Assembly (NCBI RefSeq): GCF_022568815.1
Contig: NZ_JAKZHX010000003.1
Location: 1-64,000 of the forward strand
Length of the DNA stretch: 64,000 nucleotides
Reading direction: 5' to 3'
From: Undibacterium paludis
Lineage (GTDB): Bacteria; Pseudomonadota; Gammaproteobacteria; Burkholderiales; Burkholderiaceae_D
Below, piece by piece: positions 1-64,000 of this stretch; position 1 is the first letter of the stretch, and every line of letters begins with the position of its first letter. The notes under the pieces are model-generated. The model saw only the letters and a list, made by a program, of their open reading frames with translations, was not told where the DNA came from and did not search any database. A program made the translations under genes and the position numbers.

Positions 1-62
1 CTCAGCCTATTTTTTGCAATTTAAGCATCAGACCATCGATAAGAATTAGAAGCCAAAAAAGA

Positions 63-91
63 AAAAAGCCCTTGAAAATCAAGGGCTTTTT
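63..91 (-). terminator. Rho-independent terminator after tRNA-Ser
   Basis: A perfect 13-bp inverted repeat (arms 63-75 and 79-91) with a 3-nt loop. The arms have a GC-rich core flanked by A and T runs, so the hairpin ends in U on either strand. It lies 9 bp past the 3' end of the minus-strand tRNA-Ser and would end its transcript. It could also serve whatever lies to the left of the window. Confidence 0.85.
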
Positions 92-100
92 CGTATTCTT

Positions 101-190
101 TGGCGGAAGCTGTGAGATTCGAACTCACGAAGGCTTTAACACCTCGCCAGTTTTCAAGACTGGTGCATTCAACCGCTCTGCCAAGCTTCC
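101..190 (-). tRNA. tRNA-Ser (anticodon UGA)
   Basis: On the minus strand the 5' acceptor arm GGAAGCT pairs with AGCTTCC before G and an encoded CCA. The anticodon loop reads CTTGAAA, so the anticodon is TGA, for UCN serine codons (mainly UCA). The T-loop GTTCGAATC is canonical. At 90 nt with a long variable arm it is a class II tRNA, as expected for serine. Confidence 0.96.
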
Positions 191-199
191 GAGCTCATC

Positions 200-228
200 A
201 GTATAACCTTTATGCGAGTATTGGGCAA
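200..228 (-). promoter_or_regulatory. Sigma-70 promoter for tRNA-Ser
   Basis: On the minus strand TTGCCC (228-223) and TATACT (205-200) are separated by exactly 17 bp and sit just upstream of the tRNA 5' end. The promoter occupies the short gap between the tRNA and the stop codon of the upstream EAL gene, so the tRNA probably has its own transcription start. Confidence 0.65.
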
Positions 229-231
229 GGA

Positions 232-2250
232 TCAATCCTTAAAAAGAAAGCCTTTATTCAACAAGACCAGCAATTGCTCAGCGCTGACCGGTCTGGAATA
301 CAGGTATCCCTGTACTTCGTCGCAGTCTGCCCTGATCAGGAAATCAAGCTGCTTCCGGGTTTCTACGCCTTCTGCGATGACCTTGTGATTCAGTTGCTTG
401 GCCATCAAAATAATCGCGCCAGCGATGGCGCAATCATTTTTATCGGCAGGTATCCCCTGAATAAAGGAGCGGTCGATTTTCAGTGTCTTGATAGGGAAAC
501 GCTTCAGGTAGGACAGACTGGAATAGCCTGTCCCAAAGTCATCAAGCGCCAGGACCACGCCCTGGGCGGTGATTTGCTCCATGATGGCGATCACGCTCTC
601 TGCGCTGTGCATGAGCATGCTTTCGGTAATTTCGAGCTCCAGCCATTCTGGTGATATCTGGTGGCGTTGCAGTGCTTCTTTGACGCGTACTGGCAGGTTG
701 TTGGTGAATTCCCTGGCGCTGACATTGACAGCAATACGGAATGGCATCACGCCATTGTCCTGCCATTGCCGGGCCTGGGCACAGGCAGTATCCAGGACCC
801 AGGCGTCGATCTGTAATATCAGACCGGTTTCTTCGGCGACCGGGATGAATTCTGCGGGTGAAATAAGGCCTTTATCAGGGCGTTGCCAGCGCACCAGCGC
901 TTCTGCTCCTATGATCTTGCCGCTCTTGATGTCAACCTTAGGTTGATACTGCAGATAAAATTCGTGGTTCTCCAATGCCTTGCGCATGCTTGATTCGAGG
1001 TACAACCTGCCGGCCATGCTCTGGTTCATGCTGTCGCTATAGAACATGAAGCTACCCGAGGCGTTGCCTGCGCCACGCTTGGCCTTGTACATGGCTATAT
1101 CGGCTTTTTGCAGCAGGGCATTGGCTTCGCTGCCATCTTGTGGAAAGACACTAATACCTATGCTGGCACCGACACGTAATTCATGCCCGGCAACCATAAA
1201 GGCGTCATTCAGGGCATGCAGCAGTTTTTGCACCACCATGCTTGCCTGGAAGTGCTGGTTGATATCAAGCAAGGCAATCGCGAATTCATCACTGCCAAGA
1301 CGGGCGACAATATCGTTCTCACGCAGGGTCAACTGGAAACGTGCAGCAACCTGGCGCAGCAGTTCATTACCTATATCGTGTCCCAGGGTATCGTTGATGA
1401 GCTTGAAGCGGTTCAGGTCGATAAAGATGATGGCGGCGCTGGAACTGTTTCTTTGCGATTGCAACAGGGCATTATCAACCAGTTGCCGGAACAGGCTACG
1501 ATTCGGCAGATTGGTCAGGGCGTCATAATACGCCAGGTGATTGATTTTTTGTTCTGCGTCTTTACGGGCGGTGATATCGCTCAGATAGCCAATGATGCCT
1601 ATAGCCATCCCACTTGCGTCACATAATGGTGACAGATTAAGACTGGCCCAAAACACTTCACCCGATTTTTTCTTGCGGCGCACTTCCATTTCACGGCCGC
1701 CGTGTTCAAGAAAACTGTCATAGAGAAGTTCACCATCGCTATCCTGCTCTTCATAAAGGAAGAGGATATTCTTGCCTATGACTTCTTCGGCGGTATAACC
1801 AAACAATTTTTGTGCGCCACGATTCCAGCTGATGATGAAACCAGCCAAGTCCATGGTGATGACAGATTCATGTATGTGCTCAATGATCTGTGTCTGCTGC
1901 CACTGTTCCTGCGTGCTTGCCTGCTGTTCCTGATCAAGTCGTGCGCGGGTGGAAAACAATTGCGCAGTCAGGCTGGCAAGCAGGTTCAGCTTAGCAATAT
2001 CGGCTTCATTGATGCGCCCTTTTTTTCCAGACAAGGCGTAATAAGTCTCCGGAGCAACCACGAAATGTACATGGTCAGCAGTACCCTGTTCTTCTGGTTT
2101 GCCCCGTCTGAATGCAACATTGGCATCACGAAAGACATCCCTGACGATGCGGTTCAGGGCAGCATCAAGTTCTGCTCCCTTCAGGCATAGGACGGCTTCT
2201 CCCAGACTAGCACCGACTTCGAGATACTCAATCGCTGGCGGCATGCTCAT
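232..2250 (-). CDS. PAS-GGDEF-EAL cyclic-di-GMP signalling protein
   Basis: Predicted cytoplasmic c-di-GMP phosphodiesterase with a regulatory GGDEF domain. Order: N-terminal sensor-like region (about 1-100), PAS domain (about 120-230), GGDEF domain (235-400), EAL domain (415-665). The GGDEF signature is altered to GSDEF at 319-323, so cyclase activity is doubtful; in this family such domains often bind GTP and modulate the EAL partner. The EAL motif (450-452) and the DDFGTGYSSL loop (570-579) are intact, which supports hydrolysis of c-di-GMP. No membrane segment is visible. It starts 2 bp after the stop of the HDOD gene, so the two are probably cotranscribed and coupled. The signal sensed by the PAS domain cannot be read from the sequence. 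Confidence 0.9.
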   Translation of the reverse strand: MSMPPAIEYLEVGASLGEAVLCLKGAELDAALNRIVRDVFRDANVAFRRGKPEEQGTADHVHFVVAPETYYALSGKKGRINEADIAKLNLLASLTAQLFSTRARLDQEQQASTQEQWQQTQIIEHIHESVITMDLAGFIISWNRGAQKLFGYTAEEVIGKNILFLYEEQDSDGELLYDSFLEHGGREMEVRRKKKSGEVFWASLNLSPLCDASGMAIGIIGYLSDITARKDAEQKINHLAYYDALTNLPNRSLFRQLVDNALLQSQRNSSSAAIIFIDLNRFKLINDTLGHDIGNELLRQVAARFQLTLRENDIVARLGSDEFAIALLDINQHFQASMVVQKLLHALNDAFMVAGHELRVGASIGISVFPQDGSEANALLQKADIAMYKAKRGAGNASGSFMFYSDSMNQSMAGRLYLESSMRKALENHEFYLQYQPKVDIKSGKIIGAEALVRWQRPDKGLISPAEFIPVAEETGLILQIDAWVLDTACAQARQWQDNGVMPFRIAVNVSAREFTNNLPVRVKEALQRHQISPEWLELEITESMLMHSAESVIAIMEQITAQGVVLALDDFGTGYSSLSYLKRFPIKTLKIDRSFIQGIPADKNDCAIAGAIILMAKQLNHKVIAEGVETRKQLDFLIRADCDEVQGYLYSRPVSAEQLLVLLNKGFLFKD

Positions 2251-2252
2251 GC

Positions 2253-3440
2253 TTACATGTCCTGGCAGATTTGATTTACCCAGGCGTAGGCAGTGATCAT
2301 ACAGTCGTAGTAATCGTCAGTTGATAATCCAAGTCTGGATATCAGTTCGGCGTGGTGGAGTGTATATGCCCTGTCTGCCCTTTCTGCCAGATCAAGAGAC
2401 TTGCCGAGCGGGCCAGTCTTGTTTAACAGTGCATCCAGAACTTCTACATTCAGGTTCAGGGGCTGCAAGACTTCGATCAAGGGATTGCCGAATAATTTAT
2501 CAAGCAGGGAAAACATGCCAACCATGAAGGCACAATCAAGCTGGTCTTTATTGCCGCCCTGCTTCTGGCAGATTGTCTCCATCAAGCTGGCACGGAAAGC
2601 GGCGCGCGGCATCAATGGATTCAAACTGCCGGCATGCTCCTGCTGACGCGCATACAACAATAATTGCAGCCATCTTTGCAATTGCCTGCGTCCCAGCAAA
2701 TTGATTGCCTGACCAAAGCTTGACACACGCACTGTCTGTGCAAAAGCAGCGGAACTGACGAGCTTGAACAACATGAAAGAGAGCGTAGCGTCCTGCTTAA
2801 ACAATTCTTCGAGCTCTCGCGATTCGGCATCGCGCGCCACCAGCCCTAATAGTTTCAACAAGCGTGTTCTGGCACTGGCATCTGCTGACTTGCCATTGAC
2901 TGGTGGATTGAAAGCATAGTCACCAGAAAACCATTTGAATCCGGCTTCATTCGCCTGTTCCTGAGCATGTGCTGTCGACAGGTTTTGTGCAAGACTGTTA
3001 CCGCCATGCAGACGTGAGAGCCAGGGTTTGATTGAGGCAGGAATGCCTTTGCCGCAATCGACAGCAATTTTCTTGACACCATCCCAGGTTGAATTGCCAC
3101 CATGAAATTCGTCAATCATGAAATGCACGCCCAGCGAACTGAAATGCTTGAGACGGAGTTGCGATTCCTGGTCTTGTGTCTTTGCTTCTGGCACGCACAG
3201 AACCAAGCGTGTAAGCGGCAACCGGGTATCAATATCAGCAGGAATTAATGCAATGTCAGAAACCCGGACCAATAATGTCAGGCCAGACAACCTGGAGAAA
3301 ACTTCTTTTTCGTTCAGAAACTGTAGTATAGCAATGACCTCACTGACTGGCTGATCGCCAAAATCAGCTTGCAGGGCAAGCACTTGCTGTTTGCTGTTCA
3401 TCACTGGCAAAAACGTGCCAATTCCTCTGGTCTGAGTCAT
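2253..3440 (-). CDS. HDOD domain protein with degenerate EAL-like N-terminus (YuxH-type)
   Basis: About 395 residues. The C-terminal half (about 200-395) has the features of an HDOD domain, a non-catalytic relative of HD phosphohydrolases used as a signalling scaffold. The N-terminal half resembles the EAL fold of the YuxH/CdgJ family, but I find no EAL or DDFGTG motif, so it is probably catalytically dead. Known family members affect motility and biofilm. It is the first gene of a two-gene unit with the EAL phosphodiesterase downstream (2-bp gap), so the two products may act together. Family assignment is moderately secure; function is inferred from relatives. Confidence 0.75.
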   Translation of the reverse strand: MTQTRGIGTFLPVMNSKQQVLALQADFGDQPVSEVIAILQFLNEKEVFSRLSGLTLLVRVSDIALIPADIDTRLPLTRLVLCVPEAKTQDQESQLRLKHFSSLGVHFMIDEFHGGNSTWDGVKKIAVDCGKGIPASIKPWLSRLHGGNSLAQNLSTAHAQEQANEAGFKWFSGDYAFNPPVNGKSADASARTRLLKLLGLVARDAESRELEELFKQDATLSFMLFKLVSSAAFAQTVRVSSFGQAINLLGRRQLQRWLQLLLYARQQEHAGSLNPLMPRAAFRASLMETICQKQGGNKDQLDCAFMVGMFSLLDKLFGNPLIEVLQPLNLNVEVLDALLNKTGPLGKSLDLAERADRAYTLHHAELISRLGLSTDDYYDCMITAYAWVNQICQDM

Positions 3441-3478
3441 AGGGTGCAGACATCAATTGTTACAAAAAAATGCTACAA

Positions 3479-3507
3479 ATATTAATTTGAGATTTGACCA
3501 ATTGCAA
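3479..3507 (-). promoter_or_regulatory. Sigma-70-like promoter of the HDOD/EAL operon
   Basis: On the minus strand TTGCAA (3507-3502) and TAATAT (3484-3479) are 17 bp apart, about 40 bp before the HDOD start codon. The surrounding 3441-3700 gap is AT-rich and otherwise shows no gene. Confidence 0.5.
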
Positions 3508-3700
3508 CAACATTTAATGCAACACTTTAGATTCTGTAATATTTCGCTCTAAAAACGAACCGATACCATGTAAATATATGAAACAGCTATAAAAATTCAA
3601 TTCGTTTTTTGAAGAACGCTGACAAACCAGAATCGAGGGCAAAGTAATTTCCCCTTGTTGCGCGCCAGACCAAAGCAACTAAGGAGTCTACAAAACTGAT

Positions 3701-4960
3701 CTATTCAGCCTTTAAAAAAATCTGTTGCAAATCGTTCAAAAACCGCTTGCCTAAAGAAGTAGGTGTGATTAGTTCATGATCACGGTACAGCAGACCTTTT
3801 TGCTCTGCTTCGCGCAATTCTTTTTCTATTGTATTGAGCAACAAGCCGGTGCGCTCCTGGAAGAGAGCGACCTTGAATCCCTGTTGCAAGCGTAGCGAAT
3901 TCAACATGAATTCAAAGCCCATGTCTGCGGCTTCTATTTCATAAGATTCCTGTACAGCGTTGCCTTGTGCAACAGCTTCCATATACGTCTGCGGTTGCTT
4001 GTAACGCGCCTGGCGGATAACCCGGTGAGGAAAGGAAATTTTCGAATGTGCACCCGCACCTATGCCAAGGTAATCGCCAAAATTCCAGTAATTGAGATTG
4101 TGACGCGATTCACGCTTTACCTGCGCATAAGCTGACACTTCATAGTTGCCATAACCTGCTGCCGCCATCTTTCCATGGATGAGGTCTTGCATTTCTGCAC
4201 TGAGGTCATCATCAGGTATGACAGGCGGGTATTTGGCAAAGTAAGTGTTCGGCTCCAGTGTGAGGTGATACAGCGACAGATGTGGTGGCGCCAGCGCAAT
4301 TGCTGTTTCCACGTCTTGCCTGACTTCATCCAGAGTTTGCCCTGGCAAGGCAAACATCAGGTCCAGATTGAAATTATCAAAATTTGTCTGCGCAATTTCT
4401 ACCGCGCGCCTGGCTTCGTCGCCATCATGGATACGACCCAAAGCGGATAAATGCCGGGAATTGAAACTTTGTATTCCCACAGACAAACGGTTGATACCGC
4501 TTTGACGGTATGAACGAAACTTTTCTGCCTCAAAGGTACCGGGATTGGCCTCCATGGTAATTTCGGCAGCACCATCAAGTGGCAGCAAGGTACGTACGTC
4601 CGACAACAGGCGATCAAGACCGGCAGCCGACATCAAACTGGGCGTGCCACCACCGATAAAAATGGTGTAAATCTTGCGCCCCCAGATCAGGGGTAAGGCT
4701 GCTTCCAGATCTGCGCGCAAGGCATTCAGGTAGCCTGTCTCATCGAAGCTGCCACGCACCTCATGCGAATTGAAATCACAGTAGGGGCATTTCCTGACAC
4801 ACCATGGGAAGTGTACATACAGTGACAAAGGCGGCAACTGCGTTAAATTCAGACTACCCGCTGCCAGATATTGACTGGTTACATCCTGCGGGACATCAGA
4901 CAAGTCCCGCTTTACAGGTGCAGTTGCTTTGATTGCCGTAACCGGCTTGATCGGTATCAT
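3701..4960 (-). CDS. hemW: HemW-type radical SAM protein
   Basis: Radical SAM enzyme of the HemN/HemW group. The cluster motif is C54-x3-C58-x2-C61, followed by D and F. The phenylalanine where coproporphyrinogen dehydrogenase HemN has a fourth cysteine marks this as HemW, a haem-binding protein thought to deliver haem, and not an oxygen-independent oxidase. The GGGTPS motif (about 103-108) that helps bind SAM follows. At 419 residues it has an N-terminal extension of about 40 residues compared with E. coli HemW. It overlaps the rdgB stop by 4 nt (ATGA), so it is translationally coupled and is the third gene of rph-rdgB-hemW. Confidence 0.92.
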   Translation of the reverse strand: MIPIKPVTAIKATAPVKRDLSDVPQDVTSQYLAAGSLNLTQLPPLSLYVHFPWCVRKCPYCDFNSHEVRGSFDETGYLNALRADLEAALPLIWGRKIYTIFIGGGTPSLMSAAGLDRLLSDVRTLLPLDGAAEITMEANPGTFEAEKFRSYRQSGINRLSVGIQSFNSRHLSALGRIHDGDEARRAVEIAQTNFDNFNLDLMFALPGQTLDEVRQDVETAIALAPPHLSLYHLTLEPNTYFAKYPPVIPDDDLSAEMQDLIHGKMAAAGYGNYEVSAYAQVKRESRHNLNYWNFGDYLGIGAGAHSKISFPHRVIRQARYKQPQTYMEAVAQGNAVQESYEIEAADMGFEFMLNSLRLQQGFKVALFQERTGLLLNTIEKELREAEQKGLLYRDHELITPTSLGKRFLNDLQQIFLKAE

Positions 4961-5556
4961 CTGAGCTTTTCGACCAGGGCACGCAAAGCCTGCCCACGAT
5001 GCGACAATAGATTTTTCTCTGCAGCAGACAGTTCTGCCACGGTTTTATTCAGTGCTGGCAAGTAAAAATGCGGGTCGTACCCGAAACCATTTTCGCCTCG
5101 TGGTTCGACAATCAACTCCCCTGACCAGACACCGTCTGCAATGACGGGCTGCGGATCAGTTTCTGACCGCACATAGACCAGCACACAGTAATAATAGGCT
5201 GACTTGTCTGAACTGCCAGCCAAATCTGCAATCAATTTCTGGTTGTTGCGCAGATCAGACTTGGGCTCACCTGCATAGCGGGCCGAATAGACGCCTGGCG
5301 CGCCCTGCAAGGCATTGACGCAGATGCCGGAATCATCTGCCAGTGCAGGCAGTCCGGTCAGGCGTGCAGCGTGACGTGCCTTGGTCAGCGCATTTTCTAT
5401 GAAGCTGGGATAAGGCTCTTCAGCTTCAGACACCTGGAATTCAGACTGCGCCCTCAGGTCTATGCCCAAAGGCGACAATATCTGATAAAACTCTTTGAGC
5501 TTACCCTGGTTATTGGAAGCCAGAACGATCTTGCGATTCAAGGTATTGCCTTCCAT
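4957..5556 (-). CDS. rdgB: XTP/dITP pyrophosphatase (non-canonical purine NTPase)
   Basis: House-cleaning enzyme of the Ham1/RdgB family; it hydrolyses dITP, ITP and XTP to monophosphates and so keeps deaminated purines out of nucleic acids. Seen: N-terminal ASNNQGKLKE substrate-binding loop, the LADDSG motif with the metal-binding aspartates, and the C-terminal SHRG motif. The length of 199 residues is typical. The longest frame opens at a TTG (5559), but the ATG at 5556 overlaps the rph stop as TGATG and is the better start. It sits between rph and hemW in a fully overlapping operon. Confidence 0.94.
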   Translation of the reverse strand: MEGNTLNRKIVLASNNQGKLKEFYQILSPLGIDLRAQSEFQVSEAEEPYPSFIENALTKARHAARLTGLPALADDSGICVNALQGAPGVYSARYAGEPKSDLRNNQKLIADLAGSSDKSAYYYCVLVYVRSETDPQPVIADGVWSGELIVEPRGENGFGYDPHFYLPALNKTVAELSAAEKNLLSHRGQALRALVEKLR

Positions 5557-6293
5557 CAATTCACCTGCAAACCCAGTACTTCTTTCTGCAGGGCAATCAG
5601 ATCAGTAATACCTTCTTGCGCCAGATCAAGCATGGCGTTCATGGTGCTACGATCAAATGCTTCTCCTTCTGCCGTGCCCTGCACTTCAACAAATTCACCG
5701 TTTTCCGTCATGACGACATTCATGTCGGTATCGCATTGAGAATCTTCAAGATAATCGAGGTCGAGCACAGGATGGGTCTGGTATACACCAACGGAGATCG
5801 CCGCAACAAAGTGTTTGACCGGGACAGAAGCAATGACACCGCGTTCAACCAAAGCTGAAAATGCATCATAGGCGGCCACCATGGCGCCGGTGATAGAAGC
5901 AGTACGTGTACCGCCATCGGCCTGAATCACATCACAATCAATGTGCAGGGTGCGCTCGCCAAAAGCGTCCAGATCAAAAGCTGAACGCAGGGAGCGGCCG
6001 ATAAGCCGCTGGATTTCCTGTGTGCGACCAGACTGTTTGCCTTTGGCGGCTTCCCTATCCATACGGCTATGCGTAGAACGTGGCAGCATCCCATATTCCG
6101 CTGTCATCCAGCCCTGCCCCTTACCCTTTAAAAAACCCGGCACTTTGTCTTCTATACTGGCAGTGCAGATCACTTTGGTATCACCAAACTCTATCATGAC
6201 CGAGCCTTCTGCATGCTTGGTAAAATGACGACTGATGACAACCGGACGCAATGCGTCCGGCGCACGCCCGCTAGGGCGGAATGTGTTTGACAT
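5556..6293 (-). CDS. rph: Ribonuclease PH
   Basis: Phosphorolytic 3'-5' exoribonuclease that trims tRNA 3' ends and also degrades structured RNA. The protein is 245 residues, close to the family norm. Visible family features include the N-terminal [12 protein letters not shown] segment, the [10 protein letters not shown] region, the arginine-rich GRSLR stretch, and [19 protein letters not shown] with the phosphate-binding and catalytic residues. No truncation of the C-terminus (unlike the well-known E. coli K-12 rph frameshift) is seen. It opens a tightly overlapping rph-rdgB-hemW unit and follows the PP2C gene by only 5 bp, so it may be cotranscribed with it. Confidence 0.96.
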
Positions 6294-6298
6294 GATGT

Positions 6299-7234
6299 TT
6301 AGTTCTTGGAAGTAATGCGAGATGATTTATGTATTGCATTGCGTATTTCCGCAATAGCTTTTTCAATTTCGGCGTCGTTAAAAACATCGCCATCCGTGGT
6401 TTCCATCTCGGCGTCTACGGGGGCCTGAATGGTTGTCGTCACAGAGCCTATGGGCAAAGTGTTGGTGGAGATGATGGTGGAATTGTCCATACGGTCATCG
6501 CCTTCCCACATCATGGCCAGCGCTGTGACATTGTCACTTTGCTTGCCAGCGATATCAACAGCTGAACGTATCAGTTCAGGCACAGCGCGTACAATGGTGT
6601 GGTCATGCAGACGCTGAGCCAGCATATGGTCAGGCAGGACTGACCACAAACCATCAGAGCACAGCAAAATCAAATCACCAGGTTGCAATACTGCTCGCCT
6701 GGACAATTCGACGATAGGTGCATTAGGCGCACCAAGGCAATTGAACAACTTGTTGCGGTCAGGGTGGCTATGCCTTTCTGCCGGATCAACTTTACCCTGG
6801 GCAATCAATGTTTCCAGACGGGAATGGTCCTTGGTGCGCAATAAAATCTGCCCCTGACGTATCCAGTACAAGCGGGAATCGCCACAATGTGCCCAGTAGG
6901 CATAGCCGTTCTGTATCAGGCAGGCCACAATGGTCGTACGCGGTGTTTCATGCAGATTATTGATCGCACGGTAACGATGAATTTCTTGATGGGCAGCCAG
7001 AAAGCTGTCTTCCATAAAACGCTCGGGCCGCCCTATCATGGGATGGGCCTGCTGCTGGAAGAGGTTGCCTATGGTTTGCATGGCAATGGCTGCTGCCATT
7101 TCGCCCATGATATGACCACCCATGCCATCCGCCAGCAAAAGCAATATCGAATCGCGGGTAAAGCTGTACCCCATTCGATCCTGGTTGACCTTGCGGCCAC
7201 CAATATGACTTTCTTGATAAACGGAAAAACGCAT
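6299..7234 (-). CDS. PP2C-type serine/threonine protein phosphatase
   Basis: Metal-dependent phosphoprotein phosphatase of the PPM/PP2C family, about 311 residues, soluble. Metal-site aspartates are recognisable: NQD at 17-19, DGMGGH at 36-41, GDSR with D119, SDGLW with D194, and SDNVT with D234. Residues after about 245 form a Thr/Asp-rich tail without an obvious domain. It lies downstream of the kinase gene on the same strand (88-bp gap), so it probably reverses phosphorylation by that kinase. Similar kinase-phosphatase pairs occur in other Burkholderiales. Its substrates are unknown. Confidence 0.9.
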
Positions 7235-7322
7235 GAGATATGATTAAAACCAAATAATTCTGTTAATAGGAGCTGACCAGGGGCAAGCCTTTACCTGCCC
7301 AGCCAACCTCAAAAGTTTGCAT

Positions 7323-8333
7323 TCAATGCAAGGTGCTTTCCTGTATGGTTGTATGGTCGCTTTCCACTTTCTTTCTTTTTCTGCCAAACAGGGTTGTGAT
7401 CTTCAGGTTCAGTTTTTCCATGAAGGTCAACTCCCTCTGTGGCTGAGCCTGGATTGCCAGTGCTTTCTGCAAGGCGAATACGCTTTGCGGACGTTCCAGC
7501 GGGTCCAACTGCAAACACCAGCGCACGACTTCGATCAATTCAGATGAGTACAAACCTTCCAGTTTGCGATAATGCCCCTCCATCTTATCACCAGTCTTGC
7601 GTTGGTCCGACGGTTGTGGAGGCGCACCGACCATACAGGCAAAAATGGAAGCGCCAATACTGTATATATCAGTCCAGGGGCCAAGATTACCATTTTTCTG
7701 GTACAGCTCAGGCGCCGCGAATCCGGGTGTATACATAGGATAGAGCTTGGGGATATCCGTTTTCAAGGTCTGACGGGCAGCACCAAAATCCAGCAAAATC
7801 GGCGTACCATCCAGGCGCAGGTAGATATTGGCTGGCTTTAAATCAAGGTGCAGCAGCTTGTTCGTATGCACTTCACGCAAGCCATTCATGACCTGATTGA
7901 ACATACGGCGAATAAAACGCTCGGACACCAGCGGCTTTTCCCCTTTGTCACGACGACGCAGGATGTGTTCCTGCAGTGAACGCCCCGATTCATAAGCCAT
8001 GACCATGTATACGGTCTCATTGGCGCGGAAAAAATTGATAACGCTCACCACGTTCGGATGGGAAATACGTGCCAGCGCCCGGCCCTCTTCAAAGAAGCAT
8101 TTCAATCCTATGCGATAAATCGGCAAATTTTCATTGGAAATCGCTGGTACCAGCTCGCCCTGCTGTCGTAAAGCCAGAGAGCTGGGCAGATATTCTTTAA
8201 TTGCAACAGCGTTGCCATCTTCATCAGAAGCCAGGTACACAATACTGAAGCCACCGGACGCAATTTTCTTTACAATGCGGTATCCGGCAATTTCAAGTCC
8301 ATCTGGCAGAGGTGCGTTATTTTGTGCGGCCAT
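7323..8333 (-). CDS. Hanks-type serine/threonine protein kinase
   Basis: Eukaryotic-like protein kinase domain filling most of 336 residues (start taken at the ATG 8333; a TTG one codon earlier is possible). Numbering from the TTG frame: glycine-rich loop ASGGFS near 26-31, the ATP-anchoring lysine in AIKEYL (K47), catalytic loop HLDLKPAN with D165, DFG at 183-185, and an APE motif in FAAPE. The catalytic loop has HLD in place of HRD, so it is a non-RD kinase and activation may not need activation-loop phosphorylation. No transmembrane or PASTA segment is visible; the C-terminal tail is basic. It is followed by the PP2C gene, a likely functional partner. Confidence 0.92.
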   Translation of the reverse strand: MAAQNNAPLPDGLEIAGYRIVKKIASGGFSIVYLASDEDGNAVAIKEYLPSSLALRQQGELVPAISNENLPIYRIGLKCFFEEGRALARISHPNVVSVINFFRANETVYMVMAYESGRSLQEHILRRRDKGEKPLVSERFIRRMFNQVMNGLREVHTNKLLHLDLKPANIYLRLDGTPILLDFGAARQTLKTDIPKLYPMYTPGFAAPELYQKNGNLGPWTDIYSIGASIFACMVGAPPQPSDQRKTGDKMEGHYRKLEGLYSSELIEVVRWCLQLDPLERPQSVFALQKALAIQAQPQRELTFMEKLNLKITTLFGRKRKKVESDHTTIQESTLH

Positions 8334-8460
8334 CAATCATCCAATTCACTATACAAAACGGATTGTGTTGATTATTGCGGTATTTGTAAAGAATATCCTA
8401 GTGTCTATTGCGCAATTTTGCCAAACTAACCAACAGTTCACTCCTTTTTGAGGAAATACC

Positions 8461-9378
8461 TTGAGCATTTTTAGCATGACTGGTTATGCGACCAGCACCA
8501 ACGAAACCGATGCCGGCACCATCACAATCGAAATTAAAAGCGTCAATTCACGCTTCCTGGACCTGCAATTTCGCATCAATGATGAATTTCGTGCGGTTGA
8601 ATCACAGTTTCGTGAGGCGCTGACGCGCAGGCTTGCACGCGGCAAAGTTGAATGCCGCTTCAGTTTTGGCAAAAAACTGACAGAGAGCCACAATAAAAGC
8701 CTTAATACCAGCATTCTTGAGCAGCTGGCCGGCTTTCAATCGAGCCTGAAACAGCAATTCCCTGAGGCTGTACCTTTTAGTGTCAATGAAATCCTGCGTT
8801 GGCCAGGCGTCATAGAAGAAAGCGAAATCAATGCAGAATCACTGCAAAACGCTATCAATGACACAATCAACCGCACCCTTGATGCTTTTGTCGTCAGCCG
8901 TGAACGTGAAGGCGCGGCACTGGAGCAGGTATTATTGAGCCGCATTGCGGCCATGGAAGAAATTGTCACCAGGATCACGCCGCTGATGCCGATGGTTGTT
9001 CAACAGTTCCAGCAAAAAGCGACAACCAGATTGGAAGAAGCACTGGGCCTGGCGCTGCAATCGAGCGGCAGCAATGCCGGCCAGACTATCACCAGAGAAG
9101 AGGCGCTTGATCGCATCCGTCAGGAAGTCACCGTCTATGGCATACGTGTGGATGTAGCAGAAGAACTGGCGCGCCTGTCCGCCCACCTCAGCGAAACCCG
9201 GCATATCCTGAAAAAAGGCGGCCAGGTCGGCAAGCGCCTCGATTTCATGATGCAGGAACTGAATCGTGAAGCCAATACCCTGGGTTCCAAAGCTGCTTCG
9301 AAAGAACTGTCAGATGCATCAATGGAATTGAAGCTGCTGATAGAACAAATGCGCGAGCAGGTACAAAATCTGGAATAA
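8461..9378 (+). CDS. yicC: YicC family endoribonuclease-like protein
   Basis: Member of the conserved YicC/YloC family (about 290-305 residues). The N-terminus has the family hallmark SMTGYA. The C-terminal DUF1732-type region carries the conserved RLDFMMQELNREANTLGSKA segment. E. coli YicC has been linked to small-RNA turnover as an endoribonuclease; here that role is inferred from family. The start is a TTG (8461) preceded by GAGGAAA; an ATG at 8476 would remove five residues before the MTGYA motif. It is divergent from the kinase gene and near gmk, as in many proteobacteria. Confidence 0.9.
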   Translation: MSIFSMTGYATSTNETDAGTITIEIKSVNSRFLDLQFRINDEFRAVESQFREALTRRLARGKVECRFSFGKKLTESHNKSLNTSILEQLAGFQSSLKQQFPEAVPFSVNEILRWPGVIEESEINAESLQNAINDTINRTLDAFVVSREREGAALEQVLLSRIAAMEEIVTRITPLMPMVVQQFQQKATTRLEEALGLALQSSGSNAGQTITREEALDRIRQEVTVYGIRVDVAEELARLSAHLSETRHILKKGGQVGKRLDFMMQELNREANTLGSKAASKELSDASMELKLLIEQMREQVQNLE

Positions 9379-9394
9379 ACCAGATAAAGCAACA

Positions 9395-9430
9395 AGGCTT
9401 GCCATGCTGAAGCTACTGCATTGCAAGCCT
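9395..9430 (+). terminator. Hairpin after yicC, possible terminator
   Basis: A 13-bp inverted repeat with one mismatch (arms 9395-9407 and 9418-9430, 10-nt loop) starts 17 bp after the yicC stop, in the gap between two convergent genes. There is no T-run on either side, so it may act as a transcript-end hairpin or need Rho. Confidence 0.4.
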
Positions 9431-9495
9431 GGTATGCGCGTCCAAATCGCACACGTTCAACTCACTCTCAGATCCATTTCATCTTTCAAGAAGTA

Positions 9496-10260
9496 TTAGC
9501 GACTTGCTGCAGCCAGAATGACGTCGGCGACTTGTTTGGGTTGCGACAACATGGGCACATGGCTGCTTGGCAATGTCGTCGTCGTGGCGTTGATTTTTTT
9601 GGCAAAATCACGTTGCAGCCCCGGATCTATCATGCGATCCTTGCTGGCAACGATATAGTAGTTAGGTTTGTTTTTCCACGCTGCATAACTGACTGCCTCA
9701 CCAAAGACCTTGGCTGGCAGAGCCCCTTGAGTTGCCGACATGATTTTGGTCGTTTTTGCCGGCAAGTCCTGAGCAAAGTTAATTGCCAGTGACTCTTCAG
9801 ACAAGCTGAGATAACCTGCCGCATCCGGCTTCAATGATGCAATGCCAGGCGGAACCGGATAATCCATGCCCAAACCACCCAAAGACTCTCCTTCGGAAGG
9901 TGCAAAAGCAGCCACATAGACCAGAGCCTTGATCTTGTCACTGCTGCCCGCCTGGGTAATCACTGCTCCACCCCATGAGTGCCCGACCAGCACAACCTTG
10001 CCCGTTTGCGCATCAATAACGCGCTGTGCAGCGGCGACATCATCAGCCAGTGAGGACAAGGGGTTTTGTACAGCGACAACTTTCAAGCCCTTGGCTTGCA
10101 GCAGCGGGACAACTTTCTCCCAACTGGAACCATCGGCAAAAGCCCCATGGACCAATACTACTGTGGTGTCACTGACTGCTGTTGTTTCTGCCAGGGCCGG
10201 CAAGGCGGGCAAACTTAAGGCTGTAGAAATCAGAAGAACTTGCTTGAATGAATTTTTCAT
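9496..10260 (-). CDS. Secreted alpha/beta hydrolase
   Basis: An alpha/beta-hydrolase-fold enzyme of 254 residues. It begins with a Sec signal peptide (basic start, hydrophobic core, ALPALA/E near 24). The mature protein has the HGAF oxyanion-hole region, the nucleophile elbow GHSWGG (S95), a probable acid in SKDRM (D208) and H234 in SSHVP, so the catalytic triad looks complete. The substrate is unknown; relatives include esterases and small-molecule hydrolases. It lies downstream of an OhrR-type regulator on the same strand, with a 7-6-7 palindrome in the gap, so it may belong to that regulon. Confidence 0.85.
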   Translation of the reverse strand: MKNSFKQVLLISTALSLPALPALAETTAVSDTTVVLVHGAFADGSSWEKVVPLLQAKGLKVVAVQNPLSSLADDVAAAQRVIDAQTGKVVLVGHSWGGAVITQAGSSDKIKALVYVAAFAPSEGESLGGLGMDYPVPPGIASLKPDAAGYLSLSEESLAINFAQDLPAKTTKIMSATQGALPAKVFGEAVSYAAWKNKPNYYIVASKDRMIDPGLQRDFAKKINATTTTLPSSHVPMLSQPKQVADVILAAASR

Positions 10261-10393
10261 ATTACACCCGGTAAATTAAATTTCAATAAGTAATAATTAA
10301 GTAATATTTAGCACACCAATTAAATACCTGGCATTTCGTTATCAGGATATTTGACAGCCGGCGAAATATAGCACGCAAATTTATTTTACACAA

Positions 10394-10413
10394 ATAATTA
10401 ATACACTAATTAT
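10394..10413. promoter_or_regulatory. Candidate MarR/OhrR operator palindrome
   Basis: Perfect inverted repeat ATAATTA-6 bp-TAATTAT, 20 bp in all, the size and AT-rich character of MarR-family operators. It lies between the OhrR-like gene and the hydrolase gene, upstream of the latter. Chance is possible in this AT-rich gap. Confidence 0.4.
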
Positions 10414-10446
10414 CTAGCTACTCAAACTACCCATATATCAAAACAA

Positions 10447-10884
10447 TCACTCACCCAAGTTCTTATTCAACAAATCAAGCCCTATACTCAATTGTTCCGC
10501 ATCCGCCAGGCTAATGCCGCAAGCCAGGGCAATGCATTGACTGATACGAACACCATCAGCGCGCAAATCCTTCCCTGCCTGGGTCAAACTCAGGACGCGA
10601 TTTCGCTCATCGGCGGGATCACGCGCCCGGATCACATAGCCCCCCGCCTCGAGACGTTTGACAAGTGGAGTAATGGAACCCGGATCCTGCTGCAGACGTT
10701 CTGCCACATCCTTGATGCCTAGCCCCTCCTCTTCCCACAGCACAACCATCACAAGATATTGCGGATAAGTCAGTTTCAACTCAGTCAGCAAAGGCTTATA
10801 CAACTGCGTCATCTTCAGCGAAGTCGAGTACAGTTTGAAGCACAGGTGTTGTGCCAGCAAGGGTGGATGTAAATCAGTCGTCAT
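10447..10884 (-). CDS. OhrR-type MarR family redox regulator
   Basis: A winged-helix MarR regulator of about 145 residues. The N-terminal pattern LCFKLYSTSLKMTQLYKPLL followed by LTYPQYLVM is that of organic-hydroperoxide sensors of the OhrR group. The cysteine in it (C15 from the ATG at 10884; a TTG start two codons earlier is possible) matches the peroxide-sensing cysteine of OhrR. The recognition helix region DPGSITPLVKRLE and wing DERNR are intact. Two further cysteines lie at the end of the reading helix region and C-terminus. No ohr peroxidase gene is adjacent; the nearest same-strand gene encodes a secreted hydrolase. Repressor activity inactivated by organic peroxides is inferred. Confidence 0.85.
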   Translation of the reverse strand: MTTDLHPPLLAQHLCFKLYSTSLKMTQLYKPLLTELKLTYPQYLVMVVLWEEEGLGIKDVAERLQQDPGSITPLVKRLEAGGYVIRARDPADERNRVLSLTQAGKDLRADGVRISQCIALACGISLADAEQLSIGLDLLNKNLGE

Positions 10885-11259
10885 GTGCAATACGGTGGAT
10901 ACGAATCCTGGCAGCTTAGCGCAGAAGACTATACAAGTGCAAATCTATGCCCCTCCCTCTTAAAGACATGCGAGAATCCCGGTCACTTGGTAGAATAGGT
11001 CATGCATGGAAGCTTCAGGCATCAGAGGTAAACGTACGGCAATTTCATGCAATAGCCAAAAAGCTTGCGCAAAATTTCCATGATCCTTGAATTAGCAGAC
11101 GCATTTGCTTATACTCCCGCCACTATTTTCTCAGGGAAATGATTTAAAGTGATAACGGCGCGCATGAATATAGCCTGCACAAACCCAATCAGGAGTTTGG
11201 CTGCGCGACTTGCACTCTTTTATTGACAACCCTGATCAACCGCAACGGAGGACAGACCC
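10885..11259. other. Intergenic region between ohrR-like gene and gmk
   Basis: This 375-bp gap separates two divergent genes. The right part holds the gmk promoter; the left part should hold the promoter of the regulator, but no convincing hexamers stand out. I see no tRNA, strong hairpin or credible small gene. Confidence 0.6.
11087..11115 (+). promoter_or_regulatory. Sigma-70 promoter upstream of gmk
   Basis: TTGAAT (11087-11092) and TATACT (11110-11115) are 17 bp apart, about 145 bp before the gmk start. It is a good match for a housekeeping promoter and would give a 5' leader of roughly 135 nt for gmk-rpoZ-spoT. Confidence 0.6.
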
Positions 11260-11904
11260 ATGCAAGCCAAAAATTCGACTGCCGGCAGTCTCTTCGTCGT
11301 CGCAGCCCCCTCTGGTGCAGGTAAATCGACACTGGTGAATGCCTTGCTGTCCCAGGAACCTGCGATCAAGCTGTCAATTTCGTACACAACGCGCCCTCCC
11401 CGCCCCGGCGAGCAGGATGGCCGTGAATATCATTTTACGACTACAGAAGATTTTCTCAAGCGCAAGGCGCAGGGGGAGTTTCTTGAGTCGGCTGAAGTAC
11501 ATGGCAACTACTACGGCACATCGCGTCTTGTCATTGAAGATCAGATGCGTTCAGGCACAGACGTCTTGCTGGAAATTGACTGGCAGGGTGCACAACAGGT
11601 CAGAAAACAATTCCCGGGGGCCGTTGGCATTTTCATCCTGCCACCTTCGATCCCGGCACTGGAAGAGCGCCTGAAAAAACGGGGCCAGGATGAACCGCAT
11701 GTCATCACCAAGCGTATTTTGGCTGCCGGCGGTGAAATGGCGCACTCCCCGGAGTTCGAATATGTTATTATTAATCAAGACTTTGCAACAGCCTTGTCAG
11801 AATTGAATGCAATCGTGAAAGCCACGCGCTGCCGATTTGCACAACAGGCAACACGCCACTACGAGCTGTTTGCCCAACTTGGCATCCATGCCAATCTGAG
11901 TTGA
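11260..11904 (+). CDS. gmk: Guanylate kinase
   Basis: Phosphorylates GMP to GDP using ATP in guanine nucleotide synthesis. It has the P-loop APSGAGKST at 16-24, the GMP-binding region with [19 protein letters not shown], and the [11 protein letters not shown] segment. At 214 residues it is the usual length. A strong Shine-Dalgarno (CGGAGGA) precedes the ATG. It is followed by rpoZ and spoT on the same strand; this grouping links GTP supply, RNA polymerase and (p)ppGpp metabolism and is conserved in many proteobacteria. Confidence 0.97.
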
Positions 11905-11959
11905 TTCGCAAACCCATCGAGTAAGACATTAAGCACAATTAAGTAATTTAGGAAAAAAT

Positions 11960-12163
11960 ATGGCACGTATTACCATTGAAGACGCATTGAAACAAATCCC
12001 TAACCGCTTCCAGTTGACACTGTGCGCAACTTATCGTGCACGTCAGTTGCTGCAAGGCCATACACCCAAGGTTGATTCCAAAGACAAACCTACCGTGATC
12101 GCCCTGCGTGAAATCGCTGAAGGCAAAGTCGGCATAGAAATGTTGAAAAAGGTTCCGGTTTAA
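11960..12163 (+). CDS. rpoZ: RNA polymerase omega subunit
   Basis: A 67-residue protein starting [10 protein letters not shown], with the conserved [16 protein letters not shown] helix that clamps the C-terminal end of the beta' subunit. It assists RNA polymerase assembly and, in proteobacteria, contributes to the ppGpp binding site. It is shorter than E. coli omega (91), which is common in betaproteobacteria. Located 55 bp after gmk and before spoT in the same direction. Confidence 0.96.
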
Positions 12164-12232
12164 ACAACTGCGCGCCTGCACTTCAGCCGCTCCACCTTTA
12201 AAAGCCAGTTTATCCGGCCGGGACATCACAGA

Positions 12233-14533
12233 ATGAACCTCAATGACAGTCATTCATCTCTGGACAACCAACCGGCCGAGGCAGCCGCAGTTGTGGCTGC
12301 GCTTGCAACCAAGCGCAGCACCAATGGCAGGCACACATCCCCACTTGACGACATTGATGCCGTGCGCGCTTCATCGACCAACACTGGCGTTGCCTCAATC
12401 ACCGCATTAACCAACCGCATCAGCGAATACATGTCCGCCAGCGAATTGAAGCTGGTCAAGGAAGCCTATCGTTTTTCTGATGAGATGCACCTGGGCCAGG
12501 TACGCAAGTCTGGCGAGCCCTATATCTCCCACCCCATCGCTGTCGCAGAAATCTGCGCAGAATGGAAGCTTGATGTACAAGCCATCATGGCAGCACTCCT
12601 GCATGACGTCATGGAAGACCAGGACGTCAAAAAAGATGAGTTAATTGAACGCTTTGGCGCACCTGTGGCGACACTGGTCGATGGTCTTTCCAAACTGGAA
12701 AAGATCGAATTCCAGAGTCAGATAGAAGCCCAGGCCGAAAACTTCCGCAAAATGCTGCTGGCCATGGCGCGCGATGTGCGTGTGATCCTGGTCAAACTGG
12801 CAGATCGTCTGCACAATATGCGTACCCTCGGTGTCATGTCTGCTGAAAAGAAGCGTCGTATTTCGCGCGAGACCATGGATGTGTACGTACCCATAGCCCA
12901 CAGGCTGGGGCTCAATAATATCTATCGCGAACTACAGGACCTGGCTTTTTCACATCTTTACCCCATGCGCTACCGCACCTTGTCCAAGGCGGTCAAGGCT
13001 GCGCGCGGCAACCGCCGTGAAGTGGTTAACAAAATCATGGAAGCAGTCAAGACTGCCTTGATCGAAGCCGGCCTGAAAGCAGAAGTCTATGGCCGTGAAA
13101 AGACCTTGTACGGTATTTATCGCAAGATGCATGACAAGCACCTGAGTTTTTCGCAGGTGCTGGACGTGTATGGCTTCCGCATTGTTGTCAGTGATTTGCG
13201 TGACAGTTATTATGCTCTTGGCAGCCTGCATGGCCTGTACAAGCCTATGCCAGGCAAGTTCAAGGACTATATTGCCATTCCCAAGACCAATGGCTACCAG
13301 TCTTTGCACACCACCCTGATTGGCCCCTATGGCACACCCGTTGAATTCCAGATACGTACACGTGACATGCACCACGTTGCAGAATCCGGTGTTGCCGCCC
13401 ACTGGCTATACAAGAATGAAGAAGGCAGCCTGACCGATTTGCAGCAACGCACCCACGCCTGGCTGCAATCCCTGCTGGATATTCAAAAGCAGACTGGTGA
13501 CTCGGCTGAATTCCTTGAGCATGTCAAAATCGACCTGTTCCCTGATTCTGTCTATGTCTTCACCCCAAAATCCAAAATTATTGCCCTGCCACGCGGAGCA
13601 ACAGCTTTGGACTTTGCCTACACCATTCATACAGATATCGGTGACCAGGCGATTGCCACCCGCATCAATCATGAACCGGTGCCACTGCGCTCTGAACTGA
13701 AGAATGGCGATATCGTTGAAATCATCACCTCACCCAATTCACGCCCGACCCCGAATTGGCTGACCTATGTACGCACAGGCAAGGCAAGATCAGCGATCCG
13801 CCATTATCTGCGCACGATCAACCTCAACGAATCGACAGAACTGGGCAAGCAATTGCTGGCGCAGGCGCTAGTCGCCGTCAACCTCAATCCGGATTTGCCA
13901 GAAAGTCTGATCGATAAACTGCTCAATGAATCCAGCGCCAAGTCCATGGAAGAAATCCATACCGACATAGGCATAGGCAAGCGCATGGCTGCTTTGGTGG
14001 CAAGACACATACTCGACCTGGTCGAAGATGATTCGCCTTCCATCCCGTTCCAGCAGTATGGTGACAAGGTTTCGACCAAACGCGACCCTGTCATCATCTA
14101 TGGTAGTGAAGGTCTGTCCGTGCAATTGGCACCATGTTGCCTGCCCATACCAGGTGATGGCATCGTCGGACAGCTTAAACGTGACCAGGGTCTGGTCGTC
14201 CATACCGATGATTGCGAGCATGCAAAACGCCTGCACATCAAAGAACCAGACCGCTGGATAGATGTTAACTGGGGCGAGGACCTGAACCGTCGCTTTGATT
14301 GCCGCATTGCGGTAACTGTCACCAATGAACGTGGTGCCCTCGCCCGTATCGCTGCCGAAATTGGCGAGTCAGATGCCAATATCAGCCATGTCAACATGGA
14401 GGACGGCGACGCCAATGACATGACCAATATTCATTTTACGATACAGATTGAAGATCGTACCCACCTGGCCAGGATCATGCGCAACATCAAGCACCTGGCC
14501 GGCGTGTCACGCATCATCAGGGAACATGGCTGA
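12233..14533 (+). CDS. spoT: Bifunctional (p)ppGpp synthetase/hydrolase
   Basis: Long RelA/SpoT homologue, 766 residues. The hydrolase HD domain is intact: H100 in YISHP and H124-D125 in LLHDVMED. In the synthetase domain the loop K342-F-K-D345 is close to the RxKD signature of bifunctional enzymes (RelA-type enzymes have ExDD), followed by PKTNGYQSLHT. A TGS domain (about 435-495) and a C-terminal ACT domain (about 690-766) follow. The first 65 residues are a low-complexity extension rich in Ala, Ser and Thr. It probably both makes and degrades the alarmone. It lies 69 bp after rpoZ in an apparent gmk-rpoZ-spoT operon. Confidence 0.95.
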   Translation: MNLNDSHSSLDNQPAEAAAVVAALATKRSTNGRHTSPLDDIDAVRASSTNTGVASITALTNRISEYMSASELKLVKEAYRFSDEMHLGQVRKSGEPYISHPIAVAEICAEWKLDVQAIMAALLHDVMEDQDVKKDELIERFGAPVATLVDGLSKLEKIEFQSQIEAQAENFRKMLLAMARDVRVILVKLADRLHNMRTLGVMSAEKKRRISRETMDVYVPIAHRLGLNNIYRELQDLAFSHLYPMRYRTLSKAVKAARGNRREVVNKIMEAVKTALIEAGLKAEVYGREKTLYGIYRKMHDKHLSFSQVLDVYGFRIVVSDLRDSYYALGSLHGLYKPMPGKFKDYIAIPKTNGYQSLHTTLIGPYGTPVEFQIRTRDMHHVAESGVAAHWLYKNEEGSLTDLQQRTHAWLQSLLDIQKQTGDSAEFLEHVKIDLFPDSVYVFTPKSKIIALPRGATALDFAYTIHTDIGDQAIATRINHEPVPLRSELKNGDIVEIITSPNSRPTPNWLTYVRTGKARSAIRHYLRTINLNESTELGKQLLAQALVAVNLNPDLPESLIDKLLNESSAKSMEEIHTDIGIGKRMAALVARHILDLVEDDSPSIPFQQYGDKVSTKRDPVIIYGSEGLSVQLAPCCLPIPGDGIVGQLKRDQGLVVHTDDCEHAKRLHIKEPDRWIDVNWGEDLNRRFDCRIAVTVTNERGALARIAAEIGESDANISHVNMEDGDANDMTNIHFTIQIEDRTHLARIMRNIKHLAGVSRIIREHG

Positions 14534-14552
14534 ACGCCACGCGCATTCATCC

Positions 14553-15905
14553 TCAATGCATCTGCTTGTGCAGCTTGCGCAATCCCCACCAAACCACACC
14601 GGCAATTACCGGCAACAACAAACCGGCAGCCATGTCCGGATTGATGGGCAAGCCCAGCGATTTCAATCCTTTTGCGCCGTAATAGACCAGGCCCGTCATG
14701 TAATAACTAATGGCAACTACTGACAAGCCTTCGACTGCCTGCTGCAAACGCAGTTGTTGTGCTGCACGTGCATTCATGCTTTGTAATATTTTGCGGTTCT
14801 GCTGCTCTTGCACGATGCCTACGCGTGTACGCAACAAATCATTGGTATTGGCAATACGTTCGGCCAAAGTCTCCTGGCGGCGAACAATAGCTTCGCAGGT
14901 ATTCATGGCTGGCGCCAAGCGCCTGTCCATGAATTCCTGCACCGTTGGCACCCCTTCTATGCGGAATTCACGTAACTCACCTATACGTGACTGCACGAGT
15001 TTGTAGTACGCTTTCGATGCGGCAAAACGGTAACTATTTTCCAGCGTCAGCTTTTCCGTGCGGACGGCCAGGTCAATAATATGGCGCAAGAGATTTTGCT
15101 CAGCCTCGGTGGAACTCATCTCACCACTGACACTGCTGGCCATGGTCAGGGCAGAAGTCAGGGTAACCAGCTCATTTTCAATGGCGCTCAGTATCGGAGA
15201 TGCCTTTTGCGCATATGGCAAACCCAGCAATGCCATCATTCTGTAGGTCTCAATTTCGAGCAGGCGCTGCACGGTACGGCCAGCTTGTTGATCAATAAAG
15301 CCATTATCACTGACGATGAAACGACTGAAACCATCCGCCTGTATCAGAAAATCGGTCCAGACCGTCCCCCTGCTCAAAACTTCACTACCGACCACAACAC
15401 CACCCTCAAAGATTTGCCTGACTGGAACAGAAGGCTTGAGCACCTGATCGGCAGGCAGTAAGGCAACATGGGTCGCCACCATGACCTTATCTTGCAATTC
15501 AAACAACCATTGCTGAGGTAAATGGCGAATGGGGGCTGACGCAAAAATCTGCGCTAGTTCCAATTCCTGCCCGCCCCCGCCTTCATGTTCAGGGGCATTC
15601 TCGACAAAGGTATAAGTAGCGAATTCAGTGTGACATTCCCATTTCATGCGAAAACGACCAAAATCATGGAAAAAATACTTGGCGTCTCCGGCTGGTGCTG
15701 CCACCGCAAAGTGACGGCAAAAGTCTCCCAGTATCACTTGCTGAGTCAATAAATTGTCACCACCAAGGTGCGCATCGTTCCTGGCGAAGATGGCAAAATG
15801 AGTCAATGTTTCTGGTGCATGCAAACGTAATGATGGTCGCGAATGCACTTCTGCCGCCAGTGGCACGCGTAAGGGATGGTTGAGTTTGGAATAAGCAATA
15901 GACAT
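14553..15905 (-). CDS. DUF3422 family membrane-anchored protein
   Basis: A 450-residue protein of the DUF3422 family, whose function is not established. The N-terminus has NHPLRVPLAAEVHSRP and the body contains DFGRFRMKWECHTEFATYTF, features I associate with this family. Two hydrophobic segments close the protein (about 394-415 and 426-442), with a short basic tail, so a large cytoplasmic domain anchored by a C-terminal hairpin is likely. Residues 330-395 are predicted to be helical and Gln/Arg-rich, perhaps coiled coil. It is convergent with spoT (gap 19 bp) and lies 23 bp downstream of greB on the same strand, so it may be cotranscribed with greB. Confidence 0.75.
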   Translation of the reverse strand: MSIAYSKLNHPLRVPLAAEVHSRPSLRLHAPETLTHFAIFARNDAHLGGDNLLTQQVILGDFCRHFAVAAPAGDAKYFFHDFGRFRMKWECHTEFATYTFVENAPEHEGGGGQELELAQIFASAPIRHLPQQWLFELQDKVMVATHVALLPADQVLKPSVPVRQIFEGGVVVGSEVLSRGTVWTDFLIQADGFSRFIVSDNGFIDQQAGRTVQRLLEIETYRMMALLGLPYAQKASPILSAIENELVTLTSALTMASSVSGEMSSTEAEQNLLRHIIDLAVRTEKLTLENSYRFAASKAYYKLVQSRIGELREFRIEGVPTVQEFMDRRLAPAMNTCEAIVRRQETLAERIANTNDLLRTRVGIVQEQQNRKILQSMNARAAQQLRLQQAVEGLSVVAISYYMTGLVYYGAKGLKSLGLPINPDMAAGLLLPVIAGVVWWGLRKLHKQMH

Positions 15906-15928
15906 ATTTCTACAGGTAATTAAAAATC

Positions 15929-16477
15929 TTATTCAGGATAATTAACCTCGAGTATGGTCAACTCCTCTATTCCGCCAGGGGTGCGCAGGGTCACAGTATC
16001 ATCCACCCTGGCCTTGATGAGCGCCCGCGCAACAGGCGATATCCAGCTGATCTTGCCTTGCAAGGGGTCGAATTCGTCTACACCAACTATGGTGACAGTC
16101 ACTTCTTCACCATGCTGGTTTTCATAGGTGACAGTAGCGCCAAAAAAAACCTGGTCTGATCCATGGTGAATACGCGGGTCAAACACTTCGGCAATATCAA
16201 GACGTTTCGTCAGGAAGCGTATGCGCCTGTCGATCTCCCTCAGACGGCGCTTGCCATAGATATAGTCGCCATTTTCAGAGCGGTCACCATTCGATGCCGC
16301 CCAATGCACAATATTGACGACTTCGGGCCTTTCCACATCCATCAGATGGAGAAACTCGGTCTTCATACGATGATGCCCCTCAGGCGTCATATAATTTTTG
16401 ACGCCGGCAGGTATGGGTGGCGCACCGAATCCTTCGTCGTCATCCGCATCTGATTCTTTGATAAATGCTTTGCTCAT
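15929..16477 (-). CDS. greB: Transcript cleavage factor GreB
   Basis: Rescues backtracked RNA polymerase by stimulating cleavage of the nascent RNA. The N-terminal coiled coil carries the acidic tip in SNGDRSENGDY, followed by the basic GKRRLREIDRRIRFL patch that distinguishes GreB from GreA; a C-terminal FKBP-like globular domain follows. Its 182 residues include an N-terminal extension of about 25 Asp/Glu-rich residues before the usual start region. Divergent from the response regulator gene. Confidence 0.92.
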   Translation of the reverse strand: MSKAFIKESDADDDEGFGAPPIPAGVKNYMTPEGHHRMKTEFLHLMDVERPEVVNIVHWAASNGDRSENGDYIYGKRRLREIDRRIRFLTKRLDIAEVFDPRIHHGSDQVFFGATVTYENQHGEEVTVTIVGVDEFDPLQGKISWISPVARALIKARVDDTVTLRTPGGIEELTILEVNYPE

Positions 16478-16640
16478 CTGGACATTGTAACGGACTTGGC
16501 TAAATTAATTTTCTTTGTGGCACCGAAAGCCTACACATCCCTTATAAAATAGGCAGATATTTTGTCCGCCACAAGCCCGGGTAATGGATTTATTTCCATC
16601 AGCAAGCGGGGCGGTGGCTTGAACTGGAAATGGATTTTGC

Positions 16641-17288
16641 ATGACAGAAAAAGCAGCAATCAATGTACTTGTCGTCGATGATCACGCTGTGGTCAGAGAA
16701 GGAGTCAAGAGCATTATCTCAAACACAACGGATATTGCCGTCATTGCCGAAGCAGAAACCGGGCTGGAAGCGATACGCCTCAGCCGCCAATTCGATTTTG
16801 AGGTCATGCTGCTTGATATTGCCCTGCCAGATAAAAATGGCATAGACGTATTGAAACAGATCAAATCAGAAAAACCAGGCATCGCCGTCCTCATGTTTTC
16901 CATCCACAGGGAAGACCAGTATGCAATACGGGCATTGAAAGCCGGCGCCTCTGGATTTCTAAACAAGCAATGCCACAGCAGCAAAATCCTCGAAGCGATA
17001 CGACAGGTCGCACGCGGCATGAAATACATCAGTACAGAACTGGCGCAAGAGCTGGCCAACAATCTCAATCAGGACAATGAAGACGCACCACATAAGTCAT
17101 TGTCCGACCGCGAATTTCAGACCATGACCCTGATCGCATCAGGAAAATCCGTCAGTGATATTGCGAAAGAATTGTCACTTTCTGTAAAAACGATTAGCGA
17201 ATATCGCTCGCGAATTCTTTTGAAGATGAAATTGCGGCACAATGCTGAATTAACGCACTATGCCATCAAAAATCAACTCGTAGACTAA
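16641..17288 (+). CDS. NarL/FixJ-type response regulator
   Basis: Two-component regulator of 215 residues with a receiver domain (1-125) and a LuxR-type helix-turn-helix (150-215). The acidic pocket D13-D14, phosphoacceptor D59, S87 and K109 are all present, so it should be phosphorylated. The DNA-binding part has SDREFQTMTLIASGKS and SVKTISEYRSRI typical of GerE/LuxR domains. No histidine kinase gene is adjacent, making it an orphan here. A diguanylate cyclase gene follows 69 bp downstream on the same strand, so the two may form one unit. Confidence 0.9.
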   Translation: MTEKAAINVLVVDDHAVVREGVKSIISNTTDIAVIAEAETGLEAIRLSRQFDFEVMLLDIALPDKNGIDVLKQIKSEKPGIAVLMFSIHREDQYAIRALKAGASGFLNKQCHSSKILEAIRQVARGMKYISTELAQELANNLNQDNEDAPHKSLSDREFQTMTLIASGKSVSDIAKELSLSVKTISEYRSRILLKMKLRHNAELTHYAIKNQLVD

Positions 17289-17357
17289 ATAGCAATATCC
17301 GAAGCATACCCGTTTTATCAGCTGCATTCTTGTTCGTAAAGCCATTGGCAAAGCAAT

Positions 17358-19004
17358 ATGTCAAAAACTCCAAATAATCCGCAATTCAAAAGCCCCACGG
17401 ATATTGCGCGCGAGACGTTCAGACAATTGGCGATACAAAGAATTGCGCCAACACCGGATGCATATCGCAAGCTTTACAATGACATCTCCGGTGTCATAGA
17501 GCCGCCAGTTGAAGCAGTACCAGAAAAACTGCCAGAAATTTCTGAGGCAGAAAGTCTGTTGGCCAGCTTTGCGATCGGCCTGCAAACCAGTACGGGTGAA
17601 TATGCGAGCTTTGGCCAGCGCTTCAGTCGCGCCGTCAAAACCGGTAACTGGCAGGATTACAGCAAAGGCCTGACACAACTGACCGAGCGCATTCTGGCTG
17701 CACCTGCTACGCCAGCCAACAATATCAGCCTGGTTGATCCTGCCCCTCCGCCAGCTCCGGTTAAAAACATTTCACTGGTCGACGATGGCCCAGTAGAAGA
17801 TCCACGCTTGCGCATATTGAAGGACTTGCTGTACAGGACCTTGTCACTGGCGCTGACTTCACTGTTAAAACCAAGCCCCAACCTGGCCAATGAATCGGAA
17901 GAACTTGGCAATGCAGTAAAAACTGCCGGGAATGAGGCAGAACTCAATCAAATTGCGAGCCGGCTCAAACAATTATGCTTCCAGATTGAATTGCAAAGCG
18001 GAGACAGTGCAGAACAACATGAGTTGCTGTTACGCCTGTTCGATTTATTGCTGACCAATATCCATGACCTGCTCGATAACGACAACTGGTTGCGCGGTCA
18101 GATTGAGGTCGTACAGAACCTGATAGCTGGCCCCATAGATCATCGCGCACTGCAGGAGGCGACTCGCAGCCTGAAAGATGTGATCTACAAGCAGGGTGTA
18201 CTAAAAAACAGCATTGCCGAGTCAAAAACTTCTGTCAAGAACATGATGACAGCGTTTATTGACAGGCTCAATGCAATGGCTGACAGTACCGGCGCCTATC
18301 AACATAAAATGGGAACTTACTCCAGGCAGTTGAGTTCGGCCAAGAACGTTGCAGAAGTCAGTGACCTGATAGCCACCATACTCAGTGAGACCAAAGAAGT
18401 GCAGTCTGAAACCCTGCGCTCACGCGACATGATTGTGGCGGCACAAAAAGAAGTCAGCGAAGCAGAAGCGCGCATCAAGGAACTTGAGAACAAACTTGCT
18501 CACATGAGCGAACTGGTCAGGGAAGATCAACTGACAGGCAGCCTGAACCGGCGCGGCATGGATGACGTCTTTGACCGCGAGGCAGACCGTGCAGACCGGC
18601 GCAAGACCCCGCTCTGCGTCGCCCTGCTTGATCTCGACAATTTCAAGAAACTCAACGATACCCATGGCCACGCCGCCGGTGACGAAGCGCTGGTACATCT
18701 GGTGCGCATAGTCAAGCAAACTCTCAGATCCATTGACGTGGTAGCGCGTTATGGCGGGGAAGAATTCGTCATCATCATGCCAGAAACCCAGCTGGAAGAA
18801 GCAGCGCAGGCAATGATGCGCGTACAGCGGGAGCTAACCAAACATTTTTTCACGGCAAATGACCAGCGACTTTTCATCACGTTCAGTGCAGGCGTCGCCC
18901 TGCGCAATCCGGGTGAACCGCAAGAGGCCACCTTGAAACGCGCTGACCGAGCCATGTATGAAGCCAAACAGTCTGGCAAAAACCGGGTGATCAAGGCCAG
19001 CTGA
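17358..19004 (+). CDS. Diguanylate cyclase with uncharacterised N-terminal region
   Basis: A soluble 548-residue protein with a C-terminal GGDEF domain (about 385-548). The active-site motif is GGEEF at 466-470, and an RxxD inhibition site lies five residues upstream (R457 to D460), so synthesis of c-di-GMP with product feedback is predicted. Residues 1-115 resemble no domain I can name. A Pro-rich linker (116-145) contains the hexapeptide NISLVD twice. Residues 275-385 are helical and probably coiled coil, ending in the usual LVREDQLTGSLNRRG entry to the cyclase domain. It follows an orphan response regulator gene and may be under its control. Confidence 0.9.
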   Translation: MSKTPNNPQFKSPTDIARETFRQLAIQRIAPTPDAYRKLYNDISGVIEPPVEAVPEKLPEISEAESLLASFAIGLQTSTGEYASFGQRFSRAVKTGNWQDYSKGLTQLTERILAAPATPANNISLVDPAPPPAPVKNISLVDDGPVEDPRLRILKDLLYRTLSLALTSLLKPSPNLANESEELGNAVKTAGNEAELNQIASRLKQLCFQIELQSGDSAEQHELLLRLFDLLLTNIHDLLDNDNWLRGQIEVVQNLIAGPIDHRALQEATRSLKDVIYKQGVLKNSIAESKTSVKNMMTAFIDRLNAMADSTGAYQHKMGTYSRQLSSAKNVAEVSDLIATILSETKEVQSETLRSRDMIVAAQKEVSEAEARIKELENKLAHMSELVREDQLTGSLNRRGMDDVFDREADRADRRKTPLCVALLDLDNFKKLNDTHGHAAGDEALVHLVRIVKQTLRSIDVVARYGGEEFVIIMPETQLEEAAQAMMRVQRELTKHFFTANDQRLFITFSAGVALRNPGEPQEATLKRADRAMYEAKQSGKNRVIKAS

Positions 19005-19053
19005 GTTCCTGCACCGGCACTGTCATTGTCGACATTTCAGCATGATGAAAAAA

Positions 19054-19090
19054 CAGGCCATGAACTGCAAACAAAAGCAGCCATGACCTG
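19054..19090. terminator. Imperfect hairpin between convergent genes
   Basis: An interrupted inverted repeat (CAGG...CATG arms) lies about 50 bp after the diguanylate cyclase stop, in the 169-bp gap before the convergent methyltransferase gene. There is no clear T-run, so a terminator role is only suggested by position. Confidence 0.3.
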
Positions 19091-19173
19091 TAATAATTTC
19101 TGGCAACCTGCAGAACAGGCAAGAGTACCTATCACTCTTTTGGAACACCTACTGAAGTGAAGATTTGCTGTTC

Positions 19174-19923
19174 TCAGGAAATACGCTTGAGGAAGCCATC
19201 AGGCGCAACGGTAATCTGCAGTTTGTTATCCATACTCTTGTCGATGACAAATTCAGGATGGGTCTTCAGATATTCATGTACGGCAGTTTTTGGGCTATTA
19301 CCAGGCTGCCATGGGCGATTGTCAAACACATCTGCGGGTACATCCTCGACAAATGTATCGAATACCACACAATAACTGCCCTGTGTGACCAGAGGTGCAT
19401 ATGCCTGCAATTCAGCCAGCACATGTTCATGTGTATGATTTGAATCCAGGAAAACCAGGACTTTCTGTTTGCCAGCAGCAATCGCTTTTACCTGATCCAC
19501 GATATCGCTTGCGACACTGGAACCTTCCAGCATCTGGATACGCCTGGACATGGGATGCTGCAAAATAGCGTCTTTATTGTGCTGTCTGATATCAATATCA
19601 ATACCGACAACCTTTGCATTAGGATTGCCACCGCAGGCCGCGTTCAACTCCAGCAAGGACGCTGAATAAATGATGGAGCCGCCATGAGCAATGCCGGTTT
19701 CTATGATCAGGTCAGGTTGCACGGTCCAGATCAACTCCTGCATTGCCACCATATCAATCGGGTTTTGTATGATGGGACGACCCAGCCAGGAGAAATTGTA
19801 AACATACTGCTTACGCATACTCTGCTCAAGCCAGTCGCGGGACTGCTTCTGAAAGTCGAGGTCCTGCCCCAATTGCTCTATGCGTGCATCGCGCTCAATT
19901 TCAAATTGTTTAATCGGGTTCAT
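19174..19923 (-). CDS. CmcI-like (cephalosporin hydroxylase family) methyltransferase
   Basis: A 249-residue protein of the CmcI family, named after a cephalosporin-cluster protein but widely found in polysaccharide and glycan clusters as a probable SAM-dependent O-methyltransferase. Seen: IIETGIAHGGS (SAM-binding loop), VVGIDIDIR, and DSNHTHEHVL with the metal/SAM-site acidic and histidine residues. It is the last gene of the eight-gene sugar operon and overlaps the epimerase gene by 14 nt. A plausible task is O-methylation of the sugar made by this operon, either before or after transfer. No signal peptide or membrane segment is seen. Confidence 0.8.
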   Translation of the reverse strand: MNPIKQFEIERDARIEQLGQDLDFQKQSRDWLEQSMRKQYVYNFSWLGRPIIQNPIDMVAMQELIWTVQPDLIIETGIAHGGSIIYSASLLELNAACGGNPNAKVVGIDIDIRQHNKDAILQHPMSRRIQMLEGSSVASDIVDQVKAIAAGKQKVLVFLDSNHTHEHVLAELQAYAPLVTQGSYCVVFDTFVEDVPADVFDNRPWQPGNSPKTAVHEYLKTHPEFVIDKSMDNKLQITVAPDGFLKRIS

Positions 19924-20734
19924 GGTGTTTTTTATAATGGTTAAAAAGAGCCTGCAATTCGTTCGTCAGTTCAAATTCAGCCGGGCCAAACTGTGCTTCA
20001 AGTTTATTTGTACGTATAGGTGGAAAACTCAGGTTCGGCGCGCCGTTTTCAAATTCGCAGCGAACACCCATTTGTTCCAGTTGCAGTGCAAGACTGGCAT
20101 GCGTAGTATTGCTGCCACGGGCTAAATTGTATATGCCAATCTCGCCCTTGGTGGCAATCAAGGGTAAAAATCGTACGACATCAGCAATCGATACATAGTC
20201 CTTTTGTGACTCCGGGGCACTTCGGAATACAACTTGCCCGCATTTTGCAGCATCACTGAGCACTTCAGACAAAAAATTCTGTTCGGGCATGTCCATACCA
20301 AAGACATTTGAAAGCCTGACGACGCGCGTGTTACGACCACCATGCAAACAAAGGCTTTCGCCCATGAGCTTGGAAAGATTATACAAATCCCCTGCTGCAT
20401 GGGCCTGAACAGATAAGACCGCAGCCTCATCCGTATCGCTGGCACCGGCATAAACACGTGTGCTCGATAAATAGGTCAGCGTATCAAATTGACCATGCTG
20501 CAATATCTTTGCCAGCAGGCTGACATGGGCATCCACAGTCGCATATGGTCGCTGGCGAAAATCAGCGGTCAGCCCGGCACAGTAAAACACATGCCCAAGA
20601 TGCTCTGTCGTCAGCCGAACATCATCTTTTTCAGGCACATGACTGGTCCAGCCAGCAGATTGCAGATAGGTATGCAAATGACGGCCAATAAACCCTTTGC
20701 CACCGATAAGGGTTGCATGACAATGCTGGCTCAT
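19910..20734 (-). CDS. NAD(P)-dependent sugar epimerase/reductase (extended SDR)
   Basis: Extended short-chain dehydrogenase of 274 residues. The Rossmann motif GGKGFIG is at 11-17. Catalytic residues are visible as the SST triad (90-92) and Y118-x3-K122 (YNLSK). This architecture fits the nucleotide-sugar 4-ketoreductases and epimerases. In this operon it is the only candidate for reducing the C4 ketone of a CDP-4-keto-6-deoxy sugar; that assignment comes from context. It overlaps the acyltransferase gene by 4 nt (ATGA) upstream and the CmcI-like gene by 14 nt downstream. Confidence 0.85.
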   Translation of the reverse strand: MSQHCHATLIGGKGFIGRHLHTYLQSAGWTSHVPEKDDVRLTTEHLGHVFYCAGLTADFRQRPYATVDAHVSLLAKILQHGQFDTLTYLSSTRVYAGASDTDEAAVLSVQAHAAGDLYNLSKLMGESLCLHGGRNTRVVRLSNVFGMDMPEQNFLSEVLSDAAKCGQVVFRSAPESQKDYVSIADVVRFLPLIATKGEIGIYNLARGSNTTHASLALQLEQMGVRCEFENGAPNLSFPPIRTNKLEAQFGPAEFELTNELQALFNHYKKHHEPD

Positions 20735-21219
20735 TGCCGCATCCCAATCTGTTTGATGGGGTTGCCAACATTGATGGAGTAAGCCGCGATTTCACTGCGA
20801 ACAATAGAGCCTGCACCGATCACACAACCGCGACGCAAGATGGCGCCATCAAGTATGATGCAATTGGCGCCTATCCAGACATCGTCTTCAATAATGATGC
20901 CACCTTTGCCAGGCAAAAACCCTTGCTGATTGATACGCTTGTTTTTATCCTGATAGGCATGATTGACCGGGGCAAAAGTGCAATTCGCAGCAATTGCCAC
21001 GTCGTTTCCGATCACGATGCCATTGCCTGTATATAAGACGCATCCTGAATTGATCACGGTACGCTCACCAATAACAAGATCCGCTACGCCGCCCGCAGGT
21101 TTGACTTTGACGAAGCTGTCTATACTGGAAAAAGCGCCGATGATGATACGGGTTCCCCTGACCGAATCTTCGATGTCTGCCAGTTTGGAAATCCGTGCAT
21201 CGGGATGAATTTCTATCAT
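20731..21219 (-). CDS. Hexapeptide-repeat acyltransferase
   Basis: A left-handed beta-helix protein of 162 residues with repeated [ILV]-G-x4 hexapeptides, for example IIIGAFSSID and VVIGNDVAIAANC-like turns. The loop APVNHAYQDKNKR supplies the likely catalytic histidine of maltose/galactoside acetyltransferase-type enzymes, and GNPIKQIG near the C-terminus is the usual GNPAK closing motif. The longest frame begins at 21279, inside the upstream gene, but the ATG at 21219, 2 bp after that gene's stop, gives a natural start (MIEIHPDARI). Probably adds an acetyl or other acyl group to the operon's sugar; the donor and position are unknown. Confidence 0.85.
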   Translation of the reverse strand: MIEIHPDARISKLADIEDSVRGTRIIIGAFSSIDSFVKVKPAGGVADLVIGERTVINSGCVLYTGNGIVIGNDVAIAANCTFAPVNHAYQDKNKRINQQGFLPGKGGIIIEDDVWIGANCIILDGAILRRGCVIGAGSIVRSEIAAYSINVGNPIKQIGMRQ

Positions 21220-21221
21220 CG

Positions 21222-22457
21222 CTACTCCCGCTCCAGCACGCTCAATTGAGGGATGGCAACAACAAAGCGCCCTCCCCATGTTTTGACAGTATCCAGGTCC
21301 TGCATGATTTCAGCCTGCAAATTCCATGGCAAGATAAGTATGTAGTCCGGTTTGTCTTCAAGCAGATGACTCAAGCTCACAATAGGTATGCGGCTACCCG
21401 GCATAAATTTGCCTTGCTTGTGGGGATTGATGTCAACGACATAAGGCAGAAGATCAGGCCGCACACCGGAAAAATTCAGCAAGGTGTTCCCTTTTGCTGC
21501 AGCGCCGTAAGCGGCAACACGCTTGTTATTGCGCTTTGCTTCCAGCAAAAACTCCAATAAAGCAAACTTCGCCTGCTCAGCCCTGATCTGTGCCTCGCTA
21601 TAAAAATCGAGGGTCTTGATACCGGCAGCCAGCTCCCTTTGCAGCAATTCGGCAACACGACTATTTTCCTCCCGGTACTGTACATCGCTTCTTTGCGCCA
21701 GTACACGCAAGCTGCCGCCATGTGTAGGCCATTCCTGTACGTCGAAAACGTGCAGTCCATTTTTGGCAAACACGGCTTTCACTGCGTGCAGGGACAGATA
21801 AGAATAATGTTCATGGTAGGCAGTATCAAACTGGTTCAACTGCACCATGTTCAACAAATGCGGAAATTCAAAACTCGCCACGCCTTGCTCCGTCAGCAAC
21901 AGGCTGAATCCAGCAACAAAGTCATTGATATCTGGGACATGCGCCAACACATTGTTGGCCACAGACATATCTATACGCTTACCTTGAGCCAGCAATTCCC
22001 TGGCCAGCTCGGTGCCGAAGAAGCGTTCGACGATCTCTATGCCTTTTTCCCTGGCTGCGGTCGCAGTACTGGTTGTCGGCTCGACACCAAAACAAGGGAT
22101 GCCGGCTTGCTGAACATACTGCAGCAAATAACCGTCATTGGCGGCAACTTCCATTACCAGATTTTGTGGCCCCAGGTTAAGTTGCTCCTGCATCGTCTCA
22201 ACAAAATTTTTGGCATGCAGGAGCCAGCTTGATGAACATGAGCTGAAATAAGCATACTCAGCATCAAACAAATTCTCCCGCCCGGTGAAATCCAGGGTCT
22301 GCACCAGCCAGCATGCATCGCATACCATCAATTTCAGTGGCAGCCAGACTTCTGCCTGACTCAAAGCCTCAGGCTTCAAATAGGCGTTCGATGGTGGCGC
22401 CGAAGCCAGATCGAGAAAGGTGTGCTTCAATTCCTGCCCGCAATGCCGACACTTCAT
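21222..22457 (-). CDS. NDP-sugar C-methyltransferase (TylC3/NovU-type)
   Basis: SAM-dependent methyltransferase of 411 residues with the three-part build of sugar C-methyltransferases: a zinc-binding N-terminal module (C3, C6, C46, C49), a SAM fold with VMEVAANDGYLL at 101-112, and a C-terminal domain with AAYGAAAKGNTLLN. The sequence YHEHYSY at 214-220 carries the Glu-His pair (E216, H217) that acts in known 3-C-methyltransferases on 4-keto sugars. This predicts a branched, C-methylated 6-deoxyhexose made from CDP-4-keto-6-deoxyglucose supplied by the neighbouring rfbF and rfbG products. It overlaps the epimerase-like gene upstream by 4 nt. Confidence 0.88.
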   Translation of the reverse strand: MKCRHCGQELKHTFLDLASAPPSNAYLKPEALSQAEVWLPLKLMVCDACWLVQTLDFTGRENLFDAEYAYFSSCSSSWLLHAKNFVETMQEQLNLGPQNLVMEVAANDGYLLQYVQQAGIPCFGVEPTTSTATAAREKGIEIVERFFGTELARELLAQGKRIDMSVANNVLAHVPDINDFVAGFSLLLTEQGVASFEFPHLLNMVQLNQFDTAYHEHYSYLSLHAVKAVFAKNGLHVFDVQEWPTHGGSLRVLAQRSDVQYREENSRVAELLQRELAAGIKTLDFYSEAQIRAEQAKFALLEFLLEAKRNNKRVAAYGAAAKGNTLLNFSGVRPDLLPYVVDINPHKQGKFMPGSRIPIVSLSHLLEDKPDYILILPWNLQAEIMQDLDTVKTWGGRFVVAIPQLSVLERE

Positions 22458-23029
22458 ACAATAATTCCTTGAAATTCTGGACTTAACATAGTCCGGTTCC
22501 TATCTTTATCTGATATTTCCGTCACCGTCAGCGGCCATTTGATGGATAAACGGGCATCAAATGGGTTAAGCCCCAACTCGCTGGCCGGTGCATATGACTT
22601 GTTATGACAATATAGCATTTCCACATTGTCTGTCATGGTTTGAAAACCATGGGCGAAACCTGGGGGAATGAGAAAGGAACGCTGATTTTCTTGCGATAAC
22701 AGCACTGCATGCCAGGTCAAAAAAGTGGGTGAAGCTGCCCGCAAGTCCACTGCAACGTCCCACACCTCTCCTTTCAGGCAACTGATCAGCTTCATTTCTG
22801 CATTCGGCGACAACTGCAGATGCATGCCGCGAACCGTCCCTTTCGTTGCGGTAAAGGTGTGATTAATCTGTGCAATCGCATCTTGCCACCCTATTTCCGC
22901 CAGATCTGCGGCACAAAACATGCGCTGAAAATAGCCGCGGTTATCACCAACAGGCTTCCTTTGCAATAAATGCAAATCAGGAATTGGCGTTTCTATCAAC
23001 TCAAAACGCCCGGACTTGGAGGCAGTCAT
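22454..23029 (-). CDS. RmlC-like sugar 3,5-epimerase (dTDP-4-dehydrorhamnose 3,5-epimerase family)
   Basis: A cupin-fold protein of 191 residues in the RmlC/RfbC family. The catalytic histidine in VRGMHLQ, the IPPGFAHGF segment, the tyrosine in SYAPASE and the aspartate in NPFDARLSI are all present, so it looks active. Within an rfbF-rfbG cluster the substrate is probably CDP-4-keto-6-deoxyglucose, not the dTDP sugar of rhamnose synthesis; no rmlA, rmlB or rmlD gene is nearby. It overlaps the dehydratase gene by 1 nt and the C-methyltransferase gene by 4 nt. Mono-epimerase activity (C3 or C5 only) is possible and cannot be judged here. Confidence 0.86.
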   Translation of the reverse strand: MTASKSGRFELIETPIPDLHLLQRKPVGDNRGYFQRMFCAADLAEIGWQDAIAQINHTFTATKGTVRGMHLQLSPNAEMKLISCLKGEVWDVAVDLRAASPTFLTWHAVLLSQENQRSFLIPPGFAHGFQTMTDNVEMLYCHNKSYAPASELGLNPFDARLSIKWPLTVTEISDKDRNRTMLSPEFQGIIV

Positions 23030-24105
23030 CAGGCTGCCTCATTTAAAAAAGCGGCAATATCGCCGTCACAAAGAGCAGCAGCTCCGGCTCCTCCCTGATA
23101 GTCGCGATACCAGTGCATGCTGTGCGCAATTGCTGTCTGCAAGTCCCAGCGAGGCCTGATGTTCAGGGCTTGCCTCAATTTGCTTGCATCCAGTGCCAAT
23201 AACCCGGCTTCGTGCGGACCTGACACTTCCGTGGCGAATTCTGTGTTACCACTGCCATAGGCCGCCTGCGCCAACTGCACCACCTGTCTGACCGTGGCCG
23301 TATCGTCAGGGCCAATATTCCAGGCAAGGCTGGTTTGTGGCTGCTCCCATGCATATTGAGCCAGGCACAGATAAGCGGACAGCGGTTCGAGTACATGTTG
23401 CCATGGGCGCACCGACTCAGGCCTGCGTATCTGCAATACCTGCTGATGTTGCCAGGCGCGTATTGCATCCGGTAACAGGCGGTCTTCTGACCAGTCACCG
23501 CCACCGATGACATTACCTGCCCTGGCGGCCAGTACTGCCGTACCCTGCGCTTCCAGAAAGGCAGCACGATAACTAGAAATGACGAGTTCTGCCGCCGCCT
23601 TGCTGGCGCTGTAGGGGTCGTGTCCACCCAGCTCTGCGGTTTCCGGATACGGGGTTGTCTGTTCAAGATTGCGATAAACCTTGTCCGTGGTCACAATCAA
23701 TGCGACCTTCACTGTCTCTTGTCCGCGCAAGGCTTCCAGCAGGTTGGCCGTACCCATAATATTGCTGGCAAAAGTAGTCAGGGGTTCACGATAGCTGGCA
23801 CGTACCAGCGCCTGCGCCGCCAGGTGGAAAACCACCTCAGGCCGACAGGTATCAACAACACCCCTGAGTGTCGGATAATCACGTATATCGCCAATGCGAC
23901 TATCAATTCTCCTGCCAATATCAAGCGCTTCAAATAAACTGGGCCGAGTTGACGGCTCCAGGGACAGGCCATGCACTTGAGCCCCCATATTGCTGAGCCA
24001 ATGTGCCAGCCAGGCACCTTTGAAACCGGTATGCCCGGTCAGCAAAACACGTCGCCCGCGCCAGAAGTCGGCGTCGACCACATGCGGCCCAGATGCCTTG
24101 CTCAC
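23029..24105 (-). CDS. rfbG: CDP-glucose 4,6-dehydratase
   Basis: Extended SDR enzyme converting CDP-glucose to CDP-4-keto-6-deoxyglucose. The NAD-binding motif is [11 protein letters not shown] near the N-terminus (GHTGFKG is diagnostic of this dehydratase), followed by [19 protein letters not shown] and the catalytic YSASK. A GTG at 24105 overlaps the rfbF stop as GTGA and gives 358 residues, matching family N-termini; a longer GTG start at 24138 would overlap rfbF by 37 nt. Second step of the CDP-sugar route in this operon. No RfbH-type 3-dehydrase is encoded, so a 3,6-dideoxyhexose is not expected. Confidence 0.92.
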
Positions 24106-24872
24106 CAAACCCGCCACGGCGCACTCCCGGATTGCCACAAATCTTCCAGCAAATTCTTTTCACGCAAGGTGTCCATGGGTTGCCAGAAACCTGAATGTTC
24201 AAATGCCATCAATTCATTGCTTGCGGCGATTTCTGCCAGAGGCGCTGCCTCCCAGCTTGTACTGTCACCTTCAATATAATCAATTACCTTGGGGGACAAT
24301 ACAAAATAACCACCATTGATCCAGCCGCCATCGCCACGCGGTTTTTCGATAAATCCCGACACTTGGTTACCATTGCGTTCCAGCGCGCCATAGCGACCAG
24401 GTGGCAAGACTGCCGTCACTGTCGCCAATTTTCCATGTTGCTTGTGAAATGCGATGGAAGCAGCGATATCAAGATCGGCTACTCCGTCACCATAGGTGAA
24501 GCAGAATGCCTCTTCCCCCTGCAAGTAACGGGCAACGCGCTTCAGACGCCCGCCTGTCATGGTGTCTTCCCCCGTATCAACCAAAGTCACCTTCCAGGGT
24601 TCTGCATGATGCTCGTGCACTTCCATGCTGTTATTTTTCATATCAAAAGTCACATCCGACATGTGCAGAAAATAATTGGCAAAATATTCCTTGATCAAGT
24701 ATCCCTTATAGCCGCAGCAAATCACAAATTCGTTGACGCCATGTGCGGAATACGACTTCATGATATGCCAGAGTATGGGATGCCCACCTATCTCTATCAT
24801 AGGTTTGGGTTTCAGATGGGTTTCCTCAGAAATTCGGGTTCCCAGGCCACCCGCTAAGATAACTGCCTTCAC
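24102..24872 (-). CDS. rfbF: Glucose-1-phosphate cytidylyltransferase
   Basis: Makes CDP-glucose from CTP and glucose-1-phosphate, the entry step of CDP-deoxysugar synthesis. The nucleotidyltransferase signature [19 protein letters not shown] is at the N-terminus, then [23 protein letters not shown] and [10 protein letters not shown] with the metal-binding aspartates. The length of 256 residues is typical. Second gene of the operon, overlapping the TPR-glycosyltransferase gene by 4 nt (ATGA) and rfbG by 4 nt. Confidence 0.95.
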
Positions 24873-27073
24873 TCTTCTGGCCTTTCACAATAAATTTGCC
24901 ACATTTGGCGATATGCTTTTTCCACTGAACGGGCAAATGCCGGTTCATTCATCAGTAATGATTGCTCCATCTCCTGACGCAAGCCGGTACGCAAGCTGCG
25001 CAGTTGATCAAGGTCGTGCGCCAGGATAATGGCCTTTTCAGCATACTCCTGTTCGGTATAAGCCTGCCACTCTTCATGTCCTATGGCATGCAAGATGCTG
25101 GCGCCGATTCGTCCCACTGAAGGCCGGTCTGCCAATGAGATAAACGGAATACCCATATATAAAGATTCAAGCAAGGTCGTACCCGAATTATGCGGGAAGC
25201 AATCAAGACCGATGTCTATATGCTTGAGCACTTCCCAGGAAGGGGAACTGAACCCTATATGCAGGCGTGACCTGTCTATGCCATAACGCATGAAACGCGA
25301 GGCCATTTCTTCCTGCACTTGCGGATCTTTAAAGTCCCCGCTATTAATAATCAATTGCGAATTCGGCATGGCATCAAGTATGGTGGCCCACACACGCACC
25401 ACTCTATGATTAATCCTGGTCGACCGTGACAAGCTGCCAAAAGTAATCACACCAGTCTGCTCAAAAGGCGGCGGCGTCAATTCTGCCCTGCGCGTATCAG
25501 GTCGATATACATAAGCCGGGCCATCAAGACACCAGACCGTCTCGGAAAACAAATGCGCGCAATCATCGGTGATGGTTGGCTTATCAGTCAAGTAATAATC
25601 TATCGCACTCAGGCCCGTCGTATAGCCATATTCCAGCCAATGCAGAGAAACAGGTGCAGGTTTGCGCGCGAATACTGGCAGGCGATTACCATTGGTGTGC
25701 CCGGCCACATCAACGAGGATATCAATGCCATCGGCACGTATTCTGTCGGCCAGCATATCATCAGTCATGTCCCTGGTCGGCACCCAGTGATCTATCTGCT
25801 TTTTATAATAGTGGGTAATTTCATCTTCAAAAGGCGGATTTGCATAGGCATACACTTCAACCTGCTGTTTATCATGCCCTTCTATCAGGGGCAGGAGAAA
25901 ATATTTGCATACATGGTTATAAAAAGCCTGGGTAACATAGCCCACTTTCAGGCGCTTGCCTGGCAAACGTTCATTGTCAAATTTTTTCCAGCTTGCCTTC
26001 AAAGGTTGGGCAAAACGCACATCAAATTCATGGTAAGCGTTATAGATCACCTCTGGCGTCAAGTCCGGATGATAATTCAGGCAAAACAACAGATTCGTAT
26101 AAATCTTGCGGTTGAATGAAGACTGTCCGTCCGTCTTGAACGAAAGCGCCTTGATGTAGGCCTCAATTGCTGCATCGAGATGATTGGCTTCGCGCAAGGT
26201 ATCGCCGTATGCACCCCAGATTTCCGGGATATTCTCGGTCAGGCTCAGGGCATGCTGTCCGCACTCAATGGACTCCTGCACCTGACCATTCTGGCGCAAA
26301 GCATCAATCAGGTTGGGATAAACCTGGACCAGATCCGGCTGCAAACGCAAGGCATGGCGATATTGCTCTATGGCGAGAGCGTACATGCTGCTCTCACGAT
26401 AAGCCAGACCGAGGTTATTATACAAATATGGCAAGTCTGGATTGATGCTGACTGCCTTGGAAATCTTTTCTATGGCCTCTTCAGTCCGGCCGATGTACCG
26501 CAAGGCATTACCAAGATTGTTCAGGGCAACCACCATGTCGGGCTGGATAGCCAGCGCCTTTTCCAGATAGACGACTGCTTCTGCACAACGCTCCAGTGAA
26601 ATCAGGACATTTCCCATATTGGTCAGAATATGCGGATTATTTGGCAATAGTTCCAGCGCTCTGGTTAATACCAAATGTGCTTCGGGGAATTTACCCTGTT
26701 CTATTCGTGCAACCCCAATGTAGTCCCACACCACCCCGTCACGCGGCAGGTATTTTGACAACCAGAGAGCGGACTCTTCCAGTTGCAAATACTGCCTGGC
26801 CTGCAAGTATTTATTAAAAATACCGAACGCAATCTTGCGATTGTCAGGGAAGTGCGGCATGACTTGAAACGCCAGCTTCAGGTAAGCGATTGCTTCATCA
26901 TATTCATTGAGATCACCAGAGATTCTGGCAAGCGCATAGAGCGCGTCCGGATGACGGGGAAAATGTCTGATGATATTGAGGCAGACCTGTTTTGCCTGCG
27001 GCAGGGCCCTATCGTCGAAGTATTTATTAACTTCACGCATTGCTTTTCGAGCATCAAAACCAGATTTTGTCAT
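24869..27073 (-). CDS. TPR protein with O-GlcNAc-transferase-like (GT41) domain
   Basis: A 734-residue protein with about ten tetratricopeptide repeats (about 10-355; for example [20 protein letters not shown]) followed by a SPINDLY/OGT-type glycosyltransferase region (about 370-725). The catalytic part shows [40 protein letters not shown] and [19 protein letters not shown], the bacterial equivalents of the OGT sugar-nucleotide site. Such enzymes glycosylate Ser/Thr of proteins bound by the TPR groove. The frame opens at a TTG (27115), but an ATG at 27073 preceded by AAGG is preferred. It leads the sugar operon and is divergent from flagellin, so flagellin is the probable acceptor. A TPR glycosyltransferase is also used for flagellin in Burkholderia (FlmQ, from memory). 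Confidence 0.88.
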
Positions 27074-27480
27074 AACCAGCACCTTGGAAAAGTTTAGCGT
27101 TTGTATTTTATGCAATTATTATTTTTACCTGATTTGACAGGCAAACCAGCCAAAGTGAGTAAAACAGCATGCTCAAACCGAAAAATACCAGAAAGATTCA
27201 GGCTTCGCCTTATTTTATAGCTAAGGATTTTGTTTCCATGTGTTAAATAAAGAGTGAAAACTAAATCAAATTAGACCCTAAAGTATTTTAAAAAAGCGTC
27301 GACAAGCGGAAACACTTTAAAAACTTGAGCAAAAAAAAGAACATTTATTTTCAGAAACACGCTAAAACTTTTTTTTTGTCGTCCGATACTCTCTTCAACG
27401 GCGGTCCACTAGTCAGCACGAAAGACCAAAGTTTCAGGCTACTACGCCAAAATTGAATAACTTAGGTAAGGAGAATCACC
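27074..27480. other. Divergent control region between glycosylation operon and fliC
   Basis: A 407-bp AT-rich gap. The right third holds the FliA promoter, leader and Shine-Dalgarno of fliC. The left part must hold the promoter of the minus-strand operon; TATAAAAT (complement at about 27217-27224) is a possible -10, without a good -35. No gene or RNA is evident. Confidence 0.55.
27363..27389 (+). promoter_or_regulatory. FliA (sigma-28) promoter of fliC
   Basis: TAAA (27363-27366), a 15-bp spacer, then TCCGATAC (27382-27389). This matches the TAAA-N15-GCCGATAA consensus at all -35 positions and six of eight -10 positions. Transcription would start near 27396, giving a leader of about 85 nt that ends in a strong Shine-Dalgarno TAAGGAG (27467-27473). 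Confidence 0.85.
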
Positions 27481-28968
27481 ATGGCTGTCATTAATACCAA
27501 TATTGCTTCGCTGAATGCGCAACGCAATTTGAGCACATCTCAATCCGCTCTGAATACGTCCCTCCAACGTTTGTCTTCCGGCTTGCGTATCAATAGCGCC
27601 AAAGACGATGCTGCTGGCCTGGCGATTTCCGAACGTCTGTCTTCCCAAATCGGTGGTTTGAATCAAGCTACCCGTAATGCTAACGATGGTATCTCCCTGG
27701 CGCAAACCGCTGAGGGCGCGCTGCAACAGATCGGTGCCAACTTGCAACGTATCCGCGACCTGGCCGTACAATCCGCCAACGGCTCCAACAGCGTCTCTGA
27801 CCGCGCAGCTCTGAACAACGAAGCAAGCCAACTGATCTCTGAGATCAACCGCGTTGCCAGCAACACCAACTTCAACGGCGTGAACCTGCTCGACGGCAGC
27901 TTCACAGCGCAAACCTTCCAGGTTGGCGCCAACGGCACAGCAAACGACCAGATCAGCATCGCTTCCATCTCCAGCGCAAAATCGAGCGCCCTGGGTGTTG
28001 GTGCATCTTCCAGCTACGCAACTACTGTAGCCGGTGCCGGCGCAGTCACCACAACAGCCCTGGCTGCAGGCGACCTGTCCATTAACGGCTTCCAGGTTGG
28101 TGCTTCCGCCTCTGACGGTGTTTCCTTCTCCAACGCAACAGGCAGCGGCATCGCCAAAGCAGCAGCCATCAATGCAATCAGCGGCAGCACAGGCGTTACA
28201 GCAACTGTAGGCTCCACTACTATTGCAGGTACAGCCAGCACTTCTGCAACTGCGATTGCCTCTGGTGACATCACTATTAACGGTGTGAATCTGGGTGCCT
28301 TGAGCGCTTCGACTTCCGGTGCACAACGTGGCGCTCAAGTTGCTGCTGCCGTTAATGCAATCAGCACACAAACAGGTGTTACTGCTACATTCAACACCAC
28401 AACTGGCGCAGTTGCACTGGCTGCAGCTGATGGCCGCAACATCACTATTACAGCCAGCACTAATGCTGCTGCTGCTGCTGCCAACACAGGTATCACCGTA
28501 TCGGCAACAGGTGCAACCGATGTCAGCACATCGACACTGTCCCTGACTTCGACCAGCTCTGCAGGTATCACCTTGGCTAACGGTACTGGTACCGGTCTGA
28601 CAGCAGCCAACCTGACCGGTGGTTTCACTTCTGCTACGGTAACAGTCGGCGCTGGTGTTTCTTCTCTGAACCTGGGTACTGCTGCCGGGGCCACTGCCGC
28701 GCTGACGACCATTGATGCGGCGCTGCAATCGATCAACAGTTCCCGCGCTTCTCTGGGTGCGTATCAAAACCGCTTCTCCTCCGCAATTGAAAGTTTGCAG
28801 ACCAACTCTGAAAACTTGACAGCATCCCGCAGCCGTATCCGTGATGCAGACTTTGCCCAGGAAACAGCAACATTGACCCGCGGTCAGGTTCTGCAACAAG
28901 CTGGTACTGCGATTTTGGCCCAGGCTAACGCCCTGCCAAACGGTGTTCTGGCCCTGTTGCGTGGTTAA
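27481..28968 (+). CDS. fliC: Flagellin
   Basis: Filament subunit of 495 residues, exported by the flagellar type III system. The conserved N-terminal D0/D1 ([14 protein letters not shown], about 1-165) and C-terminal D1/D0 ([17 protein letters not shown] to LLRG, about 415-495) are intact. The central part (about 170-410) is almost all Ala, Ser, Thr, Gly, Asn and Val, with two Flagellin_IN-type repeats starting at about 197 and 262 (GD-x-x-INGF/V). Such surface-exposed Ser/Thr-rich domains are usual O-glycosylation targets, and the divergent operon encodes a GT41 enzyme. Transcribed from a FliA promoter and ended by a strong terminator, so largely monocistronic. Confidence 0.97.
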
Positions 28969-29022
28969 TAATACTGGTAGCCCTATGTAAATAAGGTCTA
29001 TACTTAAAGCGTAGAGCATGTC

Positions 29023-29054
29023 CCCCTGATCAAATCTTGATCAGGGGTATTTTT
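29023..29054 (+). terminator. Rho-independent terminator of fliC
   Basis: Perfect 11-bp stem (arms 29023-29033 and 29037-29047, CCCCTGATCAA and complement) with a 3-nt loop followed by TATTTTT. It lies 55 bp after the fliC stop and just before flaG, so flaG gets either read-through or its own start. Confidence 0.9.
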
Positions 29055-29070
29055 CTTGAAGGAAAAGATC

Positions 29071-29454
29071 ATGGACATCCGATCGATAGGGAGCGCTTCT
29101 CAATCAGGACAACTGATCAATGATCGACTATCCGCGCCCGACGTCAGTGCGACAGTACAAAGGGCATCTGCCACCTCGACACAAACCGTTGATGCCGTTA
29201 AGGCAACACCAACTACAGCCAGTGCTCCAGAAATTGAAAAAGTGACAAAAGCTGTCAACGACATCAATAAAACTGTTCAAGCCCTGTCACAAAATCTGGA
29301 ATTCAGTCTTGAAGAACACAGCAACCGTGTCGTAGTCAAAATAATTGACCAACAAACAAAAGAAGTACTGCGTCAGATACCTTCAGAAGAAGTTCTTGAA
29401 ATTTCTCGTTCTCTCGATAAATTACAAGGATTGTTAATTAAACAGCAGGCATAA
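29071..29454 (+). CDS. flaG: FlaG family flagellar protein
   Basis: A 127-residue protein with the FlaG domain in its C-terminal half (about 65-125): LEFSLEEHSNRVVVKIIDQQTKEVLRQIPSEE type sequence, as in FlaG/YvyC. FlaG influences filament length in some bacteria. The N-terminal half is low-complexity Ser/Thr/Ala. The ATG at 29071 with GAAGGA upstream is preferred over a TTG at 29056 that lies in the terminator tail. Located between fliC and fliD, the usual place. Confidence 0.9.
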   Translation: MDIRSIGSASQSGQLINDRLSAPDVSATVQRASATSTQTVDAVKATPTTASAPEIEKVTKAVNDINKTVQALSQNLEFSLEEHSNRVVVKIIDQQTKEVLRQIPSEEVLEISRSLDKLQGLLIKQQA

Positions 29455-29507
29455 ATTGCATTATGGCCAGTTTGGCTAAATTTTAAATTGGCAGGTAAAT
29501 TCCCCTC

Positions 29508-29534
29508 TAAAGTCTAGTTTGCCTTAGCCGATAA
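29508..29534 (+). promoter_or_regulatory. FliA (sigma-28) promoter of fliD operon
   Basis: TAAA (29508-29511), exactly 15 bp, then GCCGATAA (29527-29534), a perfect match to the sigma-28 consensus. It lies 34 bp before the fliD start and should drive fliD-fliS-fliT and perhaps the genes after them. Confidence 0.95.
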
Positions 29535-29568
29535 TTTAGTACAGTACGGTCTGACAAGGGGGAGTATC

Positions 29569-31581
29569 GTGGGCATACAATCAACTGGCATTGGCGCAAA
29601 TCTTAATGTCAATGACATAATCACCAAATTAATGCAGGTTGAGAGCCAGCCACTGACTACGCTGGCAAAGAAGGAAGCCAGCTTTCAGGCCAAGCTGTCT
29701 GCTTATGGCACGCTCAACAGTGCACTTAGTGTGTTCCAGTCCAATGTTACCGGCTTATCCAACCTCGGTACCTTCCAGACTTTAACAGCAACTGCTGGCG
29801 ACAGTTCTATTGCATCTGCGACAACAACCAGCGTGTCTACCCAGGGCAGCTACAATCTCAATATTACCAAGCTGGCCCAGGCACAGACCATATCGAGTGC
29901 CGGGCAAGTGAGTTCAACAGCAGCCATAGGCAGCGGCACCAGTACGACCATTACCTTTCAATTTGGCACGATTACTGGCGGCACACTGACCAACGGTACT
30001 TACACAGGTGCAAGCTTTAACCAGGACGCAACACAATCCACGGGGACTGTCACCATAGATGGCGCAAACAATTCCCTGCAAGGCATACGGGATGCCATTA
30101 ACGCCGCCAGTATCGGCGTCAATGCCACCATAGTCGGTGACGGCAGTGCAACGCCTTATCATCTGGTGTTGACTTCGACAAAGACCGGCGCTACTTCGAG
30201 CCTGAAAATCAGTGCAAGTGGTGATGCTGCAATACAGAGCCTGATAAATTACGATCCGGCTGGCACGCAAAACCTGACAGAAACAACCACCGGACAAAAT
30301 GCAGCCCTGACAATCAACGGTATTGCCGTGTCCAGTACGTCGAATGCTGTTACCGGCGCAATTCAGGGTACAACCATCAACCTGAGCAAGGTAGGCACCA
30401 CCACATTGAGTCTGACCACCAATACCAGCGGGATACAATCAGCGGTCAATGGATTCGTTAAAGGCTACAATGACCTGCAGTCAACATTGAAAACCTTGAC
30501 TGGATATGATGCGTCGACAAAAAAAGGCGGCATTTTGCTTGGTGATTCCACAGCGAGAACTGTACAAAGCCAGATCAGATCAACACTGACAGCCAGTGTC
30601 AACGGCTTGGGCGGCAACATCACCACCCTATCGAGCATAGGAATCAGTTTTCAGAAAGATGGCACACTTACTGTCGACTCGACCAAGCTGCAAAATGCGC
30701 TTACTAATAATTTCAGTGAAATCAGCGGCTTATTTGCATCAGTCGGCAAAGCAACAGACAGCCTGGTCAGCTACAGCAGTGCCACCTCTGCAACCCAGCA
30801 AGGGTCCTACGCGATTGATGTATCCACTATTGCCACACAAGGCGGTCTGACCGGCAATGTGGACCTGACCACCGGTAATACGACGATTGCGGCCAATACT
30901 GCCATCAATGTTACTCTTGATGGCGTTACTTCGTCCGTCAGTCTGGCCGCGGGCTCTTATAGCGCGTCGGCACTGGCCACGTTGATACAAAGTTCCATCA
31001 ATGGCAACTCCACCTTCAAAACGAATGGAGCCACAGTGGTTGCAAGTATCAATGGCAGTGGTTACCTGCAATTGCAATCTACTCGCTACGGCAGCGCCTC
31101 AAATGTTACCCTCGCTGACAATACCGGCACCGGCGCAGCAGCCCTGGCAGGCACTTCCCTGGCAGGTACCGCAGGGGTCGACGTCGCGGGCAAGATCAAT
31201 GGCGTGACAGCGGCTGGCACTGGTCAGTTCCTGACAGGTGCAACTGGCTCATCAACCGAAGGCCTCAAGGTCCTGATCAATGGCGGCTCAACTGGTGCAC
31301 GTGGCACATTAAATTACTCGAAGGGTTACGGCACACAACTGACCTCACTTTTGTCAGGTTTCCTGGGAAGTGCAGGAACCATTTCCAGCTCAAGCGATGG
31401 CATCAACCGCAGTATCAAGGATATTGGCAAACAGCGTGACATTCTTAATAGCAGACTATTTGACACTGAAGCGCGCTACCGCGCCCAATTTACCGCATTA
31501 GACAGCATCGTCAGCAATCTCAATAATACGAGCACCTTCCTTTCACAGCAGCTCGCAGCATTGACAGCCAGTACGAAGTAA
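29569..31581 (+). CDS. fliD: Flagellar filament cap protein
   Basis: Forms the cap (HAP2) at the filament tip and guides flagellin folding. The protein is 670 residues, longer than E. coli FliD (468), with an enlarged Ser/Thr/Gly-rich central region. N-terminal FliD_N features (GIGANLNVNDIITKLMQVE) and a C-terminal coiled region (KDIGKQRDILNSRLFDTEARYRAQF) are clear, and INGIAVSS / INGVTAAG stretches resemble flagellin-hook IN motifs. The start is GTG (29569) with AAGGGGGAG just upstream, directly downstream of a perfect FliA promoter. FliT, its chaperone, is encoded two genes on. Confidence 0.95.
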   Translation: MGIQSTGIGANLNVNDIITKLMQVESQPLTTLAKKEASFQAKLSAYGTLNSALSVFQSNVTGLSNLGTFQTLTATAGDSSIASATTTSVSTQGSYNLNITKLAQAQTISSAGQVSSTAAIGSGTSTTITFQFGTITGGTLTNGTYTGASFNQDATQSTGTVTIDGANNSLQGIRDAINAASIGVNATIVGDGSATPYHLVLTSTKTGATSSLKISASGDAAIQSLINYDPAGTQNLTETTTGQNAALTINGIAVSSTSNAVTGAIQGTTINLSKVGTTTLSLTTNTSGIQSAVNGFVKGYNDLQSTLKTLTGYDASTKKGGILLGDSTARTVQSQIRSTLTASVNGLGGNITTLSSIGISFQKDGTLTVDSTKLQNALTNNFSEISGLFASVGKATDSLVSYSSATSATQQGSYAIDVSTIATQGGLTGNVDLTTGNTTIAANTAINVTLDGVTSSVSLAAGSYSASALATLIQSSINGNSTFKTNGATVVASINGSGYLQLQSTRYGSASNVTLADNTGTGAAALAGTSLAGTAGVDVAGKINGVTAAGTGQFLTGATGSSTEGLKVLINGGSTGARGTLNYSKGYGTQLTSLLSGFLGSAGTISSSSDGINRSIKDIGKQRDILNSRLFDTEARYRAQFTALDSIVSNLNNTSTFLSQQLAALTASTK

Positions 31582-31623
31582 AACCGCAGGCAGAATAGAA
31601 AACAAAAGAGAGGATTTATTGCT

Positions 31624-32094
31624 ATGTTTGGCTCATCTCAAGCGCGCGGCGCAAATGCCTATGCCAAAGTTGGCATTGAAACTGGCGTCATTGCAGCCAG
31701 CCCCCATAAATTGATTGTCATGCTATTTGAAGGGGCTATCGTTTCCATTTCCAATGCTGTTCAGCATTTACATGGTGGCGATGTTGCAGCCAAGGGCCAA
31801 TCCACCTCCAAGGCAATTGCCATCATCGAGAATGGCCTGCGCGCCAGTCTGGATAAAAAAGCCGGCGGTGAGATCGCCCAGAGTCTGGACTCTTTATATG
31901 AATACATGACAGCACGCCTGTTACGTGCCAACCTGGAAAACAGTGAAGAGATGATGGTAGAAGTTCAGAATTTGTTGCGTGACTTGAAAACCTCATGGGA
32001 AGCTATTGCCCCCAATCAGGATACTGTCAGCGATATTCCCAAAGTCAGCGCCGATCCTTTGTCCCCTCGCCCTGCCAACTTTGTTGAGGCTTAA
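31624..32094 (+). CDS. fliS: Flagellin export chaperone FliS
   Basis: A small helical chaperone (156 residues) that binds the C-terminal end of flagellin and prevents premature polymerisation. The N-terminus has ANAYAKVGIETGVIAASPHKLIVMLFEGA, typical of FliS (Y near 12, LI.MLF.GA motif). The C-terminal 20 residues are Pro/Ser-rich. Follows fliD by 42 bp with an AGAGAGGA ribosome site, and precedes fliT by 6 bp. Confidence 0.95.
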   Translation: MFGSSQARGANAYAKVGIETGVIAASPHKLIVMLFEGAIVSISNAVQHLHGGDVAAKGQSTSKAIAIIENGLRASLDKKAGGEIAQSLDSLYEYMTARLLRANLENSEEMMVEVQNLLRDLKTSWEAIAPNQDTVSDIPKVSADPLSPRPANFVEA

Positions 32095-32100
32095 AATAAG

Positions 32101-32436
32101 ATGAATAGTCTGGAACTAATCTCATTGTACGAAAATGTCGCCGTCATTACGGGCAACATGCTGGAAGCTGCACGCTCAGGCGATTGGGAACTGCTGGAAC
32201 AGCTTGAAAATGATTGTTCAAGCCGCGTCCAGACGATACGCGAAAGCGAGATACCCTTTGATTTACCGTCAGAGATGCGCGACAAAAAAATACGCATCAT
32301 CAAGAAAATTCTCGCTGATGATAAGGAAATTCGCGACATTACTGAGCCCTGGATGGAACGTCTGGCCAGTTTGATGAAAGATTCCAGCACCAACAGGAAG
32401 CTGAACAAAACTTACGGGACAGGTAGTACAGCCTGA
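32101..32436 (+). CDS. fliT: FliT-like flagellar chaperone
   Basis: A 111-residue all-helical protein after fliS. Sequence identity in FliT is low across species; size, charge pattern and position support the call. FliT binds the cap protein FliD and in enteric bacteria also inhibits FlhDC. The motif WELLEQLENDC followed by RDKKIRIIKKILADDKEIRD resembles the FliT core. Starts 6 bp after fliS and ends 5 bp before the FliK-like gene, so it is in the same transcript. Confidence 0.82.
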   Translation: MNSLELISLYENVAVITGNMLEAARSGDWELLEQLENDCSSRVQTIRESEIPFDLPSEMRDKKIRIIKKILADDKEIRDITEPWMERLASLMKDSSTNRKLNKTYGTGSTA

Positions 32437-32441
32437 CTTTT

Positions 32442-33791
32442 ATGGCTACTCAACTCGATAGTATCAACAGGCCGGTTGCCAATATCGAGGCGCCAAGTGC
32501 TGCAATTGCAATTGGCGAGACCAAGCAGGACATCACCCCAAAACTGGCGCAGCTAGTCACAGGCCAACTACTCAAAGGCGAGATACTGTCCAAACTGATG
32601 GATGGCAGTTACACGGTCAGGGTAGCAGGCATTACGGCCAAAATGATGCTTCCAGAGGGCACCAAGGCCGGCGATCAGGTGCCTTTGCGCCTGATTGCTA
32701 CTGAGCCAAGGCCGACATTTTTGCTGGAACATGATGGTGATACGCACTTCCCTACCCCGTTACCGCAAAAATACTCACCCGGCCCCGATATACGCGCAAG
32801 CAATTCAGGCGTTTTAGGCACCTATGCAGACCAGATCGCAGAAGAAGCAGGTCCAGTACAGGCAAGACCCTCGCCTGCGGGTAAATCTGGGGATAACTTC
32901 ACCGCTGACGCGGGACACACACAAAAAGCAGACACCTCTACCATCGTCAGCCTGTCTGTGAGTACTGAAGGTAAAAAAACTGATGTAATTACCGGACAGA
33001 ATTCACCAACACAAGAAATTGCCAGCAGCAAAACCGCAGAAATCGCACCCAGATTACCCCTGACGAACACGAAAGCCGCAGACAGCACACCAGATCACCT
33101 GAGCAGCGCACCAACATCCTTAAGCAATACTGCCAAATTCATCAGTCAGATATTACAAGCGGCACCCAATACCGGCAACAAGGTGAATATCGCCAGCGAG
33201 ACCCCTGTCGTTGCTGCTCCGGCAGAACTCAAGGACACTGCCGCAACGGCTTCCAAACTGCAAAACCAGATTAGCAAAAGTGGTTTATTCTACGAATCTC
33301 ATGTTGCAGAGTGGGCGCAGGGAAAACGTCCCATTTCAGAGATCAAGGGAGAGCCTCAGTCACGTGATGATGCAAGCAAAATTTCGGATATCAGGCCTGG
33401 CACAGGATTGCCCAGCGTCAGCAAGGAAATGGGACAAATAATTCACCAGCAACTCAACGTTTTAGATCAAAATATTGTACGATGGCATGGGGAGCTTTTC
33501 CCCGGACAAAAAATCGACTGGGAAATAAAAAAAGAAGCAAAGGAAACCCGGCATCTGCAAGAACCGGACGACACAAACTGGCAATCCGTGGTTCGCTTTG
33601 AGTTGCCCAATCTGGGGCCTGTCACTGCAACCATTAATCTGCAATCAAACAATCTGGGCCTGTCCCTGCGGGCTGAACAAAGCGACACAGTATCCGCCCT
33701 CAAGGATCACGCGAGTGAATTAGCCAGCGCCATGCACACGGCAGGTTCACCGCTGATGTCTTTTGTGGTGAGTAAAAATGAGCGCAGCTAA
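32442..33791 (+). CDS. FliK-like protein with C-terminal hook-length-control domain (second paralogue)
   Basis: A 449-residue protein with a low-complexity middle (about 110-310, rich in Ser, Thr, Ala, Lys) and a C-terminal Flg_hook domain (about 365-445) with VVRFELPNLGPVTATINLQSNNLGLSLRAE. This is the FliK domain that touches FlhB to switch export specificity. A second, canonical fliK lies between fliJ and fliL in this window. The stop overlaps the start of a stand-alone FlhB C-terminal-domain gene by 14 nt, so a FliK-like/FlhB-like pair is made together. It may act in hook or filament length control or be an export accessory factor; no experiment is known to me. Confidence 0.78.
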   Translation: MATQLDSINRPVANIEAPSAAIAIGETKQDITPKLAQLVTGQLLKGEILSKLMDGSYTVRVAGITAKMMLPEGTKAGDQVPLRLIATEPRPTFLLEHDGDTHFPTPLPQKYSPGPDIRASNSGVLGTYADQIAEEAGPVQARPSPAGKSGDNFTADAGHTQKADTSTIVSLSVSTEGKKTDVITGQNSPTQEIASSKTAEIAPRLPLTNTKAADSTPDHLSSAPTSLSNTAKFISQILQAAPNTGNKVNIASETPVVAAPAELKDTAATASKLQNQISKSGLFYESHVAEWAQGKRPISEIKGEPQSRDDASKISDIRPGTGLPSVSKEMGQIIHQQLNVLDQNIVRWHGELFPGQKIDWEIKKEAKETRHLQEPDDTNWQSVVRFELPNLGPVTATINLQSNNLGLSLRAEQSDTVSALKDHASELASAMHTAGSPLMSFVVSKNERS

Positions 33792-34098
33792 TTCATCTGA
33801 CAAACCCGTCACACAAAATGCGGTGGCACTTGCCTATCAGACCGGAGATTCTGCGCCCAAAGTGGTAGCCAAGGGAAAAGGACTGATCGCCGAAGAAATC
33901 ATTGCCAGGGCACGTGAACATGGCGTCCACGTACATCAGTCCAAGGAACTGGTTTCATTACTGATGAAGGTGGATCTTGATCGAGATATACCTCCAGCCC
34001 TGTATCGCGCTGTTGCAGAACTGCTCGCTTGGCTTTACCATATTGATACGGAAAAATCAGGGACGATTTCAGAGACTTCCGGGCAAGAGAGCGTTTAG
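33778..34098 (+). CDS. Stand-alone FlhB cytoplasmic-domain protein (EscU/YscU/HrcU switch family)
   Basis: A 106-residue soluble protein equal to the C-terminal cytoplasmic part of FlhB (FlhB-CC). It lacks the four membrane helices. Where FlhB has the autocleavage motif NPTH followed by YAVAL, this protein has PVTQNAVAL (10-18), so it starts near the natural cleavage site and carries no cleavage motif. The rest, APKVVAKGKGLIAEEI and DIPPALYRAVAELLAWLY, is a good match to the family. It resembles a ready-made cleaved FlhB fragment. Overlaps the FliK-like gene by 14 nt. Similar proteins exist in other bacteria; their role is not settled. Confidence 0.82.
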   Translation: MSAANSSDKPVTQNAVALAYQTGDSAPKVVAKGKGLIAEEIIARAREHGVHVHQSKELVSLLMKVDLDRDIPPALYRAVAELLAWLYHIDTEKSGTISETSGQESV

Positions 34099-34130
34099 CG
34101 CCCCCACTTTTTGAATGTGATTATAAAAAT

Positions 34131-34892
34131 ATGCCATCCTTACCTCCGAGCCTGGGTACAGAAAATCAAAGCCCGTACCAAGTTGATTCCCGACGGGAAA
34201 TCATCGGTTTGTTGCGAGGCTTGAAGGAAAGCAAGCAATTGATCAGCATGTTGATCAATAGCGGCTCGGAAGTGTTTATCACATCCATTCTTGATGTTGA
34301 TGATACCGAAAACCTCGTCATCATCGATAGTGCCCCTGGCCAACTGGCCAACCAGCGCATCGTTGAAGCAGCCAGGGTATCGTTTGAAGGCTTGCTGGAT
34401 AAAATAAGCATACAGTTTTCATCATCCAACCTGGAACGCATCACATTTGAAGATCGCCCTGCATTGCAGTTTGAGATCCCTTCAACCATGATACGTTTGC
34501 AAAGGCGCGAATATTATCGTATCAACACGCCATTGACCAACCCGATACGCGCCACCATCCCGGTCAAAGTAGATGACAGGACAGAAACGCTTAAACTGGC
34601 TCTGGTTGACATCAGTTGCGGCGGGATTGCCATTCTCGATGAAAAAAAGCTGCTTGAAAGCACGATAGGTATCATCTATGAGCACTGCAAGCTGGAATTG
34701 CCATCAATAGGCATGGTTGATGTGGTGCTGCAAGTGAGGAATTCCCAGGATTTGATCCTGCTGAATGGCAAATCAAACCGCCGCCTTGGGTGCCAGTTCA
34801 TCAATATGTCCAATAGCGTACTGGCGAGCATACAACGCTATATCATGAAGCTCGAACGTGAGCGTAATGCCAAGATTACAGGCATACGCTAA
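34131..34892 (+). CDS. ycgR: Flagellar brake protein YcgR (PilZ domain)
   Basis: c-di-GMP receptor that slows the flagellar motor. The N-terminal YcgR domain (about 15-115) is followed by a PilZ domain with both ligand motifs: R126-x3-R130 in RREYYR and D160-x-S162-x2-G165. At 253 residues it is the usual length. Its place in the fli region, 32 bp after the FlhB-like gene, supports a motor role. It is the likely receptor for c-di-GMP set by the EAL and GGDEF enzymes elsewhere in the window. Confidence 0.92.
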   Translation: MPSLPPSLGTENQSPYQVDSRREIIGLLRGLKESKQLISMLINSGSEVFITSILDVDDTENLVIIDSAPGQLANQRIVEAARVSFEGLLDKISIQFSSSNLERITFEDRPALQFEIPSTMIRLQRREYYRINTPLTNPIRATIPVKVDDRTETLKLALVDISCGGIAILDEKKLLESTIGIIYEHCKLELPSIGMVDVVLQVRNSQDLILLNGKSNRRLGCQFINMSNSVLASIQRYIMKLERERNAKITGIR

Positions 34893-34957
34893 CGACATCC
34901 TTTATACAGACATCGGACTACCAAGAGAATAACCGCCTGATCTGACCAACCTATGAC

Positions 34958-35311
34958 TTATATCTGCATGTTCATGATGTCGTGATACGCAGACACCAGC
35001 CGGTTTCTCACCTGTACTGTCGTTTGAAATGAAATGTTGGCCTTTTGCATGGAGATCATGACATCAGACAAGCTGACCTTGTCATCACCCATGGCAAACT
35101 TCTGTCCTAACTGCTCAGAACTCACCTGCGCCTTGTTTACCGTATCCAGCGAGGCCTTAAGGGCCTCGGCAAAATCAAGTCGGCCAGGAGAGGCCGTGTT
35201 GTCTGTACGATTGGCGGCAATGCCGGCACTCGCCTCCATCTTGGCAGCGGTCGCCTTCAACTGGGCAATCATCGCCTCTATCTGGCCCGCGCCTATCCCC
35301 TCCATTTTCAT
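34958..35311 (-). CDS. fliE: Flagellar hook-basal body protein FliE
   Basis: Adapter joining the MS ring to the proximal rod. 117 residues; the C-terminal half has the FliE pattern: FAEALKASLDTVNKAQ, KVSLSDVMISMQKANISFQTTVQVRNRLVSAYHDIMNMQI-like sequence ending in the conserved YxxIMNMxI. It is encoded alone on the minus strand, divergent from fliF with a 200-bp shared control region; divergent fliE/fliF is frequent in betaproteobacteria. Confidence 0.95.
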   Translation of the reverse strand: MKMEGIGAGQIEAMIAQLKATAAKMEASAGIAANRTDNTASPGRLDFAEALKASLDTVNKAQVSSEQLGQKFAMGDDKVSLSDVMISMQKANISFQTTVQVRNRLVSAYHDIMNMQI

Positions 35312-35511
35312 TGCGACACCTCTTTTTGCAATTTCACAGTTGCTACATTAGCAGTCAAATGGCAAACAAGAGCGCGGAAAAGAACCGGGAAAATACCGTT
35401 TTTCCAGTGTTTGAATTTACAGATTAAGGGGAAAATCACTAGTAAGTAAAAAACCGAACTGAAATGACCAGCATGTCCTCTACTGATACTTTACTTCGCT
35501 CAAGGTGAACC

Positions 35512-37206
35512 ATGGCAACCGCAGAAGATACCGCAATTGCCCCACCTGGCCCGGCCTTCCCGGTCATATTCGGACTCCCGCAAACGCCGGTCGTACGCAA
35601 TATCATGCTTGCAGTCGGGGCCGCAGCCGTGGTGGCCATCATGATTGGTGTATGGCTCTGGAGCCAGGCGCCCGATTATAAAGTCCTGTTTTCCAACTTC
35701 AACGACAGGGATGGAGGAGCGATTGTTGCATCCTTGCAACAATTAAACGTTCCTTACAAATATTCAGAAACAGGCAATGCCATCCTTGTGCCAGCCAGCC
35801 AAGTGCATGACGCGCGCCTGAAACTGGCAGCGCAAGGCTTGCCCAAAGGTGGTAATGTCGGTTTTGAACTCATGGAAAACCAGAAACTGGGGATTTCCCA
35901 GTTTCTGGAACAAGTCAATTTCCAGCGTGCACTGGAAGGTGAGCTCGCACGTTCCATCCAGGCCGTTTCTGCCGTGCAAACTGCCCGTGTCCACCTTGCA
36001 ATACCCAAATCGTCAGTCTTTGTCCGTGACCAGCAAAAACCGACCGCCTCAGTGTTGCTGAATCTTTATCCCAGCCGCATTCTTGACCAGCAGCAAGTCA
36101 GCGCCATTCTGCATCTGGTAGCCAGCAGCGTACCCGAGCTTTCCGCCAAAAACGTCACCATCGTCGACCAGAATGGCAATTTGTTATCCGATCCGAACAA
36201 GCAGGCAGCCAATAATAATCTTGACCCATCACAACTGAAATACGTACAGGAATACCAGCAAAATATCGTCAAACGGATTGAATCCATTATTTCACCCATC
36301 GTAGGCAGCAATAATGTCAGGGCTGAGGCAACTGCAGATATCGATTTTTCCCGTACGGAACAGGCAGCAGAAAGCTACAGGCCGAATTCACCGCCAGAAG
36401 CCTCTGCCATACGCAGCCAACAGACCAGCGAGTCTTACAACAAGGCTGGCAACGCTTCTGGCATACCTGGTGCACTCAGTAATCAACCTCCTGTACCGGC
36501 AACGGCCCCGATTGTTGCCAGCGGTGCCGCCGCAACCCAGAGCACGGCAGCATCAAATGCAGGTTTGATGCAAAAGGATTCAACCACCAATTTTGAAGTC
36601 GACAAAACCATCAAATATACCCAGCAAGGAATGGGGGGCGTGAAACGCCTGTCAGTCGCTATCGTTGTCAATTACAAGACTGAAACAGACAAGAATGGCA
36701 AGACCACCACCCGTCCGCTGACTGACATCGAGAAGACTCAGATTACCGATCTTGCCAGAGAAGCCATGGGTTTCAACAAGGACAGGGGCGATACGCTCAA
36801 CGTCGTCAACAGCCCCTTTGCCAGCCCTGAAAAAGAGCCTATAGTGGATTTACCACTGTGGAAACAGCCTGATGTCTTGCAAATGGCGAAGGAGATCGCC
36901 AAATATGTAGGTGTAGCCATTGTTCTTGCCTATCTGTTCTTTGGTTTCCTGAAACCCATGCTGTATAAAATCATGGGTAAAGACAAGGAAACGCTGGAAG
37001 CTATCGAAGCCGAAAAACGCGCGAAGGAAAAAGAGGAGCGGGAGGAAGATGAAGCAGCCGTGGTAAGCTTGTCTCAAGAAGCCGAACAGCAACATGTGAA
37101 TATGGCATCAAGCTATGAAATCAACCTGGAAATGGCCAAAACACTGGCCAAGGAAGATCCCCGTATTGTGGCTAACGTTGTAAAGGCATGGCTTAGCAAT
37201 GAGTGA
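35512..37206 (+). CDS. fliF: Flagellar MS-ring protein FliF
   Basis: Forms the membrane ring on which the motor is built. 564 residues, with transmembrane helices at about 30-50 and 464-480. The periplasmic ring-building domain starts QAPDYKVLFSNFNDRDGG. The C-terminal cytoplasmic tail (about 530-564, EINLEMAKTLAKEDPRIVANVVKAWL) is the FliG-binding segment. First gene of fliFGHIJK; its stop overlaps the fliG start by 8 nt. Confidence 0.96.
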   Translation: MATAEDTAIAPPGPAFPVIFGLPQTPVVRNIMLAVGAAAVVAIMIGVWLWSQAPDYKVLFSNFNDRDGGAIVASLQQLNVPYKYSETGNAILVPASQVHDARLKLAAQGLPKGGNVGFELMENQKLGISQFLEQVNFQRALEGELARSIQAVSAVQTARVHLAIPKSSVFVRDQQKPTASVLLNLYPSRILDQQQVSAILHLVASSVPELSAKNVTIVDQNGNLLSDPNKQAANNNLDPSQLKYVQEYQQNIVKRIESIISPIVGSNNVRAEATADIDFSRTEQAAESYRPNSPPEASAIRSQQTSESYNKAGNASGIPGALSNQPPVPATAPIVASGAAATQSTAASNAGLMQKDSTTNFEVDKTIKYTQQGMGGVKRLSVAIVVNYKTETDKNGKTTTRPLTDIEKTQITDLAREAMGFNKDRGDTLNVVNSPFASPEKEPIVDLPLWKQPDVLQMAKEIAKYVGVAIVLAYLFFGFLKPMLYKIMGKDKETLEAIEAEKRAKEKEEREEDEAAVVSLSQEAEQQHVNMASSYEINLEMAKTLAKEDPRIVANVVKAWLSNE

Positions 37207-38194
37207 AGATGGAATACAAAAAGCCGCCACCCTGATGTTGGCGCTGGGTGAAGATGGCGCTGCCGAGGTCATGAAATACCTTGGGCCACGTGAAGTGCAA
37301 AAGATTGGCGCCGCCATGGCTACGATCGGCCCTATCCCGCATGAAGCAATCGCCAAGGTGCTCGATGACTTCAAGACGGCAGCTGACTTGAGTTCCTCTG
37401 TTGGCCTCGATTCAGACGAGTACATACGCAATGTGCTGACAAAAGCCCTGGGTGATGACAAGGCTGCATCCTTGCTCAACCGCATTTTAGGGGGAAAGGA
37501 TGCCAGTGGTATAGAAAGTTTGAAATGGATGGATTCTCCTTCTGTCGCAGAACTGATCAAGAATGAGCATCCACAAATTATTGCCACCATCCTGGTCCAC
37601 CTGGAAAGCGATCAGGCCTGCGAAATTCTCAATCAATTTACTGAGCGATTACGCAATGACATCGTACTGCGTATCGCCACACTGGACGGCATTCAACCGA
37701 CCGCCCTGCGCGAACTCAATGATGTACTGACCAAACTGCTGACAGGCAATGAAAGCCTGAAGAAAAAATCTATCGGCGGCGTGCGTGCAGCAGCAGAGAT
37801 CCTGAATTTCATGAGCGGCGAGAATGAAGCCTCGGTGATGGACAACCTGCGCAAGTATGACGGTGACATGGCAGAAAAAATCATGGATGAAATGTTCGTC
37901 TTCGACAATATCCTTGACATTGACGACAAAGGCATACAGTTGCTCTTGCGCGAAGTGCAATCCGACTCCCTGATTGTCGCCCTGAAAGGTGCAAACCAGG
38001 ACATGCGCGAAAAAATCTTCAAGAACATGTCGCAACGCGCTGCCGAAATGATGCGTGAAGATCTTGAATCCAAAGGACCGGTGCGGTTGTCCGAAGTCGA
38101 AGCACAGCAGAAACAGATTCTGCTCATCGTACGCCGCCTGGCTGATGAAGGCCAGATCATGCTAGGTGCAAAAGGTGAGGATGCTTATGTCTAA
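37199..38194 (+). CDS. fliG: Flagellar motor switch protein FliG
   Basis: C-ring protein that transmits torque from the stator. 331 residues with N, middle and C-terminal armadillo-like domains. The middle domain EHPQ motif is present (NEHPQIIATILVHL), and the C-terminal domain has the charged torque helix region FDNILDIDDKGIQLLLREVQSDSLIVALKG. Overlaps fliF by 8 nt and the preferred fliH start by 8 nt, so all three are translationally coupled. Confidence 0.97.
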   Translation: MSEDGIQKAATLMLALGEDGAAEVMKYLGPREVQKIGAAMATIGPIPHEAIAKVLDDFKTAADLSSSVGLDSDEYIRNVLTKALGDDKAASLLNRILGGKDASGIESLKWMDSPSVAELIKNEHPQIIATILVHLESDQACEILNQFTERLRNDIVLRIATLDGIQPTALRELNDVLTKLLTGNESLKKKSIGGVRAAAEILNFMSGENEASVMDNLRKYDGDMAEKIMDEMFVFDNILDIDDKGIQLLLREVQSDSLIVALKGANQDMREKIFKNMSQRAAEMMREDLESKGPVRLSEVEAQQKQILLIVRRLADEGQIMLGAKGEDAYV

Positions 38195-38879
38195 TGCCAT
38201 TCGCCGTGGCGATGTATCTGCCTTCCAGCGCTGGGAAATGGCTTCTTTTGGAGACAATCGCCCAGCACAACTAGAAGAACTCAAGGCGGCAGAAGCCGCA
38301 CTGGAAGCAAAATATCGGACGGAAGCAGGCATAGAAGCAGAGAAAGCACGTGAAAGCGCACGTCAGGAAGGGTTTGCCGCCGGTTATAAGGAGGCCTACG
38401 AACGCGGCCTTAAAGATGGCCAGGAAACTGCCTATGCCGAGACTATGGTCCAAGTAGAGGCCGACATATCTGCCCTGAAGCGCATGGCGCAGGAATTTAC
38501 TGATCAATTGCATTCGGCGTCAGAACAAATGAGTAACGACCTGATGCTTCTTGCCGTCGACCTTGCGTCGCATATGTTAAAAGCCAGGCTGGAACTGGAC
38601 CCGATGGCCATACTTCCCATCGTTGAAGACGCGATAACCCAACTTGCAACCGTTCAGCAACCGGCCAAATTAATCGTCAATCCGGCAGATGCCGAAACCA
38701 TCAAAAACCATCTGGGTGAAACTTTGGCCGAAGATGGCTGGCGCGTCATCGCCGATCCGCTGGTTGAGCGCGGTGGTTGCAAGATGGAGACCCTGCATAA
38801 CCGGATTGACGCCAGCTATTCCACACGCTGGAAAAAACTGCTGGATGCCATGCAGGTCTCCCCGGATTATCCGGGCTAA
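38187..38879 (+). CDS. fliH: Flagellar export ATPase regulator FliH
   Basis: Peripheral stator of the export ATPase FliI. 230 residues: an N-terminal region, a glycine-repeat helix with AxxxG-type spacing ([19 protein letters not shown]), and a C-terminal domain (about 120-230) resembling the delta subunit of F-type ATPase. The open frame reaches a GTG at 38166 inside fliG, but the ATG at 38187 has GAGG upstream and begins MSNAIRRGD, so it is preferred. Followed by fliI after 5 bp. Confidence 0.92.
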
Positions 38880-38884
38880 CCGCC

Positions 38885-40273
38885 ATGCAAGCAAGTTTCA
38901 TCAGCGACTGGCAAGACAGACTCAAACTCGGTCGCGAGCAGATTTCTCATGTCCAGACCACGTCTGTGTCGGGCAGGGTAACCAGAGTGACAGGCCTGGT
39001 CATGGAAGCGGTGGGTCTGCGCCTGCCTGTAGGCAGCGCCTGCAGCATACACTTGCAAAGTGGCGCAAAGATTGATGCTGAAGTGGTCGGTTTTGACGGT
39101 GACAGACTGTTCCTGATGCCACATAGCGACCTTGATGGCGTCACTCCGGGCGCACCAGTATTTCCATCCGAGCCGGAAACCCATGAAATAGTCAACCATC
39201 CGCGCCGGCGCCCCAGCGACAGGAGCCGCCACCTGCCCGTGGGATATCAATTGCTGGGCCGCGTTCTTGATGGCAATGGCCGTCCGCTCGACACCCTTGG
39301 TCCACTGGGCACGCATGAGTCTGCACCGCTGGGGGCACGCATCTACAATCCACTGGAAAGAGCTCCCATCGTTGACACACTGGACGTTGGCGTCAGGGCC
39401 ATCAACAGCATGTTAAGCGTAGGCCGCGGGCAAAGGCTGGGGCTGTTCGCCGGCTCCGGTGTCGGCAAGAGCGTGCTGCTGGGCATGATGGCGCGATATA
39501 CATCCGCAGACGTTATCGTGGTCGGCCTCATCGGTGAACGGGGACGCGAAGTCAAGGAATTCATAGAGCAAATCCTTGGCGCAGAAGGATTGGCGCGCTC
39601 TGTCGTCGTGGCAGCACCGGCCGATGCGCCCCCCTTGATGCGTCTGCAAGGGGCAGCCTATGCCACGACCATTGCAGAATACTTCAGGGATCAGGGCCGT
39701 AGCGTATTGCTGATCATGGATTCACTGACCCGCTATGCCATGGCGCAACGCGAAATCGCCTTGGCCATCGGTGAGCCGCCTGCGACCAAGGGTTACCCCC
39801 CATCTGTCTTTGCCAAATTGCCGATACTGGTAGAAAGGGCTGGCAATGGCAAGTCAGGCGGCGGCTCGATTACGGCTTTTTATACCGTTCTGACTGAAGG
39901 TGACGATCAACAGGACCCGATCGCCGATGCTGCCCGCGCCATCCTCGACGGCCATATTGTCTTGAATCGCACGCTGGCAGAGAGCGGGCACTACCCTGCC
40001 ATCGACATAGAGCAGTCAATCAGCCGCGCCATGCACAGTATCACCTCCCCGGAACACCAGGCTTTATCACGCAGGCTCAAGCAATTGTATTCACGCTATG
40101 AACGCAGCCGTGATCTGATCAGCGTGGGCGCCTACTCCCCAGGCTCTGATCCGCTACTTGATGAAGCAATACGCCTGCACGGCAAAATTGTTTCTTTTCT
40201 GCAACAGGACATTACTGAAAAATGCAGCATATCCGAGAGCTTGGGGGAACTTCAGGCTCTATTCAACCCTTAG
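38885..40273 (+). CDS. fliI: Flagellum-specific export ATPase FliI
   Basis: F1-beta-like hexameric ATPase that unloads chaperones and helps drive export. 462 residues. The Walker A motif is AGSGVGKS at 189-196, with [15 protein letters not shown] and the Walker B strand [12 protein letters not shown] after it. The N-terminal FliH-contact region and C-terminal chaperone-binding part are present. Fifth in the fli order of this transcript after E(F)GH, followed by fliJ 33 bp on. Confidence 0.97.
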
Positions 40274-40306
40274 AAATAAAAAAAAAGACCTATACTAATC
40301 TTCATC

Positions 40307-40747
40307 ATGGCGTTGAAATCCCCGATTACCACACTGATAGAAATAGCAGAACGAGAAGTTGACGATGCCGCCAAACTTCTGGGTAAAACCATACGTGCAC
40401 ATGAAGAAACCGAAAAGAAATTAAATTTATTACAACAGTATCGTGATGATTATGCGCAAAGACTCCAGGATGGCGCAGCCAAGGGTTTGACGGTATCGCA
40501 ATATACAAATTTCCTGTCATTTCTGGGCAAGCTTGATGCGGCCATTGATGGACAAAAAAAAGTAGTGATGGATGCCGAGCATCGTATTGTCATGGCAAAA
40601 ACAGAGTGGCAGGCCAGTGAGAAAAAACGACTGTCCTACGATACCTTGCAAAATCGCGCAGAAACATTGCAGCTGAAAAAGGAAGCAAAAAGGGATCAGA
40701 AGCAAACCGATGAAATGGCCGCTCGCGCCCTCTTCTACAAGCGCTAA
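40307..40747 (+). CDS. fliJ: Flagellar export protein FliJ
   Basis: The coiled-coil stalk of the export ATPase and chaperone-escort factor. 146 residues, nearly all charged helix (EREVDDAAKLLGKTIRAHEETEKKLNLL), the FliJ pattern, with no membrane segment. Position between fliI and fliK agrees. Confidence 0.92.
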   Translation: MALKSPITTLIEIAEREVDDAAKLLGKTIRAHEETEKKLNLLQQYRDDYAQRLQDGAAKGLTVSQYTNFLSFLGKLDAAIDGQKKVVMDAEHRIVMAKTEWQASEKKRLSYDTLQNRAETLQLKKEAKRDQKQTDEMAARALFYKR

Positions 40748-40765
40748 TCTTTAACAGGTATTCAA

Positions 40766-42373
40766 ATGCAAGCCAACGCCATAGTGACCGCTACGGATAG
40801 CCCAACTGGGACCGTCAAGACTGGAAAAAACAGTTCGTCTGCAAATCTCGACATCAGCTTCAACCAGATGCTGGACAAAGAGATATACAACAGCAAAAAG
40901 CCAGACCTGGATATGGCGCGCCCTGCCAGCAGGCCCGTGCCACCCGCAAAGTCCAATAACACCAGTAATAATGTCAACGCCACCAATATCAAGACAGCTG
41001 GCAATAACGGCAATGGTAACAACCTCGACACCAAGGAAAACACGACAACTCCGGTGTCATCTCAAACGGTGAGCAAATCGGACAAGCCTGAATCGGATAG
41101 CAGAAAGTTAGAACAAGATGACGGTACGACCGAAAAAGACGATGATATCGGCACACAGATTCTTGCCTTGGTCGGCAATCTGGCCGCTCCGCCAGTAACG
41201 ACAGATGTCAAGGCCGCCGCCGCCCCCGCCCCGGTTGATACTGGCAAAACTGACAGCCTCCCAGCCATAGGCGTCAATACGGCCGCAAGCCTGACTGATC
41301 CGGCAGATGCAACCCTTGCCAGCTTGAATAAATCTGGCGCAGATACACTCGACAAGACTGACCTGCAGTCGGGCAATCAGCTCAAGGTAATCTCCGGGCA
41401 AGACCAGGCAACCAATGAAACCGATGTCTCACGCATAGCAGCACAAATCATGGCAAGCCAGTCGGCAGGAAAGACTTCAGAAAAAGTCGTGACAAGCAAT
41501 GCCAGCCCGACTGACGCAGTAATTCTCGCAGGCAAGACCAGGTCGACCGAGGCAAATGGCGACATCTCCCTGGCTCCGGCTATTGCAGATAGCGAGGCAT
41601 TGGCAACAACATCCGCCGTTCGCAAAACCACCAGCACCGCAGACAAGAGCACTGCAACAAATGCCAGTGAAGCAAAGACCAGCGACATCGACCTCGGCAA
41701 TAAACTTGCTGACAAAACTGTTGACAGTCACGCCACTGCAACCAATATTGATACAGCAAAATCTTTTTCCAGGGATATAGCCCAGGCCAAAGATGTCTTG
41801 TCCGAGCATGCAGTTGAAGTCAAAGTGAATCCAGCAAACAAGGACATGCCACAAGTCGTGGCCGCCCCGCCAACCGTCCAGGTAGTGAATGCCAGTCAGT
41901 TTAATGCAGCAAACGCCCTGGCCGCAGAGCAGATTTCCGCACGAGTAGGCAGTGCCGGCTGGGACAAGGCAGTCGGCCAAAAAGTGGTGTGGATGGTCGG
42001 CGAAGGCTTGCAATCCGCAGAGCTGACACTGAATCCTCCCGATCTTGGCCCCTTGCAAGTAGTGTTAAAAGTTAGTAATGATCAGGCCAGCGCCAATTTC
42101 AGCTCTGCCCAACCTGAAGTAAGAGAAGCATTGGAAGCTGCCCTGCCGCGCCTTAAGCAGATGCTTAGTGATGCCGGCGTACAGCTGTCGGGCTTTTCCG
42201 TTAACTCCCAGTCTGCTGGTCAGGGTCAGAGTTTCGCGGATCAGCAAGCAAGGTCAACTTCTGGCAGCAATACAAGAATCAGCAACGAGACCGTCGACAG
42301 CCCGGTCAATACTGCAAGTACAACTACCGCCAAAGTAATAAGCAATAACGGTCTGGTCGACACCTTCGTCTGA
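40766..42373 (+). CDS. fliK: Flagellar hook-length control protein FliK
   Basis: Secreted molecular ruler that measures the hook and triggers the FlhB specificity switch. 535 residues. The N-terminal about 380 are low-complexity (Ser, Thr, Ala, Asp, Lys), as expected of the ruler part; the Flg_hook domain (about 395-475) has SAELTLNPPDLGPLQVVLKV followed by PEVREALEAALPRLKQML. It closes the fliF-K run, with an unrelated-looking 346-bp gap before fliL. It is the canonical copy; a second FliK-domain protein is encoded after fliT. Confidence 0.93.
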   Translation: MQANAIVTATDSPTGTVKTGKNSSSANLDISFNQMLDKEIYNSKKPDLDMARPASRPVPPAKSNNTSNNVNATNIKTAGNNGNGNNLDTKENTTTPVSSQTVSKSDKPESDSRKLEQDDGTTEKDDDIGTQILALVGNLAAPPVTTDVKAAAAPAPVDTGKTDSLPAIGVNTAASLTDPADATLASLNKSGADTLDKTDLQSGNQLKVISGQDQATNETDVSRIAAQIMASQSAGKTSEKVVTSNASPTDAVILAGKTRSTEANGDISLAPAIADSEALATTSAVRKTTSTADKSTATNASEAKTSDIDLGNKLADKTVDSHATATNIDTAKSFSRDIAQAKDVLSEHAVEVKVNPANKDMPQVVAAPPTVQVVNASQFNAANALAAEQISARVGSAGWDKAVGQKVVWMVGEGLQSAELTLNPPDLGPLQVVLKVSNDQASANFSSAQPEVREALEAALPRLKQMLSDAGVQLSGFSVNSQSAGQGQSFADQQARSTSGSNTRISNETVDSPVNTASTTTAKVISNNGLVDTFV

Positions 42374-42719
42374 CCGCATCAGAGCAGCCCCCCCTTAGGC
42401 AAGCCCTATGCCTATCGACAACAATAACAGACGCACGTCCGACTGATGCGTCTGTTGCCTGCCTGACAGAAATTCTCCACCGAATCAAGTTGATTTGCAT
42501 CAGCAGCAACATAGCGTTCAGCTCTATGGAAAAAAGCCTGCACAACCATGTAGAATGGATGTGAAGAAGGCTGATCCACGAAGCATGGCTGCAATAACAT
42601 GCACCTGCAAACTATAGAGATAAGCTGAAATACGCCCTCTTTTTCTTGGATATTACATGCCTCGTATCAAGGATAATATTTAAAAATCTTGGCATTATGT
42701 GCCAGCAGAGAGGAAAACC
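42374..42719. other. Intergenic region between fliK and fliL
   Basis: A 346-bp gap, the only long one inside the fliF-R region. It contains a 10-bp inverted repeat (arms 42426-42435 and 42447-42456, 11-nt loop) about 50 bp past the fliK stop, probably a transcript-end hairpin though no T-run follows. Just before the fliL ribosome site is TGGCA-5 bp-TGCCA (42690-42704). A promoter for fliLMNOPQR is expected here, but I find no convincing sigma-28 or sigma-54 site and no small gene. Confidence 0.5.
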
Positions 42720-43226
42720 ATGGCGAAAGCACCAGCCAAAGCAGCAGAAACGAGCGACGCTCCAGCAGCGGGAAAATCAAAGAAAAAACTCCTTATCATT
42801 ATTGCTGCAGTCGTGGTACTACTGGTTGTCGCCGGTGCAGGTGCAGCTTTTTTCCTGACGAAGAAGAGCTCTGCTAACAAAGAAAAAGAACACAAGACAG
42901 AGCCGACAAAAGCACCTGTTTTCCTGGCATTGGAACCATTTACAGTCAACCTGCAGTCTGATGGTGGAGACAAATACCTGCAAATCAGCATGACCTTGCA
43001 GGTGCAGGATGAGGAACAGGTCAATCTGATCAAGGCCAACATGCCCCAGGTACGCAGCCGCCTGTTATTGCTGCTGTCGAGCAAGGATGCCGCAGAAATC
43101 CTGTCAGGTGAAGGTAAGGAAAAACTGGTCAATGAAATCATCGAAAAGGTTTCCCAGCCATTTGCCCCGAAAGGCGAACCGCAAAAAGTGAGCGGTGTTT
43201 TCTTCACTTCTTTCGTCGTTCAATAA
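42720..43226 (+). CDS. fliL: Flagellar basal body-associated protein FliL
   Basis: Single-pass inner-membrane protein that surrounds the stator and supports torque. 168 residues: an Ala/Lys-rich cytoplasmic start, one transmembrane helix (about 24-46), and a periplasmic stomatin-like domain with FLALEPFTVNLQSDGGDKYLQI. The ATG at 42720 with GAGAGGA upstream is preferred to a GTG 21 bp earlier. First gene of fliLMNOPQR. Confidence 0.94.
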   Translation: MAKAPAKAAETSDAPAAGKSKKKLLIIIAAVVVLLVVAGAGAAFFLTKKSSANKEKEHKTEPTKAPVFLALEPFTVNLQSDGGDKYLQISMTLQVQDEEQVNLIKANMPQVRSRLLLLLSSKDAAEILSGEGKEKLVNEIIEKVSQPFAPKGEPQKVSGVFFTSFVVQ

Positions 43227-43229
43227 GCC

Positions 43230-44231
43230 ATGTCAGATAATTTTCTCTCCCAGGAAGAAGTTGATGCCCTTTTGAAGGGTGTCACGGGAGATCAGGACGA
43301 TTCGCAGTCACTGGAGGATACCTCAGGTGTACGGCCCTACAATCTTGCGACGCAAGAGCGTATCGTCCGTGGCCGCATGCCGACCCTGGAAATTATCAAT
43401 GAGCGTTTTGCCCGGCTGTTGCGCATAGGCTTGTTCAATTTCTTGCGACGCAGTGCCGAAGTATCGGTTGGTACTGTCCGGGTATCGAAATATAGTGAGT
43501 TCATCCGCAACCTCGTGGTGCCGACCAATCTCAACCTGGTCCACATGAAGCCCTTGCGCGGCACTTCATTGATCGTGCTAGACCCCGGCCTGGTATTTTT
43601 GCTGGTGGACAATCTGTTTGGTGGCGATGGTCGCTTTCATACACGTGTTGAAGGTCGCGATTTTACACAGACAGAGCAACGCATCATCCATCGCATACTT
43701 GAAATCATTTTTGAAACCTATGCCAAATCCTGGGAGCCGGTCTACCCCATAGAATTTGAATACATACGTTCAGAAATGAACACGCAGTTTGCCAATATTG
43801 CGACACCCAACGAGGTGGTGGTATCCACCACCTTTACGATAGAACTGGGCCCCGTCAGTGGTGAGATGCATTTATGCATGCCTTACTCGATGATAGAGCC
43901 GATACGTGACATACTGACCAGTAGCCTGCAGGGTGAAACACTGGAAGTCGACAAGCGCTGGGTGCGGCTGATGACACAGCAGATACAGATTGCCGAAGTG
44001 GAAATCGTTGCAGATCTGGGTACCACGCGCGTCACGCTGGGCGATATACTGAATATGAAAGAAGGTGATGTGATTCCTCTATCCATACCTGAGATTATTT
44101 CAGCAAAAGTAGATGGCACGCCAGTCATGGAGTGCAAGTATGGAATTTTTAACGGACAGTATGCCTTACGCGTTGAGAAACTGATCAGTTCCAGCGTACA
44201 GGAAGTAGCACAAGGAGAAAATCATGGATGA
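43230..44231 (+). CDS. fliM: Flagellar motor switch protein FliM
   Basis: C-ring protein that binds phosphorylated CheY and changes rotation direction. 333 residues. The N-terminal CheY-binding peptide is LSQEEVDALLKGV (5-17); the middle CheC-like domain has GTSLIVLDPGLVFLLVDNLFGG; the C-terminal SpoA domain has ARVTLGDI-like sequence (about 245-320). Starts 3 bp after fliL and overlaps fliN by 8 nt. Confidence 0.97.
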   Translation: MSDNFLSQEEVDALLKGVTGDQDDSQSLEDTSGVRPYNLATQERIVRGRMPTLEIINERFARLLRIGLFNFLRRSAEVSVGTVRVSKYSEFIRNLVVPTNLNLVHMKPLRGTSLIVLDPGLVFLLVDNLFGGDGRFHTRVEGRDFTQTEQRIIHRILEIIFETYAKSWEPVYPIEFEYIRSEMNTQFANIATPNEVVVSTTFTIELGPVSGEMHLCMPYSMIEPIRDILTSSLQGETLEVDKRWVRLMTQQIQIAEVEIVADLGTTRVTLGDILNMKEGDVIPLSIPEIISAKVDGTPVMECKYGIFNGQYALRVEKLISSSVQEVAQGENHG

Positions 44232-44655
44232 CAACGGCGATACCCCCATCAGTGAAGACGATTGGGGTGCTGCGATTGCAGAGCAAGAGAGAGCTGAGGC
44301 CGCTGCAGCCCAAAAGGCCGAGGCACCGCCAGCCAGCGCCGCCATATTCAAGGAGTTCAGCAGCAAGGGCACCGCGACAACGACAGAAACCCATAATGAT
44401 ATCGACTTCATTCTTGATATTCCAGTACAACTGACCGTAGAGCTGGGCCGTACCAAGATAGCAATCAAGAACCTGCTGCAGCTGGCACAAGGCTCGGTGG
44501 TGGAACTTGACGGCCTGGCTGGTGAGCCTATGGATGTGCTGGTGAATGGCTGTCTGATCGCTCAAGGCGAGGTTGTCGTCGTCAACGACAAGTTCGGGAT
44601 ACGTCTGACCGATATCGTGACACCTGCTGAACGCATACGCAAGCTGAACAAATGA
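44224..44655 (+). CDS. fliN: Flagellar motor switch protein FliN
   Basis: Bottom layer of the C-ring and docking point for FliH. 143 residues: an Ala/Glu-rich N-terminal region (1-60) and a SpoA domain (65-140) with IPVQLTVELGRTKIAIKNLL and GSVVELDGLAGEP. Overlaps fliM upstream by 8 nt and fliO downstream by 4 nt. Confidence 0.96.
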   Translation: MDDNGDTPISEDDWGAAIAEQERAEAAAAQKAEAPPASAAIFKEFSSKGTATTTETHNDIDFILDIPVQLTVELGRTKIAIKNLLQLAQGSVVELDGLAGEPMDVLVNGCLIAQGEVVVVNDKFGIRLTDIVTPAERIRKLNK

Positions 44656-45089
44656 TGTTTCGATCACGCTTATTGGGATGGATGACATTTGCCATATTGA
44701 ACAGCAATGCATATGCTGCTGGCCCAGATCAGGTCACACCAAGTGCAGGCTTGCTGCAAATCGCCACCGCGTTGATGCTGGTCGTAGCACTGGTCCTGGC
44801 CGCTGCCTGGGTGATGCGTCGCCTTGGTCCTTTGAATGCAGGGAATAAAATCCAGCTCAAGATCATTGGCGGCATCAGCGTTGGCAATCGTGAAAAAATA
44901 ATGGTTGTAGAAGTTGCCGACCAATGGCTGATTCTTGGGGTAACCGCAAACAGTATCAATAATCTGGGCAGCTTACCCAAACAGGAGGAATTTGTGGACT
45001 CGCTGGCACTTGGGCCAAGCGATCCCTTTTCTACCTGGTTGAGACGCACGCTGGATAAACGCTCCAAAGAGCGACCTGACAACAGCTGA
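44652..45089 (+). CDS. fliO: Flagellar biosynthesis protein FliO
   Basis: Small membrane protein that helps assemble the FliP ring. 145 residues with a possible cleavable signal sequence (1-22), a transmembrane helix (about 36-55, [18 protein letters not shown]) and a cytoplasmic domain containing [26 protein letters not shown]. FliO is poorly conserved; the position between fliN and fliP is decisive. Confidence 0.9.
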
Positions 45090-45097
45090 AATTCTGT

Positions 45098-45865
45098 ATG
45101 AAAATTTTGCGCTCTTCCCTGCCACTGGTCTGGCTCTTGATATTCCTGTGCGGAATAGTCTTGCCGGATATGGCATTTGCCCAGAACAATGGTGGCCTGC
45201 AAGCCATCACCAGCACACCTGCGCCGGGTGGCGGACAGAATTATTCCCTCAGCATACAGACGCTGCTGTTCCTGACCGCACTGAGTTTCCTGCCAGCGGT
45301 TTTATTGATGATGACCAGCTTTACCCGCATCATCATCGTGCTGTCCCTTCTTAGGCAGGCACTAGGCACCCAATCAGCCCCCCCCAATCAGGTAATGGTG
45401 GGCCTGACCCTGTTCCTGACCCTGTTCGTCATGGGGCCGGTGTTTGACAAGATCTATGTAGAAGCTTATCAGCCGTTTACAGAAAACAAGATCACCATGC
45501 AGGCAGCAATGGAAAAAGGTGCAGGGCCATTGAAGCAGTTCATGATGAAACAGACCAGGCAGGCTGATCTTGCCCTGTACGTCAAGCTGTCAAATTCCCC
45601 CGACCTGCAAGGACCGGAAGACGTATCTTTGCGCATCCTGATCCCGGCCTTTATCACCAGTGAGTTGAAGACTGCATTCCAGATCAGTTTTGCCATTTTT
45701 ATCCCCTTTCTCATTATCGACATGGTGGTCGCCAGTGTCCTGATGTCGATGGGCATGATGATGGTGTCACCTGCCATTGTGTCATTGCCATTCAAGTTGA
45801 TGCTGTTTGTATTGGTGGACGGTTGGCAGTTATTGATAGGTTCACTTGCACAAAGCTTTTACTGA
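45098..45865 (+). CDS. fliP: Flagellar export gate protein FliP
   Basis: Core subunit of the flagellar type III export gate. 255 residues with a signal peptide (1-28, ending DMAFA), then transmembrane segments around [36 protein letters not shown] and two C-terminal helices ([20 protein letters not shown]). The central conserved [10 protein letters not shown]-like stretch appears as [16 protein letters not shown]. FliQ begins 8 bp after its stop. Confidence 0.97.
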
Positions 45866-45873
45866 GGTTCACC

Positions 45874-46143
45874 ATGACACCCGATTCCGTAATGACAATG
45901 GGCCGCCAGGCCATGGAAGTGACCTTGCTGGTGTCAGCCCCCTTGCTGCTGGTCGCACTAGGCATAGGCCTGATCGTCAGCATTTTTCAGGCGGCAACAC
46001 AGATCAATGAAACAACGCTGTCCTTCATCCCCAAGCTGGTAGGCATCTTTGTCACCCTGATTATTGCCGGCCCCTGGATGTTGTCTATATTGCTCGACTA
46101 CATGCGACAGATGTTTTCCAGCATTGCCACCATGGCCAGCTGA
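45874..46143 (+). CDS. fliQ: Flagellar export gate protein FliQ
   Basis: An 89-residue, two-helix subunit of the export gate. Starts MTPDSVMTMGRQAMEV, with hydrophobic helices at about 17-40 and 52-72 and the conserved QAATQINETTLSFIPK loop. The frame is open from 45823 within fliP, but the ATG at 45874 with TGAGGTT upstream matches family length. Confidence 0.96.
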   Translation: MTPDSVMTMGRQAMEVTLLVSAPLLLVALGIGLIVSIFQAATQINETTLSFIPKLVGIFVTLIIAGPWMLSILLDYMRQMFSSIATMAS

Positions 46144-46163
46144 ACATACGTCATCACGTTTAA

Positions 46164-46973
46164 ATGATTTCTTTTTCCAGCAATGAGCTGATTGCACTGA
46201 TCAACTCCTTTATCTGGCCCCTGACCCGTATACTGGGTCTGATTGCTGTTGCACCACCATTCGGTAATAACACGGTACCGGTACAGATAAAACTGTCGTT
46301 TGGTATCGTATTGGCGCTGATAGTCGCCCCTACCCTGCCACTCACACCTGATCTTGACCCGATTTCCCTCAATGGCGTCCTCGTACTTGCCCAGCAACTG
46401 ATCATCGGTATTGGCATGGGTTTTGTCATGCGCATGGTATTTTCCAGCATAGAAATGGCGGGTGAAGTATCCGGCCTGACCATGGGCCTGGGCTTCGCCA
46501 CTTTTTTTGACCCGCAGACACAGGGGCGTTCTTCGGCAATAGCACAATTCCTGGTGCTGACAGCTACCCTGCTGATGCTGACCATGAACGTTCATTTGGC
46601 CATGCTAGAAGCCCTGGTCGGCAGTTTTCAGACCATTCCCATTTCTACCACGTTTCAAATGGGCTTCAACTCCCACAAACTGGTCATCTGGGGTGAGGAG
46701 ATTTTCAGCGTCGGAATGCGCCTGTCGTTGCCCATCGTTGCCGCCCTGCTGGTTACCAACGTAGCACTTGGCATATTGACCCGTGCCGCACCACAGTTAA
46801 ACCTGTTCGGCATAGGCTTCCCGATTACGATAGGAGTAGGATTTTTAATGGTGGCATTGATCATGCCTTATTTACTCCTTCCTCTGCAAAACCTGTTCCA
46901 GCACGGCATAGAAGCCATGCAATCCATGGGAGCGGCAACACAGGTACCGGCATCAACACCAGGCAAACCATGA
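46164..46973 (+). CDS. fliR: Flagellar export gate protein FliR
   Basis: Multi-pass membrane subunit that closes the FliPQR gate. 269 residues with about six hydrophobic segments, including the conserved SFGIVLALIVAPTLP and GEVSGLTMGLGFATFFDPQ regions and GFPITIGVGFLMVALIMPYLL near the C-terminus. Its stop overlaps the next gene, nnrDE, by 4 nt (ATGA). flhB and flhA are not adjacent here. Confidence 0.96.
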   Translation: MISFSSNELIALINSFIWPLTRILGLIAVAPPFGNNTVPVQIKLSFGIVLALIVAPTLPLTPDLDPISLNGVLVLAQQLIIGIGMGFVMRMVFSSIEMAGEVSGLTMGLGFATFFDPQTQGRSSAIAQFLVLTATLLMLTMNVHLAMLEALVGSFQTIPISTTFQMGFNSHKLVIWGEEIFSVGMRLSLPIVAALLVTNVALGILTRAAPQLNLFGIGFPITIGVGFLMVALIMPYLLLPLQNLFQHGIEAMQSMGAATQVPASTPGKP

Positions 46974-48499
46974 CAGTCTCCGTATTCCCGCCAGAAGCCA
47001 GATTATTTGACGTAGCGACCATTCGAGAAATAGAAGCGCGTGCACTCGCCGTTCAAACCGGATTGACCCTGATGCAAAAAGCCGGGCTGGCTACTGCAGA
47101 GATCGCTATCCGTCTTTGCAACAGGCAGGATAGTCATGTGCTGGTGCTGGCCGGCCCAGGCAACAATGGCGGCGACGCCTACGAAGCCGCTTGCCTGCTT
47201 GCCGAGCGCGGCTATCATGTCTGCATCATCAATTGCGGCAAGGCTGAGCACTATTCGACCGATGCCCTGTCTGCATTGCGCAAGGCCCAGAATCTGGGGT
47301 TATCTTTTATCACGGTTGATGATTTGCTGTCTGGCCTGACACAGCAATGGGGGGTGATTATTGACGGCCTGTTCGGCATCGGTTTAAAACGCCCGCCTGA
47401 AGGAAGCATTGCCAGACTCATCGCATACATCAACCGTTTGTCAGTCAAAAGCGCTATACCTGTACTGGCAATTGATGTACCCAGTGGACTGAATGCAGAT
47501 AGCGGACAACCAGTCAGCCCTGAAAAGCTGGCTATTGAAGCCAGTCACACAGTCACGTTTATCGCGGACAAACCAGGTTTGCATACGGGAGCAGGTAAGG
47601 ACTTCGCGGGGCAAGTCCTGCCGGAATTGCTTGGCATTCCCCTTGATTTATACCCGCCATGCCAGATGCACCTGAATCAGCAATCATCCTTACCAGGCCA
47701 TCTGCTGCGCAGGAAGCACGACAGCCATAAAGGCAGCTTTGGTGATGTCTCGGTACTTGGTGGTGCCACGGGGATGGCGGGAGCCGCAATCCTTGCTGCG
47801 CGGGCAGCACAATTGGCTGGTGTAGGCCGGATCTATTGCGGCATGCTGGCACAGGGACCCGGCTATGACAGCCTGCATCCGGAGTTAATGTTCCGCAAGG
47901 CTGATGATCTGGAGCTGGGGATTGCGGCCGTCGTCATAGGCCCTGGACTGGGGCAATCAAAGTCTGCGCATGACCTGTTGAACAAGGCAATACATAGAGC
48001 AAAAACATTGGTCATTGATGCAGACGCGTTGAACCTGCTTGCGATGGACCGGGACTTGCAAACCCGGCTAAGCGAACGAAGCGATGCCAGCGTGCTGACA
48101 CCACATCCACTGGAAGCGGCCCGCCTGCTCAAACTCAGCGTATCAGATGTCCAAGGCAACAGGCTCAGTGCCACCCGGGAACTGGCAAGCCGTTTCAAGG
48201 CTACGGTGATATTGAAAGGCTCCGGCAGCGTCATCTGTGATCCGGCGGGACAGCTATTGATCAATGATAGCGGCAATCCAGCCCTGGCCAGCGGCGGTAC
48301 CGGCGATGTACTGGCAGGTGTGATAGCTGCCCTGCTGGCGCAGTCCTGTAATGGCCTGGATGCCGCAAGACTGGCAACATGGGCACATGGCCATGCGGCA
48401 GATCAACTGCTTATAAAGGGCATAGGGCCGCTAGGACTGACCGCCAGTGAATTATTGCCAGAGATCAGAACCATCCTTAACCAGCTTGCCCGTCACTGA
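46970..48499 (+). CDS. nnr: Bifunctional NAD(P)HX epimerase/dehydratase
   Basis: Metabolite repair enzyme that restores NADH and NADPH from their hydrated forms. The N-terminal epimerase domain (about 1-220) has GPGNNGGDAYEAA and IDVPSGLNADSG; the C-terminal ADP-dependent dehydratase domain (about 240-505) has GSFGDVSVLGGATGMAGAA, VIGPGLGQ and GGTGDVLAGVIAALL. At 509 residues it matches the E. coli fused enzyme (formerly YjeF). It starts on a 4-nt overlap with fliR, an unusual place for it; cotranscription with the flagellar operon is likely. Confidence 0.94.
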   Translation: MTVSVFPPEARLFDVATIREIEARALAVQTGLTLMQKAGLATAEIAIRLCNRQDSHVLVLAGPGNNGGDAYEAACLLAERGYHVCIINCGKAEHYSTDALSALRKAQNLGLSFITVDDLLSGLTQQWGVIIDGLFGIGLKRPPEGSIARLIAYINRLSVKSAIPVLAIDVPSGLNADSGQPVSPEKLAIEASHTVTFIADKPGLHTGAGKDFAGQVLPELLGIPLDLYPPCQMHLNQQSSLPGHLLRRKHDSHKGSFGDVSVLGGATGMAGAAILAARAAQLAGVGRIYCGMLAQGPGYDSLHPELMFRKADDLELGIAAVVIGPGLGQSKSAHDLLNKAIHRAKTLVIDADALNLLAMDRDLQTRLSERSDASVLTPHPLEAARLLKLSVSDVQGNRLSATRELASRFKATVILKGSGSVICDPAGQLLINDSGNPALASGGTGDVLAGVIAALLAQSCNGLDAARLATWAHGHAADQLLIKGIGPLGLTASELLPEIRTILNQLARH

Positions 48500-48565
48500 C
48501 AGATAAGCTGGTTATCGCCCAGATATCGCTGGCTATAAGCACATATAGCCGGATAGTCCAACAAA

Positions 48566-49312
48566 TCAATCGACCAGGCTATTGATTTGTTCTGGTATCA
48601 ATTTCTCTGCTTCAACTGCGGCATCACAAGCTATGCCCGCATGTGACAGCGCAACACTCAATTTTTCTATCTGCGCTTGCTGCGCCACGGCGTGATCAAT
48701 CAGTTTATGCAAAACCTTGGATATTGGGTCATCGCTGTTTTGTGTCACGCCATAAGCTGTAAACAACTGCGCTGCCTCTGAATCAGCAGAAGCGACTTCT
48801 CTTTTGATGACATGAGCCGGATTGCCGACTGCGGTTGCACCGGTTGGTACTGGCTTGAGAACGACAGAATTGGAGCCGATTTTCGCCCCGGCCCCGATAG
48901 TAAAACCGCCGAGCACCTTGGCGCCGGCACCGACAATGACGCCAGACTCCAGAGTTGGATGGCGCTTGGCGCCTCGCGATAAGGAAGTGCCCCCCAAAGT
49001 CACGCCCTGATAGATGGTGCAATCATCACCAACCACGGCAGTTTCACCTATCACGACGCCAAAGCCATGGTCAATGAACACTCGCCGACCTATTTGTGCG
49101 CCAGGATGTATTTCGATACCGGTCAATACCCTGGCGACATGGGATATAAAACGCCCCAGCCACTTCAGACCACGCTGCCAGCACCATTCTGCCCAGCCGT
49201 GCATGACTATGGCCTGAAAACCAGGATAACAAGTGATCACCTCCCAGGCATTGCGAGCGGCAGGATCTTTCTTGATGATGCTGGCGATATCTTCTCTCAG
49301 GCGATTAAACAT
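48566..49312 (-). CDS. cysE: Serine O-acetyltransferase
   Basis: First step of cysteine synthesis: acetyl-CoA plus serine to O-acetylserine. 248 residues. The left-handed beta-helix domain has IEIHPGAQIGRRVFIDHGFGVVIGETAVVG and YQGVTLGG with the catalytic Asp/His pairs; IGSNSVVLKPVPTGATAVGNPA closes it. The N-terminal helical domain is shorter than in E. coli CysE (273 residues), as in many non-enteric bacteria. The C-terminal tail of about 60 residues is longer than usual and may alter feedback by cysteine. Convergent with nnrDE. Confidence 0.94.
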   Translation of the reverse strand: MFNRLREDIASIIKKDPAARNAWEVITCYPGFQAIVMHGWAEWCWQRGLKWLGRFISHVARVLTGIEIHPGAQIGRRVFIDHGFGVVIGETAVVGDDCTIYQGVTLGGTSLSRGAKRHPTLESGVIVGAGAKVLGGFTIGAGAKIGSNSVVLKPVPTGATAVGNPAHVIKREVASADSEAAQLFTAYGVTQNSDDPISKVLHKLIDHAVAQQAQIEKLSVALSHAGIACDAAVEAEKLIPEQINSLVD

Positions 49313-49420
49313 GACATGAATGCAAGAATTAAACAGGGAGTAAGATAGTAGCGCATTTCAGGAAAACGCGTATCCGCTGCAAAAAAATCATCATGTCATG
49401 TCTGGTGAGGACGCCCTGGA

Positions 49421-50152
49421 TTACAAACGCTGCCGCCGGGCCTCATACAGGCAAACACCTGAAGCAACCGAGACGTTGAGACTTTCTACAGAGCCGAACA
49501 TGGGAATGCTGACCAGCATATCGCAGGTTTCACGGGTCAGGCGACGCATGCCCTCGCCTTCCGAGCCCATGACGAGGGCGGTACCTGATTTGAAATCCAC
49601 ATCATAAATATTTTTTTCAACATCATCGGTCGTGCCGACCAGCCAGATGTCCCGCTCTTTCAGTTCGCGCAGGGTACGCGCCAGATTGGTAACGGTAATA
49701 TAGGGCACGGTTTCAGCGGCGCCACTGGCAACCTTGGCAGCTGTCGCATTCAAGCCGACAGCCCTGTCTTTGGGAGCAATCACTGCATGCGCGCCAGCGC
49801 CGTCAGCCACGCGCAGACAGGCGCCCAGATTATGCGGATCAGTAATACCGTCAAGCACCAGCAGCAATGGTGGACCATCAATCGCATCCAGCAACTCGTC
49901 AAGATTGCGCGCCAATGACAATTCGCTGGCCTTGGCGACCACTCCCTGATGGCGACGGGTACCCACAATGTTGTTGAGGCGCTGATCATCCGCAGGGATA
50001 ACGCGTACACCGGCAGCCTTTGCAGCTTGCAAAAGGTCTTTCATGCGCCCGTCAACGCGGGAAGAGTCAACATAAATCTCTTCTACGGAAGAAGCTTCAT
50101 GACGAATCCTGGAGGTCACCGCATGGAAACCAAAAATCATTTTACTTTTCAT
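49421..50152 (-). CDS. rlmB: 23S rRNA 2'-O-methyltransferase RlmB
   Basis: SPOUT-class methyltransferase that modifies G2251 in the peptidyl-transferase centre. 243 residues: an N-terminal substrate-binding domain ([23 protein letters not shown]) and the trefoil-knot SPOUT domain with [34 protein letters not shown] and [19 protein letters not shown]. It lies 48 bp downstream of rnr on the same strand, the widespread rnr-rlmB pair. Confidence 0.95.
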
Positions 50153-50200
50153 TTCATTCTTTTCTATTACTTGTCAACGTCTTTTATTGACGTATCTTTA

Positions 50201-52693
50201 TTAACGTCTTTTTTTGACAGACTTACCTGCAACGGCAGTTTTCTTCTTGGGTGTTACCGCTACCTGAGTCGATTTCTGGCGACGTCCACCAGAAAAACTT
50301 TCCTCTTTGGCCTTCTTCGCTGCGCTGGTCTTGCCGCTACGGCTATAGCCGACAATCGCTTTCTCCTCATGTGCGACCGGCGTTTTTTTTGCGGCAGATA
50401 CACCTTTGCGGTTTTTCTCGCTGCTGCCAGGGTTGCGTACGTCACTTGCATTTGATGAGCGAGCCGGGCCTGGCTGCACGATACTCAAATCTATCTTGCG
50501 TGCATCAAGATCGACACGGCTGACTTGCACGGTGACCTTATCTGTCAGCTGATACCGTTTGCCGGTACGTTCGCCACGCAATTCATGGCGCGCTTCATCA
50601 TACTGGAAGTAATCAGCGCCCAGTTCAGTGACGTGCACCAGGCCTTCAATATAGATTTCGTCAAGCTGGACAAAGATACCAAACTGGGTAACACCGGTAA
50701 TCATGCCAGTGAACTCTTCACCCAGTTTATTACGGATGAAGTAGCACTTGAGCCAGGCTTCCACGTCACGCGAGGCTTCATCTGCGCGGCGCTCATTGGC
50801 TGAACAATGCACACCCAACGCATCCCAAATGGTCTGCTCGCGCTCTTCTTTTTTCTTGCCCGCGGCCTTGTCGGCGATTTGCTGCTTGCGCGTGGCGTTC
50901 GACACCGAGGAATTGAGCACACTCAAGTCTATGCCTTTGGGCTCATACTTTTTGCCTTGCAGGATGGCCTTGATCGCCCTGTGAGTCAGCAGATCAGGGT
51001 AACGACGTATGGGGCTGGTGAAATGCGCATAGGCGTCATACGACAGGCCAAAATGCCCAATGTTGTCAGGGCTGTACACCGCCTGTTGCATCGAGCGCAG
51101 CAGCATGGTTTGCAAGAGAGTGGCGTCTGGCCGGCCTTTGACCTTCTTCATCAATTCTGCATAGTCAGCTGCCGACGGACTGTCACCGCCACCCAGAAAC
51201 AGGCCGACCTGCTTCAGGAAGTTTCTGACCTGGGTCAGTTTTTCCTTGGTCGGGCCGGCATGGATACGATAGGTACCAGGATGTTTATAGGTTTCCAGCA
51301 GATTGGCAGCACAGACGTTGGCCGCCAGCATGCACTCTTCAATCAGTTTATGCGCGTCATTACGTGTGCGCGGAATAATTTTTTCTATCTTGCCGGCAGG
51401 GTTACAGACGATATAAGTTTCCGTGGTCTCAAAATCAATGGCACCGCGTACATGACGGGCCTTGAGCAAGGACTGGAATACCTCATAGAGATTCAACAGA
51501 TGCGGCACCAGGGTCAGGCGTTTGGCAGCCTCCGGCCCTTTGGTATTACCCAGAATGGCAGCCACTTCGGTATAGGTAAAACGTGCAGCAGAATGAATCA
51601 CAGCCGGATAGAACTGATACGCTGTCACTTCGCCGTCCTGGGTGATGACCATATCGCATACCAGCGTCAGTCTGTCGACATCAGGGTTGAGCGAGCAAAG
51701 TCCATTTGACAGCCGCTCTGGCAACATGGGGATAACCCTGCGCGGGAAATACACCGAAGTGCTACGCAACAAAGCCTCCCCGTCCAGTACATCATTCGGG
51801 GTCACATAGTGACTGACATCGGCGATCGCAACGATCAGGCGATGACCTTTACTACGGCCTATCTTGACTGGCTCGCAATACACCGCGTCATCAAAGTCGC
51901 GGGCATCTTCACCGTCTATGGTAACAAGCGGTATATCACGTAAATCGACACGATCGGTAAGATCGCTTTCCATGACTTCGGACGGCAATTTGGCTGCAGC
52001 TTTTTTCACCGCATCAGAAAACTCGTGGGGAACACCGAACTTCCGGACCGCGATCTCGATTTCCATGCCTGGATCATCAACATCACCAAGAACTTCGACG
52101 ATCTTGCCAACAGGCTGGGCATAGCGGGTTGGCTGCTCAGTCAATTCCACACTGACTACCTGACCTGACTTGGCCTTGCCTGGCGCACCGGTCAGCAAGA
52201 TATCCTGGCTGAAACGCTTGTCTTCAGGCGCAACTATCCAGACGCCATTTTCGTTTAACAGGCGTCCTATGACGTGGGTATTGGCTCTTTCCAATATTTC
52301 CAGTATGCCACCTTCAAGACGGCCACGACGATCAGTCCCGACTACGCGTGCCATGACGCGATCGCCATGCAATACTTTTTGCATTTCCCGTTCAGGCAGG
52401 AATAAATCTTCGCTGCCGTCATCAGGAATCAAAAAACCGTATCCTTCGCGATGACTGCTGACTTTGCCACTGATGAAATCATCATGATTCGCCATGGAAT
52501 AATTTCCACTTTTGTCGGCTTTGATTTGCCCATCTCTTTCCATCGCGCTTAATCGTCGTGTCATGCCATCTAACTCCTCAGGTTTAACCGACAGCTTCTC
52601 TGCAATTGCAGCAGCTGTCATTTTTGCCTTGTTAGTACGTAGAACACCCAGTATTTCTTCACGACTGGGAATGGGGTATAAATGTTTGTTCAA
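50201..52693 (-). CDS. rnr: Ribonuclease R
   Basis: 3'-5' exoribonuclease able to digest structured RNA; acts in RNA quality control and rRNA processing. 830 residues: an N-terminal helix-turn-helix (10-65), cold-shock OB domains (75-230), RNB catalytic domain with TIDGEDARDFDDAV (258-271), and a C-terminal S1 domain (GEEFTGMITGVTQFGIFVQLDEI). The last 85 residues are a Lys/Arg/Ala/Ser-rich basic tail, as in E. coli RNase R. The start codon is TTG (52693) with AAGAAG upstream. Followed by rlmB. Confidence 0.96.
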   Translation of the reverse strand: MNKHLYPIPSREEILGVLRTNKAKMTAAAIAEKLSVKPEELDGMTRRLSAMERDGQIKADKSGNYSMANHDDFISGKVSSHREGYGFLIPDDGSEDLFLPEREMQKVLHGDRVMARVVGTDRRGRLEGGILEILERANTHVIGRLLNENGVWIVAPEDKRFSQDILLTGAPGKAKSGQVVSVELTEQPTRYAQPVGKIVEVLGDVDDPGMEIEIAVRKFGVPHEFSDAVKKAAAKLPSEVMESDLTDRVDLRDIPLVTIDGEDARDFDDAVYCEPVKIGRSKGHRLIVAIADVSHYVTPNDVLDGEALLRSTSVYFPRRVIPMLPERLSNGLCSLNPDVDRLTLVCDMVITQDGEVTAYQFYPAVIHSAARFTYTEVAAILGNTKGPEAAKRLTLVPHLLNLYEVFQSLLKARHVRGAIDFETTETYIVCNPAGKIEKIIPRTRNDAHKLIEECMLAANVCAANLLETYKHPGTYRIHAGPTKEKLTQVRNFLKQVGLFLGGGDSPSAADYAELMKKVKGRPDATLLQTMLLRSMQQAVYSPDNIGHFGLSYDAYAHFTSPIRRYPDLLTHRAIKAILQGKKYEPKGIDLSVLNSSVSNATRKQQIADKAAGKKKEEREQTIWDALGVHCSANERRADEASRDVEAWLKCYFIRNKLGEEFTGMITGVTQFGIFVQLDEIYIEGLVHVTELGADYFQYDEARHELRGERTGKRYQLTDKVTVQVSRVDLDARKIDLSIVQPGPARSSNASDVRNPGSSEKNRKGVSAAKKTPVAHEEKAIVGYSRSGKTSAAKKAKEESFSGGRRQKSTQVAVTPKKKTAVAGKSVKKRR

Positions 52694-52809
52694 ATTTTGT
52701 ATTTCTTCTTAAAAAGTTAATTTGCTTGATACCTAATCGCGTCAGGACATAGTTTACCGGAGCAAACCCCTTTCACCTAACGATTCTTATGTCCAAATGC
52801 ATACCCGTC

Positions 52810-52837
52810 TTGACAAATACCTGAATTAATTTATAAT
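52810..52837 (+). promoter_or_regulatory. Consensus sigma-70 promoter of first tRNA-Leu
   Basis: TTGACA (52810-52815), a 16-bp spacer, and TATAAT (52832-52837), both perfect hexamers, 14 bp before the tRNA 5' end. A very strong stable-RNA promoter. Confidence 0.92.
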
Positions 52838-52851
52838 GTTGGTCTTCCGTT

Positions 52852-52936
52852 GCCCACGTGGCGGAATTGGTAGACGCGCATGGTTCAGGTCCATGTGCCG
52901 CGAGGTGTGGGGGTTCGAGTCCCTCCGTGGGCACCA
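52852..52936 (+). tRNA. tRNA-Leu (anticodon CAG), copy 1
   Basis: 85 nt with encoded CCA. The acceptor arm GCCCACG pairs with CGTGGGC. The anticodon loop TTCAGGT gives anticodon CAG, reading CUG, the main leucine codon in such genomes. It has a long variable arm (class II) and the T-loop GTTCGAGTC. Confidence 0.96.
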
Positions 52937-52947
52937 CCAATTTGAGA

Positions 52948-52976
52948 GCCCGCTGATGAAAATCAGCGGGCTTTTT
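52948..52976 (+). terminator. Rho-independent terminator of tRNA-Leu copy 1
   Basis: Perfect 10-bp GC-rich stem (GCCCGCTGAT, 52948-52957, and complement 52962-52971), GAAA tetraloop, then TTTTT. It lies 11 bp after the tRNA. Confidence 0.95.
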
Positions 52977-53135
52977 CAATTCCGGCACAGCTTGCACAAG
53001 CCCACACTCCAACGCAGACCCCCACTGCTCCATCAAAAACAATACCCCCATCCCACACTCTCTCCAAAACAATGCCCAATAAAGCTTCGACACTTTATTT
53101 TTGCAAATTATTTCCCCAAAACCAGACAAATACCC

Positions 53136-53141
53136 TATAAT
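53136..53141 (+). promoter_or_regulatory. -10 element of second tRNA-Leu, with no good -35
   Basis: TATAAT is retained 14 bp before the second tRNA. The upstream GACAAATACC seen in copy 1 is present, but 9 bp have been lost between it and the -10 box, so the two elements are badly spaced. No alternative TTGACA-like box lies at 16-18 bp. Confidence 0.6.
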
Positions 53142-53155
53142 GCTGATCTTCCGTT

Positions 53156-53240
53156 GCCCACGTGGCGGAATTGGTAGACGCGCATGGTTCAGGTCCATGT
53201 GCCGCGAGGTGTGGGGGTTCGAGTCCCTCCGTGGGCACCA
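53156..53240 (+). tRNA. tRNA-Leu (anticodon CAG), copy 2
   Basis: Identical in sequence to copy 1 over its 85 nt, including CCA. Expression may be weaker because the promoter lacks a well-placed -35 box. Confidence 0.96.
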
Positions 53241-53251
53241 CCAATTTGAAG

Positions 53252-53280
53252 GCCCGCTGATGAAAATCAGCGGGCTTTTT
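53252..53280 (+). terminator. Rho-independent terminator of tRNA-Leu copy 2
   Basis: The same 10-bp stem (53252-53261 and 53266-53275), GAAA loop and T-run as after copy 1. Confidence 0.95.
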
Positions 53281-53463
53281 CAATTCCCCAACGCTCGAGC
53301 AAACTGCTCAGCGTAGCGCACTACAAGCCAGAGCCATCAAAAAAACGATCTTGCTGCAACAATAAACTATCGCAAGCACCTGCAAGTTCATCGCGTAAGC
53401 GCAAAGTATTCCGCTTTGCTTTCAATTACTACCGTCAGACAGCATTCTCCATTTATTTTCAAT

Positions 53464-53494
53464 AAAAAACGGAAGCGAATTGCTTCCGTTTTTT
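53464..53494 (-). terminator. Bidirectional terminator after the phosphoribosyltransferase gene
   Basis: AAAAAACGGAAGC, a 5-nt loop, and GCTTCCGTTTTTT form a 13-bp stem with A and T tails, working on either strand. It ends the long minus-strand hisS-to-phosphoribosyltransferase run. The 183 bp between it and the tRNA-Leu terminator hold no gene, only a bulged hairpin near 53292-53313. Confidence 0.88.
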
Positions 53495-53498
53495 GTTA

Positions 53499-54041
53499 TC
53501 AGTTACTTGCGCCTTTTTTCAACCAGGCATTCAATTGATGCGGCCTGATGCTGTCATACTCTTCAAATGGCTGATGTATCCAGGGATTGGTCGCCAGATA
53601 GTCGAGATAATAGTCAGGAGCAATCGAAGAACAGGCTTTGTACCAGATGACCGCCGATTTCACTTCAGACACGGCTGGAAAGTTTTCGCGCAAATGCACG
53701 AGAACCTTTTCCAGGGTCACGCCAGAATCAACCAGATCATCGACAACCAGGACTTTGCCCTGCAAGGCGCCCTTGGTCATGGAGATATACTTGCCTATAT
53801 CCAGAGAGCCCTGCACCGTCCCCGACTCTTCACGGTAAGAACTGGTCGACAAAATCGCCAGGGGGACATCAAAAATGCGGGAAAATATATCACCCGGACG
53901 CAAGCCACCACGAGCCAGGCAAAGCACTTGATCAAACTTCCAGCCAGACTCATGCACTTTCAACGCAAGCTGCTCGACGGAACGATGATAGGCTTCCCAG
54001 GAAACCCATAGGTCTTTGTCTGTAGATGCAGGCATATTCAT
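53499..54041 (-). CDS. Phosphoribosyltransferase family protein
   Basis: Type I phosphoribosyltransferase of 180 residues. The PRPP-binding motif VLVVDDLVDSGVTL is at about 97-110, with the preceding LARGGLRPGD loop (about 43-52) resembling xanthine-guanine and hypoxanthine enzymes. Location 17 bp after purA suggests purine salvage, but the hood region does not let me name the base. It is the last gene of the minus-strand run, followed by a clear terminator. Confidence 0.85.
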   Translation of the reverse strand: MNMPASTDKDLWVSWEAYHRSVEQLALKVHESGWKFDQVLCLARGGLRPGDIFSRIFDVPLAILSTSSYREESGTVQGSLDIGKYISMTKGALQGKVLVVDDLVDSGVTLEKVLVHLRENFPAVSEVKSAVIWYKACSSIAPDYYLDYLATNPWIHQPFEEYDSIRPHQLNAWLKKGASN

Positions 54042-54058
54042 ATTTTTATTTTTCCTTC

Positions 54059-55375
<1,317 letters not shown>

Positions 55376-56527
55376 TTAACCTACATTTTGAAGAATCCAT
55401 TGACCTGCATCGAAAATGAGTGCGCGGTTGCAATCAAATTCGTCTTGTTCGTCCTCGTGCCCAGGCAGGGTTTGAATCACCACCTCACCTTCACCACGCA
55501 AAGCCGCTATCTTTTCACGCAAGGCAGGGTCGCTGCCCCATGGCGCACGGATGGCGCCCTTTCGCTCGGCCACAGGCAGCAAGCGCGCCAACTCCCGCAA
55601 ATCAAGGGAAAAACCCGTCGCCGGACGTGAGCGACCGAATGCTTCTCCAACATGGTCATAACGGCCACCACGAGCAACGGCATTTGGCAAACCAGGGACA
55701 AAGACACTGAACATCACACCACTATGATAGTGGTAGCCACGCAAATCGGCGAGGTCTATTGTGACTTGCGCAGTGCCTGTCAGATGCACCAGGTGCTCAA
55801 GCTCATCAAGCGCACTCTTTATACCAGCAAGTGCTGGCAACACGGCCCACGCTTTTTGAATAATGGAAATGTCCCCATACAAACCGGGCAAAGCCAGCAA
55901 CGCAGCCCTTATCTCTGGTGAAAATCCCTGGCTGAGTTTATCTATACCCGGCAAATCTTTGGCCTCAAGCAGGGCGTACAGCGTGTTTTCTTCTGCTTTT
56001 GCCAAAGGATCAGCAGCCAACAAGGCGCGCAAAACTCCCACGTGACACAAATCAAGCCTGACATTGTCGACATGGGCCAGTGCCAGGCTGGCCAGCACCA
56101 GTTCCTGTATCTCGGCATCAGCCTCAAGACCTGCATGCCCGTAGATTTCCACACCTATCTGCAAAGGCTCGCGTGTTGCATGCAGGCCCGATGGCCTGGT
56201 ATGCAAGACACTGCCGGCATAACACAGGCGGGTAACGGTACGGCGATTGAGCAAATGTGCATCAATACGTGCTACTTGCGTCGTCATATCAGCGCGCAGA
56301 CCCATGGTACGACCAGATATCTGGTCCACCAGCTTAAAGGTACGCAAGTCCATGTCCTGACCGGCACCTGTCAGCAAGGACTCGATATATTCGAGCATGG
56401 GCGGCATGACCAGTTCATAGCCATACAGCCTGAAGTTATCAAGCAGTACGCGGCGCAACTCCTCTATCTTGCGCGCTTCCGAAGGCAAGATATCAGCAAT
56501 ATTTTCGGGTAAAAGCCAATTTGGCAT
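55376..56527 (-). CDS. hisZ: ATP phosphoribosyltransferase regulatory subunit HisZ
   Basis: A catalytically inactive paralogue of histidyl-tRNA synthetase that works with short-form HisG in the first step of histidine synthesis. 383 residues starting [15 protein letters not shown] (ATG 56527; a TTG nine bases earlier is possible). The class II synthetase fold is visible ([28 protein letters not shown]), and the C-terminal anticodon-binding domain of HisS is missing, as expected for HisZ. Its presence implies a short HisG elsewhere in the genome. Confidence 0.93.
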
Positions 56528-56625
56528 GAGGGGCAATCAAAAAAACAAAAATTTGGTCCAGCCTATCCGACAAACAGCGATCTGCACAATAAATGTGCAG
56601 ATCGCTGTCTTGTCACTACGAATAC

Positions 56626-57528
56626 TTACTTGGTCTTCGCTGGAGCAGTATTGCCACCAATCAAAGACGGGCTCTTGAAATATTTAAAGAATTCCGAATT
56701 TGGATCCACAACCAATAAATCGGATTTATTCTTGAAGACTGCATTATAAGCGTCAAGGCTACGATAAAACTTATAAAATTCAGGATTTTGACCAAAAGCC
56801 TGTGCATATATCTGAGAAGCCTCTGCATCACCGGCACCGCGTATCTTTTGCGCCTCACGGAATGCCTCAGCCTTGATCACCAGCCTTTGCTTGTCAGCAT
56901 CAGCTCGAATTTCTTCTGATTCAGCAGCACCGGTGGAGCGCAGACCATTTGCCTCACGGGTACGTTCAGCCTTCATGCGATCGTAAACAGAGTTGTTAAT
57001 CTGCTCAACATAATCAACACGTTTGAGGCGAACATCCACAATTTCAACGCCAATATGCCTGGTTTCTTCTGATACTTTTTTCTTGATCGCATCCATCAAC
57101 TTGGCGCGCTGAGTCGAAATGACTTCACCTACCTTACGCTTGGTTATTTCATCATTCAGGGCAGCCTTGATGATTTGAGACATGCGGTCCTGCGCACTAC
57201 GCTCCACACCATTAAAGCTGACAAAATACAAACGTGGGTCTTTAATACGCCATTTCACGTAAGAATCCACCAGGATATTTTTCTTTTCCGATGTCACGAA
57301 ACGATCTGCAGACGAATTGTCTATGGTCAGAATACGCTTATCCAGAAACAGGACATTCTGGAATGGCGGTGGCAACTTGAAATGCAGCCCTGGCTCGCTG
57401 ATCACAGATTTGACCTCACCCAGCGCAAAAACGATGGCATGTGAGCGTTGGTCGACCACAAAAATAGTCGAATAAGCAATAAGAATTACTGCGCAAATTC
57501 CAACGATGAAAGTACCGAGCCTATTCAT
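56626..57528 (-). CDS. hflC: FtsH protease modulator HflC
   Basis: SPFH/band-7 membrane protein that with HflK forms the periplasmic cage around FtsH. 300 residues: an N-terminal signal-anchor helix (about 5-25), then a prohibitin-homology domain (FVVDQRSHAIVFALGEVK) and a long helical part with ERTREANGLRSTGAAESEEIRADAD. Its ATG shares one base with the hflK stop (TAATG), so the two are coupled. Confidence 0.95.
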   Translation of the reverse strand: MNRLGTFIVGICAVILIAYSTIFVVDQRSHAIVFALGEVKSVISEPGLHFKLPPPFQNVLFLDKRILTIDNSSADRFVTSEKKNILVDSYVKWRIKDPRLYFVSFNGVERSAQDRMSQIIKAALNDEITKRKVGEVISTQRAKLMDAIKKKVSEETRHIGVEIVDVRLKRVDYVEQINNSVYDRMKAERTREANGLRSTGAAESEEIRADADKQRLVIKAEAFREAQKIRGAGDAEASQIYAQAFGQNPEFYKFYRSLDAYNAVFKNKSDLLVVDPNSEFFKYFKSPSLIGGNTAPAKTK

Positions 57529-58760
57529 TATCGCCCCTCCCTTTCACGCGTGTCCCGATTATCTTTGGGGCGTCCATCTTTACCATAACGAATATCTACA
57601 GTTGGAATCTGGTCCGCAGCCGGAATAGTGGGTGCAGTATTGACGGGTGGGGATTTCGCCGCCCCTTGATCAGCCTGACCTGTCAACTTGTCCAGAGGCA
57701 GGTAAATCATGTTATTGCCGCTTTTACTATCGATCATGACTTTGCTTGTATTCGCAAAAATTTGCTGCATGGCGTCGAGATACATCCTGTCACGAGTAAT
57801 TGCAGGAGCTTTTTGGTATTCAGTCAGGATTTGCTGGAAGCGAGAGGCATTACCCTGTGCATTGGCGATGGTACTTGCCTTATAGGCTTCCGCCTCTTGT
57901 ATCATCCTGGATGCTTCACCACGCGCCTTTGGGATCACATCATTGGCGTAAGCAATACCTTCGTTCTTCAGACGTTCTTTGTCTTGCTTGGCTTTTTGCG
58001 CATCTTCAAATACGGCCTGCACCTGCTCCGGTGCCTGTACATTCTGCATGGTAACCTGGGCAACCTGTACGCCAGAACCATAGGCATCCAGTATTTTCTG
58101 CATACCAACATTGACATCAAGTGCTATTTTTTCACGGCCCTCGTACAAGACAAAATCCATGGTGCTTTTACCAACAATTTCACGAACTACTGTTTCCGCT
58201 ACCTGACGGATCATTTCTTCCTGGTCACGATTGTTGTATAACCAATCAGCAGCATTATTCAATTTATATTGAACGGCAAATTGAATATCAACAATATTCT
58301 CATCATCAGTCAGCATCAGCGAATCACGTTCTTTCGCGCCTTTTTTATAACCTATTTCTACCGTTCTGACTTGTGACAGGTTAACGATCTCGTGATTTTG
58401 TATGGGATAAGGCCAGCGCCAGTTAAAACCTGCTGAAGTCTGATGGCTGAGCTTGCCGAATGTCGTGATGACAGCGGTTTGCCCCTCTTGCACAATAAAG
58501 AAGCCGCTGGCCAGCCAGATCAGGACAACAATCGAAATAATCAGAGATGCACCCACTCGTGCACCTGCGGAGTCAGGTGAAAAATTCCCGTTGTCGCCAC
58601 CATTACCTTTTTGGCCAAAGAAACGGCTCAGCTTCTGGGTAAAGTCTTTCCACAACTGATCAAGATCAGGCGGACCTTCCGGAGGTTTTTTACCATTCTG
58701 GTTATTATTTTGATTATTGTTTTGAGAACCACGTCCCCATTGCGGGTCGTTCATCGACAT
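57528..58760 (-). CDS. hflK: FtsH protease modulator HflK
   Basis: Partner of HflC. The open frame reaches 58913, but that would overlap hflX by 86 nt; the ATG at 58760 (or 58754) begins M(S)MNDPQWGRGSQ, the family N-terminus, and gives 410 residues. An Asn/Gln-rich cytoplasmic start is followed by a transmembrane helix (about 73-97) and the SPFH domain (GFFIVQEGQTAVITTFGKL). The C-terminal part is Pro/Ala-rich. It belongs to hfq-hflX-hflK-hflC. Confidence 0.94.
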   Translation of the reverse strand: MSMNDPQWGRGSQNNNQNNNQNGKKPPEGPPDLDQLWKDFTQKLSRFFGQKGNGGDNGNFSPDSAGARVGASLIISIVVLIWLASGFFIVQEGQTAVITTFGKLSHQTSAGFNWRWPYPIQNHEIVNLSQVRTVEIGYKKGAKERDSLMLTDDENIVDIQFAVQYKLNNAADWLYNNRDQEEMIRQVAETVVREIVGKSTMDFVLYEGREKIALDVNVGMQKILDAYGSGVQVAQVTMQNVQAPEQVQAVFEDAQKAKQDKERLKNEGIAYANDVIPKARGEASRMIQEAEAYKASTIANAQGNASRFQQILTEYQKAPAITRDRMYLDAMQQIFANTSKVMIDSKSGNNMIYLPLDKLTGQADQGAAKSPPVNTAPTIPAADQIPTVDIRYGKDGRPKDNRDTREREGR

Positions 58761-58827
58761 GGTCAAACCAATTCTTTTGAGAAGTGAAACAAGCATTCTG
58801 TCGCTATCCAATGAATAGTGGGTTGGA

Positions 58828-59955
58828 CTACTGAAGATTAAAGCGTGCATCAAGATCTTCTGGCAGGTCGTTTTGCCCCTTGCCAGCACTCTTTGCCAAT
58901 GCGAATTCTGCAATTGATTCGCGTAATAAAGCTACACCTGCCCCGGTACGAGCGCTCAAAAAAACCCGTTGAATTTTATCATATTCATCCAGCTCAACCG
59001 CAGGCTCCAAACCTACCAAGTCAATCTTATTCCACACAAGTATCTGTGGAATATGGTCGGCACCTATCTCTTTTAACACATGATTGACTTGCTGAATCTG
59101 ATCAAACCTGACCGGACTGCCCGCATCGACCACATGCAACAGCAGATCTGCGTGAATGGTTTCTTCCAGAGTAGCCCTGAACGCCGCCACCAGTTGATGT
59201 GGCAACTCACGAATGAAACCGACAGTATCAGAAATCACGACATTGCCTGCGTCACCAAGATAAAGGCGGCGTGAAGTGGTATCCAAGGTAGCGAACAATT
59301 GATTCGCAGCATAAGCACCAGCCTTTGTCAGGACATTAAACAAGCTGGATTTACCCGCGTTGGTATAGCCGACCAGAGAAATTGACAAGGTATTGCTACG
59401 ACCGCGTGAGCGACGCTGCGTTTCCCTTTGTTTATGCAATTTGTCGAGCTTTTGCTTGAGCATTTTCACCCGGTCACCCAACAAGCGGCGATCAGTTTCC
59501 AATTGGGTTTCACCTGGACCGCGCAAACCAATACCGCCCTTTTGCCTTTCCAAGTGAGTCCAGCCACGTATCAGGCGCGTTGCCAGATGCTGTAACTGTG
59601 CCAATTCAACTTGAACCTTACCCTCATGGCTTTGCGCACGTTGTGCAAAAATATCAAGAATCAGACTGGTACGGTCAAGCACTCTGACTTTCAGGTGACG
59701 CTCAAGGTTTCTTTGTTGCGCTGGAGAAAGTGCATGATTGAATATGACGATTTCCAATGCATTATCAGTAACAGCGTGTGCAATCTCATCAGCCTTGCCG
59801 CTACCGACAAACAAGGCTGCGTCGGGACTTGCCCGCTTGCAAGTGATGGTTGTAACGGGCTCCGCCCCCGCAGATTGCGAGAGTAAAGACAGCTCTTCCA
59901 GACTAGCGGCAAAGTCGTCCTTGCCGAAATCAACACCGACTAGAGCGGCGCGCAT
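58828..59955 (-). CDS. hflX: Ribosome-associated GTPase HflX
   Basis: GTPase that splits stalled ribosomes under stress. 375 residues: an N-terminal HflX domain with the Gly-rich RGPGETQLETDRR motif, a helical linker (VKMLKQKLDKLHKQRETQRRSR), and a G domain with GYTNAGKSSLFN (P-loop), DTVGFIRELPH and NKID. Located between hfq and hflK, as in many proteobacteria. Confidence 0.95.
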   Translation of the reverse strand: MRAALVGVDFGKDDFAASLEELSLLSQSAGAEPVTTITCKRASPDAALFVGSGKADEIAHAVTDNALEIVIFNHALSPAQQRNLERHLKVRVLDRTSLILDIFAQRAQSHEGKVQVELAQLQHLATRLIRGWTHLERQKGGIGLRGPGETQLETDRRLLGDRVKMLKQKLDKLHKQRETQRRSRGRSNTLSISLVGYTNAGKSSLFNVLTKAGAYAANQLFATLDTTSRRLYLGDAGNVVISDTVGFIRELPHQLVAAFRATLEETIHADLLLHVVDAGSPVRFDQIQQVNHVLKEIGADHIPQILVWNKIDLVGLEPAVELDEYDKIQRVFLSARTGAGVALLRESIAEFALAKSAGKGQNDLPEDLDARFNLQ

Positions 59956-59990
59956 AGACGACTTCTTTCCAATAATTCAGCACTCAAAAA

Positions 59991-60227
59991 TTACTCAGCT
60001 TCCTGCTCTGTATTGATGCTCACTGCGCGTGCCGGGACGACAGTGGAAATAGCGTGCTTGTAGACCATCTGCGTCACGGTATTACGCAGCAAAACCACAT
60101 ATTGATCAAAAGATTCAATATGACCTTGCAGCTTGATGCCATTGACCAGATAAATTGATACAGGAATATGCTCTTTACGCAAAGCGTTCAGAAATGGGTC
60201 TTGTAATAATTGCCCTTTATTGCTCAT
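59991..60227 (-). CDS. hfq: RNA chaperone Hfq
   Basis: Hexameric Sm-like protein that pairs small RNAs with mRNAs. 78 residues: [31 protein letters not shown] (Sm1) and the YKHAIST Sm2 motif are intact; the acidic tail is short ([10 protein letters not shown]), as in other betaproteobacteria. A 184-bp gap separates it from der and contains a 7-6-7 palindrome. Confidence 0.98.
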
Positions 60228-60298
60228 AACAGCTCCATTGTGTTGTTGTGATTAGGAGTTGGGGACTACTTAACAAAATACAAGTATTCCCAGAAGTT

Positions 60299-60318
60299 GA
60301 TTACAAAGTAATGTAATC
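60299..60318. promoter_or_regulatory. Palindrome upstream of hfq
   Basis: GATTACA-6 bp-TGTAATC, a perfect 20-bp inverted repeat about 72 bp before the hfq start. Its size suits a dimeric regulator; no regulator can be named. Chance cannot be excluded. Confidence 0.3.
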
Positions 60319-60411
60319 TATTTTCATCTTAATTGCATATCCCTTGCTTAAATTTCATTGCAAAAGGAGATGAACCAAGCTTTTTTTACATTTTGATACT
60401 TGCCTGCAAAT

Positions 60412-61755
60412 CTACTTGGACGACTTGTCAAACGGATTCTTGCCCGAACGCATTTCAATTCTCAGGGGAGTCCCTGTCAATGAGAAAGTCTCACGGAAAT
60501 GTTTTTCCAGATAACGTTTATAGACATCGCCCACTGCTTCCAATGCATTACCATGAATAACAATGATAGGTGGATTTTGCCCACCTTGATGAGCGTACCG
60601 TAGCTTGGGTCGAATAGAACCTTTACGCTTGGGTTGCTGATGTTCTACCGCCTCAATCAGGGCACGCGTCAGTTTGGGCGTGGACAAGTTGACCATCGCA
60701 GCAGCATAAGCTGCATCAATGGACTTCATCAAAGGACCTATGCCTGTCGACTTCAATGCTGAAATGAAGTGGAATTTGGCAAAAGTCAGGAAATTCAGCT
60801 TGCGCTCGATATCCATTTTGATTTCATCGCGCCTGTCGCTCTGCAGGCCATCCCATTTATTGACGCCAACTACCAGGGCACGGCCAGATTCCAGAATAAA
60901 ACCAGCAATATGCGCGTCCTGCTCGGAAATATCCTGCTGGGCATCAAGCAATAGCAAAACCACATTGGCTTCAGACACCGACTGCAAAGTCTTCACAACG
61001 GAAAACTTCTCTATCGCCTCAAACACTTTACCGCGACGGCGGATACCAGCAGTATCAATCAGGGAGTAGTGCTTGCCATCGCGTTCAAACGGGATTTCTA
61101 TGGAATCGCGCGTCGTACCCGGCATATCGAAAGCAATCACCCTGTCTTCACCCAGCAGGGTATTGACCAGGGTCGACTTGCCAACATTGGGCCGACCGAC
61201 AATAGCGATTCTGATACCTCTTACGTCAGGCTCTGGCTCTTCCAGTTCTGGCGGGCGCTGGGCAAATGCGATATCGAGCATTTCCTCAACCAGATCAGCC
61301 ACGCCATCACCATGAGCAGAAGAAATCACATAAGGATCACCAAGTCCTAACTCATAAAAATCTGCAGTAACCGAGGTATATTTCATCCCCTCAGCCTTGT
61401 TTACTACCAACATGACAGAGCGGCCGGATTTACGTAAAAAATCTGTGATGGTTTTATCATGTGGCGTCAAACCCTGACGTCCATCAACGATGAAAACGAC
61501 AACATCAGCTTCAGCCACGGCCTGCTTGGTTTGCTTGGCCATTTCATGCATGATGCCTTCTTTGGCGACAGGTTCGAAACCACCTGTATCAATCACCAGG
61601 AACGGGCGTTCACCAACACGTCCTTCGCCATAGTGTCTGTCCCTGGTCAAACCTGGCAAGTCTGCAACCAGGGCATCGCGAGAACGGGTGAGCCGATTGA
61701 ACAGCGTGGATTTGCCGACATTGGGTCGGCCTATAAGTGCGATAACCGGCTTCAT
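60412..61755 (-). CDS. der: Ribosome assembly GTPase Der (EngA)
   Basis: Essential GTPase with two tandem G domains, needed for 50S subunit maturation. 447 residues. P-loops GRPNVGKST occur at 9-17 and 187-195, each with its own DxxG and NKxD (VVNKAEG, GVNKWDG) motifs, followed by a C-terminal KH-like domain ([14 protein letters not shown]). It starts 5 bp after bamB. Confidence 0.97.
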
Positions 61756-61760
61756 TATTA

Positions 61761-62921
61761 TTACTCGGTTGCAAGAGCAACCACTGATCCTGATTTTGTT
61801 TGGACGATCAGCTTGGTATCGACAACCAAAGGTGCCGCGACTATCTGACTACCGTCAGTAGCTATTCGTCCGATAAAAGAACCATCTTCCCTTGAAAGAA
61901 AATGGACATAGCCTGCCATATCACCGACCGCAACTGCACGGTCATATGAGACAGGTGCCGATAAACGGCGATAACTGAGTTTGTCATTACGCCAGGCGCT
62001 GGCGCCACCATTGCGCGCATAGGCGTTGACGGCACCGCTAACGTCAGCGGCAAATACAAAGCGCTCATCGACGCTGACACCAACATCACTGGATAGAGCC
62101 TTACCCCAGCGCAACGCGCCGGTACCAAGGTCAAAGCAGGCAACCCGTCCCTGATAGGACGAGGCGCAAATATCACGCCCCAGAACGACAGGAGCACCCG
62201 ACACATCGGCAACACGTTCCAACTCGGTTGCACCTTTAGGCTCACCAACTGTCGCCTCCCAGCGCACACCACCGTTATTCAGCGCCAGCGCAGCCATACG
62301 GCCACCAGGCAAGGCAACGACAGCCTGCTGCTCGACAATTACGATACCCGGCGCCAGACGCAAGGTCAGCGGCGGCAAAGGACGCTCTACCGACCATTTA
62401 CGTTCGCCCGACTTGACATCATAGGCGCTGACCTGGTTATCGATGCTTCGCACCACGACCACCCCCTGCCCCACGGCCGGGGCAGAAAGAATTTCATTGG
62501 TACTTTGCTTCTTCCACAATAGCTTGCCATCAAGATCAAATGCCAGTATCTGGCCTTTTTCACCGGCCACCACCACCGCATCCGCATCTGCACCAACTCC
62601 GGCTGTCAGTCGCATACCAGCATTGATGCGCCAGACTACGCGACCTGTCGCCAATTCTATTCGCGCCAGCGTACCATCAGCTGCCGCAACATAAACATTT
62701 TGTGCAACAGAAACCGGGGAAAACACATAATTACCTGCGCCCCCCACCGCAACAGTCCAGCTTGATTTGACTGCCATCGTCGACTTAATTTCTGTCAACA
62801 CAGCCGGTTGATTTTTTGTATCTGATCTTCCAGAAAATGGATTCAGTGAAGACAGCGCAGAGCAACCGGACAATGCCAGAAAGGCAGAAGATGCAAGAAG
62901 CAGTTTGGCAGAAAATTGCAT
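61761..62921 (-). CDS. bamB: Outer membrane assembly lipoprotein BamB
   Basis: Accessory lipoprotein of the BAM complex, an eight-bladed beta-propeller. 386 residues. The lipobox LSGC puts the acylated cysteine at C20. Repeated PQQ-like blades follow (for example [21 protein letters not shown]). Located between yfgM and der, the standard arrangement. Confidence 0.95.
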
Positions 62922-62933
62922 GTATGAGTCCTC

Positions 62934-63590
62934 TTATTTGCTAACAACTTTTGTTTCTGTCGCACCGCCAATGACATCAAGTTTCATCTGCAAAGCTTGG
63001 CGACCAGGGCTCTTTTCAGTCATTTTTTCCAAAGCAGCCTTGTAGGCTGTTCGGGCATCATCAATCTTGTTCTGGGCAACATAGATGTCACCTTTGGCGT
63101 CGAGCACATCAGCATCGAATTCAGCAGGGAAAGTACCCGCCAGCTGTTTTAATCCTTCATCATAAGCTTTCTCATCGAGTGCTATACCCGCCAGGCGTAT
63201 TCTTGCCAGAGCCTGATATTCCTCAGTCTTGCCATTGTCAACCACCCATTGCAACTGTGCTTTGGCCGCTTTAAGATCATTCGCGTCAAATGCACTTTTG
63301 GCAGCAACCAATGCTGCCATAGGCGCATAACTGGTTGTGGCAAACTTGGCCTTCAGGTCGTCAGCAGCCCTTTGCACTTTGCCATAGTCTTTGGCCGTAA
63401 TGGATTTTTGCATCTCTTCATACAACTGGGATGCCTGTGCCGATTGATTTCTTTGATGTGAAGTCCAGGCAGTCCAGGCTGCGTAGGAACCGAGTACGAT
63501 GATCAACAGCCAGGTGACGAGGTTACCGTATTTTTTCCAGGTTGCCTTCAGGGTTTCAAGTTGCTCTTGTTCTTCTAAATCGTATGCCAT
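62934..63590 (-). CDS. YfgM family tetratricopeptide protein
   Basis: Inner-membrane protein of 218 residues with a short cytoplasmic N-terminus (YDLEEQEQLETLKATWKKYG), one transmembrane helix (about 23-42) and a periplasmic TPR-like domain (50-205). In E. coli YfgM is an ancillary SecYEG/PpiD-associated protein involved in periplasmic chaperoning. Lies 12 bp before bamB and 45 bp after hisS. Confidence 0.9.
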   Translation of the reverse strand: MAYDLEEQEQLETLKATWKKYGNLVTWLLIIVLGSYAAWTAWTSHQRNQSAQASQLYEEMQKSITAKDYGKVQRAADDLKAKFATTSYAPMAALVAAKSAFDANDLKAAKAQLQWVVDNGKTEEYQALARIRLAGIALDEKAYDEGLKQLAGTFPAEFDADVLDAKGDIYVAQNKIDDARTAYKAALEKMTEKSPGRQALQMKLDVIGGATETKVVSK

Positions 63591-63635
63591 AGCGTCTGTT
63601 GTTATTTATGTTATAAATGAAAAAATAAATCAAAA

Positions 63636-64000
63636 TCAATGGTGAACATGGTGATGATCAGGGTCATCACAGCAGTGCTCTTCACCGCCACCTGCGATCT
63701 GATCAACCAGATAATCAACGGCAGTACCAAACGGTACGTTGACCTGATTGTTTTCGGTCTCACCAGCACGCATTTCCTTGATGCTGACAGTATTATTGCT
63801 TGCCTCATCCTCACCGATGATAACGGCGTAAGCTGCACCGCTACCGTCGGCTTTTTTCATTTGCGATTTGAAGCTGCCCACACCAGTCGCCGTAGCGCAA
63901 TGTAACACAACATCAAGTCCGGCATCCCGCAAACGTTCGCCAAGGACCATGGCTTGCATCTGTGCCTCTTCACCCTGGTGCACCAGGTATACGTCGCACA
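63636..64000 (-). CDS. hisS: Histidyl-tRNA synthetase, C-terminal part (cut by window edge)
   Basis: The last about 121 residues of HisS, reading in from the right edge. It corresponds to the anticodon-binding domain: DVYLVHQGEEAQ at the start, LRDAGLDVVLHC, GSFKSQMKKADGSGAAYAVIIGEDE, and VPFGTAVDYLVDQI. The protein ends in an unusual Cys/His/Asp-rich tail, EEHCCDDPDHHHVHH, beyond the normal fold; it could bind a metal ion. First gene seen of hisS-yfgM-bamB-der. Confidence 0.93.
   Translation of the reverse strand, partial: CDVYLVHQGEEAQMQAMVLGERLRDAGLDVVLHCATATGVGSFKSQMKKADGSGAAYAVIIGEDEASNNTVSIKEMRAGETENNQVNVPFGTAVDYLVDQIAGGGEEHCCDDPDHHHVHH

Follow-up and report, generated by a model that had tools for sequence, protein, structure and literature searches.

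Stand-alone FlhB-CC domains are already known from Campylobacterota, with HP1575 of Helicobacter pylori and Cj0848c of Campylobacter jejuni as examples, and YlqH of Bacillus subtilis is a further member of the same FlhX family. These proteins (i.e., FlhX, HP1575, Cj0848c, and YlqH) generally coexist with a full FlhB. By the title of Wand et al. (2006), HP1575 can reportedly stand in as a spare part for the CC domain of Helicobacter FlhB (HP0770). In the open-licence papers found, FlhX appears as a listed component only. The flhX and fliK genes of Nitratiruptor, which lie outside the main cluster, are named together in PMC9321776; in the accessible part of that paper, this is one phrase on one genus, with no second-FliK clade and no pairing described. 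Beyond this phrase, we found no description in print of a pair formed by FlhX and a second FliK (FliK2) in the open-licence part of PubMed Central.

We analyzed a 64,000-nucleotide stretch of the Undibacterium paludis genome (contig NZ_JAKZHX010000003.1, positions 1 to 64,000; referred to here as the window). Its flhX differs in context from the genes for HP1575, Cj0848c, and YlqH, in that it lies inside a fliD-fliS-fliT run with a recognizable FliK domain encoded upstream (Table 1).

Table 1. Features of the window around flhX and the two fliK genes
Feature	Position	Strand	Details or basis
Sigma-28 (FliA) promoter consensus TAAA-N15-GCCGATAA, no mismatch	29508..29534	+	34 nt upstream of the fliD start codon (GTG)
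fliD, first gene of the probable operon	29569..31581	+	
fliS	31624..32094	+	
fliT	32101..32436	+	Domain match
fliK2, 449 aa	32442..33791	+	Flg_hook match, predicted model, motif alignment
Overlap of fliK2 end and flhX start, 14 nt	33778..33791	+	ORF coordinates
flhX, stand-alone FlhB-CC domain, no NPTH	33778..34098	+	106-aa ORF, profile and structure matches
ycgR-like PilZN-PilZ gene, downstream of flhX	34131..34892	+	Domain matches
fliK1, ordinary FliK, stop-to-stop open frame	40748..42373	+	Flg_hook match

The flhX product is homologous to FlhB-CC and lacks the membrane part of FlhB. It matched Pfam Bac_export_2 in its C-terminal part only (profile positions 259 to 335 of 335, 70 bits) and the NCBIfam model TIGR00789 (flhB_rel) at 96.4 bits, and these two scores place the identity of the domain far above chance. 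The latter score is under the curated cutoff of 117.35 bits, and the protein is not filed under that model. Residues 10 to 14 (PVTQN) aligned to NPTHF in the flagellar FlhB of this genome, and ten residues precede the FlhB cleavage point in the alignment. The initial annotation had read this frame as a stand-alone FlhB-CC mimic that starts almost exactly at the cleavage point and has PVTQN in place of the NPTH-Y segment; the profile matches and the alignment bear this out, although "mimic" is too weak a word for an old, separate family (see below). With neither a membrane domain nor an NPTH autocleavage site, the product is not FlhB proper; the absence of NPTH, alongside a complete, NPTH-bearing FlhB in the same genome, agrees with FlhX, as does the grouping with other stand-alone domains (see below). 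The protein itself is not new: it is a soluble FlhB-CC domain of the known FlhX family.

The best PDB sequence matches were the FlhB cytoplasmic domains 3b1s and 3b0z, which also ranked first in a Foldseek search with the predicted FlhX model (pLDDT 69, middling confidence; E values of 1.5e-5 to 1.9e-4 and 38 to 43% identity). FlhX and these FlhB-CC structures have the same fold and mostly the same substrate pocket. The closest named relative, from Undibacterium umbellatum (L066), was 89% identical, and the dN/dS ratio between the two genes (0.027/1.10 over 75 codons) indicates strong purifying selection; within the same set, one comparison (L101) was discarded as misaligned, and four others gave a saturated dS (-1).

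The 6.5-Mb source genome (G000) encodes three full FlhB/SctU proteins and one stand-alone FlhX domain. The FlhB encoded on the window's contig keeps NPTH and scored 398 bits against the flagellar FlhB cutoff of 349. The further two proteins are encoded on contigs C12 (L002) and C7 (L003); one scores as SctU (374 bits over 358), and the other, with 323 and 319 bits, is under both the FlhB and the SctU cutoffs. Two FliK-type domains were detected in this genome, both inside the window (33552-33785 and 41978-42226). The initial annotation mentioned "both FliK proteins"; the role of the second FliK as the genetic partner of flhX was not stated there.

To place FlhX relative to FlhB, we compared all 75 short TIGR00789 places from two genome samples (41 and 34) with 54 FlhB-CC domains (one from each of 52 FlhB-bearing genomes of the phylum sample and two from relatives). 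FastTree put 74 FlhX and the 54 FlhB-CC on two sides (support, 0.88), with a single place, in G073, off its label; its position in the tree and all of its sequence marks identify this place as an FlhB fragment, and the other 74 are FlhX. A smaller tree of the 59 best-scoring FlhX and 40 FlhB gave the same split (support, 0.90). The tree rests on approximately 75 columns, with untrustworthy branching inside FlhX, and it left out the literature members HP1575 and Cj0848c. The G073 genome belongs to the same genus as the source genome and has, at this locus (L264; G073:C1:296618-297844), the FlhB-CC fragment only, with no FlhX and a single FliK-type domain.

The two sides of the tree also differ in their sequence marks. 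NPTH was absent from all 74 FlhX and present in 48 of 54 FlhB, the remaining six having NPTR or NPTQ. A one-residue deletion at FlhB position 321 is common to 74/74 FlhX. Arg302 was found in 0/74 FlhX versus 52/54 FlhB, Arg320 in 4/74 versus 54/54, and Ala319 and Arg320 together in 0/74 versus 53/54; Glu342, in turn, was found in 73/74 FlhX versus 24/54 FlhB. Compared with FlhB-CC, FlhX thus has no membrane part and no NPTH, is one residue shorter at 321, and has lost Arg302 and, mostly, Arg320. The substrate pocket residues named in the accessible text of PMC13344023 (A286, P287, A341, and L344; docking at this pocket is also described in the accessible text of PMC8983047) are kept in 64, 73, 74, and 69 of the 74 FlhX, respectively, with all four together in 59; L344 itself occurs in just 40 of the 54 FlhB. 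Many FlhX lack one residue in the loop at 281-285 (alignment gap at position 281 in 39 of the 75 rows). As judged from the tree and these marks, FlhX is an old paralogue of FlhB-CC and a separate family. An origin by recent decay from the FlhB of this genome was rejected: the domain is 49% identical to that protein (52% to the best-matching FlhB) against 83 to 97% to the eleven closest other FlhX, and the families are separate in the tree. We found no paper on FlhB R320 in open-licence PubMed Central.

The FlhB proteins with NPTR or NPTQ are those of L153, L158, L167, L169, L164, and L188 (G040, G048, G017, G025, G018, and G088), and all six genomes also carry FlhX. The TIGR00789 cutoff (117 bits) was reached in none of the 60 genomes of the phylum sample, and FlhX of proteobacteria may therefore go by other names.

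The protein encoded upstream of flhX matched Pfam Flg_hook at 49 bits against a cutoff of 29.8 and is therefore a FliK-domain protein. It comprises an N-terminal OB/S1-like domain (model residues about 25 to 99), an SGLFYESH motif at residues 280 to 287, and a C-terminal switch domain (residues 372 to 447) followed by 2 residues. In FliK1, by comparison, the switch domain (residues 411 to 493 of 541) is followed by 48 residues. A tree of the 59 flhX-adjacent domains (26 and 33 from the two samples) and all 58 other Flg_hook places of the phylum sample separated adjacent from other domains (support, 0.90) with four exceptions, namely the second, nonadjacent FliKs of G034, G041, G045, and G057. 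These four were relabeled FliK2 after the tree, and the resulting division into 54 FliK1 and 63 FliK2 is thus partly after the fact; under the first labels, 4 of 117 domains were misplaced. The proline of the PxxLG motif was present in 53/54 FliK1 (the other has a gap) and in 0/63 FliK2. The FliK2 frames stop 53 to 82 residues after LG, whereas 0/54 FliK1 frames stop within the 80 to 92 residues fetched. The motif SGxFYExH was invariant in 31 aligned betaproteobacterial FliK2; it also occurs at 70 of 80 named loci.

In the predicted FliK2 model, the N-terminal barrel resembled S1/OB domains (best Z, 7.7) and the C-terminal part resembled the PscP switch domain (PDB 5cuk; Z, 6.3; rmsd, 3.3; 79 residues), both Z scores lying in a range where chance matches are possible, and a Foldseek search with the model returned no match at an E value of 0.001 or better. 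The C terminus matches both Flg_hook and the PscP SS domain. FliK2 neither groups with ordinary FliK nor has the PxxLG proline, and it differs further in its shorter end and in the N-terminal OB/S1-like domain of modest Z. On the tree and motif evidence, FliK2 is a paralogue of ordinary FliK that forms its own clade.

The phylum sample comprised 60 genomes, the source genome included: 38 with FlhX (41 places), 14 with full FlhB only, and 8 without a match. At 26 of the 41 FlhX places, a Flg_hook domain in the same orientation lay no more than 600 nt upstream (one of them, in G021, under the Pfam cutoff). No FliK domain was detected adjoining the other 15, which counts against the gate reading favored below. 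At least two FliK-type domains were found in 30/38 FlhX genomes and in 0/14 genomes with FlhB and no FlhX (Fisher test, 1.8e-7, a value that overstates independence because the genomes are related and kinship was ignored); each of the 14 had exactly one Flg_hook domain. The single FliK-type domain of the other 8 FlhX genomes again counts against that reading. Counting the four relabeled domains, the genomes with FliK2 are precisely the 30 with FlhX and at least two FliK-type domains. Among 40 relatives, 33 have FlhX, and all 33 places adjoin a Flg_hook match (that of G099 under the Pfam cutoff); the remaining seven relatives lack FlhX and have at most one Flg_hook domain above the cutoff. The ORFs upstream of FlhX in G009 and G044 and of the second FlhX copies in G021, G029, and G040 look FliK-like by eye (E values of 0.03 to 1.9) and were not counted, nor was the upstream ORF of G036 (E value, 0.05). 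G021, G029, and G040 have two FlhX copies each, one adjoining a detectable FliK2 and the other not.

We also inspected 80 named loci, which are the best matches to the window's own FlhX and are biased toward betaproteobacteria. FliK2 was detected upstream of FlhX in 73 of these by profile and anywhere in the surrounding stretch in 76 by tblastn. Three of the seven profile misses (L090, L108, and L133) were wrong-frame picks at loci where the FliK2 motif is present; the other four (L121, L128, L131, and L141) were Accumulibacter loci without the motif. In related loci, flhX frequently begins before its upstream neighbor has ended, and the 14-nt overlap of the window is the commonest arrangement (25 of 80, taking as the start the ATG nearest the upstream stop), which likely reflects translational coupling. 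No fused FliK2-FlhX protein was seen among 59 loci; long open frames at G094, G035, and G084 run from stop to stop, with a start codon at the end of fliK2, and are not fusions. The second FliK is, by its occurrence and gene position, the genetic partner of the FlhX gene, and this co-inherited protein is of greater interest than FlhX and has been described less.

In the window, fliD, fliS, fliT, fliK2, flhX, and the ycgR-like gene form a closely spaced run on one strand. Sigma-28 drives late flagellar genes. The window contains seven sigma-28 matches with at most 2 mismatches (4.0 expected by chance), and only the one ahead of fliD is perfect, which suggests that the fliK2-flhX pair is probably made late; we infer that sigma-28 would drive the run from fliD to flhX. 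Of 20 relatives (18 of the same genus), 11 have a match with 0 to 2 mismatches located 35 to 38 nt upstream of the inferred start of fliD; a best match of this quality within 300 nt arose in 22 of 1,000 shuffles. The other 9 relatives have no site at that place, which counts against late timing. Scans of positions 31500 to 35000 for terminators and sigma-70 promoters returned fewer sites than did shuffled sequences.

Two records from outside the betaproteobacteria place the pair elsewhere, which also counts against the late-timing reading. On a plasmid of Pseudomonas aeruginosa, the pair adjoins ccmA, with a 4-nt overlap and no ycgR; its FliK matched Flg_hook at 67 bits and the FliK2 profile with an E value of 2.7e-7, and it was left out of the FliK tree. 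The FlhX copy in this record is annotated as "EscU/YscU/HrcU family type III secretion system export apparatus switch protein." In Bacillus velezensis, an FlhX-like gene beside rnhB has a 4-nt overlap with an upstream gene, whose product (annotated as "glycosyl transferase") had no Pfam FliK match and gave a weak profile match (E value, 0.017; probability, 2.7%).

We tentatively favor, at somewhat less than even confidence, a reading in which FliK2 and FlhX constitute a duplicated FliK/FlhB-CC switch contact that acts at the gate after FliK ejects FlhB-CC. This reading builds on features documented at the sequence level, namely the identity of FlhX, its separateness from FlhB, its pairing and gene overlap with FliK2, purifying selection, and a late-type promoter sequence. 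According to the accessible text of a 2026 study in Salmonella, the flagellar switch is accompanied by a loss of FlhB-CC that depends on FliK; that study also models a contact between FliK-C and FlhB-CC and proposes that the terminal residues of FliK destabilize FlhB-CC (PMC13344023). FlhX would be made together with FliK2, which may bind it through the interface used by FliK-C and FlhB-CC. FliK2 lacks, or has in shortened form, the tail with which FliK is proposed to destabilize FlhB-CC, so the FliK2-FlhX complex would be stable and not ejecting. When the hook is complete and FliK1 has ejected FlhB-CC, the place left empty on the remainder of FlhB might be taken by FlhX, either by itself or bound to FliK2. 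The pocket of the seated FlhX would be a docking site for export signals, and FlhX would thereby trim the substrates accepted by the late gate.

The "spare part" title for HP1575 fits such seat-taking, which is also made plausible by the FliK-dependent loss of FlhB-CC in the accessible text of PMC13344023 and by the earlier end of FliK2. The Ala319-Arg320 pair and the NPT strand are both lost from FlhX, which speaks against seat-taking because they may be relevant to how the domain sits on FlhB. The shortened 281-285 loop of many FlhX also speaks against it: a five-residue deletion of this loop abolishes export in Salmonella, according to the accessible text of PMC3640470.

Several other roles would account for parts of these data. 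FlhX might act as a free decoy (an anti-FliK), with or without FliK2, that binds the cytosolic switch domains of FliK1 and delays or limits the switch. The retained FlhB-CC fold, in a model of middling confidence, and the partner-type pairing of FlhX with a FliK would suit this role, but the late-type promoter sequence would put FlhX after the first switch and the retention of a dedicated second FliK would be left unexplained, and we regard a decoy as rather unlikely. A plain spare part, with FlhX filling gates that have lost or lack FlhB-CC and regulating nothing while FliK2 is kept for a separate reason, agrees with the title of Wand et al. on Helicobacter, with the mostly retained substrate pocket, and with the full-length FlhB-type frame found in 38/38 FlhX genomes of the sample. 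Co-occurrence with FliK2 and the frequent overlap suggest instead a joint function, which makes a mere filler quite unlikely. The initial annotation's proposal that FlhX could "replace or compete" with the cleaved fragment finds partial support, with the same title as an earlier instance in Helicobacter; the function it gave to FlhX, which may extend to adjusting substrate switching, is plausible and not new.

A role away from the gate, in which FliK2 and FlhX would be, for example with the YcgR-like neighbor, a c-di-GMP-linked regulator of motility, draws on the YcgR relative beside the pair in 57 of 62 betaproteobacterial loci with full flanks. Against it, the pair adjoins ccmA without ycgR in P. 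aeruginosa, and rnhB is the neighbor of the B. velezensis FlhX-like gene and its overlapping upstream gene; such a role seems very improbable.

If FliK2 and FlhX do act together at the gate, many flagellated bacteria would have a complete second FliK/FlhB-CC contact, detached from the gate and encoded by a coupled gene pair, and in betaproteobacteria this contact would be made after the first switch and would reoccupy or rearm the gate, so that the switch would not be one-way; we consider this wider generalization doubtful. Given the FliK-dependent loss of FlhB-CC in the accessible text of PMC13344023, a free copy of FlhB-CC with a FliK-type partner is a natural test case for whether the flagellar switch can be refilled, blocked, or reversed, and the pairing of FliK2 with FlhX provides a concrete two-gene system for knockouts.
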